In this document: one piece after another, positions 1-43,231 of the stretch
Position numbering within the stretch: the first letter of the stretch is position 1
How the letters are laid out: each line of letters opens with the position of its first letter
Source: Thiotrichaceae bacterium
Lineage (GTDB): Bacteria > Pseudomonadota > Gammaproteobacteria > Thiotrichales > Thiotrichaceae
Length of the DNA stretch: 43,231 nt
Direction: 5' to 3'
Assembly (NCBI GenBank): GCA_026991755.1
Contig: JALXAX010000158.1
Coordinates: forward strand, 1-43,231
Made by a program: the position numbers and the translations under genes
The notes under the pieces: model-generated
What the model was told of the DNA's origin: nothing
Databases searched by the model: none
Seen by the model: the letters and a program-made list of their open reading frames with translations, nothing else

Positions 1-135
1 GCACTGAGAATGACAAAATTTAGCCATAAACTGGAAGATATAATGCTAAAAAAAGATATTTTTTCAAAAAATTACAAATTTAAGGGTATTTGAAATATAT
101 TTTTTAGTTATTCAGAGATTCCTTAAGAACCAGTG
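1..135. repeat. End of a TTAAGG-family repeat element (possible IS or MITE end)
   Basis: The AT-rich stretch ends at about 119-135 with TCAGAGATTCCTTAA. Its reverse complement, TTAAGGAATCTCTGA, also starts repeats at 28009, 33733 (variant) and 43094. I read this as the outer end of an element whose remainder lies left of the window. No transposase reading frame is visible inside the 135 bases. Confidence 0.5.
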
Positions 136-197
136 CTAGTTGAGATTACTGCTATTTGCTACTATCCCTCACCAAGATATAGTCAAGAGACACCAAT

Positions 198-521
198 ATG
201 GACAAGCAAACACAAACTGAAATGGAAGCCGCCGCTTTCAGAGGCTTAATTGCTCATTTACAAGAACGTACTGATGTACAAAATATCGACCTTATGAATC
301 TCGCAGGTTTCTGTCGAAACTGTCTAAGCAAATGGTATTTAGCCGCTGGCAAAGAACTTGGCGAAAATATCAGCTATGAAGATGCCTGTGAGTACGTCTA
401 CGGAATGACCTATAATGAATGGAAAGACAAATATCAATTAAAGGCTTCTGAAGAACAACTGAAAAAATTTGAAGAAACCAAACCTATCCATGCAAAAATT
501 AGCGGACATAGACCTGTTTAG
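198..521 (+). CDS. DUF1244 family protein
   Basis: A 107-residue soluble protein with no signal peptide. The central stretch AGFCRNCLSKWYLAA, with a C-x2-C pair at about residues 39-42, followed by a second block containing YEDACEYVYGM, matches the DUF1244 family, small proteins of about 100 residues common in proteobacteria. The molecular function of the family is not known to me. The ATG is preceded by AAGAGAC at a usable distance. It is followed after 90-130 bases by ppiC on the same strand, with a weak hairpin between them (about 559-600), so it is probably a separate transcript. The family call is firm; the role is open. Confidence 0.85.
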   Translation: MDKQTQTEMEAAAFRGLIAHLQERTDVQNIDLMNLAGFCRNCLSKWYLAAGKELGENISYEDACEYVYGMTYNEWKDKYQLKASEEQLKKFEETKPIHAKISGHRPV

Positions 522-556
522 ATATTTATAGCTTTATTTAGGTCAGAGTTAGCACC

Positions 557-604
557 TAAAAAAATCCTCCCCGACATCTATTCAAAATAAGGAGAGGACT
601 TTTG
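557..604 (+). terminator. Weak intrinsic-terminator-like hairpin after the DUF1244 gene
   Basis: A stem of AATCCTCCCC against GGAGAGGACTT, with a one-base bulge and a loop of about 18 bases, ends in a short run of T. The long loop and the bulge make this a weak candidate. Confidence 0.3.
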
Positions 605-650
605 TGCTTTCGTGACAACCAACTCATTTAATAACATTACGGAGAGCCTT

Positions 651-932
651 ATGGCAAGCGCAACAGCAAGACATATTTTAGTATCAACAGAAGATCAGTG
701 TAATGATCTTAAAAAGCAAATTGAAGACGGTGCAGACTTTGGAGAAGTTGCGCAGCAACATTCAAGTTGCCCCTCTAAAGCTCAAGGTGGAGATTTAGGA
801 TCATTCGGCCCTGGACAAATGGTACCTGAATTCGACAAAGTCGTTTTTAGCGCCCCAGTAAACGAAGTACAAGGCCCCGTTAAAACCCAGTTTGGTTATC
901 ACTTACTAGAAGTGACTAGCCGTACAGACTAA
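651..932 (+). CDS. ppiC: Parvulin-type peptidyl-prolyl cis-trans isomerase PpiC
   Basis: A 93-residue single-domain parvulin with no signal peptide, which catalyses cis-trans isomerisation of peptide bonds before proline. Family signatures are ARHILVST at the start, GADFGEVAQQHSSCPS, GGDLGSFGPGQMVPEFD and the end motif QFGYHLLEV. The length equals that of E. coli PpiC. The reading frame is open from a GTG at 612, but I chose the ATG at 651: it has GGAGAG just upstream and places the protein start exactly where the family starts. Same strand as the CvfB-like gene 62 bases downstream, with a strong hairpin in between. Confidence 0.92.
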   Translation: MASATARHILVSTEDQCNDLKKQIEDGADFGEVAQQHSSCPSKAQGGDLGSFGPGQMVPEFDKVVFSAPVNEVQGPVKTQFGYHLLEVTSRTD

Positions 933-939
933 CTCTCTC

Positions 940-972
940 ATTTGCTCAGATAGGCTATCTATCTGAGCAAAT
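940..972. terminator. Perfect 14-bp hairpin between ppiC and the CvfB-like gene
   Basis: Bases 940-953 (ATTTGCTCAGATAG) are perfectly complementary to 959-972 with a 5-base loop. No T-run follows, so a classical Rho-independent terminator is not proven; it could be an RNA processing or pausing hairpin. Confidence 0.45.
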
Positions 973-994
973 AGACATACAGTTGGAGCGATAG

Positions 995-1867
995 ATGACT
1001 AAGCTCCGAATTAACTACACTCAACGGATACTTCTTATTATGCAAATCGGTGAACTTAACCGAATGCGAGTCGTAAAAAAACTCGATTTTGGTATCTATT
1101 TAGATGGTAAAGAGCTTGGCGAGATTCTTATGCCAACTCGCTATATCCCCGCTGATTGTAAAATAGATGATGAGATCGTTACTTTCCTATATAAAGACTC
1201 CGATGATCGCCTACTGGCAACCACAGAAACACCCTACGTTATGGTGGGTGAATGTGCTCATTTAAAAGTCATCGACGTTAATAATGTTGGCGCTTTTCTA
1301 GACTGGGGACTACCGAAAGACTTGTTTGTCCCTCATAGTGAACAAAATGGCCGTATGGAAGTAGGTAAATCCTATGTAGTTAGTGTTTATCTAGATGACA
1401 TAACTGAACGTATTACAGCAACAGCCAAACTGGATGGCTGGCTCAGCGAAGAAGGTATCTACTTTAAGCCACAACAAGCGGTTGATTTATTAATATGTGG
1501 TCGCACCGAGTTAGGCTACAAAGCCGTGATCAATCATACCCACCTTGGTCTTCTTTATGAAAATGAAGTATTTCAAGAATTGAAATATGGACAGCGATTA
1601 TCGGGTTTTATTAAAACGATTAGAGATGATCGAAAAATAGATCTAAGCTTACAATTACCTGCTGCTGAAACACGTGATGCGTTAATGAATGACATCATCA
1701 CATACCTTAAAAAGCATAACGGTATTTCTAAGATAACGGATAAAAGCATTCCTGAAGTGATTTATCAGGAATTTAAAGTCAGTAAGAAAAGCTATAAAAA
1801 AGCACTAGGTCGGCTTTACAAGCAGAAGCTTATTACAATAGATAAAGAGCAGATCACGTTAGTATAG
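995..1867 (+). CDS. CvfB-like S1-domain RNA-binding protein
   Basis: This 290-residue protein resembles the CvfB/YitL family: tandem S1-like beta-barrel domains (one begins around residues 24-40 with RVVKKLDFGIYLDG, another around 85-130 with VGAFLDWGLPKDLFVP) and a C-terminal winged-helix region (about 225-290) ending GRLYKQKLITI. Family members bind RNA or associate with ribosomes; the exact target here is unknown. The start at 995 has an excellent GGAG six bases upstream. The internal ATG at 1040 (MQIGELNRMRVVKK) matches the usual family start better but has no clear ribosome site, so the first 15 residues may be an extension. It converges on prc across a 28-bp palindrome. Confidence 0.8.
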   Translation: MTKLRINYTQRILLIMQIGELNRMRVVKKLDFGIYLDGKELGEILMPTRYIPADCKIDDEIVTFLYKDSDDRLLATTETPYVMVGECAHLKVIDVNNVGAFLDWGLPKDLFVPHSEQNGRMEVGKSYVVSVYLDDITERITATAKLDGWLSEEGIYFKPQQAVDLLICGRTELGYKAVINHTHLGLLYENEVFQELKYGQRLSGFIKTIRDDRKIDLSLQLPAAETRDALMNDIITYLKKHNGISKITDKSIPEVIYQEFKVSKKSYKKALGRLYKQKLITIDKEQITLV

Positions 1868-1897
1868 TCTTTTAGATTAATTAGAATCATGGTTCAA

Positions 1898-1925
1898 GTA
1901 GAGACGTTGCATGCAACGTCTCTAC
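1898..1925. repeat. 28-bp perfect palindrome
   Basis: Each half is GTAGAGACGTTGCA or its complement, giving an uninterrupted 28-bp palindrome. It lies in the 137-base gap between the convergent CvfB-like and prc genes. Very similar GTAGAGACGTT...AACGTCTCTAC palindromes are, from memory, dispersed in cyanobacteria and some other phyla. As RNA it would fold on either strand and could help end transcription. Confidence 0.7.
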
Positions 1926-2004
1926 ACAGATAGATAGAAAACTTAGAGTTATACACCACTCCCTATTCCACCTACCCATGCCAACAATTTTTATTAGCTA
2001 TCAG

Positions 2005-4212
2005 TTAGTTAGCTACCGCACCAAAGTCTTTGGCCGCTACATTCTTAGGGGCTGTACCAGCACCCGCAGAAATAAAGCGAAGATCACTCAATATATTAGC
2101 CGTCTCTTGTAAAAAAACATCAGCAGGGCGCACTTTCTTATTGAAAATATCATCACCCTGCTCTTCTTGATACTTTTGCAACCCTTTAATAGTTTTAAAA
2201 GTAGGTAACTTATTGGCAGCTTGTAACTCATTTTCAATAGCTAGTAACTGAGTATTAAACTTATTACGTTTTGCCTTGCGATTCTTTAAGTTCAAAGATA
2301 CTGACTTTTCATTACGTGAATCCGTTAATAACTCTAATTTACGGATAGTTGCTAAGAACTTAGGTGTATGTAGGATTCTTTTTTTCGATATGGCATCTTC
2401 AGCCATGACATCAGAGCTTAACAATGCATTAGGCGAATAGGAATAACGAGCATTATCAATTTTGCGCCAAGGCAATGCATTATCTAAAGAACTCTCACCA
2501 AACTCATCATCCATTTTTGGTATTGGCCAAGTGATATCGGGCTTAACACCGTGGAATTGAGTACTCTCACCATTTATTCTAAAGAACTGAGCCGTCGTAA
2601 TTTTTACTTGCCCTAGTGGTTTATCAGAACTACTCTTTGAATAAGCATCAAGTGGCAAAATCGTTTGCACTGTGCCTTTACCAAAGGTTGTTTCGCCAAT
2701 GATTAAACCGCGTTTGTAATCTTTTATAGCTCCCGCAAAGATTTCTGATGCAGAGGCACTTCCTCTATCAACCATAACGGCTAAAGGACCATCATAGGTA
2801 ACACCTCGAACGGTATCTTTATGAACACTGGTTCGACCTGAAACATCATTCACTTGTACCACTGGCCCATGATCAATAAACAAACCCGTTAAAGAAATAA
2901 CTTCAGATAACGAACCACCGCCATTACCTCTTAGATCGATGACCAAACCATCAATATGTTCTTTCTTTAATTCATTAAGTAGCTTTTTAACATCACGGGT
3001 AGTACTGCGATAATCTTTATCACCTCTACCTCTTGCTTCAAAATCTATATAGAAAGAAGGCAGATCAATAACACCTATTTTTGACTGACCCATTGCTGTT
3101 TTTACATCTAAGACTCTTTTCTTAGCAGCTTGATGCTCTAATTTTATTTTGTCTCTAACAATAGCTATATTGACAGGCTTTCCACCTAAGCCTGTTTGAT
3201 GCGGCAATACAGAAAGCACAACGGTGCTACCTTTCTTTCCACGAATAATATTAACGACATCACTAAGACGCCAACCAATAACATCAACCATCTTTCCATT
3301 TTTACCTTGTGCTATGGCAATGATGCGATCACCTGCTTTTAGCTTGCCTGTCCTATCCGCAGGGCCACCAGGAACAATACTAACAATCTTAGTGTGTTCT
3401 TTATCCGTTCTAAGAACAGCGCCAATACCATCAAGTGATAGCCGCATTTGAATATTAAACTCTTCAGATGCACGAGGAGAAAAGTAAGAGGTATGAGGTT
3501 CTAAAGCACTCGCATAGGCACTAGCAATCAATTGGAATATTTCATTGCTCTTAACCTGAGTACTTCTTTTTGATAAGTTTTGATAACGTTTTTTGAGTGT
3601 CTCAATGGATTCGTCATCGTTATCCGCTAATTTCAAGTTAATTAAGTCATTCTTAATTCGCTTACGCCATATATCATCAAGCGCTTTCTTATCTTTAGCC
3701 CAAGCAAGTTTACTATGATCAAGTATGTAAGACTCATTAACAGAAAAATCGAAAGGTTCTAAAACACGTTTTTCTGCATACGCTGAACGTTCTTTAACAC
3801 GTTGTTGATACAGACGAAATATTCCTAGTGAGGGTTTTAAATTACCGTTGCGAATATCATCATCGAACAAGTCACGATGTTTATTAATCTGGTTAATATC
3901 TTGTTGGGTAAAGTATAAACGTGCTGGATCTAGCTCTTTTAAATAGCTTGCTAATATTTTGTGAGAAAATTCGTTATCTAGCTCATAATTTTTGTAATGA
4001 AACTGCTCAAGTAACTCATCAATAATCTTTAATTCTTCTGAATGTTCCTCAACCTCACTATCCGTTGCAACCCCATTTTTAGACAATGAACTTGAAGACA
4101 ATGTTGATGGCGTATCTGTTAGGTTGGAAGTATGAGTTTTTCCATAACAACTAGATAGCCCAACTAGCGTTAAGAATGCTCCAAAAATAAATATACTTGT
4201 TTGTTTTATCAT
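2005..4212 (-). CDS. prc: Tail-specific (C-terminal processing) protease Prc/Tsp, possible lipoprotein
   Basis: A 735-residue S41A protease that degrades periplasmic substrates from their C-termini and, in relatives, trims penicillin-binding protein 3 and controls murein hydrolases. Order: N-terminal export signal, helical domain (about 60-240), PDZ domain (about 255-345), catalytic domain with IDLRGNGGGS at about 425-434, then the family C-terminal helical domain. The Ser-Lys dyad is visible: Ser487 in DRGSASASEIF and Lys512 in TFGKGTVQ, 25 apart as in E. coli Prc. The N-terminus reads TLVGLSSC, a plausible lipobox with Cys22, whereas E. coli Prc has an ordinary signal peptide. It is about 50 residues longer than the E. 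coli protein, partly from a Ser/Thr-rich linker at 23-50. It stands alone. Confidence 0.93.
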   Translation of the reverse strand: MIKQTSIFIFGAFLTLVGLSSCYGKTHTSNLTDTPSTLSSSSLSKNGVATDSEVEEHSEELKIIDELLEQFHYKNYELDNEFSHKILASYLKELDPARLYFTQQDINQINKHRDLFDDDIRNGNLKPSLGIFRLYQQRVKERSAYAEKRVLEPFDFSVNESYILDHSKLAWAKDKKALDDIWRKRIKNDLINLKLADNDDESIETLKKRYQNLSKRSTQVKSNEIFQLIASAYASALEPHTSYFSPRASEEFNIQMRLSLDGIGAVLRTDKEHTKIVSIVPGGPADRTGKLKAGDRIIAIAQGKNGKMVDVIGWRLSDVVNIIRGKKGSTVVLSVLPHQTGLGGKPVNIAIVRDKIKLEHQAAKKRVLDVKTAMGQSKIGVIDLPSFYIDFEARGRGDKDYRSTTRDVKKLLNELKKEHIDGLVIDLRGNGGGSLSEVISLTGLFIDHGPVVQVNDVSGRTSVHKDTVRGVTYDGPLAVMVDRGSASASEIFAGAIKDYKRGLIIGETTFGKGTVQTILPLDAYSKSSSDKPLGQVKITTAQFFRINGESTQFHGVKPDITWPIPKMDDEFGESSLDNALPWRKIDNARYSYSPNALLSSDVMAEDAISKKRILHTPKFLATIRKLELLTDSRNEKSVSLNLKNRKAKRNKFNTQLLAIENELQAANKLPTFKTIKGLQKYQEEQGDDIFNKKVRPADVFLQETANILSDLRFISAGAGTAPKNVAAKDFGAVAN

Positions 4213-4377
4213 TATATTACTACTGTTTTTAGGGGTTTAATCTTAGTGGTGGTACTAATTTCTTTCACATTATACCAACTACTAACTCTCATCTCGCATT
4301 TTTTATACCAGTGGTTACACACCTTATGGTATCCGAATCGCACTCCTCTCTACTACGTTTCAAACTAAACATAGGGT

Positions 4378-4535
4378 GAGACCTTTACACGAAAGATATG
4401 ACGGATATAAATGGCTTGAATTCCCTCTATTTCTGCTAAAAATTCGGCCAATAGCTCACTATTACCCTCTTTTTTAGCAGAAATAGATGAAATTACGCTC
4501 ATTTCTCTCTCGCCATCCTTTCATGCAAAGGTCTC
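4378..4535. repeat. GAGACC-family inverted-repeat element, full copy (158 bp)
   Basis: It starts GAGACCTTTACACGAAAG and ends CTTTCATGCAAAGGTCTC, so the ends are imperfect inverted repeats. It is highly similar, in opposite orientation, to the element at 20136-20348. The centre holds nested self-complementary segments around GCTAAAAA...TTTTTAGC and AATAGC/GCTATT. There is no coding capacity, so it is MITE-like. It sits just after the 3' end of the ankyrin gene. Confidence 0.8.
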
Positions 4536-4555
4536 AAAATCTAATTTGCACAACC

Positions 4556-5932
4556 TTATTGTTTGCAAATATCTTCAACCGTTTTGGCACCAGCCTCTCT
4601 CAGAGCCATTATAATATCACTATTACCTATTTTCATAGCCTCACTCAAAGGTGCAATATTACCACTATTCTTTGCACAGATGCCTGGAGAGCTCCCATTA
4701 TAGACTATATTAGGGTCAACCTTATGCTCTAATAGCACTTCGACAATTTCGACTTGCTGATTCGCTATCGCTTGCAACAATGGATATTGTACCTCGTAAT
4801 CATAGATGTTCGCATCTGCACCATGAGACATTAATAATTCGACTACACTCGCATCACCTTGCTTAACTGCTTCAATAAGCGGGTAATCTTTTATATTAGG
4901 TGATTCTCCATTTGAATTAGGATCAGCGCCATGGTCTAGCAATAACGCCAGCAACTTAGGCTTATCTAATGCAAAATTTAGCATATTCTTCCCAGCATTA
5001 GTCGAATATTTTGGGTTCGCGCCTTTCTCAAGTAATGTTTTTGCAAGAGAAATATCTCCTTGTATAACAGCAAAATATAAAGGCGTACCAAAGTTTTGAT
5101 CCAGTTCGTAGTTTACTGATGCCCCTTTATCTAAGTACTCACTAACCTTTTCTGAATCTTTTCTTTTTACTGCTTGAATCAATGCACGCCCTAATAAGTC
5201 AGCTCTAATCCCCTCTTTTTTCTTAGGCGTCAATAGTGGCTCATCCTGTTTAAGCAACCACAAACCTACATCAACAAGACCTTTTGAGGAGGCATAAGAC
5301 AATAGAGACTCACTTTCAACTAGACCTACATCCTGATCATTACTACTGGTATTGTCGTTATTTAGTTTTGCAACTGTTGCTTTTGAAGGGGTTAAAACAG
5401 AGCTTTTAGAGGCATTATCAGCTTTAATTGAATATGAACTCATACCTAACGTTTTAATCAATGCGCTATCGTTAGTCACAAAACGAATATCCGCTCCTTC
5501 AGCCACTAGTCTTTTGGTTTCTTCTAAATCATTCTTGGCTACAGCATGCAATAACCGTTCGTTTAAATCACCTTTATTCTCACTACTGGTCTTATTAACA
5601 GAGTGATTATCACCCGTTATTTCTGCATCGTGATTGGCACTGGGAGCTGAACGGCACTCTTCTAATAATTGGGCACGTGTATCCATCTCATTTTCTGCCA
5701 CCCATTGATGCGCTGACAGACACCAATCAAACTGACCTTTATAATTAGCACTCCATCGCACACCCGTATATCCACAGCCTTGATCAATTGATTGCCAGTA
5801 CTGTGAAATAGCAATAAGCACATAATCGGAACAAAATTCTTCATCCGCAGCAGATGCTAGCGTACTGGATAACACCAGTATGCTAAAAGTCCATGTCAAT
5901 TTTCTCAAGCTCTGTTCCAGTAGAATCATCAT
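4556..5932 (-). CDS. Exported ankyrin-repeat protein with N-terminal four-cysteine domain
   Basis: About 458 residues. The N-terminus carries a Sec signal (TWTFSILVLSSTLASA followed by ADEEF), so the protein is exported. Next comes a roughly 65-residue domain with four Cys (EFC, GCG, WC, EEC) and aromatic residues (QYW, VRW), a pattern I know from other proteobacterial exported proteins of unknown function. From about residue 130 on there are at least seven ankyrin units, for example GTPLYFAVIQGDISLAKTLL and EAVKQGDASVVELLMSHGAD. Ankyrins normally mediate protein contacts. Start choice is uncertain: the frame is open from GTG 5953, ATG codons lie at 5932 and 5929, and a TTG at 5908 with GGA upstream gives the neatest signal peptide. 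The gene is bracketed by GAGACC-family repeats. Confidence 0.75.
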   Translation of the reverse strand: MMILLEQSLRKLTWTFSILVLSSTLASAADEEFCSDYVLIAISQYWQSIDQGCGYTGVRWSANYKGQFDWCLSAHQWVAENEMDTRAQLLEECRSAPSANHDAEITGDNHSVNKTSSENKGDLNERLLHAVAKNDLEETKRLVAEGADIRFVTNDSALIKTLGMSSYSIKADNASKSSVLTPSKATVAKLNNDNTSSNDQDVGLVESESLLSYASSKGLVDVGLWLLKQDEPLLTPKKKEGIRADLLGRALIQAVKRKDSEKVSEYLDKGASVNYELDQNFGTPLYFAVIQGDISLAKTLLEKGANPKYSTNAGKNMLNFALDKPKLLALLLDHGADPNSNGESPNIKDYPLIEAVKQGDASVVELLMSHGADANIYDYEVQYPLLQAIANQQVEIVEVLLEHKVDPNIVYNGSSPGICAKNSGNIAPLSEAMKIGNSDIIMALREAGAKTVEDICKQ

Positions 5933-6020
5933 AATTAGGGCTAATATAAACACTCATTCATTGTAGTAGGAATACTTAGAGTACCTTTGTATAAATGGAG
6001 ATTAAAAAGAAAAACACTCT

Positions 6021-6056
6021 CATTTCAATCCGTCATATCTTTCGTGCAAAGGTCTC
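6021..6056. repeat. Solo end of the GAGACC-family element
   Basis: CATTT..ATCCGTCATATC followed by TTTCGTG.AAAGGTCTC matches only the right end of the element at 20136-20348. The rest of the element is missing. Together with the full copy at 4378-4535, in which the same end faces outward to the left, it flanks the ankyrin gene with outward-pointing identical ends. Confidence 0.7.
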
Positions 6057-6462
6057 CTTGTATATCAATAGACTTATAAACGAGAAAATAGTTCTTCATT
6101 GCTAAAAATTCAAGTACCTAAGTGATCAATATAGAATTATGAGCTGATTAAATTCCGTTCAGATTGAAAATGATTATATGACATATATTAGCTTTTTCTA
6201 ATTTATCTAATAAATGTGTAAGCGTCAGATTTGCTTAATATTTAAACAAACTGGTTAAATATTAAACTTAACGCCAATTGTTCATATAATATTCAGTCTG
6301 CTTATTGTTTAATCTCGAAAAATTACTTTTGTATCATACTTGATTAGCAATTAACTAATAACGAATCAGATTCATACAAATAGGGCAAAGTAATTCTATC
6401 AACTCCTACATCGGCAATAGTCGATTTAGATAACTAAAAAACAAATAAAAAAAGAGACTCAA
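6057..6462. other. AT-rich gene-free leader upstream of fis
   Basis: About 400 AT-rich bases without a convincing reading frame on either strand. It holds the putative fis promoter and a near-perfect AT palindrome (6235-6265), described separately. A long, regulated upstream region fits what is known of fis control, but here dusB, the usual first gene of the fis operon, is absent. Confidence 0.6.
6235..6290 (+). promoter_or_regulatory. Candidate fis promoter overlapped by an AT-rich palindrome
   Basis: TATAAT at 6285-6290 has a weak -35 (TTAAAC, 6262-6267) at 17-base spacing. The -35 overlaps the right arm of an inverted repeat: TTAATATTTAA at 6235-6245 and TTAAATATTAA at 6255-6265. The palindrome could be a binding site for a regulator. 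The weak -35 keeps confidence low. Confidence 0.4.
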
Positions 6463-6735
6463 ATGATGAACGCACCTTTGAATGCACCCATGACACAACA
6501 GCATACTACTATGCTTAACACTATCATCCATGAAATGATCATCAACTACCTTGAACAATTTCATGAAAACCAAACACCAACGGACGTTTATCGCAAGATT
6601 ATTGACGAAATTGAACAAACACTATTCGCCAGCACCATGAAATATACATTTGGTAACCAATCCAAAGCAGCCGTTTATTTAGGCATTAATCGTGCAACAT
6701 TACGTACCAAGCTTAAGCGTCATGGGTTAATGTAA
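6463..6735 (+). CDS. fis: Nucleoid-associated DNA-binding protein Fis
   Basis: A 90-residue protein with a C-terminal helix-turn-helix of the Fis type (about residues 60-88, GNQSKAAVYLGINRATLRTKLK), nearly identical to the E. coli recognition region, and an N-terminal dimerisation part (about 15-50). Fis bends DNA, activates rRNA and tRNA promoters and shapes the nucleoid. The length is slightly short of the 98 residues in E. coli. The ATG is preceded by AAAGAGACTC. Unlike enterobacteria it is not preceded by dusB and stands as a single gene after a 400-base AT-rich leader. A 7-bp hairpin follows (6740-6758). Confidence 0.93.
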   Translation: MMNAPLNAPMTQQHTTMLNTIIHEMIINYLEQFHENQTPTDVYRKIIDEIEQTLFASTMKYTFGNQSKAAVYLGINRATLRTKLKRHGLM

Positions 6736-6739
6736 ATTA

Positions 6740-6758
6740 ACACGCTCAGCAAGCGTGT
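6740..6758 (+). terminator. Hairpin just downstream of fis
   Basis: ACACGCT and AGCGTGT (6740-6746, 6752-6758) form a 7-bp GC-containing stem with a 5-base loop, five bases after the fis stop codon. No T-run follows, so termination is only suggested. Confidence 0.4.
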
Positions 6759-6765
6759 CCGTTAG

Positions 6766-6854
6766 CCAGAGCTGTCTAAGAATTAAGAAACTACTACAAA
6801 TCCCCATGATCATCATGATTTTACAACAGTTCTTGTTCTCAGACAGCCTGCTAG
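6766..6854. repeat. CTGTC-family inverted-repeat element (about 89 bp)
   Basis: GCTGTCTAAGAATTAAGAA at the left is complementary to TTCTTGTTCTCAGACAGC at the right. A longer relative lies at 27708-27876, sharing both ends and the internal ATGATCATG...G segment. The terminal CTAG at 6851-6854 supplies the stop codon of the signal peptidase gene. Confidence 0.7.
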
Positions 6855-7693
6855 TTTGCTGAGTTTATATTCCCTAACTTTTTAATGCGCTCCATCCTCA
6901 CTCCTTTGTGAGCTGAAAACGAAAACCAAATTGAAATCGCTTTTCCATAAATAGCTTTTTTATCAAGAAGCCCCCATGATCGACTATCATTGCTATGGTC
7001 TCGATTATCACCCATAACAAAATACTGATCCTCATTAATTTCTTTGCTGACTATTTTCTGTTTAGCCGTAAGCTTATTATTTTTCACCAACACATAAGGC
7101 TCTTGTTGTACTTTATTATTCACCCTCACTTTGCCTTTTTGTATATCTAAGTGATCACCTGGTCCAGCAATAAGACGTTTAGTGAAATAAGTGCTGGGGT
7201 TTAAGGGTGGTTTAAACACTAGAATATCTCCCCGCTGGGGTGCTTTATCAAGATAAGCCCATGTATCTACGATAATGTAATCATTAGGTAAAAGCGTGTT
7301 CGCCATTGATCTAGAGGGCAAAATAAACGTTTCATAACCAAATAAAATGGCTCGATAATGCACCGTTAAAGCGCTTAACACGAGCAAGATAAAAACAAAT
7401 AGGAAATAGACAACTCCTCGTTGGCTTGCTGCAAGGGTACAAGGACTATTTCGACGAGCTATAAAGAAAACAAAGGGAAGCAGTAGCAGATAAACAAACA
7501 CTAAGCCGCCCCATATCAGCCAAAGACCCCAAGGCTCTAAAATCAGCCTTGACCATGCAATGAAAAATAAAGAGACCAAGAATATTAGGGGAATGAATAA
7601 AGCCGTTATAGGTTTTCCTGAATATAAAAAACCCAGCCCAGGCGCTATCAGGTGGAGGATTACGGCAACACTACCGTATCTTTTTTTAACCAT
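6851..7693 (-). CDS. Signal peptidase I-like protein with extra N-terminal membrane segments
   Basis: About 280 residues of the S26 leader peptidase family, which cut Sec signal peptides at the outer face of the inner membrane. The Ser-Lys dyad is visible: the Ser in PSRSMANTL (about 129) and the Lys in YFTKRLIAGPGD (about 172); GDNRDHSNDSR (about 228-238) is the conserved late box. Before the catalytic part there are three to four hydrophobic segments (about 10-120), more than in standard LepB. The start is ATG 7693 rather than the TTG one codon earlier. It follows ubiI by 9 bases, so it is probably cotranscribed. The stop codon is formed by the CTAG end of a repeat, so the C-terminus (GNINSAN) may have been remade by that insertion. 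It is probably not the main lepB, which normally sits with lepA and rnc. Confidence 0.82.
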   Translation of the reverse strand: MVKKRYGSVAVILHLIAPGLGFLYSGKPITALFIPLIFLVSLFFIAWSRLILEPWGLWLIWGGLVFVYLLLLPFVFFIARRNSPCTLAASQRGVVYFLFVFILLVLSALTVHYRAILFGYETFILPSRSMANTLLPNDYIIVDTWAYLDKAPQRGDILVFKPPLNPSTYFTKRLIAGPGDHLDIQKGKVRVNNKVQQEPYVLVKNNKLTAKQKIVSKEINEDQYFVMGDNRDHSNDSRSWGLLDKKAIYGKAISIWFSFSAHKGVRMERIKKLGNINSAN

Positions 7694-7702
7694 CAATGAA
7701 CA

Positions 7703-8962
7703 TTAAACTCCCATTGCTTTACGAATAATTTCATTTTTAACGGGAGCTAATTGATTGATAAAGTTTAAGCCCAAATTGCGGGCTGTCTTTACGATAGGTA
7801 AGTTATGACCAAAGAGCATTTTGAAACCTTCCATGGTTTTTTGGGTTAATAAATTATCGCCTTTTCGTGCACGTTCATAACGTCTTAATAAAGAATAACT
7901 CCCTGGTGAACGGGAAGTATTTGAAAGCACATTAGCAAGTTCTACAACATCTTTAATACCTAAATTCACACCCTGACCTGCCAGAGGGTGAATAGTATGT
8001 GCCGCATCACCCACTAATGCGATACGAGGTTTTACATAATGTTCCGCATGTCGACCCAAGAGAGGAAAAGCAGCCCGTTGGCTAAGTACTTCTATATCAC
8101 CCAAGTGATGCCCAAATGCCTCACTTATTGCTAGGTTAAAAGCACCTTCATCCATTGCCAGATAATAGTCGGCTTGATCCGCAGGTAAAGTCCACACAAT
8201 AGAGCAACTACCGTCTGATAATGGCAGTAGTGCGAGTGGCCCTGAGGGTAAAAAACGTTGCCATGCCGTATGTTGATGGCTATGTTCTGTTTTCACTGTA
8301 GCCACTAATCCTTTCTGGGCATAGTCATTACGCTTGAGCGAAATACCCGCCAGGTTTCTTACTTTTGAGTTAGCACCATCAGCACCCACCAGTAAGTCAG
8401 CAGAAAGTGTTACCTTTCCTGACTCGTTTTCTACTTCAACCAAAACGCTATCATCACTCACTTCGAAAGCAGTAAGAGATGAAGGGGTAATGAGCGTGAT
8501 ATTGTCGCTTTCACGCATAACATCAAGCAGTGCCAGCTGTACGACTTTATTTTCGACAATATATCCTAAGTTCGGCTCACCTAACTCTGCCGCATCGAAA
8601 TGTATTTCACCATCACCCGTACTATCCCAGACATGCATTGATTCATAGGGCGATACACGCATAGCCTGCATCTTTTCCCAAGAACCTATAGCAGTGAAAG
8701 CACGCTGAGATGCTCGGCTTATCGCAGAAACACGTAATTCTGAGGCATCATCAGCACTAAAAGCAGAAGGTAGATAAGCTTCGACTACCGCAACCTTTTT
8801 ACCTTGCTGAGCCAATAGGCAGCCTAACGTTGCACCCACCATTCCTGCACCATTAACAATGACATCATATTTTTCAGAATAAGGGCTATCTGAAGCCTGA
8901 TTGGCTGAATCAGCTGAGGAATCAGTAGCAGAGTCAACAATAGAGTTAGTAGGTGTTTGCAT
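7703..8962 (-). CDS. ubiI: UbiH/UbiF/UbiI-family FAD-dependent monooxygenase, closest to UbiI (VisC)
   Basis: A 419-residue flavoprotein hydroxylase. The N-terminal FAD site GAGMVGATLG is at about 38-47, the middle motif GADGANSKVR near 195-204 and the GDAAHTIHPLAGQGVN motif near 317-332, typical of ubiquinone-ring hydroxylases. Segments such as ELRVSAISRAS, LGYIVENKV and IRKAMGV at the C-terminus resemble E. coli UbiI, which hydroxylates C5 of 2-polyprenylphenol. UbiH or UbiM activity cannot be excluded. The first 30 residues are a Ser/Asp/Ala-rich extension (ATDSSADSANQASDS) not usual for the family. It sits 31 bases after serA and 9 before the signal peptidase gene on the same strand. Confidence 0.82.
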   Translation of the reverse strand: MQTPTNSIVDSATDSSADSANQASDSPYSEKYDVIVNGAGMVGATLGCLLAQQGKKVAVVEAYLPSAFSADDASELRVSAISRASQRAFTAIGSWEKMQAMRVSPYESMHVWDSTGDGEIHFDAAELGEPNLGYIVENKVVQLALLDVMRESDNITLITPSSLTAFEVSDDSVLVEVENESGKVTLSADLLVGADGANSKVRNLAGISLKRNDYAQKGLVATVKTEHSHQHTAWQRFLPSGPLALLPLSDGSCSIVWTLPADQADYYLAMDEGAFNLAISEAFGHHLGDIEVLSQRAAFPLLGRHAEHYVKPRIALVGDAAHTIHPLAGQGVNLGIKDVVELANVLSNTSRSPGSYSLLRRYERARKGDNLLTQKTMEGFKMLFGHNLPIVKTARNLGLNFINQLAPVKNEIIRKAMGV

Positions 8963-8993
8963 GATGATAATTTACAGAGCGAAGAGCATCATC

Positions 8994-10160
8994 TTACAAC
9001 AAGCGTACTTTAAGCACACCTTCAATTGCGGACAAGGCAGCCACATCAACATCAACAATCTGCGAATTTAAGTCCATCAAGGTATAAGCAAGATCACCGT
9101 GTGAGTCATTCACCATATGGTGGATATTGGCTGAACATTCGCCTAATACACTTGAAATCTGCCCCACCATGTCGGGGTGGTTTTTATGCATAATGGCTAG
9201 CCTGCACTCACCTGCTCTAGCCAGCTTTATATCAGGTAAATTAACCGAATTAGTAACAATACCGTTTTCAATATAGTCACGAATCTGTACTGCGACCATA
9301 GTGGCACAATTCTCTTCAGCTTCTGTTGTTGATGCGCCTAAGTGAGGCAGTGCAATAACCCCTTTTGCACCTTTAATCGCATTAGAAGGAAAATCACATA
9401 CATAAGAATGCAGTTTACCTTCTTCAATGGCGGCAACTACGGCTTCTTCATTAACAATTCCATCACGCGCAAAATTAAGAACAACCGCATTATCCTTCAT
9501 GCCTTTGATACTTTCTGCGTTAATTAAGTCTTTTGTGCTATCCAATAAAGGCACATGGAAGGTAATAAAATCAGACTGGCTAAGAAGCTCGTCAATCGTA
9601 TCAACAGGCTCTACATCCGATGATAACTGCCAAGCGTATTTGATCTGAATACGTGGGTCATAACCGACTACATTCATACCTAAAGCTTTAGCGGCATTAG
9701 CAATTCTCACACCAATTGCACCCAAACCTACTACCCCTAATGTACGACCAGGAAGCTCAAAACCTGCAAACTTTTTCTTACCTGCTTCAACTTGCTTATG
9801 TAGTTCTGAGTCTTCGCCTTCAAGACCATCCACATACTCTTTGGCCTGAACCAGATTACGACACGCCATTAGCATACCCGCAATGACCAGCTCTTTTACT
9901 GCATTGGAGTTAGCGCCAGGTGCATTAAACACAACTACGCCTTTTTCACTCATACTATCAATTGGGATGTTATTCGTACCCGCACCAGCGCGACCTACTG
10001 CCAATAAGGAATCAGGGATATCCATATCGTGCATTTTGTAAGATCTTAGCAAAATCGCATCAGGGTTTTGCTCTTCTTCCGTGATGGTGTAGTTGTCTTT
10101 GGGTAATAAATCCAGACCTTTGTCAGAAATATTGTTAAGTATCAAAATCTTGTTAGTCAT
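8994..10160 (-). CDS. serA: D-3-phosphoglycerate dehydrogenase
   Basis: It oxidises 3-phosphoglycerate to 3-phosphohydroxypyruvate with NAD, the first step of serine synthesis. The 388-residue form has a split substrate domain, an NAD Rossmann motif GVVGLGAIG near residue 140, the active-site segment LNFARDGIVNEEA, catalytic His in LPHLGAST near residue 271, and a C-terminal ACT-type regulatory domain (about 318-388). The frame is open back to 10226, overlapping serC, but ATG 10160 gives the natural start (MTNKILILN) with TGGAATTAAA before it. It lies 46 bases downstream of serC, the enzyme of the next step, so the two form an operon. Confidence 0.93.
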   Translation of the reverse strand: MTNKILILNNISDKGLDLLPKDNYTITEEEQNPDAILLRSYKMHDMDIPDSLLAVGRAGAGTNNIPIDSMSEKGVVVFNAPGANSNAVKELVIAGMLMACRNLVQAKEYVDGLEGEDSELHKQVEAGKKKFAGFELPGRTLGVVGLGAIGVRIANAAKALGMNVVGYDPRIQIKYAWQLSSDVEPVDTIDELLSQSDFITFHVPLLDSTKDLINAESIKGMKDNAVVLNFARDGIVNEEAVVAAIEEGKLHSYVCDFPSNAIKGAKGVIALPHLGASTTEAEENCATMVAVQIRDYIENGIVTNSVNLPDIKLARAGECRLAIMHKNHPDMVGQISSVLGECSANIHHMVNDSHGDLAYTLMDLNSQIVDVDVAALSAIEGVLKVRLL

Positions 10161-10206
10161 TTTAATTCCATTTAGTAGCAGTTTTTTAGGTGATATGGGC
10201 GGTGTT

Positions 10207-11292
10207 TTAGCTATTGTTAGCTTCAAACTCTTTCATGAAACTGATCAACGCATCAACGCCCTCTTCTGGCATCGCATTGTAAATACTAGCGCGCATACCA
10301 CCCACCGAACGATGTCCTTTTAAGGTTATCAATCCCTTCTCAGCAGCTTGCTCAAGGAAAGCACCATCCAGGTCGGCATTTTTCAAAGTAAAGGGAATGT
10401 TCATCCATGAGCGGCATTCAACATCAACAGGGCTGTTATAGAAAGAAGAGTCATCGATCGCTGCATACAGCTTATTGGCTTTACGCTCATTGATCTCAGC
10501 AATTGCCGACATACCACCGATTTCCTTGATCCATTTAAAGACCAAGCCAGCCAAATACCATCCATAAGTGGGTGGCGTGTTATACATAGAATCATTATTA
10601 GCATGAGTCGCATATTGGAACATTACAGGCGTGCCTTCTATCGCATCACCAATTAAATCATCACGAATGATTACTAGTGTTAAACCCGCTGGGCCAATGT
10701 TCTTTTGCGCACCCGCGTAGATCATGCCGAACTTAGATACATCAATCGGGCGTGATAAAATCGTAGATGACATATCAGCAACTAACGGAACATCTCCCGT
10801 ATCAGGAATCCAGCTAAACTCAACTCCACCAATGGTTTCATTAGGCGTGTAATGCACATAACTTGCATCAGGATCTAATTTCCAAGTGTCAAAAGCAGGA
10901 ACCGTAGTGAAACTGCTATCCTCAGAAGAAGCCACCACATTTACATCACAAAAACGTTTTGCTTCTGCAATCGCTTTTTTAGACCAAGCACCAGTGTTGA
11001 CGTAATCCGCTTTGCCTTTTCCACCCGCTAACAAGTTCATGGGGATCATTGCAAACTGGCTACTCGCACCACCTTGTAAGAACAGAACCTTGTAGTTATC
11101 AGGTATATCCATTACCTCTCGTAAGTCTGCCTCAGCTTGAGCGGCAATCGACATATATTCTTTACCCCGATGGCTCATTTCCATCACCGACATTCCGCTG
11201 TCGTGCCAATCCAGCATTTCTTCTTGAGCTTGTGCCAATACAGCACTAGGTAGCATTGCAGGGCCTGCACTAAAGTTATACTTACGAGTCAT
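10207..11292 (-). CDS. serC: Phosphoserine aminotransferase
   Basis: A 361-residue pyridoxal-phosphate enzyme, converting 3-phosphohydroxypyruvate and glutamate to phosphoserine (and acting in vitamin B6 synthesis in many bacteria). The length equals that of E. coli SerC. The start RKYNFSAGPAMLP and the cofactor lysine Lys197 in YAGAQKNIGPAG are diagnostic, as is HRSVGGMRASIYNAMP near the C-terminus. It is the first gene of the serC-serA-ubiI-signal peptidase run. In enterobacteria serC is with aroA and serA is elsewhere; the adjacent serC-serA pairing groups the two consecutive serine steps. Confidence 0.95.
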   Translation of the reverse strand: MTRKYNFSAGPAMLPSAVLAQAQEEMLDWHDSGMSVMEMSHRGKEYMSIAAQAEADLREVMDIPDNYKVLFLQGGASSQFAMIPMNLLAGGKGKADYVNTGAWSKKAIAEAKRFCDVNVVASSEDSSFTTVPAFDTWKLDPDASYVHYTPNETIGGVEFSWIPDTGDVPLVADMSSTILSRPIDVSKFGMIYAGAQKNIGPAGLTLVIIRDDLIGDAIEGTPVMFQYATHANNDSMYNTPPTYGWYLAGLVFKWIKEIGGMSAIAEINERKANKLYAAIDDSSFYNSPVDVECRSWMNIPFTLKNADLDGAFLEQAAEKGLITLKGHRSVGGMRASIYNAMPEEGVDALISFMKEFEANNS

Positions 11293-11485
11293 AATTCCTC
11301 TCTATTTGCATGGATTTAAAGCGGCACATCATAGCACCTTTGATTAAAATCAAGAACAGTAATGGCCGATCAATGGTGTTCTCTTGCTATACCAACGGAT
11401 TACTTGATTCTTGTTAACCTTTTTCTATAAATTATCACAGATGTTCGACTTTAGTCGCGCCATTGCACCACACATGCAGTTAAAA

Positions 11486-11607
11486 CCTCCCCCTTGTTGA
11501 AGGGGGATTGAGGGGGATTTAACAAAAGTCAGTAATATACTGGTACTCCAGTACTTATTTCTAACTTTTCAAATCTCCCCTAACCCCTCTTTGCTAAAGA
11601 GGGGGAC
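11486..11607. repeat. CCTCCCCC-family double-hairpin repeat
   Basis: The left arm CCTCCCCCTTGTTGAAGG... and the right arm ending TTTGCTAAAGAGGGGGA each fold on themselves (CCCCC/GGGGG) and are also complementary to each other. A small hairpin TACTGGTACTCCAGTA lies between them. Single arms of the same family occur at 12928-12951 and 27914-27948. Confidence 0.7.
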
Positions 11608-11743
11608 TGTTTTGAATACTTGCACAGCCTCTAAAGCCGTACGTCCTGTACTACAAGTATTACAGCCCTGATGAGTCACTACATCAATACTCAAACGTGT
11701 TACAATTCCAACCTCACCAACTCACTATTCGTTATTCATACTT

Positions 11744-11830
11744 ATGAAAAAACTACTCTACAAACTTCTACTTATGTGGGTTTTCAAAGCCGTTATGTCT
11801 TTTCTTAAACGCAAATTCTTCCGACGCTAA
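11744..11830 (+). CDS. Possible 28-residue hydrophobic/basic small protein
   Basis: An ATG-initiated frame of 28 codons begins MKKLLYKLLLMWVFKAVM and ends with a basic tail (KRKFFRR). The composition, a hydrophobic helix flanked by positive charges, is what a small membrane protein would have. There is no good ribosome site, and a frame this short is common by chance, so this is only a candidate. Confidence 0.25.
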   Translation: MKKLLYKLLLMWVFKAVMSFLKRKFFRR

Positions 11831-11928
11831 GCGCATTGATCGGGCTACACAGTAAAAATCATCATCTGCTCTTGCTAGCTTATCTAGTTTCTTTGTATTA
11901 ATACCTCTTCTTTATTACCCTTTCTTCT

Positions 11929-12942
11929 ATGCAAGATAGCTATCTAAAAAACATCAAAACGGGTGCTACGACAGCAGCTCAATCTTCTATTCTCAAACCA
12001 TGGCATTACCGCGCCATCACGCTAACCATTATGGTAGGTGTTTCATTATTTCTGGGCTTATCCATCTGGGTCGGCTGGGATAAAATGAGTGATGCCATTA
12101 GTAAGATTGGTTTTGTAGGCTTTAGTATTGCATTAAGTTTAACGCTGGCTAACTTAGCGGTTCGCTTATTACGCTGGCAACTGTACCTCCATACCTTAGA
12201 CATCCACGTCCCTTTCTACAAAAGTATTCGAATTTATGTAGGCGGGCTAGCGCTAAGCGCGACACCTGGGAAAGCAGGCGAAGTCATTCGTAGTGTTTTT
12301 CTAAAGCCCTACGGTGCAAGCTACATGAAAAGCTTCGCTATGTTTATAGCGGATCGCTTTACCGATCTTGTGGCAGTACTCATGCTAGCAACAACTACTT
12401 TATGGGCTAATGCAAATGCTAGACCTGTCGCTATTGTTTTGACGGCTATTATTTTAGTCGTGGTGATTAGCATTCAAAATCCTCAACTTTATCGAAAAAT
12501 CATAACAGCGGTATCTGCTGTAATCCCTTGGCAGAAACTAACGGCTCTGTTATTAAAAAGTGTCGATTTAATCGAACATTGTAAGTCTTTATTCGGTTTC
12601 AAAGTTTTTACTGCCTCAATGATCATTTCTTTGATTGCATGGAGCATAGAAGGCTTGAGCTTGTATATTATTTCTCAATGGCTACAGGCAGATATTGCAT
12701 TTATAACAGTTTTATCGGCTTATGCTTTCTCCAAACTGATTGGCGCTATTAGCATGATCCCTGGAGGCATGGGGACTACCGAAGCTACGTTGATTACCTT
12801 GTTTATCGTTAATGGCATGGATGAGGCAACGGCTGTTACTTGTGCTTTATTTTTGCGATTGACTACTTTTTGGTTCGTGACAACGTTGGGATTGGTTGCG
12901 CTGCCTTCTCATGCAGAGGAAGCCTTTCCTCCCCCTTTATAA
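11929..12942 (+). CDS. Lysylphosphatidylglycerol synthase TM-region / flippase-like integral membrane protein
   Basis: A 337-residue inner-membrane protein with about eight hydrophobic segments. Two family signatures are clear: ATPGKAGEVIRSVFL (about 105-119) and MIPGGMGTTEATLITLF (about 279-295), found in the membrane domain of MprF and in stand-alone UPF0104/AglD-like proteins. The latter are thought to move or modify lipid-linked substrates; the substrate here is unknown, and there is no MprF aminoacyl-transferase domain. No clear ribosome site precedes the ATG. The last codons (FPPPL) are encoded by an arm of the CCTCCCCC repeat, so the C-terminus may be altered. It converges with the CYTH gene, 12 bases apart. 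Confidence 0.82.
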   Translation: MQDSYLKNIKTGATTAAQSSILKPWHYRAITLTIMVGVSLFLGLSIWVGWDKMSDAISKIGFVGFSIALSLTLANLAVRLLRWQLYLHTLDIHVPFYKSIRIYVGGLALSATPGKAGEVIRSVFLKPYGASYMKSFAMFIADRFTDLVAVLMLATTTLWANANARPVAIVLTAIILVVVISIQNPQLYRKIITAVSAVIPWQKLTALLLKSVDLIEHCKSLFGFKVFTASMIISLIAWSIEGLSLYIISQWLQADIAFITVLSAYAFSKLIGAISMIPGGMGTTEATLITLFIVNGMDEATAVTCALFLRLTTFWFVTTLGLVALPSHAEEAFPPPL

Positions 12943-12951
12943 AGGGGATTG
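12928..12951. terminator. CCTCCCCC-family repeat arm acting as hairpin between convergent genes
   Basis: CCCCTTTATAAAGGGG (12932-12947) is a perfect 16-bp palindrome lying across the stop codon of the flippase-like gene and before the stop of the convergent CYTH gene. It matches the arms of the repeat at 11486-11607. It could serve as a bidirectional end-of-transcript hairpin. Confidence 0.5.
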
Positions 12952-12954
12952 TCA

Positions 12955-13446
12955 TCACTTGCCTAACTTTTCGTTATCACTCCACTGTGAATAAGGATAC
13001 TCAGCCAATCGCATATTATAATAGCGCTCATGATGTGAAACCTCTTTACCCACCCATTCTGGCAACTCAATCACTTCATCTTCACTTTCCAGCTCTATTT
13101 CCGCTACTATTAAGCCTTTGTTGTCACCTTTAAATTCATCAATTTCCCATAGCTTTCCTGAATGAGAAACGAGGTAGCGTGTTTTTTGGACTTGTGGTTT
13201 TTTACACAGCGTATCGAGTAATTCCTTAGCTTCTTCAACAGGAATACTATATTCATATTCAGCACGTGATATGCCAACCGTCATGCTTTTTATATTGATG
13301 TTAGCCGCTTGATTCTCTATGCGTATGCGCACCGATGACTGACTGTTGTTACACAGATAACCTTGGTGCATGCGAATAGATTGATGAGATAATGCTTTCC
13401 AGGCATTAGAGGACAACAGATATTTTCTTTCAATTTCTTGAGGCAT
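12955..13446 (-). CDS. CYTH-domain protein (triphosphate tunnel metalloenzyme family)
   Basis: A 163-residue protein starting MPQEIERKYLL, the ExExK signature of the CYTH fold, whose members hydrolyse inorganic triphosphate or thiamine triphosphate, or cyclise ATP, inside a beta-barrel tunnel with divalent metal. Other tunnel-lining stretches are visible: RIRIE, the KTRYLV segment, WEIDEFKGDNKGL and VAEIELESE. Length and simple one-domain layout suit the bacterial short TTM inorganic triphosphatases. It is 25 bases downstream of fabH on the same strand, in the place where fabD often follows fabH. Confidence 0.85.
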   Translation of the reverse strand: MPQEIERKYLLSSNAWKALSHQSIRMHQGYLCNNSQSSVRIRIENQAANINIKSMTVGISRAEYEYSIPVEEAKELLDTLCKKPQVQKTRYLVSHSGKLWEIDEFKGDNKGLIVAEIELESEDEVIELPEWVGKEVSHHERYYNMRLAEYPYSQWSDNEKLGK

Positions 13447-13471
13447 TGCTGTCGCCTATGTTGCCATTAAG

Positions 13472-14443
13472 TTAAAAGGTCAACAAGACCGAACCCCAAG
13501 TAAAACCTCCACCAAAGCCTTCAAGCAATAACGTTTCACCTCGCTTAATACGTCCATCGCGAACCGCTGTATCCAGCGCTAGCGGTATGGATGCACCTGA
13601 GGTATTACCGTGCTCATCGACCGTAATAACTACATGGTCTGTTGAAAGTTTAAGTTTCTTAGCCGTGGCATTGATAATACGAATATTCGCTTGATGAGGC
13701 ACAAGCCAATCGACATCTGACTTTTGCATGTCATTAGCCGCTAACGTTTCATCCACTATTCGACCTAGTGTTTTCACCGCCATACGAAAGACTTCATTTC
13801 CTTTCATTGAGATATGCGCATCATTTTCTAAACTCGCGTAGCCCTTTGAAATACCCGCGTCAACTTTAAGTAAGTCTTCATACGCACCATCAGCGTGCAG
13901 GTGTGTTGACAAAATACCAGGCTCTTCGCTAGCTTGTATCACTACCGCACCCGCGCCATCACCAAATAGAATACATGTTCCGCGATCCGTCCAATCAACA
14001 ATCTTCGAGAGTGTTTCTGCACCAATCACCAAGGCACATTTATGTGAGCCACTTTTGATAAATTTGTCAGCCGTTGCCAATGCGTACACAAAGCCAGTAC
14101 AAACCGCTTGAATATCAAACGCGGTAGCACCGTGATTTTCTAACCGTTTTTGTAGCAAACAAGCCGTGCTAGGGAATATCAAATCTGGGGTTGTAGTCGC
14201 AACGATAATTAAGTCGATATCTTCAGCAGTAACCCCTGCCATATCCATTGCATTAAGAGCGGCTTGTTCTGCGAGGTCACAAGTTGTTTCATCCACAACG
14301 ATATGACGCTTTTTAATACCCGTACGCTCTACAATCCACTCATCCGAGGTATCAACCATCTTTTCTAGATCTTGATTGCTGAGGACTTTTTCTGGTAAGT
14401 AGCTACCCGTTCCCGTGATTTTTGAATATATATTAGTTGTCAT
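13472..14443 (-). CDS. fabH: Beta-ketoacyl-ACP synthase III
   Basis: It starts fatty-acid synthesis by condensing acetyl-CoA with malonyl-ACP. The 323-residue length is standard. The catalytic triad is visible: Cys115 in [11 protein letters not shown], His250 in VPHQANIRI and Asn280 in [10 protein letters not shown]. The glycine-rich end [10 protein letters not shown] is complete. It lies 15 bases after plsX, in the conserved yceD-rpmF-plsX-fabH order. The usual next genes fabD, fabG and acpP do not follow; a CYTH gene does. Confidence 0.96.
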
Positions 14444-14458
14444 AGGGTCAATCCTGCA

Positions 14459-15484
14459 TTAGTCCTGCTGTTCAAGTATGATTGATAATTTATTTTTAAT
14501 CGTTTCAGGCACTTTAGAAATGACTTCTGAACGCGCTATGCCAATGGCATTAGCATAGCCTACGGCATCCATACCTCCGTGGCTTTTAATCACCGTACCC
14601 TGCAAACCAAGAAAGCTGGCGCCATTATAGTTTCTAGGGTCAAAGCGATTACCGAATGATTTTAAGACAGGTAGTGAAATCATTGCAGCCATTTTAGTGA
14701 ATATGTTTTTCTTGTACTCGCTTTTCAATTCCTGAGTGAGCATTCTCGCCAAGCCTTCAATCGTCTTTAGCGTTACGTTGCCTACAAAGCCATCACAAAC
14801 CACTACATCTACATCACCATGGAAAATATCATCACCTTCCACGTAGCCAATATAATTAAGACCTTTCGCCTGTTTCAATAAAGCATCCGTTTGTTTTACT
14901 TGTTCATTGCCTTTGATGGCCTCTTGCCCTACGTTTAACAAGCCTACTTTAGATGCGCCTTTTTTATCAATAGATTCAGCAAGGATGGCCCCCATGATAG
15001 CGAATTGATAAAGATGCTGAGCTTTGCAATCTACATTCGCACCTAAATCTAATATATGAGTATGTCCATCGGAGGTTGGCATGATACTACAGATAGCGGG
15101 GCGATCTACACCTGGGATCATCTTTAGTACAAAACGGGCTGTTGCCATTAAAGCACCCGTGTTGCCCGCACTAACCATGGCGTCAACTTTACCTTCTTTG
15201 ATCAGGTTGATGGCGACACGCATCGAGGAGTCTTTCTTTTTGCGCAGTGCAATAGCAGGTGGTTCACCCATATCGACTTGCTCGGAGGCATGATGCACTA
15301 ACAGCCGCTCGTTAGCTTCAGCTTTTAGCTCGGCTAGTTGAGCATGTATTTTATCTTCATCGCCCACCAGTGTAAGGATAATGTCATCATGTTGTTGTAA
15401 AGCTTCAAGGGCCGCTGGTACCACCACTGATAATCCGTGATCACCACCCATAGCGTCAAGACTGATACGAATGACTGAGTTCAT
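14459..15484 (-). CDS. plsX: Phosphate acyltransferase PlsX
   Basis: A 341-residue peripheral membrane enzyme making acyl-phosphate from acyl-ACP, feeding PlsY in phospholipid synthesis. The start ISLDAMGGDHG is the family signature; further motifs are ALRKKKDSSMRVA, VSAGNTGALMATARF and DGFVGNVTLKT. The length is normal. It is separated from rpmF by about 100 bases with a strong terminator-like hairpin, so its expression relative to rpmF may be reduced or attenuated. FabH follows after 15 bases. Confidence 0.96.
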   Translation of the reverse strand: MNSVIRISLDAMGGDHGLSVVVPAALEALQQHDDIILTLVGDEDKIHAQLAELKAEANERLLVHHASEQVDMGEPPAIALRKKKDSSMRVAINLIKEGKVDAMVSAGNTGALMATARFVLKMIPGVDRPAICSIMPTSDGHTHILDLGANVDCKAQHLYQFAIMGAILAESIDKKGASKVGLLNVGQEAIKGNEQVKQTDALLKQAKGLNYIGYVEGDDIFHGDVDVVVCDGFVGNVTLKTIEGLARMLTQELKSEYKKNIFTKMAAMISLPVLKSFGNRFDPRNYNGASFLGLQGTVIKSHGGMDAVGYANAIGIARSEVISKVPETIKNKLSIILEQQD

Positions 15485-15529
15485 TCAAGCTCCCATAAAG
15501 TTCGCCCAAAGGCGCAGAAAGTACAAACA

Positions 15530-15560
15530 AAAATCGCGGGACAAAGCCCGCGATTAGTAT
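15530..15560 (-). terminator. Terminator-like hairpin between rpmF and plsX
   Basis: On the minus strand AATCGCGGGC and GCCCGCGATT form a stem of about ten pairs around 15532-15555 with a short TTTG-type loop, then TTTTTGTTTG. This is a good Rho-independent terminator or attenuator. It would separate the ribosomal part of the operon from the lipid part. Confidence 0.75.
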
Positions 15561-15585
15561 ACGTTATAAATCAATGATTATTGAC

Positions 15586-15789
15586 TTATTCGTCGTCCAT
15601 ATCTTCATCTTCTTCAACCGCTGAAGCGATGATTTGACGACCACGGTAAAAACCGTCAGCAGTCATGTGGTGACGTAAATGAGTTTCACCTGAAGTTGCA
15701 TCTACAGATAGTGTAGGCTCGCTTAGGCTATCGTGTGAACGACGCTGTCCGCGTCTTGAACGTGTTACTTTACTCTTCTGTACTGCCAT
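15586..15789 (-). CDS. rpmF: 50S ribosomal protein L32
   Basis: A 67-residue basic protein starting [20 protein letters not shown], diagnostic of L32, with an acidic tail EEDEDMDDE slightly longer than in E. coli (57 residues in total). It lacks the zinc-binding Cys pairs that some L32 proteins have; the mid part reads [16 protein letters not shown], as in the Cys-free form. It lies four bases after yceD in the conserved operon. Confidence 0.96.
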
Positions 15790-15793
15790 GGTC

Positions 15794-16357
15794 TTACTCC
15801 AAATCTTTCAAGTTTTTCAGTGCGGCGAAAGGATTATCTTTTTCTTCCTTTTCAGCCAAATCCGTTGTGTCGTCAATCTCTTCTTCTACCAGGTCTTCAG
15901 GCAAGCCTTCAATATAAGGTCTATCTGCGTCACAAGCCTCGTGCATTGCTGATAGAGGCAATGCCAGTAATAGCTCATCTTCTATGAAATCTTGTAGGAA
16001 TAGTCGCTCATCTTCAACAAGGTAAGTATCAAACCCTTCGCCTTGTGCGCGTTCCGCTTGCTCATCCGTTTGCACTAATATGATTCTGACCTCAGAAACC
16101 ACCTTGTAATCCAACTTTGATAAACAACGCTGGCAGGATAAATCTAGCTGTGCTTCTATCTCGCCTGTAATACAGGGAAGACCCATTTCTGTTCGATCAA
16201 AGTTTAACGTAGCGTTAACTTCAGCCGCGTCATCTTTATTATCACAAAGCAATTCTTGTAGTCGGGGCATTCGCGATTGCGATATAACTCCCGTCAAGTT
16301 TTTGCGTTGCTCAACCAGACGAAACGGATTGACCTCTACTGGTAACCTACTTAACAT
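15794..16357 (-). CDS. yceD: YceD (DUF177) family protein, 23S rRNA accumulation protein
   Basis: A 187-residue member of DUF177. The start [15 protein letters not shown] aligns with E. coli YceD, and the CQRCLSKL Cys pair is at about residues 93-96. In E. coli the protein affects 23S rRNA levels and is almost always encoded before rpmF. A perfect TATAAT ends nine bases before the ATG and no ribosome site is visible, so the mRNA is probably leaderless or nearly so. The end [13 protein letters not shown] is the usual family C-terminus. Confidence 0.92.
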
Positions 16358-16366
16358 AGGCGGCGC

Positions 16367-16395
16367 ATTATAGAGGCATATAAGGGGGGAGTAAA
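16367..16395 (-). promoter_or_regulatory. Sigma70 promoter of the yceD-rpmF operon
   Basis: On the minus strand TTTACT (16390-16395) and TATAAT (16367-16372) are spaced exactly 17 bases. The -10 is a perfect match, the -35 matches four of six positions. Transcription would begin only a few bases before the yceD ATG at 16357. Confidence 0.7.
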
Positions 16396-16439
16396 GTACT
16401 TTGTAAGCCGCGGTTTAAAGCGATGACGAACCCTAAAAG

Positions 16440-16570
16440 CTAGTACATCAACCAGTCCAAAATATCGGTATCAGCGCTTTTGTGAGGCTTTGCATCAAGG
16501 CGCAGTGCGCCTAGCCATGAAGGCAGACAGGATAACTGAGACCGTCATTTTGAGCTGGTTGATGTACTAG
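16440..16570. repeat. CTAGTACATC-family inverted-repeat element (131 bp)
   Basis: It begins CTAGTACATCAACCAG and ends CTGGTTGATGTACTAG, a perfect terminal inverted repeat of 16 bases. The interior (TGAGGCTTTGCATCAAGG, GAAGGCAGACAGGATAACTG) is repeated in opposite orientation at 41648-41962. It has no coding capacity, so it is MITE-like. It lies upstream of the yceD promoter. Confidence 0.85.
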
Positions 16571-16622
16571 CTATAAAATAAGCGTGAATTAGTGCACATC
16601 TATTCATGCACTATTGCTTCAC

Positions 16623-17537
16623 TTACTTCATAGAAACTTTGGTCTCAGCAGTCTTGGTTTTTTGAGGCAATGCCACTTTAACAGCACGACAGCAGCCTGT
16701 TAACTCTTCGCCATTAAACTGCGTGACTACTTTGTAGGGTACGCGTAGGCCACTTAGTGTGTCGTAACAGCGCTTTGAATAGGCATATTTGATGGTCATC
16801 TGTAGATTGTTACGACCATTCTTTCCGTGCACTACCGTTTTTAATGCAGTATTCCAACGGTTTTTATCTTGCTTTTTCTTTGTGATCGGCAAGCCTGTTT
16901 CGTAATCGCCTTTTAGTACATCCATCCATTTGGGGTGAACATCTACTTTCCAATAAGGTGTTTTGTTGCCACAGCGTAATACCCACTCTTCTTGAGGCTC
17001 ATCCGCTGTTGCTTCTACTTTTACTGCTTCCGAATTAGTTTTAGCAACAGTTTCTTCGACCGCTACATCAGTATCTTGATCTGTTATTGCTACTTTTTCT
17101 ACTTCAGCAGCATCTGTTTTCTGCTCTATTTCTGTAGCTACTTCTTCTTTGTCCGTTGAAACGCTAGCAACTGCTTCTTCCACTTTCGCCTTTTCAGCCG
17201 TTAGATAATATTTGCTAACCCAACCTGTTATGCCTTTCCACTTGATCAATACCCAATGTGTTTTGCCTAGAGTCGCTTCGTCACCTAGTAGCTCAATAGT
17301 ATTGCCATCAAACGGGATGGTCGTAACAATCTCGTTGCTTACACCTGCTCCAGCTCGTACGTTTAGGTTATCTTTTTCTTTAACATGCGCCACGCTGTAC
17401 AGTGGTGTTGATAATGTTTGTGCTACTGACTTTGTGTTTGCATCACTTGCTATATTGGCAGTAGCCATCTGCGCTGTAATAGCTGTCAGTAGAAGAGTAG
17501 AAGCTAATAGGTTAATTTTCCCTTTGATTAGAACCAC
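16623..17537 (-). CDS. Exported SH3b-domain protein with a conserved Cys-containing C-terminal domain
   Basis: A 304-residue protein with a Sec signal (NLLASTLLLTAITAQMATA), a bacterial SH3 domain (about 50-113: DNLNVRAGAG...WVSKYYL) of the kind that binds peptidoglycan or peptides, an acidic Glu/Val-rich linker (about 115-178), and a C-terminal domain with RCGNKTPYWKV, CYDTLSGLRVPY and LTGCCR that resembles the COG3650-type periplasmic domain. The role is unknown; the SH3 part suggests a cell-wall location. The start codon is GTG with an excellent GGAGGA five bases upstream. It is monocistronic, flanked by a repeat and by 400 non-coding bases. Confidence 0.75.
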   Translation of the reverse strand: MVLIKGKINLLASTLLLTAITAQMATANIASDANTKSVAQTLSTPLYSVAHVKEKDNLNVRAGAGVSNEIVTTIPFDGNTIELLGDEATLGKTHWVLIKWKGITGWVSKYYLTAEKAKVEEAVASVSTDKEEVATEIEQKTDAAEVEKVAITDQDTDVAVEETVAKTNSEAVKVEATADEPQEEWVLRCGNKTPYWKVDVHPKWMDVLKGDYETGLPITKKKQDKNRWNTALKTVVHGKNGRNNLQMTIKYAYSKRCYDTLSGLRVPYKVVTQFNGEELTGCCRAVKVALPQKTKTAETKVSMK

Positions 17538-17938
17538 TTTAATCCTCCAATTTATTTTAATTGCTCGTTATTTAAGATAATTATAGAACAAACTTAAAGT
17601 AAATTCTAGGCTATTAAATTAATTAACTAAGCTCTGCTTAAATCTTATTGGCTTTGGCTTGGTTTAATTCTTCTAAATCTATCAGGTCAGACACGGGTTA
17701 AGAGCCATGAAAATATTCATCCTTGGGGTATGGCCGACAATGAGGCGTATCATTGATCATGCGTTATGCGCACTCAGTACCTCAGCACACTCTATATTCT
17801 GCTTTAAAAAATAATCGCCCATAAAAAAGCCTCGTTATTGGAACAACAACGAGGCTTTTTACTAGGTTTTCAAGAGCCGGTTAAAAAACCTGCATATAAA
17901 GCTAACGACTAGCTTACCCTTGAAGGCTTAACTGATGA
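17538..17938. other. Non-coding region between groEL and the SH3 gene
   Basis: 400 bases holding the groEL terminator (17824-17860) and the upstream region of the SH3 gene. I see no other convincing feature. A 35-codon ATG frame near 17710 was judged to be chance. Confidence 0.5.
17824..17860 (-). terminator. Intrinsic terminator of groES-groEL
   Basis: AAAAAGCCTCGTT and AACGAGGCTTTTT form a 13-bp stem around an 11-base loop, with T-runs on both strands, about 80 bases after the groEL stop. It is one of the clearest terminators in the window. Confidence 0.9.
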
Positions 17939-19588
<1,650 letters not shown>

Positions 19589-19666
19589 TTATAACTCTTT
19601 ATTAAATGACTGATCGGGTTATACCCATCAATCAATAGGATTAACTTAGTAGTGTGTTAGCTAATA

Positions 19667-19957
19667 TTAGCCTTCAATAACAGCAAGAATATCTTCTTCT
19701 TTCATCATTAATAACTCTTCGCCATCTACCTTAACGGCAGTGCCAGCGTATTGACCAAACAATACCGAATCACCTACATTTACGTCCATTGCACGCACAT
19801 CACCTGAATCGGTAATACGTCCATTACCTGCTGCGATAATTTCGCCACGGTTAGGCTTTTCAGTCGCTGAATCAGGAATAATGATTCCGCCTGCTGAGGT
19901 GCGCTCTTCTTCAGTACGTCGAACTAAAACGCGATCATGTAAAGGTCGAATATCCAT
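19667..19957 (-). CDS. groES: Co-chaperonin GroES (10 kDa)
   Basis: A 96-residue lid of the chaperonin cage. It starts [14 protein letters not shown]; the mobile loop [15 protein letters not shown] (about 17-31) and the end [17 protein letters not shown] are typical. A strong ribosome site (AGGAG) precedes the ATG. It is the first gene of the operon, with a sigma32-type promoter and a CIRCE operator about 100 bases upstream. Confidence 0.97.
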
Positions 19958-20033
19958 GTTTTCTCCTACAAATATTTTTATGAAATTGGGGATAAATAAG
20001 CAACACTCATTTATCTTAAATCTAATGTCTTAT

Positions 20034-20066
20034 GTGGAGTGCAAGCAAGCGCTTAGCACTCTCCAC
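20034..20066 (-). promoter_or_regulatory. Leader hairpin in the groES 5' untranslated region
   Basis: On the minus strand GTGGAGAGTGC pairs with GCACTCCAC (one bulged base), and AGCGCT inside is self-complementary. The hairpin uses the downstream arm of CIRCE, so the transcribed leader could fold into a structure that includes operator sequence. Confidence 0.5.
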
Positions 20067-20079
20067 GTGAGACTGCTAA
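20053..20079. promoter_or_regulatory. CIRCE operator (HrcA binding site) upstream of groES
   Basis: TTAGCACTC, nine bases, GACTGCTAA: the consensus is TTAGCACTC-N9-GAGTGCTAA, so there is one mismatch in 18. It overlaps the expected transcription start of the sigma32-type promoter immediately upstream, ideal for repression by HrcA. Confidence 0.85.
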
Positions 20080-20081
20080 TT

Positions 20082-20107
20082 ATTGGGATAGGAAAAATGA
20101 AATCAAG
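20082..20107 (-). promoter_or_regulatory. Sigma32 (heat-shock) type promoter of groES-groEL
   Basis: On the minus strand CCCTTGAT (-35, core 20102-20107) is followed after a 14-base spacer by CCCAAT (-10, 20082-20087). This fits the sigma32 pattern CTTGAA / CCCCAT with one mismatch in the -35 core and small deviations in the -10. Confidence 0.7.
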
Positions 20108-20135
20108 GGGGATTTTTGATATTTTTTTATTATTA

Positions 20136-20348
20136 GAGACCTTTGCATGAAAGGATGACGAGAGAAAAATGAGCGTAATTTTCTCTATTATTGCTAAAAA
20201 AGAGGGTAATAGCCGAGCTATTGGCCGAGTTTTTAGCAGAAATAGAGGAAATTCAAGCCACTTTTTTAGTGAGCTTGCCGTTTTATCAAAACGGTCAACT
20301 CAATTATTAAGCTTGCTTTATCCGTCATATCTTTCGTGTAAAGGTCTC
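20136..20348. repeat. GAGACC-family inverted-repeat element (213 bp)
   Basis: It begins GAGACCTTTGCATGAAAGG and ends CTTTCGTGTAAAGGTCTC. It aligns along its length with the reverse complement of 4378-4535 but has about 55 extra bases near the right end. Its left end lies only 28 bases upstream of the groES -35. No intact gene is present; the short open frame across it is not protein-like. Confidence 0.8.
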
Positions 20349-20435
20349 TTTTAGTTGGTTGGGGACTCTGAACTTAGATAGATGCTAAGCCTTCAGATTT
20401 GTATTCGCTCGCTGAAATTGATTATGATCTGGTTT

Positions 20436-20891
20436 TCAGTGATCCAGTCTATCATCAGCTCGATGGACAAACTCACCATCTATAACGCTTCCGTTAGTGG
20501 TTGAGCTAAAACCTGTTGCAGAATGCATCCGCATAGATGAGTTTCTTAATAACCACTTTGCAAGAATTTTGCGCGAGAAGGGGATCAGACATAAAAAGCC
20601 AATCGCATCAGTTACAAATCCAGGCAGTAACAACATGCCACCTCCTAATAACAAGAAAACTCCTTCAAGCATTTCACCTGCTGGGGCTTTGCCTTCCATC
20701 ATACTTTTCTGGAAACGCCCTAGAGTCGACAAACCTTGTTGACGTAGCAGTAGAACACCCACAAACGCAGTGAAAATGACGAGAAAAATAGTACTCCATG
20801 CCCCTATTCCTTCTCCCACTTTAATTAAAAAGTATAGTTCTATTAAAGGAACAACTAAGAAAAGAACAGCAAAGGTGGGAAGTGGTTTCAC
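20436..20891 (-). CDS. fxsA: FxsA family membrane protein
   Basis: A 151-residue inner-membrane protein with hydrophobic segments (about 5-25, 28-48 and 75-100). The start PLPTFAVLFLVVPLIELYFLI and the middle EGVFLLLGGGMLLLPGFVTDAIG are family hallmarks. In E. coli overproduction of FxsA relieves exclusion of phage T7 by the F plasmid; its normal role is unclear. E. coli also has fxsA near groES, and that neighbourhood is kept here, although a repeat now sits between. The start is GTG, with GAGCTGAAATT before it. Confidence 0.9.
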   Translation of the reverse strand: MKPLPTFAVLFLVVPLIELYFLIKVGEGIGAWSTIFLVIFTAFVGVLLLRQQGLSTLGRFQKSMMEGKAPAGEMLEGVFLLLGGGMLLLPGFVTDAIGFLCLIPFSRKILAKWLLRNSSMRMHSATGFSSTTNGSVIDGEFVHRADDRLDH

Positions 20892-21029
20892 AATTTCAGC
20901 TCGGTTTATGATGCAATAAAAAAGAGATAAGTATTCTTATACCTTAGTGCTTAAAAGAAATAAATCAAGCGATAGTTAGCAAACGGCTCGAAAGCAATCA
21001 AGACACACAACGGTTAAAATGCTCGATAC

Positions 21030-21836
21030 TTATAAATGACCTTCTTTTTGCATGCGATCCAAACGTGCTTGAGCCAGTTTCGCGGCATTACTACCAGGGA
21101 AATAACGCAACACATCATTAAACGTCCGACGAGCTAACGTCCAGTCTTTTAACGCATAAAAGCTATAGCCTAATTTGACGGCGGCATCTGGTGCTTTTCG
21201 TCCTGATTTATATTTATTCAACACCACTACAAAAGAATCGATAGCTCCCTTGTAGTCTTTCTTGGCGTACTTTGCTTCACCGATCCAGTAATGCGCATTT
21301 TCAGCCAATGGGCTATTAGGATATTTGCCGAGAAAAGCAGTAAAAGCATCAATACCTTGTTGACGATTACCTTTTAGAACTTGATAGGCTTGATTATATT
21401 CTGCCTTCTCAACATTCGTTGATTTCTTTTGTACCTGTTTCTGCGGAGTTACTGACTTAGGCGTAACATTCTTCGCAACCGCAGGTTTACCTGTTGCTAC
21501 AACTGGAGTAGTTACGGGTTTCACTGGAGCTTTAACTGCTGTAGCGGCAACAGGCTTCGCCACCACTGGCTTTGTTGTAGTGTTTTTCTCAAAGCGCTCA
21601 TCAATCGCCAAAAAGCCTTTCTTTTGATTCGATTTCAGTTGCTCAAGCTCATGCGTTAGCTTTTCATTATCACCACGCAGTTCATTCACTTCACGACCTA
21701 ACTCTTCAATCTTCTGAGCTAATTCTTGCACCAGTGCATCATCAGGAGCAGCATGAACAGAAGCAACTGACACGCTCAATAATGCTCCAGCAATCGCGCT
21801 GACCAAAGCACTTCGTTTTATTGTATGATTTTTCAT
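21030..21836 (-). CDS. cpoB: Cell division coordinator CpoB (YbgF), Tol-Pal system
   Basis: A 268-residue periplasmic protein: signal peptide (about 1-29, ending SVHA), short trimerising coiled coil (about 33-70), Pro/Val/Lys-rich linker and C-terminal TPR domain (about 145-268, NQAYQVLKGNRQQGIDAFTAFL onwards in part). It binds TolA and coordinates peptidoglycan synthesis with outer-membrane constriction. The open frame begins four codons earlier at 21848, but that ATG lies in the ribosome site (GGAG) of ATG 21836, so I chose the latter. It is the last gene of tolQRAB-pal-cpoB. Confidence 0.93.
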   Translation of the reverse strand: MKNHTIKRSALVSAIAGALLSVSVASVHAAPDDALVQELAQKIEELGREVNELRGDNEKLTHELEQLKSNQKKGFLAIDERFEKNTTTKPVVAKPVAATAVKAPVKPVTTPVVATGKPAVAKNVTPKSVTPQKQVQKKSTNVEKAEYNQAYQVLKGNRQQGIDAFTAFLGKYPNSPLAENAHYWIGEAKYAKKDYKGAIDSFVVVLNKYKSGRKAPDAAVKLGYSFYALKDWTLARRTFNDVLRYFPGSNAAKLAQARLDRMQKEGHL

Positions 21837-21896
21837 AGTTATCTCCATAAAGAACCCTGTTCAACTCAACCAGAGTCCTACAACCTTTGGCCATTA

Positions 21897-22562
21897 TTAA
21901 CGACCAATATATTTAATTTTAACTCGTCTATTTTGCGCCCATGATTTTTCACCGCTACCCACGACTGCTGGGCGCTCTTCACCATAGGCGATAATTTCAG
22001 TTTGCGAGCTTTTCACACCTTTACTACGCATACTCCATTGCACTGCTTTTGCTCGCTCTTCTGATAAGGCAACGTTATATTCACGCGTGCCACGCTCATC
22101 CGCATGTCCTTCTAACCTTACTTTTAAATTAGGCGTTTTTGCGAGCAGCCGTGTGTGAGCATCTAAAATTGCTTTATATTGAGGCTTGATTGAGGCTAAG
22201 TTGTAGTCAAAATAGATAATTCTTTTTGAAAGCAAACTATTAGGATTATCCAAGTTAGCTACTGTGATGGCTGCGTCTGCATTGCTATTTTGGTTATTAT
22301 TACTGCCATTAGCTTGACCATTAGCATAGTTGCCACCACCTGTTGACCGCACTCCACCGCCGTCACCCATGTTAGCACCTTGGGTATTCGATCCGCTTCC
22401 ATTATTCCCTGCTTGTCCTGTTGTAGCTCCTGCACCTGGTCCATCCATCGCCTCAGGTACGGACGAAGGTTGTTGCGAACAGGCAGAAAGCAGCAATGCG
22501 CTTACCAATAAAAAAGAGCCAGTACGGATTACGTTAGGTTTAGTTGAAAGTCGTGTATTCAT
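21897..22562 (-). CDS. pal: Peptidoglycan-associated lipoprotein Pal
   Basis: A 221-residue outer-membrane lipoprotein. Lipobox LLSAC places the modified Cys at 28; a Gly/Asn-rich linker (about 35-100) is longer than in E. coli Pal; the C-terminal OmpA-like domain (about 112-221) binds peptidoglycan through EGHADERGTREYN and its conserved Asp and Arg. ATG 22562 has AAGGAGATAAC upstream; the 15 extra codons open to 22607 are not used in my reading. It links the outer membrane to the cell wall and to TolB/TolA during division. Confidence 0.95.
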   Translation of the reverse strand: MNTRLSTKPNVIRTGSFLLVSALLLSACSQQPSSVPEAMDGPGAGATTGQAGNNGSGSNTQGANMGDGGGVRSTGGGNYANGQANGSNNNQNSNADAAITVANLDNPNSLLSKRIIYFDYNLASIKPQYKAILDAHTRLLAKTPNLKVRLEGHADERGTREYNVALSEERAKAVQWSMRSKGVKSSQTEIIAYGEERPAVVGSGEKSWAQNRRVKIKYIGR

Positions 22563-22674
22563 GTTATCTCCTTGGGTAATTATAGTTATTAAACCCTTTA
22601 GTGTCATTATTTTATGATTAATAGTTAATGTTGATTATTAAGTTATCTAAGTTTTACTTTATTTCTGTCTCTAT

Positions 22675-24018
22675 CTACCTCATATAGGGAGACCAAGCAG
22701 GATGACCAACATCCGTATACGGTGAATGTAGATGCGTATTTGCCCTCCCATTGTCACTAGCAACAGCGAGCACATGTCTTCTGCCCTTTCCTTTGGTTTC
22801 ATAGAGCACCATTGCTCCATTAGGCGCTAGCGAAGGTGACTCATCCAGCGAACCATTAGAGACCACATCGGATTCTTGACTCGCAAGATCCATCAATACC
22901 ACTCTAAACTTGCCACGTTGTTGACGCACCAAGGCTAAAGTATTGCCGACTACATCCGCAGCCGAGTTGTATTTTCCCTGAAAAGTAAGTCGTTTAGGAC
23001 GAGCCTGATCAGCCCTGTTCGAGACAGCGATACGGTATAGCTGAGGACTACCGCCTCTATCAGAAGTAAAAACTATTGATCGGCTATCTGTCGTCCAGCT
23101 AGGTTCAGTATCAATCGCACGAGAATGGGTGATGCGTGTCAGCTTGCCTGTTGCAATATCAATCGTATAAATCTCTGCGTTTCCTTCTAGCGACAAACTC
23201 ACCGCTAAAGTACGCCCATCTTTAGACCATGCTGGCGCACCATTAATACCTTTGCGTGCAGAGATAGTACGTCGTTTGCCTGAGCGCAGGTTTTGAATAT
23301 AAATAGCAGGGTTGCCTGATTCAAATGATACATAGACAATTTCTCTGCCTGTAGGCGACCATGCAATTGACATTATCGGCTCTAACGATGTCACCACCGA
23401 TTGATCATTATAGCCATCCGAATCGGCCACAATAAGCTGATAAATACGATCATCACCTGCACCCTCGGCAGCTACATAAGCAATTTTAGTATCAAAAGCA
23501 CCTCTGATACTGGTGAGCTGTTTGTACACGGCATCGGCTGTTTTATGTGCCACACTGCGCTGGTAACGCAAGCCACCTTGCTGAGGCGTTACAAAACCTG
23601 CAATTTTTCTGCTGTTATTAGTATCAATGATTTCTATTTGTAAATCGGCTGATGAACCATTGGGTTGTAGTTTGCCTCGGATTAAAAACTCCGCCCCACT
23701 GCGTTTAAGTTGTTCTGCATTTAAGCTGCCTCCGAAAGGAGATAGGTTTCCTGCCGCGTTATCGGCAACAAATTTAAAGCGACCACTGCGCTTAAGATCT
23801 GCTTTTATAATACTTTTTAAAGTTTGAGCGTTTGATCCACCTTGGAAAGGGGTCACCAATAGCTTGATAACAGCATCATCGCCTGATTTATCAATGACTA
23901 GATTTAAGTCAGCTTGGGCTACAGGCACTATTGATAAAAACAGAATCATAAGTGTCGACTGTGTTGTACCCTGTTTTATTTTTTGTATAACCCTAAAAAA
24001 ATTCTTAATTATATTCAT
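22675..24018 (-). CDS. tolB: Tol-Pal system protein TolB
   Basis: A 447-residue periplasmic protein. It has a signal peptide (about 1-36, ending AQA before DLNL), an N-terminal domain with TPFQGG and FLIRGKL, and a C-terminal six-bladed beta-propeller with repeated motifs such as MSIAWSPTGREIVYVS, APAWSKDGRTLAVS and PSWTTDSRSIVFTSDRGG. TolB passes signals between TolA and Pal. It is placed between tolA and pal in the standard order. Confidence 0.95.
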   Translation of the reverse strand: MNIIKNFFRVIQKIKQGTTQSTLMILFLSIVPVAQADLNLVIDKSGDDAVIKLLVTPFQGGSNAQTLKSIIKADLKRSGRFKFVADNAAGNLSPFGGSLNAEQLKRSGAEFLIRGKLQPNGSSADLQIEIIDTNNSRKIAGFVTPQQGGLRYQRSVAHKTADAVYKQLTSIRGAFDTKIAYVAAEGAGDDRIYQLIVADSDGYNDQSVVTSLEPIMSIAWSPTGREIVYVSFESGNPAIYIQNLRSGKRRTISARKGINGAPAWSKDGRTLAVSLSLEGNAEIYTIDIATGKLTRITHSRAIDTEPSWTTDSRSIVFTSDRGGSPQLYRIAVSNRADQARPKRLTFQGKYNSAADVVGNTLALVRQQRGKFRVVLMDLASQESDVVSNGSLDESPSLAPNGAMVLYETKGKGRRHVLAVASDNGRANTHLHSPYTDVGHPAWSPYMR

Positions 24019-24078
24019 TATTTTTTTGTCTTATCCTTAGTTTTTAACCTTATTGTCGCTTAAAACTGTCACTTAAAA

Positions 24079-25389
24079 CTATCGCTTAAACATCAAACTC
24101 AGATTCTCATCAAACAAGTCATTTCGAGATGGCACCGGTAAAGGTTCTGCACGCTTAAAAGCTGTTTTTACACTTTGGCAAAAGCTGCTTGCTCCCTTAC
24201 AACTCACCACTTGTATACTTTTAATATAACCACTTCGTGAAACCTTCACCCTAACGGTAGCCTTCATACCCGCAGATCCAGGAGGTGTTTGCCAACGTGG
24301 GCGAACATGGCGTACCACTTTACTGCCCCAATTACCTAAAGCCTTCTTTCTAGCCGCTGCTTGTGCTTTGGCTTCTGCTTTTTTCTTTGCGGCTAGCGCA
24401 GCTGCTTTTTTGGCTTGCTCGCTTCTACGTTTGGCCTCTAGTGCCTTTTTTGCTTTCTTTTCTGCATCTCGTCTTGCTTTAGCGGCGGCTGCTAATGAGG
24501 CCATGCCTTGCTGTCTTTCTTTCTCTGCTTTTTTAGCTTGTGCTTTCTTTCTTTCATCCCTTGCTTGTTGTTCTTCTTTTGCCTTTGCCGCTGCTATTGC
24601 CTTTTCTTTGGCTTCTTTCTTAGCCCGTTCTTTGGCCTTTTTTTCTGCTATTGCCTTAGCTATCTTTTCTTCTTTCTCCTCTCTCTCTTTAGCTTTCTCT
24701 TTGGCTTTTTTTGCTGCTTTTCGTTTGGCTTCTTTTTTGGCTTTCGCTTTTGCTAACTTCTTGGCTTTTCGCTTAGCTTCTTTTTTTGCCTTACGTTTAG
24801 CCTCTTTCTTAGCTTTTGCCTTGGCCGCTTTTCTCGCTTTTCGCTTCGCTTCTTTTTTAGCTTTTGCCCTTGCTTTTGCCTTGGCTTCCTTTCTTGCTTT
24901 ACGTTTTGCTTCTCTTTTAGCTTCAGCCTTGGCTAGCGCCTTTTTGTTAGCTTCATGCGTTGCCTTGCTCTTAGCTTCAGTCTTGGTTAGCTTTCGTTCT
25001 TCTTTGATAGGTTGCAACTGTTTAGTGTTGACCTGAGGAATAACCACAGGTTCAATCTGTGCTGTTTTTTCTACAGCAGGCGCTTCTAATTTTTTAGATT
25101 TAGTTTCTGTTTGTGACGCATCGGTAATGATCTTTTTTTGCTGTTCGATCACTTGCTTTTCTTGTTCAAGCTGTTTGATGGCTTCATCTTGTTGCTGTAA
25201 TTGCTCTGCCAGTTGAGGCAAAATAGTTTCAACGGGAATAATCGTTACAGGCACTGCATTACCGACATTTTCATCAAGTGTAGGTTTGTCAGATAGATTT
25301 AAGCCCACTACAAATAGCAACCCGATCACCACATGGAAAAGTACCGCCGCTGTTATAGCACCAGGATGTTTTTTAATCGTCTCAAACAT
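24079..25389 (-). CDS. tolA: Tol-Pal system protein TolA
   Basis: A 436-residue protein spanning inner membrane to periplasm. It has one N-terminal transmembrane helix (about 12-32), a very long Lys/Ala/Glu-rich helical domain (about 45-345) built of repeats such as KAKKEAKRKAKK, and a C-terminal globular domain (about 345-436: VRHVRPRWQTPPG, KVSRSGYIKSIQVVSCKGA with a Cys pair). It transmits proton-motive force from TolQR to Pal. The helical domain is unusually Lys-rich, and its DNA is correspondingly repetitive; length polymorphism is likely. The large frame on the opposite strand is a by-product of this composition. Confidence 0.95.
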   Translation of the reverse strand: MFETIKKHPGAITAAVLFHVVIGLLFVVGLNLSDKPTLDENVGNAVPVTIIPVETILPQLAEQLQQQDEAIKQLEQEKQVIEQQKKIITDASQTETKSKKLEAPAVEKTAQIEPVVIPQVNTKQLQPIKEERKLTKTEAKSKATHEANKKALAKAEAKREAKRKARKEAKAKARAKAKKEAKRKARKAAKAKAKKEAKRKAKKEAKRKAKKLAKAKAKKEAKRKAAKKAKEKAKEREEKEEKIAKAIAEKKAKERAKKEAKEKAIAAAKAKEEQQARDERKKAQAKKAEKERQQGMASLAAAAKARRDAEKKAKKALEAKRRSEQAKKAAALAAKKKAEAKAQAAARKKALGNWGSKVVRHVRPRWQTPPGSAGMKATVRVKVSRSGYIKSIQVVSCKGASSFCQSVKTAFKRAEPLPVPSRNDLFDENLSLMFKR

Positions 25390-25394
25390 TATTT

Positions 25395-25838
25395 TTATTG
25401 ATCGTCTGCTGTTGCCTTCGTTGACGTAGCTGCCATTGCTGCGATTAGCCCAATATTTTTAGCACCTGCTTTTTGCGCTGCCACCATGGCTTTCATAATA
25501 AAATCGTAATCAACACCTTTGTCACCCTGAATATAAACAGGGCGATTAGGCTGCTCTTTCAATTGGTCAGCGATTTGAGTGGCAAGTTCAGAAGTATCAT
25601 TAAATTCATTGTCGCCCAGATAAAAAGCGCCGTTACTATCGACAGAAATAGATACAGGGCTAGTTTCATTATCCACACCGACAGGTTCTGCATTAGCTTC
25701 TGGCAGATCAATTTCCACCCCTGTTTGCATCATTGGTGCAGTCACCATAAAGATAACTAACAGAACCAACATCACATCGATATAAGGCACGACATTCATT
25801 TCTGCCATTTGTTTTTTTCGTTGTCTACGACGGCTCAT
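25395..25838 (-). CDS. tolR: Tol-Pal system protein TolR
   Basis: A 147-residue protein of the ExbD/TolR family with one transmembrane helix (about 18-40). The proton-path aspartate is Asp21 in VVPYIDVMLVLLVIFMV. The periplasmic domain (about 60-140) has the typical VYIQGDKGVDYDFIMKAM segment. It forms the stator or motor with TolQ. It starts two bases after tolQ ends and ends five before tolA starts, so translation is probably coupled. Confidence 0.95.
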   Translation of the reverse strand: MSRRRQRKKQMAEMNVVPYIDVMLVLLVIFMVTAPMMQTGVEIDLPEANAEPVGVDNETSPVSISVDSNGAFYLGDNEFNDTSELATQIADQLKEQPNRPVYIQGDKGVDYDFIMKAMVAAQKAGAKNIGLIAAMAATSTKATADDQ

Positions 25839-25840
25839 CG

Positions 25841-26530
25841 CTATTTGCCTTCGGTCTGTTTGGTTAATATATGGCGGTCTAATAAAGCCACAAATTCTTC
25901 ACGAAAGTTCTCAAACGATACCGACAATCTATCCACAGAATCACTAAACTTGTTATACGCAATAACCGCAGGGATAGCCGCAAACAAACCAAATGCCGTT
26001 GCTATTAGCGCTTCTGCAATGCCCGGGGCAACCACTGCTAACGTTGCTTGTTTCATTTGCCCTATTGACAAGAAGGAATTCATAATTCCCCAAACCGTAC
26101 CGAACAAACCTATATACGGGCTGGTCGAGCCAACCGTTGCCAGAAAAGAAAGGTTATGATCGAAACGATCCAGCTCCCGCGACTCTGCCACTCGCATCGC
26201 ACGCTGAGCAGCAGGCACAACACCCACAGCAAGTTGAGAGTTCTTTTGGGTGATACGGGTAAACTCTTGATAGCCTTCATAGAAGACTTTATCCAAACCT
26301 TGATGTGGACGACTACTTTTAAGCTCCTCAAATAGACGCTTTAATGAAATACCACTCCAAAAGCGATCTTCAAACGCTTTTGTGTGCTGGTGCATATCAC
26401 GTAATTGACGGTATTTAATGAAAATTAACGCCCAGGAAGCCACTGACATCAGCACTAAAATAGCCAAGATGATTTGTACCAGCAAACTGGCTTCAGTAAT
26501 AAGTGTTAGAATCGAGAGATCTGCTTGCAC
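25841..26530 (-). CDS. tolQ: Tol-Pal system protein TolQ
   Basis: A 229-residue inner-membrane protein of the ExbB/TolQ/MotA family with three transmembrane helices (about 14-36, 135-158 and 168-190). Motifs SVASWALIFIK, AFEDRFWSG and GSTSPYIGLFGTVWGIM are diagnostic. It forms the pentameric motor unit around TolR. The start codon is GTG without a clear ribosome site, but the N-terminus matches E. coli TolQ. The operon begins here; ybgC, which usually precedes tolQ, is missing, replaced by a region with an inverted repeat. Confidence 0.95.
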   Translation of the reverse strand: MQADLSILTLITEASLLVQIILAILVLMSVASWALIFIKYRQLRDMHQHTKAFEDRFWSGISLKRLFEELKSSRPHQGLDKVFYEGYQEFTRITQKNSQLAVGVVPAAQRAMRVAESRELDRFDHNLSFLATVGSTSPYIGLFGTVWGIMNSFLSIGQMKQATLAVVAPGIAEALIATAFGLFAAIPAVIAYNKFSDSVDRLSVSFENFREEFVALLDRHILTKQTEGK

Positions 26531-26596
26531 GCGGAATGCCCCTAAATATTGATAATCAAAAAAGCGGCATACAACACAATCATTGATACCATTAAC

Positions 26597-26671
26597 CCTA
26601 TATAGGGTATCTCTATTAATTCATGATTCGTTTTGCTGAAGCTAGAATTAATAGAGATACCTAATAGAGGG
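26597..26671. repeat. Perfect inverted repeat upstream of tolQ (TCTATTAATTC family)
   Basis: Arms 26606-26622 (GGTATCTCTATTAATTC) and 26645-26661 are perfectly complementary over 17 bases; outer CCCTAT/ATAGAGGG segments extend the pairing. The centre TCATGATTCGTTTTGCTGAAGCTAGAA resembles 35846-35875 within a longer relative. It lies in the divergent gap between tolQ and the PDZ gene. Confidence 0.7.
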
Positions 26672-26798
26672 TAACCTCTTTCATAAGTTCCCGTCTACAA
26701 AAGACAAGGTTTGTTCTCTCTGCTATTCTCTTCAACGGAGAGCCTGATTCCAATCAAGCTAAACTCAGCCCTAATCAGAACAATAAGCGGAAATGACA

Positions 26799-27656
26799 AT
26801 GAAAAAAACACTATCTGTTGCCACACTTACCTTACCCTTAACGTTGCTCTTAAGCATCAGTACTCATTTATGTGCTGAAAACGCTCAAACACCTGTTGAG
26901 CAAGGCCATTTCCCTACGGCTAACGCTGATAAACCTGTGCAAGCTCCCACTACAAACAACCCTTCATTAACGATACCGACACAAGCACAACAGCCAAGTG
27001 CTAATAAAACTACCGCTGCTTATTTAGGCATGGGAGTAGATTTACTTCCGCAATCGGTTGTTGCGCAAATGCCTGCTGGTGTTTCTACAGGAGAAGGGAT
27101 TTTAATTACCCGTTTTGCAGATGACTCTCCTGCCAAGAAAAGCGGTTTACGCGCTTATGACATCCTCTTATCTTATGACAACAACAAACTGGTTCATCCT
27201 AAGCAATTTATTGACCTTGTACATAAAGACCAACCAGGACGACAAGTGACTCTGAAGGTATTGCGAAACGGGAAAGTAACCGATCACCTAGTTACATTAG
27301 GCTCTCAAGCTATCCCGCAAATACCTGACGGGCTTACTATTAAAGCCATAGACAAAAGCCACTTCATCGCAAGCATTCGTTTTAAGGATGCCCGTGGACA
27401 ACAACAGTTGAGAGAATACAAAGGCACACGTGAGCAGATTTATATGCAAGCGCTTAATGCCAGAGACCTACCGCAAAAAGAAAAGCAGCAAATTCTTTAC
27501 TCGGCAGGTGGCACTAAAAATAACAAATCTAACGGTTGGGGTTCGTTTATGCCTTTTGGCAATAACAAAAATGGCAGTTCTTTCTTCCCATTTGGAAATA
27601 AAAATAACGGCAATAGTAATAATTCTTGGGGATCATTCTTTCCATTTAATCGCTAG
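26799..27656 (+). CDS. Exported PDZ-domain protein with Asn/Gly-rich tail
   Basis: About 285 residues. A Sec signal (KKTLSVATLTLPLTLLLSIS...LCA) is followed by a Pro/Thr/Gln linker (about 28-75), one PDZ domain (about 75-165: AYLGMGVDLL, GILITRFADDSPAKKSGLRAYD, PGRQVTLKVLRNGK) as in HtrA-like chaperones, a region with KEKQQILY, and a tail of three similar units WGSFMPFG, SSFFPFG and WGSFFPFN separated by Asn/Lys/Gly. No protease domain is present. The function is unknown; the PDZ part suggests binding of exposed peptide ends in the periplasm. I prefer ATG 26799 (GGAA six bases upstream) to 26793. The TAG stop is part of the CTAGTACATC repeat. Confidence 0.7.
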   Translation: MKKTLSVATLTLPLTLLLSISTHLCAENAQTPVEQGHFPTANADKPVQAPTTNNPSLTIPTQAQQPSANKTTAAYLGMGVDLLPQSVVAQMPAGVSTGEGILITRFADDSPAKKSGLRAYDILLSYDNNKLVHPKQFIDLVHKDQPGRQVTLKVLRNGKVTDHLVTLGSQAIPQIPDGLTIKAIDKSHFIASIRFKDARGQQQLREYKGTREQIYMQALNARDLPQKEKQQILYSAGGTKNNKSNGWGSFMPFGNNKNGSSFFPFGNKNNGNSNNSWGSFFPFNR

Positions 27657-27680
27657 TACATCAACCCGTTTAAAATACCT
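27653..27680. repeat. Solo end of the CTAGTACATC-family element
   Basis: CTAGTACATCAACC..TT.AAAAT matches the ends of the elements at 16440-16570 and 41648-41962, but no second end is found before the next repeat begins at 27708. Its first bases form the stop codon of the PDZ gene. Confidence 0.6.
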
Positions 27681-27707
27681 TCATTTGTGATCATTGAGGC
27701 TTAGCTG

Positions 27708-27876
27708 CTAGGAAGCTGCCCGAGAACTAGAAGCGTAGCGAAAATCACAGGATTATCATAAGCTGGACTAATTAGATGAGGCAAATAGTTGTTCTATTTA
27801 ACGATCCCAATAAGTTCAGATTAATGATGATCATGGGGGTTTGCAGTAGCTTCTTAGTTCTCGGACAGCCTACTAG
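27708..27876. repeat. CTGTC-family inverted-repeat element (169 bp)
   Basis: It begins CTAGGAAGCTGCCCGAGAAC and ends GTTCTCGGACAGCCTACTAG, imperfect inverted repeats. It shares ends and the segment ATGATCATGGGG with the element at 6766-6854. No coding capacity is visible. Confidence 0.7.
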
Positions 27877-27913
27877 GCATTTTATAAGTAGATAGTTGCG
27901 TTATTGCACCTAG

Positions 27914-27948
27914 CCTCCTCTTTACCAAAGGGGGATTGAGGGGATTTA
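27914..27948. repeat. Single arm of the CCTCCCCC-family repeat
   Basis: CCTCCTCTTTACCAAAGGGG followed by GATTGAGGGGATTT is nearly the same as the left arm at 11486-11520. The partner arm is absent. Confidence 0.55.
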
Positions 27949-28008
27949 CTCCTGAGTCCCAAAGTGTCACCTTCCAATAGTATGCACTTAATAAATTTCA
28001 ATAATCTA

Positions 28009-28056
28009 TTAAGGAATCTCTGATTAACTCTGATCGGAATTTCTGAGACTCCTTAA
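28009..28056. repeat. Minimal TTAAGG-family palindromic element (48 bp)
   Basis: It starts TTAAGGAATCTCTGA and ends TTTCTGAGACTCCTTAA; the two ends are imperfect inverted repeats with about 16 bases between. It may be an internally deleted member of the family seen at 33733-33884 and at the window ends. Confidence 0.6.
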
Positions 28057-28166
28057 ACTAATATCTTCTATACTATGAGTTGAAATGATGAAGTCGCGCA
28101 ATCATTAAGCTATAGCAGTTCGTTGACGATTCCGCTTGCCACTCTCCACCAATCAGAGCCTACTCT

Positions 28167-31100
28167 ATGCAACATAGCCTTTTTAAAATCACTGGCTTTG
28201 CCATTTTCCTTAGTGTCCTTTTCCTCAATGCTTTTGTTGATTTAGGCCACAAGATCATTATCCAAAATACGGTTTTTAAAGCCTACGATGATAGCCAACA
28301 GATCATCCTCACCGCTATCGTTAACGCACTTATTCTTATCCCTTTTATTTTGTTATTTACCCCATCAGGCTATGTTTCGGATAAATTCCCCAAAAATAAA
28401 GTCATGCGGATTAGCGCATGGGCGGCACTGCTCATCACCTTGATGATTACCATGAGTTATTACCAAGGCTGGTTTTGGGTAAGCTTTGCTTTGACCTTTC
28501 TATTGGCGATACAAAGCGCTATGTACTCCCCTGCCAAATACGGCTTTATCCGCGAAATAGTCGGTGAGGAACATCTTGCTGAAGGTAATGGCATGGTGCA
28601 AGCAATCACCATGATTGCCATATTATTGGGGACATTTTTCTTTTCTATCTTTTATCAAAAATTACTGCCTGAAGTAAACATTACTGACAAGGCAGAATTA
28701 CTGCAAACCATCGCTCCATTAGGCTGGATGCTGGTCGCCTTTACTTCATTAGAACTGTTCTTTGCCTATCGCTTACCTCAGAAATCAAAAACTGATGAGG
28801 ATATGCTGTTTGATTGGAAAAAGTACCGCACAGGAAAAACCCAACGCAAGGTGCTAGCGGTAGTCAGAAGCAACCAATTTATTTGGCTATCTATCATTGG
28901 CTTATCGGTATTTTGGGCAGTAGCTCAAGTCATTCTGGCAGCCTACCCTGCTTACGCTAAAGAATATTTAGCGATCGAACGAGTGGATATATTACAAGGT
29001 ATTCTCGCCTGTACGGGTATCGGTATTATGATCGGTTCAATGTGGGCTGGGCGTATCTCACGCAATCATATTGAAAGCGGATTGATCCCTGTGGGTGCAG
29101 TAGGAATTGCCATTTCGCTCACTCTGGTTACCTTCTTTGATTCTAAAATCATGCAAGCCCTAAACTTTATTTTCTTAGGCACAATGGGTGGCTTTTTTGT
29201 AGTACCTCTCAATTCATACATGCAATACCACGCAAAGAAAGGGCAGTTAGGCCGTGTTATTTCAGCTTACAACTTCATCCATAACGGTGTTATGTTGGCC
29301 TTTCTTGTGTTCACTGCATTCTTGGCATATCGAGGGGTTAACAGTGCTAGTCTGTTCTTTTTATTATCTTTGATCGTCGTGGTGGGTGCTATTTATACCA
29401 TCACCATGTTGCCCCAATCTTTGTTGCGATTTGTCATTAGCCGCTTATTTAGAGCACGCTATAACATTCATGTCATCGGCTTTCAGAATATCCCCGCTGA
29501 AGGGGGCGTGTTGCTTCTTGGAAACCATATTAGCTGGGTGGATTGGGCATTAGTGCAAATCGCCGCACCCCGATCTATTCATTTTGTGATTGAACGTGGT
29601 TATTACGAACGCTGGTATTTAAAAGGATTTTTAAAGATGTTTGGTGTAGTGCCTATTTCATCAGGTAATAGTGCTTCATCTATACAAACCATTAGCAAAT
29701 TACTTAAAGCAGGAAAGGCAGTTTGTCTTTTCCCCGAGGGCACTATCAGCCGTACGGGACAGCTTTCTACCTTTAAGCGCGGTTATGAAAAAGCCGTTAA
29801 AGAGACAGGTGCAGTTATCGCACCCTTCTATCTCCACGGATTATGGGGCAGCCGTTTTTCACGCTCTAGTGGTTTTTTGAAAGAAAATCGTCAATCTGGC
29901 TTTAAACGCGACATCATCGTAGCATTTGGTGAAACGCTACCTGAAGATACACCTGTCGATACGCTAAAGCGTCGTGTTTTCGACCTTGCGGTTACCTCAT
30001 GGCAAACCTATACCGAAGATTTGCCCCCTATTCCCGTGCAATGGCTACAAGTTGCTAAGCGTATGGGGTTTCGTATGGCTAGTACGGATGTGATTGGTGA
30101 GCCACTTAGTAATCATAAATTTATAACCGCAGTCTTTCGTTTTGCGAAAATCATCAAAAAACTTAGCCCAGAACAAAATATTGGCTTGTTGCTCCCCACA
30201 GCAACAGGCGGAGCTATTACCAATATGGCGGTATTAACACTAGGTAAAACCATCATCAACCTCAACTATACCGCCAGTCCTGAGGCAATGCGTGCAGCAG
30301 TTGAGCAAGCAGAGATTAAGACTATTTATAGCTCCAGCAAGTTTATTAAAAAGCTTAAAAAACGCGGTATTGATATCGAAGAGACCTTCTCTGGTACACA
30401 AATGTATCTACTAGAAGACCTTAAAGAAGGTATTTCCAAAGCAAGCATGTTGGCTACCCTACTATCGGTAATTGTATTACCAACTCGGCTGTTACAAGCG
30501 CTTCATATCAAGCGAGTTAGCATGCAAGATACCGCTACTATTCTCTTTTCCAGCGGTAGCGAAGGCGCACCCAAGGGGATTGAGTTAAGCCATCAAAACC
30601 TCGCTGCTAACTCTCGCCAGGTAGCTGACACCCTCAACACCAGAGAAAATGATGTGATGATGTCGGTACTTCCGACCTTCCATGCCTTCGGTTTACTCGC
30701 TTCAACCTTGATGCCATTAAGTGAAGGCATTCCTATCGTGTGCCACCCCGACCCTACCGATGTGGTCAATATTGCCAAAGGCATCGCTAAGTATGAAGGC
30801 ACGGTTACCTTTGGTACTTCGACATTCTTCCGCTTATATATTCGCAATAAACGCGTTCATCCCCTCATGCTGAAGTCTCTTCGATTAGTGATTGCTGGAG
30901 CAGAGAAGCTTAACCCTGATATTAGAGAAGCTTTTAGAATCAAGTTTGGTAAAAATATTCTGGAAGGCTATGGCGCAACAGAAACCTCACCTGTTGCATC
31001 CGTTAATGTACCTGATGAGCTAGACACGACTTACTGGAAAGTACAGTTAGGCAACACGCCAGGAAGTGTGGGTATGCCATTACCAGGCACCAGCTTTAGG

Positions 31101-31625
31101 ATTGTTGACCCTGCCACATTGGAAGAACTGGCAACGGGTGAAGATGGGCTTATTTTGATTAGTGGCCCTCAGCTGATGAAAGGCTATCTAAACGCACCTG
31201 AAAAAACAGCTGATGCGATTATCACTATAGAAAACCAGCGTTGGTATAAAACAGGCGATAAGGGGCATTTAAATGAACATGGCTTTTTAATTATTGTTGA
31301 TCGTTATTCACGCTTCGCTAAACTTGCGGGCGAAATGATCAGCCTAACTGCTGTCGAGGAACAAGTAAGAAAAGCACTAGACGATAGCGAGCTTGAGTGT
31401 GTCGCAGTGAATACCCCCGATACTAAAAAAGGGGAAAAAATTACCTTACTTATTGCTGCTGATAATCAGGACATCAGCGAAAAAGACATCAAGCAAAAGC
31501 TATTAGCGATTGAAACCAATCCACTGATGATCCCCTCGGATTATATCTATGTTGATGAAGTGCCTAAGTTGGGAAGTGGTAAAACGGATTTTAGTACTGC
31601 AAAGAAATTGGTATTAGGGTCATAA
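28167..31625 (+). CDS. LplT-PlsC-acyl-ACP synthetase fusion (lysophospholipid uptake and reacylation)
   Basis: A 1152-residue three-part inner-membrane protein. Residues about 1-425 are an MFS transporter with about twelve helices, like the lysophospholipid flippase LplT (SPAKYGFIREIVGEE is characteristic). About 430-620 is a PlsC-type acyltransferase with NHISWVD (His454, Asp459) and FPEGTISRTG (522-531). About 650-1150 is an AMP-forming acyl-ACP synthetase with SSGSEGAPKG near 795-804, EGYGATETSP and YKTGDKG. In E. coli LplT and Aas are two proteins that import 2-acyl-lysophospholipids and reacylate them with ACP-activated fatty acid; here all three activities are fused, an arrangement known in other proteobacteria. 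The gene is preceded by a repeat cluster; a DUF2809 gene follows 16 bases downstream. Confidence 0.92.
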   Translation: MQHSLFKITGFAIFLSVLFLNAFVDLGHKIIIQNTVFKAYDDSQQIILTAIVNALILIPFILLFTPSGYVSDKFPKNKVMRISAWAALLITLMITMSYYQGWFWVSFALTFLLAIQSAMYSPAKYGFIREIVGEEHLAEGNGMVQAITMIAILLGTFFFSIFYQKLLPEVNITDKAELLQTIAPLGWMLVAFTSLELFFAYRLPQKSKTDEDMLFDWKKYRTGKTQRKVLAVVRSNQFIWLSIIGLSVFWAVAQVILAAYPAYAKEYLAIERVDILQGILACTGIGIMIGSMWAGRISRNHIESGLIPVGAVGIAISLTLVTFFDSKIMQALNFIFLGTMGGFFVVPLNSYMQYHAKKGQLGRVISAYNFIHNGVMLAFLVFTAFLAYRGVNSASLFFLLSLIVVVGAIYTITMLPQSLLRFVISRLFRARYNIHVIGFQNIPAEGGVLLLGNHISWVDWALVQIAAPRSIHFVIERGYYERWYLKGFLKMFGVVPISSGNSASSIQTISKLLKAGKAVCLFPEGTISRTGQLSTFKRGYEKAVKETGAVIAPFYLHGLWGSRFSRSSGFLKENRQSGFKRDIIVAFGETLPEDTPVDTLKRRVFDLAVTSWQTYTEDLPPIPVQWLQVAKRMGFRMASTDVIGEPLSNHKFITAVFRFAKIIKKLSPEQNIGLLLPTATGGAITNMAVLTLGKTIINLNYTASPEAMRAAVEQAEIKTIYSSSKFIKKLKKRGIDIEETFSGTQMYLLEDLKEGISKASMLATLLSVIVLPTRLLQALHIKRVSMQDTATILFSSGSEGAPKGIELSHQNLAANSRQVADTLNTRENDVMMSVLPTFHAFGLLASTLMPLSEGIPIVCHPDPTDVVNIAKGIAKYEGTVTFGTSTFFRLYIRNKRVHPLMLKSLRLVIAGAEKLNPDIREAFRIKFGKNILEGYGATETSPVASVNVPDELDTTYWKVQLGNTPGSVGMPLPGTSFRIVDPATLEELATGEDGLILISGPQLMKGYLNAPEKTADAIITIENQRWYKTGDKGHLNEHGFLIIVDRYSRFAKLAGEMISLTAVEEQVRKALDDSELECVAVNTPDTKKGEKITLLIAADNQDISEKDIKQKLLAIETNPLMIPSDYIYVDEVPKLGSGKTDFSTAKKLVLGS

Positions 31626-31641
31626 CTAAAGGGCTATAGAA

Positions 31642-32028
31642 TTGTTATTCAATAGAAAATATCTTCTGCTATTTATTTTACTTTTCTTTGTAGAAGTTTA
31701 TATCGCACTCTATGTTCATGACGATATTATCCGCCCCTATGGTGGAGATACGCTGGTTGTCATTCTTATTTACTTTTTTATCCGAACCTTCTTCCAGCTT
31801 CCCGTTATTAAAACAGCGGTAGCTATTTTCCTGTTTGCTTGCTGTATTGAAGTGGCTCAATACTTAAATATTGTTGATTTATTGCATTTGCAAAATAATA
31901 AAATCGCATCTGTAGTCATTGGGACTAGTTTTGCTTGGCTAGATATCCTAGCTTATTTCATAGGCACATTAGCCATCATATTCGTGAAGCAACTAACCGA
32001 GAAATCTTTTATTACTTCTTCAAACTAG
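31642..32028 (+). CDS. DUF2809 family membrane protein
   Basis: A 128-residue protein with four hydrophobic helices and little else: LLLFILLFFVEVYIAL, LVVILIYFFIRTFF, TAVAIFLFACCIEVAQYL and WLDILAYFIGTLAIIF. The motif CCIEVAQYL with DILAYFIGTL is typical of DUF2809, small membrane proteins of unknown role. The only reasonable start is a TTG at 31642, with AAAGGG upstream. It follows the LplT-PlsC fusion by 16 bases and is likely cotranscribed. Confidence 0.75.
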   Translation: MLFNRKYLLLFILLFFVEVYIALYVHDDIIRPYGGDTLVVILIYFFIRTFFQLPVIKTAVAIFLFACCIEVAQYLNIVDLLHLQNNKIASVVIGTSFAWLDILAYFIGTLAIIFVKQLTEKSFITSSN

Positions 32029-32126
32029 CCCGTTACAACCCATACAAGTGCATAAATACATTTTTTAATGGCGCTATTCAATATTAATCAATGCATCTTT
32101 ACCTATTTTTCAATATTATAAGACTC

Positions 32127-32987
32127 ATGCGTATTCCTGATCTCATCATTGCCACCTTTATCTCCCCTCTGCTTTTATTGTCTTCAATAAGTTATGCCAG
32201 TTTGTTTCACCCCGATGAAACCCCTCTTAGCAAAGATAATACTTGGTTAATCAACTTTGATGATCATGACGAAGGGACTTATGGCTGGCTAGATCACTAT
32301 TTAGACTGGTCCGGTCCCAAGTGGCAAATGGGTCGAAACCTTGTGTCTGTAGTCGATGGAGAAGAAGCCTATTCGGGTAAGTCATTAAAGCTGAGATACC
32401 CAAAAGGCATCTCTAGCTGTAAAGGCAAAAAGCGTTGTATCTTTTGGCCTGTCCACTTGGGCACTAAATTAGAAAAACTCTATTACGGTTATCGTTTCAA
32501 GTTTGATGAAGATTTCGACTTTATCAAAGGTGGTAAATTACCCGGTATTTCAGGCGGTAAAGCCAATAGTGGCGGAATCACACCCAATGGTAAAGATGGC
32601 TGGAGCGTCCGTATGATGTGGGATGGAAAAGGTCGGCTGGTACAATACGTTTATCACCCAGACCAACCAGGGAAATATGGCGACGTTATGTTCTTCGAAG
32701 GGCAAAAAACCATTGAACGTGGCTTATGGCATACCGTACAAACTATGGTCGAGTTAAACACTCCAGGCAAGAAAGATGGACGTATTATCTCCTGGTTAGA
32801 TGGCGAGAAGGTTTTGGTTAAAGACAACATGCGCTTTAGAGACGTGAAAGGGCTAAAGATCAATCGTTTCCAATTTGTATCCTTCTTTGGTGGCTACGGC
32901 CCTGATTGGGCGCCAACAAAAGATGAATATACTTATATTGATGATGTACGACTATCCTTAACCCCTCCCTTCTATGATGATGAGTAA
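32127..32987 (+). CDS. Exported polysaccharide lyase family 14-like protein
   Basis: About 286 residues. The Sec signal (LIIATFISPLLLLSSISYA) is best formed from ATG 32127; an earlier in-frame ATG lies at 32091 and neither has a good ribosome site. The mature part resembles the jelly-roll fold of PL14-type alginate/glucuronan lyases: YYGYRFKFDEDFDF, KGGKLPGISGG, GWSVRMMWDGKG, QYVYHPDQPGKYGD and RGLWHTVQTMVELN, with W-D-G near the end. Enzymes of this type cut uronate-containing polysaccharides by beta-elimination. The substrate cannot be read from sequence, and catalytic activity is inferred only. No sugar transport genes are adjacent. Confidence 0.7.
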   Translation: MRIPDLIIATFISPLLLLSSISYASLFHPDETPLSKDNTWLINFDDHDEGTYGWLDHYLDWSGPKWQMGRNLVSVVDGEEAYSGKSLKLRYPKGISSCKGKKRCIFWPVHLGTKLEKLYYGYRFKFDEDFDFIKGGKLPGISGGKANSGGITPNGKDGWSVRMMWDGKGRLVQYVYHPDQPGKYGDVMFFEGQKTIERGLWHTVQTMVELNTPGKKDGRIISWLDGEKVLVKDNMRFRDVKGLKINRFQFVSFFGGYGPDWAPTKDEYTYIDDVRLSLTPPFYDDE

Positions 32988-33010
32988 TAGTAAAATGCTT
33001 AGTTGAAATA

Positions 33011-33691
33011 CTATCTAGCTTTCAAAACTTTACTGGACTGTGATTTATTAACGGGTACATTTTCTTTAACAAAGTCTCTAAGCGCAAAGTAATCTACGGC
33101 ATACGTTTCAGGTTTTGCAAACGGTGAAGCTATTGAGAAAATAACCGACACCAAACCATTTTTACTCATCACACCACCGCCTGACGCTCCTAAGCGCGGA
33201 TGCGTATCATCAATCACCATACTTGCTACCGTTCTATCTTCCTCTGTTAGTATCTTAGAAAAACCTTTAAACACGCCTTTGCTTGTTGATGAGCGATGGA
33301 AAAAATTGAAACCTGATTTTGCATAAACCGATGTCAATATTTCACCTTTTTTAGGTGCTACTGTTGCCACCTTGGCAAAGTTTTTAATTGGACAATCATC
33401 TAGCTTAATGAGCGCTATATCATTCTCTTTATTAAGTGATACCACTTCACCATCATGCTGTTCACCTTCGATATAGGCAAATGCTGATTTCTTACCTCTT
33501 ACGACATGTTCATTCGTTAAAATATGGCAGTTTGATACAGGAACTCCGCTCCCTACCGAAAACAGACCAGAGTAAACAATTGCACCTTGCCACTGTTGAT
33601 GAATAGTTGATGTTGAAGACGCCACTGCGGCAGCTGAAATGTTGCTTGATAGGCTTAAGATAATACTTAGCCCTACTATATATTTTCTCAC
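33011..33691 (-). CDS. Secreted trypsin-like serine protease
   Basis: A 226-residue chymotrypsin-fold protease (S1 family, single domain). The signal peptide spans about 1-21. The catalytic triad is visible: His62 in LTNEHVVRG, Asp91 in ENDIALIKL and Ser170 in RLGASGGGV. Cys55 and Cys100 are the only mature cysteines and may pair. No PDZ domain follows, unlike DegP/HtrA. The substrate is unknown. It is convergent with the PL14-like gene, 23 bases apart, so it is transcribed separately from a promoter left of a TTAAGG-family element. Confidence 0.85.
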   Translation of the reverse strand: MRKYIVGLSIILSLSSNISAAAVASSTSTIHQQWQGAIVYSGLFSVGSGVPVSNCHILTNEHVVRGKKSAFAYIEGEQHDGEVVSLNKENDIALIKLDDCPIKNFAKVATVAPKKGEILTSVYAKSGFNFFHRSSTSKGVFKGFSKILTEEDRTVASMVIDDTHPRLGASGGGVMSKNGLVSVIFSIASPFAKPETYAVDYFALRDFVKENVPVNKSQSSKVLKAR

Positions 33692-34123
33692 AATATGAAC
33701 TCTTATTTTTATTATTGATGGGGTTGTGTTGTTTAAGGAAATTTCTGTGAGATAGAATTTGTCAGGTTTTCGATAGAAAAGTTAGCAATAGCCGTAGCTA
33801 TAGCTATTGGTCACTTTTATAGCGAAAAACTGGCAGATTCTAGCCTCAGAAAAACAAATTATGACTTGTTCAGAGGTTCCTTAATCAGTACTTCTTTAAG
33901 AATAAACAGAGAGGGTGGTTTGTGTTTATTCTGATACTAAATACACTTGGGGTGTTTTTAGATATTGAAAAAAGTATATAACGTGTTTATTTTTTGACCT
34001 ATTTTATCCGATTAGTGGGGTTAATCCGCATCATCAGAAGATAAGCTATTAATAGTGTTTGTTTTATAGAAATTGGGGTACTACAATCAAGCAACCTAAA
34101 ACGCAAACGGAAATGTGTTCCCC
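33692..34123. other. Non-coding region with a MITE-like element and a hairpin
   Basis: Contains the TTAAGG element 33733-33884 and, right after it, AGAATAAACA...TGTTTATTCT (33899-33908 and 33923-33932), a perfect 10-bp inverted repeat with a 14-base loop. No gene is visible. Confidence 0.5.
33733..33884. repeat. TTAAGG-family MITE-like element (152 bp)
   Basis: It starts TTAAGGAAATTTCTG and ends CAGAGGTTCCTTAA, imperfect inverted repeats. Inside are further complementary parts: TTTTCGATAGAAAAG.. against CTTTTATAGCGAAAA, and AATAGC..GCTATT in the centre. It cannot code for a protein. Confidence 0.75.
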
Positions 34124-34798
34124 ATGATTACCCTCTACCAGTTTGACTCTTGCCCTTTTTGCTGGAAAGTAAAGGCTCTCCTTAACTATGCTAAACAGCC
34201 TTATGAAAAAGTTGAAGTCTCACCTTTTGGAATGAAAGAGCTAGAGTTTACCGATCATAAAAAAGTCCCTGTTTTAAAGGATGGTGATGAGATAGTTACA
34301 GAGTCTGCAACTATCGTTGAGCATGTCAATAAACACTATAGTAAGCTACCCGTTCGAGAGGATGCCGCCAAGTGGACACATTGGATTGATGATACATTAG
34401 TACATTACTTACCTCCTATCATCCACCCTAATTTTCGCACCTCATTGAAGAACTTTAAAACCATTATGGGTAACACTAAAATGGGGCCTATCAAGCGCTT
34501 TATGACGAAAGTGGCTGGCTCAATAGTCATGCCTAAAGTGGCAAAAAAAATGAAAGCCAAGTATGGCATTGAAGATGCCAATGCTGAGTTTCTTGTCTCT
34601 ATTGATAAATGGGTAACCAGTGGATTAAACGGCAACCCTTTCTTTGGTGGTGAGCAACCTGACTTTATTGATTGCAGCATGTTTGGTGTATTACATTCAA
34701 GTCATAATTTAGGTGTAGTTAGTTTAGCCAGCGAGCATAGTCCAGCCTTTGCTGAGTGGTATAATGCGTGTTTGCCGCAAATGTCGACCTCATCTTAA
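34124..34798 (+). CDS. PTGES2-like glutathione S-transferase/glutaredoxin-fold protein
   Basis: About 224 residues with an N-terminal thioredoxin-fold GST domain carrying CPFC at residues 10-13, then WKVKALLNYAKQPYEKVEV and KKVPVLKDGDEIVTES with the conserved cis-proline, and a helical C-terminal domain. The pattern CPFC.KV.A.L...PYE.VEV.P......F....KVP.L matches the membrane-associated prostaglandin E synthase 2 family, whose bacterial members have unknown substrates. It probably handles glutathione or heme-type ligands in the cytoplasm. I start at ATG 34124; a GTG three codons earlier is also possible. It is followed 45 bases later by the ankyrin gene. Confidence 0.75.
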   Translation: MITLYQFDSCPFCWKVKALLNYAKQPYEKVEVSPFGMKELEFTDHKKVPVLKDGDEIVTESATIVEHVNKHYSKLPVREDAAKWTHWIDDTLVHYLPPIIHPNFRTSLKNFKTIMGNTKMGPIKRFMTKVAGSIVMPKVAKKMKAKYGIEDANAEFLVSIDKWVTSGLNGNPFFGGEQPDFIDCSMFGVLHSSHNLGVVSLASEHSPAFAEWYNACLPQMSTSS

Positions 34799-34843
34799 TC
34801 CCTTTAAATCTCCCCAACTACAGCTATGACACAAGGACTTGCT

Positions 34844-35788
34844 ATGCAAAAAAAATCTAACTCTCTGTTATTCTCAGTAGTTACTGTAATAGTAATCTCC
34901 TTATCCACCTCATCTTGTAGTCGTATTCCCAAAGTGACCAAGTCAGCCAGTTTTCGGAGTATGAAATCAGGTCTTGTTGGTATGAAAAATACAGTAGTTA
35001 GAGCAACGCCAAAACTATTCAAACGAAAAAAAACTACCACTCCCGTTGCATTACCTCTAAAAGGCTACCCTACCAGGCTTTCTCGCAATACACGTGTACA
35101 CAACACACGATCAGTTAAAAAATCACGCTATCCTGTTGCTTTACCCCTTAGAAGAAACAATTCTGCACGTACTTGCCCTGTTCCTAATAATCGTAATCGC
35201 GTGGTATTAGCCCAAAGAAAAACGCCTAGGTTTGTTACTCCTGTCCGCAGAGCAAATAACAATACTCAGCAAAGAACAGCATCAAACAACACTGTGCAAA
35301 GTATGAGAGTCTCACATCCAGCAGTTTCTTATCAACAACCTCAAGCGCAGCAACGACCTCAACAACAGCCACAAGCTCGTACAATACCGCAAAATCCAGT
35401 TCCTCAATTAAATCCACAACAAGCCAATCAACAATTATTCAATTTAGCTAAAAATGCCAACTCGGCACAAATAAACCAACTACTCAATCAAGGTGCGAAT
35501 GTAAATGCATCTAATGCTAGTGGAGAAACAGCATTACATTCAGCCGCCTCAACAGGCAATATCAGTGCGGCTCAAGCCTTATTACAACGTGGAGCAAATG
35601 TAAATGCTCGTACGGTACGTGGCTGGACTCCACTACACACCGCTGCACGCTTTGGCAGAAGCAATCTAGTGGCCTTGCTTCTTCGCAACGGCGCCCAGCC
35701 AAATACCCAAAATATAGATGGTAAAACACCAATGCAGCTTGCCAGGCAAGCCAATCAACATAATATTGTAGCGCAGCTACAACGCTAA
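34844..35788 (+). CDS. Exported ankyrin-repeat protein with basic and Pro/Gln-rich linker
   Basis: About 314 residues. The N-terminal hydrophobic signal SLLFSVVTVIVISLSTSSC could end as a signal peptide or at Cys; the residue three before the Cys is not Leu, so lipoprotein processing is doubtful. A basic linker (about 30-135) contains two similar units around PVALPLKG and PVALPLRR, then a Pro/Gln/Asn-rich stretch (about 150-200). About four ankyrin repeats close the protein (QINQLLNQGANVNASNASGE in part, TALHSAASTGNISAAQALL, GWTPLHTAARFGRSNLVALL). ATG 34844 has AAGGA six bases upstream, better than 34826. It is a different protein from the ankyrin gene at 4556. Confidence 0.75.
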   Translation: MQKKSNSLLFSVVTVIVISLSTSSCSRIPKVTKSASFRSMKSGLVGMKNTVVRATPKLFKRKKTTTPVALPLKGYPTRLSRNTRVHNTRSVKKSRYPVALPLRRNNSARTCPVPNNRNRVVLAQRKTPRFVTPVRRANNNTQQRTASNNTVQSMRVSHPAVSYQQPQAQQRPQQQPQARTIPQNPVPQLNPQQANQQLFNLAKNANSAQINQLLNQGANVNASNASGETALHSAASTGNISAAQALLQRGANVNARTVRGWTPLHTAARFGRSNLVALLLRNGAQPNTQNIDGKTPMQLARQANQHNIVAQLQR

Positions 35789-36125
35789 AGAACAAGCCTT
35801 AGGTACGTGCATGGAATAAGTTGAACAATTATGGCGCTGAATTTTAATTCATGGTTCTTTTGGCTGAGGCTAGAACCTGCTAAAGCTTCTAAGTTTCGCT
35901 AAAGCTCAGCTAAGTCACAGTAACTCCGACCAGAATTAATAGAGCTTCCCTAAAGACTCTAACTCACATTATTGATAATAAATATCACACACGTTAAGCA
36001 TATATCTGGAAAAGATCTTGTATGATCTGAGGCAATTCATTTTGCCATTAGTAACTCCAATAACTTAGGTTTGATGGATACAGAGCAAATAGACACTATC
36101 TAAATAATAATAAAGATAATCAATA
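35789..36125. other. Intergenic region with a TCTATTAATTC-family repeat
   Basis: 337 bases between the ankyrin and the GEVED genes. The stretch 35841-35949 is a repeat described separately. No other feature is convincing; the last 60 bases are AT-rich and probably hold the promoter of the next gene. Confidence 0.5.
35841..35949. repeat. TCTATTAATTC-family element (about 109 bp)
   Basis: The left part TTAATTCATGGTTCTTTTGG and CTGAGGCTAGAA resembles 26617-26646 and the right part AGAATTAATAGAGCTTCC resembles 26644-26661. About 55 bases (CCTGCTAAAGCTTC and following) are present here but missing there, so the tolQ copy looks like an internal deletion. Confidence 0.6.
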
Positions 36126-39100
36126 ATGAAGAAAAAACAAACTCTAGAGCTTAACAAGCTTGCGCGTATATTAACGCCTCTTCTACTTTCTCTTTCATCA
36201 ATTTCATCACATGCTATAAGTATAGATCTGGGTGTTGATGCTAATACTAGTAGAGGAAGTTCAACAAGTGGATTATTACTTGGTTCTACCAACTGCTCGA
36301 CTCATGCAGAGTATCGTTTTAAAACCAATACCACGGTCAATGATAGCAAGCTTGATATTTTGGTAACTGTTCTAGACCAAAGCAACCTTCATGCAACTGA
36401 TTGTATTAACTATCGTAACGACAGTATTTACGTCTTATTTGATGCATCTAGTCGACAAAAAATATACACCGACTTAGAGATTAAATTAGTTGAGTCTGAC
36501 ACCAATACACCTGTAGTCGTCAATAGCCTGACAGCTATTTTTGCTGACTTAGATGCAAACTCATCCAACCCAAATGCTAATCAAACAGATGATGTGTACC
36601 TATCGGATGGTGCACGAGTCAGCTTGGATAGACAAACACATGTGCGATATGAGCCTGACACCTCACTCTCTACTGATGCAGGTGTTAACTATGAAAGCGG
36701 AGTATTAAGAGGTCGTGCTGATGCTAATTGCTCTAGCAATGATGGGAAATGTGTGGGAACCGCTACCTGGTTAAACACTTCGACTATTAATCTACGTTTA
36801 CAAAATAACTTCTCTACCAATAAACATATGGAGATCTCATTTAACCTTGATGATGCCGCTGATGTAGATTTTGGTACAGACAAAGGGGATGCTCCAAACT
36901 CTTATCTTGGAGCTACTCATATCATTTCACCCTTGATCTCATTAGGCGATGGCTTAATTCCAGATCATGATGAAACTGACCAATATTCATCGAATGCAAC
37001 AGGTGATGATACTGACCCTACTATAGTTGATTTTAGTAGTGATGATGACAGTGGCCCCGAGTGTAGTGCTGAAGGGAACAGCTCAGAAAGCAATGATCAT
37101 GGTAGTAGCGATCATGGCGATAGTAACCATGGCAGTGATCATAGTAGCAATAAGAACAACGACCACGGTAGTAGCGATCATGGCGATAGTGACCATGCCA
37201 GTGATCATAGTAGCAACGACAATAAGGGGCAATCTACAAACAATTGTAATGCTAAAAACATTGATAATGGGGATGATAGCAATCAAGAAAGTGATGACCA
37301 CAGCAGTGACCATTCAGATGATCACAGTAGTAAACGCTCTGATGACCACTCTAATGACCATAGTAGCGACCACTCCAGCGACCATGGTAGTGATGATCCT
37401 CAAGGAGAGGAAAATCCAGGTAGTGGAAGTAACAATGAAAGTAAAGTAACTTCAGAAATTAACTATGATGACGAAGAATCTGTCCTTTTGATAAATGAGG
37501 TCGATAATCGTGAGGATTACAGCCTTGACGTCAAAGTCAATAATGAGACTGACAAAACGGCCACATTAACAGGATGGATAGATTTTGATAGAAATGGATC
37601 ATTTGATTCTGATGAAGCGGCTTCATTAGATGTAGCAGCTGGAACCATCGCTTCAACAACCCGACTAAACTGGACCGATATCCCAACAGATGTCAAAAAT
37701 GGAAAAAGCTATTTACGCTTACGTTTTACTACGGACTCCAATATTGATAAATACTCACCTGGAACCTTCATAGCCCAAGACGGTGAAGTGGAAGACTACA
37801 CCGTAACCATTAACGTGCCTTCGGCTTGTAGTGCGCTAGATCAGAACGATAATATCAATGTCTCATTAACGCCCATTTCAACATTAAAAAGTAACAATCT
37901 TTTCCTACTAGCTACTAACAATGTTTCTGACAAAACAGGAAAAATTACTGCATATCGTATAGGTAGAGACAGCTTCCCATCAAGCACAGAAAGCTGGGAA
38001 GCCTCTGATGCAATGGAACAACAAAATGAGAGAGGTAGTCGTATTTACTCAACCTCTAACTCAGAGAGTAAAATCCTATTCAAAAATTTACAAGATGCCG
38101 CCTTTAACAATGCTGGAGGCATCCCTGATAATGACATGATCATTGCTAGCATGAAAACCGCAACAATGGGCTCTATCTCACCCAATAGTAACTTAGCAAT
38201 ACTAGGAAATAAGGTTAATCCCTCTCGTTACCTTAATGATCCGCATTATAAAACATTCTATCATTCAACTATTTCACAACGCTCATCTACGCAAGGGGCG
38301 ACGATACCGTCTCTGGTACTGAGTACTAGTGATGATGGATTCCTATATGCCTTTAGGCAAGAGGATGGCAACCTAAGTTGGGGTTGGACACCTCGCTCAT
38401 TAGTCCAGGAGATGAACAAGCCCGCTACGTTTAAGGGTCAACACTTTATGCAAGGAACGGTTGACATAAAAGATGTTAAAACAGATACCACCTATGCAAC
38501 TTACGTGATAGGTAGCTATAAAGATGGTCTTGGGCAGTATGTATTAAAACTCAATAATGACAGCAGCTTGAACTCTGTTATCTGGGATATTGATTACTCC
38601 AGCGAAAACACCTCTAGCTCCCCTAATCATGGTAAACGTACTTATTTTAATGATGCATTAGGTAAAACCTACATGGCTTATATTGTTACCAATGCTGATG
38701 ATGTTTCTACACTACATATCAGGAGTGTCGCTGATACTTCCGTTAATCACTCCATTACACTGGCATTTAACGCAACTTCATCACCCTATATAACAGCAAC
38801 AGACAAGACCCTTTATCTGGGTGATAGTAACGGCAATATTTATTCAGCCCCTCTACTCGTCACATCTGGCGCTGACAAGGGTTATTTGAATAACACCCAA
38901 ACGCTAACTAGCTCACTGGCTCCTGTTACTAGTAAAGTAGGCTCTATGCATAGCTCTGAAAGTTCAGCTGTTACTTTTATCGGGAAATCAGGGAGTTATT
39001 TACGAGCGCAGTCTGAGGACAGACTCACTCTCTTTAAACAATCAGTAAACTCTAGCTGGACAAGACAATGGAGTACAACTATTGGTGAAAGTGGTAGATG

Positions 39101-39524
39101 GGGGATTGACCCAACTACATCATCTTCTGTCTTAACAGCAGATACGGATATAGCAGCATTACCACGCAATGCTGTTATCACTGATGAAGCTTATATCGTT
39201 GCAAATAGCCTTGTACTTCCAGTTTCTATATCTGCTTCTTCAGGTAGCTGTAGTAGTGCCTACTACTATTTATATAACTTAAGCAATGGCCACTTCCCAA
39301 TTAAGAGGTTCTATCATACGAGTGATGATAGTGCCATTACTGGGCGAATTAGTTTAGGCAATGGCTCAGCTAAACAAATGTTACTTGCACAACAACCTGC
39401 AAGCAAAAAACTCATTGGATTGGGTTTATCGGATCAAAAAACAGATGGTTCAACAGGTCTCAATACTTCTTTTTATATTGAAGATATTGTTCAAACGGGT
39501 ATCAGAAGTTGGAAAGAGTTGTAA
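36126..39524 (+). CDS. Large exported GEVED-domain protein with Asp/His/Ser repeats and PilY1-like C-terminal part
   Basis: 1132 residues. The signal peptide is about 1-31 (LLLSLSSISSHA). Order: a secreted beta-type domain (about 32-250, Cys-containing); a low-complexity Asp/His/Ser/Asn region (about 315-435, units like SSDHGDSDHASDHSSN) with a 66-bp DNA tandem duplication; a GEVED domain (about 445-562) with an EF-hand-like loop DFDRNGSFDSDE (486-497) and GEVEDY (553-558); and a C-terminal part (about 570-1132) in which STSDDGFLYAFRQEDGNLSW, PRSLVQEM and the GDSNGNIYSAPLL segment recall the beta-propeller of the pilus-tip protein PilY1. Surface adhesion or pilus association is inferred; no minor pilin genes are adjacent. 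The His/Asp region may bind divalent metals. Confidence 0.7.
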   Translation: MKKKQTLELNKLARILTPLLLSLSSISSHAISIDLGVDANTSRGSSTSGLLLGSTNCSTHAEYRFKTNTTVNDSKLDILVTVLDQSNLHATDCINYRNDSIYVLFDASSRQKIYTDLEIKLVESDTNTPVVVNSLTAIFADLDANSSNPNANQTDDVYLSDGARVSLDRQTHVRYEPDTSLSTDAGVNYESGVLRGRADANCSSNDGKCVGTATWLNTSTINLRLQNNFSTNKHMEISFNLDDAADVDFGTDKGDAPNSYLGATHIISPLISLGDGLIPDHDETDQYSSNATGDDTDPTIVDFSSDDDSGPECSAEGNSSESNDHGSSDHGDSNHGSDHSSNKNNDHGSSDHGDSDHASDHSSNDNKGQSTNNCNAKNIDNGDDSNQESDDHSSDHSDDHSSKRSDDHSNDHSSDHSSDHGSDDPQGEENPGSGSNNESKVTSEINYDDEESVLLINEVDNREDYSLDVKVNNETDKTATLTGWIDFDRNGSFDSDEAASLDVAAGTIASTTRLNWTDIPTDVKNGKSYLRLRFTTDSNIDKYSPGTFIAQDGEVEDYTVTINVPSACSALDQNDNINVSLTPISTLKSNNLFLLATNNVSDKTGKITAYRIGRDSFPSSTESWEASDAMEQQNERGSRIYSTSNSESKILFKNLQDAAFNNAGGIPDNDMIIASMKTATMGSISPNSNLAILGNKVNPSRYLNDPHYKTFYHSTISQRSSTQGATIPSLVLSTSDDGFLYAFRQEDGNLSWGWTPRSLVQEMNKPATFKGQHFMQGTVDIKDVKTDTTYATYVIGSYKDGLGQYVLKLNNDSSLNSVIWDIDYSSENTSSSPNHGKRTYFNDALGKTYMAYIVTNADDVSTLHIRSVADTSVNHSITLAFNATSSPYITATDKTLYLGDSNGNIYSAPLLVTSGADKGYLNNTQTLTSSLAPVTSKVGSMHSSESSAVTFIGKSGSYLRAQSEDRLTLFKQSVNSSWTRQWSTTIGESGRWGIDPTTSSSVLTADTDIAALPRNAVITDEAYIVANSLVLPVSISASSGSCSSAYYYLYNLSNGHFPIKRFYHTSDDSAITGRISLGNGSAKQMLLAQQPASKKLIGLGLSDQKTDGSTGLNTSFYIEDIVQTGIRSWKEL
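37092..37223 (+). repeat. Tandem duplication of 66 bp coding for Asp/His/Ser-rich units
   Basis: Unit one (from 37092) and unit two (from 37158) differ at only a few positions; each encodes 22 residues beginning NDHGSSDHGDS. Shorter related units continue to about 37395. In-frame length makes expansion and contraction possible without frameshift. Confidence 0.75.
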
Positions 39525-39645
39525 GCTATCTCTACTGCAAGTAATCGTAACGATTCGAGAGTATAACAATAGCCCTCCTGTTATCAGTGGATGGAGGGTC
39601 GAACAACCGCTGAAAAAGTTATACTAGCTAATTACACTCACTCTA

Positions 39646-39675
39646 AAAGCACGCTACAATAGCGTGCTTTATTAT
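39646..39675. terminator. Intrinsic terminator after the GEVED/PilY1-like gene
   Basis: AAAGCACGCTA and TAGCGTGCTTT form an 11-bp stem with a CAA loop, followed by ATTATTT. It lies 120 bases after the stop codon and about 40 before ilvD. Confidence 0.75.
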
Positions 39676-39712
39676 TTCTAACTCCCAATCTGTATTTCGT
39701 AGGAAGACTATC

Positions 39713-41572
39713 ATGCCTGAATACCGCTCTAGAACAACAACACATGGTCGCAATATGGCTGGCGCACGCGCCTTATGGCGTGCTACGGGCATGAAAGATG
39801 GGGATTTTGACAAACCAATTATTGCTATCGCCAACTCCTTTACACAGTTTGTCCCTGGCCATGTACACCTTAAAGATTTAGGTCAAATGGTAGCACGCGA
39901 AATCGAAAAATCAGGTGCTATCGCCAAAGAATTCAACACCATTGCGGTGGATGATGGTATAGCCATGGGACATGACGGCATGCTCTATAGCCTACCCTCC
40001 AGAGAGATCATCTCAGACTCTGTTGAATACATGGTCAATGCACACTGTGCTGATGCACTTATCTGTATCTCTAACTGCGACAAAATCACACCAGGTATGT
40101 TAAATGCTGCAATGCGTTTAAATATTCCTACCATCTTCATTTCTGGCGGGCCAATGGAATCGGGGAAAAGCGTAATTCAAGGTGTTGAGGTAAAACTTGA
40201 TCTTGTGGATGCGATGGTTTCAGCCGCAGATGACAATGAAACAGATGAAGATGTATTAGAGATGGAGCGATCAGCTTGTCCGACTTGCGGTTCCTGCTCA
40301 GGCATGTTCACAGCCAACTCAATGAATTGTCTAACTGAAGCATTGGGCTTAGCTCTGCCTGGTAATGGCTCGTTACTCGCTACTCACGCAGACCGCAAAG
40401 AACTTTTTCTGGAAGCGGCACGCCATATTGTCACACTCACCAAACGCTATTATGAAGAGGATGATGAAACGGCACTACCTCGTTCTATCGCAAATTTTAA
40501 GGCCTTCCAAAATGCAATGACGTTAGATATCTGCATGGGTGGGTCGACCAATACCGTATTACACCTACTAGCAGCAGCTGAAGAAGGAAATATTGGTTTT
40601 AATTTGGATCATATTAATGAATTATCATTAATTACACCCAACCTTAGTAAAGTAGCGCCCGCAACTCAGCTATACCACATGGAAGATGTGCATAGAGCAG
40701 GTGGCGTGATGGCCTTATTGGGTGAGCTGGATAAAGCTGAACTTATCAACCGTGACTGTTATACCGTACACACAAAAACAATGGGAGATGCACTTGAGCA
40801 ATGGGATATTAATCGTAATCCTTCCGAAGAAGTACAAACCTTTTTCTCAGCAGGCCCTGGTAATGTAAGAACAGTAGAAGCTTTTAGTCAAGAAAAACGC
40901 TGGCCAAGCCTAGATCTGGATCGTGAAAGTGGCTGTATTAGAGATTATGAGCACGCCTACTCCAAAGACGGTGGACTAGCCGTACTATACGGAAATATCG
41001 CACTCGACGGTTGTATTGTAAAAACAGCTGGCGTGGATGAAAGCATTCTTGTTTTCAGTGGTAAAGCAAGAATTTTTGAATCACAAGATAGCGCAGTTGC
41101 TGCTATTTTAGGCGATAACATACAAGAAGGTGATGTTGTTATTATTCGCTACGAAGGCCCCCGTGGTGGTCCTGGTATGCAGGAAATGCTCTACCCTACC
41201 AGTTACTTAAAATCCAAAGGGTTAGGAAAAGCTTGTGCACTGATCACCGATGGTCGATTCTCTGGTGGCACTTCTGGCTTATCGATAGGCCACGCATCAC
41301 CTGAAGCCGCTGAAGGTGGCAATATTGCGTTGGTCAATGAAGGCGACACCATTGATATCAATATCCCCAAGCGCACCATTAACGTTCGTATTGATACTAC
41401 AGAAATGGATAGCCGACGTGAAGAGATGAATGCAAAAGGTGAAAATGGCTGGAAGCCTGTCGAAATACGCAAACGCAATGTAACACCCGCACTTAGAGCC
41501 TATGCTGCGATGTCTACCTCAGCATCACGCGGTGCGGTACGGGATGTTTCGCAATTAGAAAAATCTAAATAG
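39713..41572 (+). CDS. ilvD: Dihydroxy-acid dehydratase
   Basis: A 619-residue iron-sulfur enzyme of branched-chain amino acid synthesis, turning 2,3-dihydroxy-isovalerate or -methylvalerate into the 2-oxo acid. Cluster and active-site residues are in place: Cys122 and Lys124 in [10 protein letters not shown], Cys195 in [14 protein letters not shown], as in E. coli IlvD. The C-terminal end has [14 protein letters not shown]. The ribosome site AGGAAG is six bases before the ATG. It stands alone; ilvC, ilvA and other pathway genes are not in the window. Confidence 0.97.
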
Positions 41573-41647
41573 TTACTTGCTATCAGAACCTAGAAGCTAT
41601 TTAGCTCAGGCCAGTCAGCGAGTAGCTAAATGGATAGATAAGTGACA

Positions 41648-41962
41648 AGTACATCAACCAGCTCAAAATGTCGGTCTCAGTTATCCTGTCTGCCTTCATG
41701 GCTACGACTGCATGGATGCAGGAGGTAGGGCAATGCAGGAGCAACTTGCCGAGGCGCACTTTGCAGGGAATGGTTGTTCCCTTCACAAAAAGTGCAACAA
41801 CGGCATGGAGGCAGACAGGACAACCCTTTGGGCGCATTTGTGAGGCTCTGCCTCTGCGTTACAGTGCTTGGCAAGGACGCTGCCATTGCCTGCGCACTGT
41901 GCCTTGATGCAAAGCCTCACAAAAGCGCTGAGACCGACATTTTGGACTGGTTGATGTACTAG
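41648..41962. repeat. CTAGTACATC-family element with a long GC-rich centre (315 bp)
   Basis: Its ends AGTACATCAACCAGCTC and CTGGTTGATGTACTAG and the adjoining segments are the same as those of 16440-16570, in opposite orientation. The centre adds about 190 GC-rich bases with their own partial palindromes (CTGCATGGATGCAG, GGCAATGCAGG). Short open frames run through it on both strands, but none resembles a protein. Confidence 0.8.
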
Positions 41963-42094
41963 TTATTCCTTTTCTTTACAATCTGGACAGTAATATATTG
42001 GATCTGCTCGCAAGATATACTTTTTGATAAAGCCTCGGTGAAGACGCTTTATTTTATAACTACCACAAGAATGGCATCTATTCCGTGAACTCAT
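41963..42094 (-). CDS. 43-residue putative zinc-ribbon protein
   Basis: ATG at 42094, stop at 41963. The protein begins MSSRNRCHSCGSYKIKRLHR and ends YYCPDCKEKE: two CxxC pairs (Cys7/Cys10 and Cys36/Cys39) 25 residues apart, the layout of a zinc ribbon, with a basic middle (IKRLHRGFIKKYILR). A stretch AGGGGTAGGTC just upstream is a plausible ribosome site. The spacing of the Cys pairs and the fitting start support a real gene despite its size. I know no function; small zinc ribbons often bind nucleic acid or partner proteins. The gene ends one base from a CTAGTACATC repeat, which may have shortened it. It lies downstream of the carbonic anhydrase gene on the same strand. Confidence 0.6.
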   Translation of the reverse strand: MSSRNRCHSCGSYKIKRLHRGFIKKYILRADPIYYCPDCKEKE

Positions 42095-42097
42095 GAC

Positions 42098-42131
42098 CTA
42101 CCCCTAATTTGTTAATAAAACAATGGGGTAG
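42098..42131 (-). promoter_or_regulatory. Hairpin covering the ribosome site of the zinc-ribbon gene
   Basis: On the minus strand CTACCCC (42125-42131) is complementary to GGGGTAG (42098-42104), with further pairing between TTGTT and AACAA inside. The GGGGTAG arm is the ribosome binding region of the 43-residue gene, so folding would hide it. It could also serve as a weak end-of-transcript hairpin for the gene upstream. Confidence 0.5.
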
Positions 42132-42196
42132 ATCATATCAATAATAAAGAACCTGTTCAATAATTAAGCTTAATGACTTATAAACTAACCGAATGC

Positions 42197-42955
42197 TTAC
42201 TCAAGAACCTTCCGTGCGTGAAGAGGCTGAGTAGGACGATTATTAGGGTGCTTTAAAGCAGCTTGAAGTATTTGTATTTGCTGTTGCGAAACCGTCATTG
42301 GTGTTTGCATGACAATCCAACGAACCCCTTCACTACAAGGTGGCGTTGTTAAAGAACCATTAAAACGGTAATAGTTTGTGAAGCTAGTGTCAGCCTCAAT
42401 ACTCTTAAGGGCTTTTGCCGATAAACGCACTGCCTCACCTTTTTGGCTAGGCAGGTTCTCCCATAAGCGCGTAAGCGTTGCATCTTCTTTCCCAGGGATA
42501 AACATCATCGCCAACACGGCTAAATTACCTTTATCATCTTTATGCACAAATTGAGCTTCTAAAGGAAAGTGCTTACCATTAACGGTATTCTCACTAGGGG
42601 TATGAAAATTAAACTGTTGCAAATCATACTCAACACCGTCAAGTGTGATACTCCCACCACTACGCATATCAACCTGAATACTATGACCTGTATGCTTAAT
42701 CTGCTCAGCAACTAACATACTGTAATTAAGCTTGATAGGCTCTTGCTTAAAATCAATGGTCTCTTTAGGATCAATGTTAATGGGTGATTGATTCTGGCCT
42801 TTACTACACATCACGTTATTAGTGGACAATTCACCCCAGTGCTCTGGGCCAGATTTTCCTTCATACGTCCATTCAGTGGTAGATTGTTCTGCATAAGCAG
42901 AGGTAATAGCTGTCAGCGCTACAGCACTAATCCATGTGATGACTGTCTTTTTCAT
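42197..42955 (-). CDS. Alpha-carbonic anhydrase homologue with altered zinc ligands
   Basis: 252 residues with a Sec signal (1-22, ending SAYA), so periplasmic. It aligns along its length with bacterial alpha-carbonic anhydrases: GPEHWGEL, QSPINID, the proton-shuttle His91 in HTGHSIQV, SENTVNGKHFPLEAQ, the SLTTPPCSEGVRW segment with Thr203, and likely disulfide Cys50-Cys207. Normal enzymes bind zinc by three His in QFHFH and EAHFVH. Here the codons read Asn116 (AAT) in QFNFH, His118 (CAT) and Gln135 (CAA) in EAQFVH, so two of three ligands are carboxamides. It may be a low-activity enzyme, a different metal site, or a non-catalytic relative. It is a single gene with weak ribosome signal (TAGG). 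Confidence 0.88.
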   Translation of the reverse strand: MKKTVITWISAVALTAITSAYAEQSTTEWTYEGKSGPEHWGELSTNNVMCSKGQNQSPINIDPKETIDFKQEPIKLNYSMLVAEQIKHTGHSIQVDMRSGGSITLDGVEYDLQQFNFHTPSENTVNGKHFPLEAQFVHKDDKGNLAVLAMMFIPGKEDATLTRLWENLPSQKGEAVRLSAKALKSIEADTSFTNYYRFNGSLTTPPCSEGVRWIVMQTPMTVSQQQIQILQAALKHPNNRPTQPLHARKVLE

Positions 42956-43093
42956 AATAGTTGTAGACCTATTTTAGTAATGTTGATAATTGAGTAGATA
43001 GCAATCAGTAAGCCCTTGTTGACTGCTGATAAAGCATGGTAATAAGCTTTCTAACATTTTACAAATCGTAATCTATCACAAATAGTAGTAGTT

Positions 43094-43231
43094 TTTTAAG
43101 GAATCTCTGATCAAGTAAGCTAAATTTCCAGATATTGTTCATATGCAAAATTTTTAAAAAATCTTTTGAAATATCGAGTGTTTTTTGAGCAATTTGTCAT
43201 GTGTTTCATCCTTTTTTATCTAAAATCTGGG
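43094..43231. repeat. Start of a TTAAGG-family repeat running out of the window
   Basis: TTTAAGGAATCTCTGATCAAG begins at about 43094; the following bases are AT-rich, with no gene. The opposite end is beyond the window. Bases 42956-43093 before it hold the upstream region of the carbonic anhydrase gene, with no promoter I can defend. Confidence 0.5.

Follow-up and report, generated by a model that had tools for sequence, protein, structure and literature searches.

A bacterial alpha-carbonic anhydrase with asparagine and glutamine at two of the three zinc-ligand positions

Catalytic alpha-carbonic anhydrases (CAs) hold zinc through three histidines at positions 94, 96 and 119 (human CA II numbering) and carry His64, Glu106 and Thr199 together with second-shell Gln92 and Glu117, which are the hydrogen-bond acceptors for His94 and His119 in the normal enzyme. 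Engineered zinc-site variants of human CA II, in which histidine is replaced by Asn, Gln or Asp, are single, laboratory-made changes. In the carboxamide variants the NH2 group turns to the second shell and the oxygen toward the metal, and even one such change lowers zinc affinity by several orders of magnitude.

Natural departures from the three-histidine site have been described outside bacteria. Animal CA-related proteins (CARPs) are inactive through loss of at least one of these histidines (PMC5437132, PMC9032886), and TgCA_RP of Toxoplasma, which reads Phe/His/Gln, has no activity and did not regain it when His was put back (PMC5437132). The eta-CA of Plasmodium falciparum (PfCA) is active, with His-His-Gln coordination taken from a homology model (PMC6968676), and Metal3D gives H119N (0.23) and H119Q (0.38) the lowest zinc probabilities among its human CA II mutants (PMC10175565).

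Here, we analyse an alpha-CA gene in a 43,231-nucleotide stretch of DNA from a Thiotrichaceae bacterium (the window, which is the whole of contig C158), compare its Asn/His/Gln ligand set with those of its relatives, and weigh what the altered site might do.

The gene and its altered ligand set

The gene lies on the minus strand at 42197..42955, and its open reading frame encodes 252 amino acids plus a stop from an ATG start codon. A profile search matched residues 36-251 of the product (hereafter the window CA) to positions 2-251 of the 254 in PF00194 (E 6.3e-43), and the nearest solved structures by sequence are the bacterial alpha-CAs 6im0, 8w7x and 4c3t. An AlphaFold model built from 6 sequences (mean pLDDT 70.6, below 50 over residues 1-49), which is evidence for the fold only, matched bacterial alpha-CAs with Z scores of 23-24 (up to 23.9). 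Profile and fold together thus place the protein in the alpha-CA family; NCBIfam assigned it to no family. By eye, residues 1-22 (42890..42955, minus strand) resemble a signal peptide.

The first-pass annotation had proposed that two zinc-ligand histidines are replaced by carboxamides, and the alignment columns and codons both agree. On the minus strand, Asn116 (AAT, 42608..42610) occupies position 94 and Gln135 (CAA, 42551..42553) position 119, where three-histidine relatives have His, while His118 (CAT, 42602..42604) is the retained ligand at position 96; these position numbers come from a mapping made in this analysis. A residue check also recovered the remaining catalytic residues named in that annotation, all on the minus strand: the proton shuttle His91 (position 64, 42683..42685), Glu122 (position 106, 42590..42592) and Thr203 (position 199, 42347..42349), as well as the conserved pair Cys50 (42806..42808) and Cys207 (42335..42337). 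Gln114, Glu133 and Trp213 (positions 92, 117 and 209) are retained too, as are His122, Thr200 and Val207 in human CA II numbering.

The protein therefore has the catalytic and second-shell residues of an active alpha-CA without the full set of histidines. It shares the fold, pocket, Cys pair and secreted-looking N-terminus of the enzymes from Persephonella marina (6im0) and Thermovibrio ammonificans (4c3t), but two of their three ligand histidines are Asn and Gln. Like animal CARPs, vaccinia D8 (structures of which are among the fold matches of the model) and TgCA_RP, it has an alpha-CA fold that lacks at least one ligand His, and in that respect resembles a CARP; unlike CARPs, it is bacterial, both replacements are carboxamides and His64 is kept. 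In TgCA_RP the same two histidines are missing and position 119 is likewise Gln (PMC5437132), but its position 94 is Phe and the protein was inactive in an assay. PfCA shares Gln at 119 and His at 96 (PMC5437132, PMC6968676) but has His at 94 and long insertions, so with Asn at 94 the window CA does not have the eta-CA ligand set. The engineered human CA II variants carry the same kind of change at the same positions, and three of their structures (1cvc, 1cvh, 4jsw) are among the fold matches; theirs are single changes, while this is a natural double one.

The genome spans 3.66 Mb in 207 contigs and is listed as 100% complete with a contamination value of 0.82. The first-pass annotation had asked for a second, normal CA. 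Among alpha and beta classes none was found, the window CA being the sole PF00194 match and PF00484 giving no match in this genome, but a gamma-CA-like protein that shares 60% identity with E. coli YrdA is encoded, and two DabA genes are present. The DabA genes (L212 and L213, G000:C102:1147-9492) lie on opposite strands within about 8.3 kb and point to DAB-type inorganic carbon uptake.

Relatives, recurrence and constraint

Among 63 genomes of the same bacterial family, 27 contained an alpha-CA. The 44 matches comprise 43 copies, a few of which end at contig ends, and one fragment that was left out. Written as one-letter codes for positions 94, 96 and 119, 27 of the 43 copies are HHH, and in the other 16 one or more ligand histidines are missing: three NHQ (the window CA included), one HHQ, one NHH, four DHQ, four SHQ, two DHE and one EHL. 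These 16 are spread over 15 genomes, 12 of which also encode an HHH copy; the exceptions are the genome of the window CA, G003 and G065 (58% complete). The closest relative of the window CA is L015, an HHH protein from the same genus that is 66-68% identical. The other two NHQ proteins, L036 and L024, come from two MAGs of a second genus; L023 is the NHH protein, and L038 is HHQ, the family member with the ligand set of PfCA.

In a tree of 45 rows (the 43 family copies and two from other families), from which the ligand and His64 columns had been removed, group I holds 17 rows, all HHH, and clade III holds 11 rows, all substituted (support 94/94). Group II, a label without clade support, takes in 17 rows, of which 12 are HHH and five substituted. 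At least five changes between HHH and loss are needed on this tree. The window CA pairs with L015 (100/95), and the other two NHQ proteins sit on a separate branch. A constraint forcing the three NHQ rows into one clade, a group named after the substitutions had been seen (as was the other group constrained, the window CA with clade III), was rejected (AU p 4e-50). Because of this, and because the window CA pairs with an HHH protein, the most likely history of Asn/His/Gln is two or more origins within this bacterial family; a return to HHH could in principle have happened, but would have required regaining both histidines. Relatives sharing Asn and Gln, for which the earlier annotation had called, thus occur in the family, although the nearest one is HHH.

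Two observations on individual relatives stand beside this picture. L019 (G017) is the reverse of the window CA, an HHH protein in which His64 has become Tyr and Gln92 Ala. In the second NHQ lineage, L060 (G033) and L114 (G064) have the same two genes 3' of the CA gene and on its strand; these are 96% and 87% identical between the two genomes and look DapA-like and BamC-like by eye.

Two surveys looked beyond the family. An exact DNA pattern for Phe-Asn-Phe-His-Thr-Pro-Ser-Glu, scanned over a collection of named genomes (84,980 by its description), hit 13 loci, four of which are alpha-CAs (L107, L114, L119 and L110); no CA frame was found at the other nine. L110, the sole PF00194 match of Micavibrio sp. 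UBA2638, reads Asn/His/Gln with codons AAT and CAA and retains His64. Because Asn was built into the search pattern, only the Gln of L110 at position 119 counts as unbiased evidence. A second tree, of 50 selected rows, places L110 on a long branch of uncertain position, separate from the starred group of 23 rows to which the window CA belongs. A protein pattern search in named genomes matched 19 stretches, none encoding a relative, and viral contigs gave three loci: L209 and L210, which are the same HHH protein, and L211, a 25% match.

The second survey used the clade III profile as query, which may favour clade III-like proteins, against 369 genomes drawn from the class, and matched in 83 of them. 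We examined all matches listed except the window CA's own and four short pieces, giving 91 frames; 87 show all three ligand positions, and the four broken or partial ones were left out. Ligand loss outside the family is rare in this class sample, as only four of the 87 frames are not HHH. L139 (G113, DHQ) and L167 (G356, Ala-His-Gln) belong to one genus whose third sampled genome carries an HHH copy (L137), and L195 (G261, Arg-Ile-Gln) and L196 (G132, Arg-Leu-Gln), from another family than the first pair, have lost even His96. Two alpha-CA copies, L200 (G240:C245) and L206 (G127:C1), are broken, with matches split over frames or across a stop; these look like decay, unlike the window CA. The residue that takes the place of His119 is mostly Gln, in 12 of the 15 family rows that lost it (Glu in two and Leu in one), in all four non-HHH class cases and in L110.

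Constraint was read from sites fixed in 28 HHH reference rows, with each HHH row omitted in turn and the ligand columns excluded. The window CA breaks 0 of 37 such sites, as do L036 and L038; L024, which is cut by a contig end, breaks 0 of 34, and L023 breaks one of 37. The ten core proteins of clade III break three to six each, and its outlier L027 one. Among the HHH rows themselves, 22 of 29 break none, the worst being L019 (5 of 42). Within the pocket, the three NHQ family proteins all retain His64, Gln92, Glu106, Glu117 and Thr199. Gln92 is also kept in the NHH protein and is Glu in the HHQ one, and Glu117, the second-shell neighbour of position 119, is retained in 16 of 16 substituted family rows. 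His64 divides the substituted proteins: it is kept in all six with Asn94 and/or Gln119 outside clade III and the class cases (five family rows and L110) but is missing from every one of the 11 clade III rows and from the four class-survey cases.

For the close NHQ pair L036/L024, NG86 gave dN 0.023 and dS 0.496 (ratio 0.046) and YN00 gave dN 0.028 and dS 0.372 (ratio 0.075), alongside ratios of 0.075-0.110 (NG86, three pairs) and 0.044-0.104 (YN00, two pairs) for HHH pairs of the family. The window CA's own dS is saturated and yields no ratio, so for this protein selection is inferred from its intact invariant sites. In a relative-rate test with L014 as outgroup it had 27 unique changes against 19 in L015 (chi2 1.39, not significant). 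The codons for Asn and Gln differ among other assemblies: AAC/CAG in L036, AAT/CAG in L024 and AAT/CAA in L110.

Sequencing error and a pseudogene were considered as candidates and judged unlikely: the residues recur with other codons, and no HHH-invariant site is broken. Decay or error is also disfavoured because the pocket is kept, 0 of 34-37 invariant sites are broken, and the NHQ pair has dN/dS of 0.05-0.08. The first-pass impression that the gene is not decaying therefore holds, from the window CA's own unbroken sites and from the constraint on the close NHQ pair elsewhere in the family. It had named histidines at both positions in close relatives, with no sign of selection on this copy, as what would overturn it; L015 indeed has both histidines, so only half of this applies.

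A ligand-less clade between PDZ genes

Clade III has gone further from the catalytic site. Position 94 is Asp, Ser or, in L027 only, Glu, with mostly Asp/Ser-His-Gln sets, and Gln92 is lost along with His64 in 11 of 11 rows. On either side of its CA genes, and on the same strand, is a gene for a PDZ protein (PF13180) that looks secreted. Both flanks are PDZ in nine of the ten core loci, from several genera of the family: five at L063:5222-7822, L064:6519-9118, L065:7462-10083, L066:2371-5055 and L067:4022-6609, with L255, L256, L257, L258 and L259 as further core loci. The tenth is L257, where the CA gene reaches the contig end and the single visible flank is PDZ. The outlier L027 has one PDZ neighbour. 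In G065 and G057 the upstream PDZ matches cross a stop codon at the level of the match.

No adjacent PDZ gene was found at 15 HHH, NHQ, NHH or HHQ loci examined, some of which are cut by contig ends; at one of these, L079, a PDZ gene lies 4.5 kb away. The PDZ profile matched in 61 of 63 family genomes at E 1e-6, and G002 has a strong match (7.5e-63) with no alpha-CA match at 69% completeness. Because PDZ proteins are this common and strong matches occur without an alpha-CA, presence alone is uninformative and only adjacency counts. In four clade III proteins (L029, L054, L077 and L020), most of the sequence N-terminal to the first Cys is missing; in other alpha-CAs this segment contains a conserved Trp-Tyr motif.

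Clade III and its PDZ neighbours look like a separate bacterial CA-related system, and on the tree the window CA is not part of it. The two have in common the protein family, the bacterial family, missing ligand histidines and the usual Gln at 119, but clade III has lost His64 and Gln92 and has PDZ neighbours, and the window CA falls outside it. Membership of the window CA in this cluster was tested and is not supported by the tree: grouping it with clade III gave p 0.018, and it pairs with L015.

Possible states of the metal site

We favour, at a probability of roughly 0.43, a selected, low-affinity or conditional CA with a weakened carboxamide metal site. On this view His/His/His would have given way to Asn/His/Gln once the lineage had separated from that of the sister protein L015, and the secreted-looking, enzyme-like protein would then have been maintained by selection. 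The NH2 groups of Asn and Gln could face second-shell Gln92 and Glu117 and their oxygens the metal; as the ligand histidines of the normal enzyme are hydrogen-bonded to these two residues, the carboxamides should be able to make the same bonds. Such a metal site would be weaker and faster-exchanging. The protein would then be active at high periplasmic levels of zinc or some other divalent metal, and turnover would still rely on His64, Thr199 and Glu106. The intact pocket, the recurrence and the purifying selection on one NHQ pair speak for this reading, as does the His-His-Gln coordination modelled for the active PfCA (PMC6968676). The replacement looks kept on purpose because it arose separately in other bacteria, and the fate of His64, kept throughout the carboxamide group and lost in clade III and the four class cases, suggests that something is still turned over there.

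Nearly as likely is a bacterial CA-related pseudoenzyme with a metal-free site; its retained fold and pocket would instead bind a protein partner or a small molecule, for instance an anion. Two of the three ligands are gone, and as single changes already cost orders of magnitude in affinity, two together might leave the site empty; a kept pocket is no proof of catalysis. Such loss inactivates animal CARPs (PMC5437132, PMC9032886), and TgCA_RP, without His94 and His119 and with Gln at 119, is inactive (PMC5437132); together with the Metal3D values for H119N and H119Q (PMC10175565), this last case weighs against a weak-site enzyme. The same bacterial family holds a whole ligand-less clade tied to PDZ genes, and the cell has other carbon systems in its gamma-CA-like and DabA genes. 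Yet the window CA differs from the PDZ-linked clade in retaining His64 and Gln92 along with all the other sites examined that are invariant in HHH proteins, and no partner gene is visible beside it, its 5' side ending with the contig. The recurrent choice of Asn and Gln alone, both oxygen-capable metal ligands, would also suit a site re-tuned to another metal, in which two neutral oxygens and one His favour Fe(II), Mn(II) or Co(II), but we consider this improbable since the surrounding pocket is that of zinc enzymes.

A recent loss of function, with the ligands inactivated and decay yet to follow, seems less probable again. The HHH state of L015 means that the ligand change could be young, and the slight, non-significant excess of unique changes (27 against 19, chi2 1.39) leans the same way; against this, two separate ligand changes have come with no other invariant site broken, and the NHQ pair elsewhere has held the same state through dS of 0.37-0.50 under strong constraint. 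Error at both codons is the least credible of all: although the assembly consists of 207 contigs and the gene is close to the end of one, two errors would have had to strike exactly two ligand codons, and the same residues appear in other assemblies with other codons.

A broader reading, which we hold to be doubtful, is that Asn/His/Gln is a natural alpha-CA metal-ligand set with at least three bacterial origins (the lineage of the window CA, the second genus of its family and Micavibrio) and yields a functional enzyme whose metal site is weak, or different, by design. If true, Asn/His/Gln proteins would be intermediate between three-histidine enzymes and true CA-related proteins. We found neither a bacterial CA-related protein nor a natural Asn/His/Gln site in the open-licence literature, which is no proof of their absence. 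In one bacterial family, HHH enzymes coexist with variants carrying one or two carboxamides and with a ligand-less clade linked to PDZ genes, and such close natural controls would make it possible to trace how a textbook metal site weakens or is given up. A PF00194 match alone does not equal an active carbonic anhydrase.

The surroundings of the gene are partly in view. Its start is 276 bases from the contig end, which puts the 5' neighbour out of view; judged by eye, the product of the 3' neighbour (39713-41572) does not resemble a PDZ protein. Across 41500-43231, Rfam at gathering threshold gave no match and promoter- or terminator-like sites were in no excess over shuffles. Also 3' of the CA gene, a 319-bp stretch (41645-41963) bounded by two 36-nt inverted repeats (92% complementary) is possibly a small mobile element. 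Farther along the window, 26793-27656 (plus strand) encodes a PDZ protein (PF13180) that matches a profile of the clade III PDZ partners at 1e-51; G008 and G014 have matches to these partners about as strong, yet no alpha-CA match. An ankyrin-repeat protein with a lipoprotein-like N-terminus is encoded at 34826-35788 (plus strand), and relatives of it lie near two ligand-less CA loci (L062:1154-1930 and L065:5827-6525); ankyrin proteins may simply be common in these genomes.
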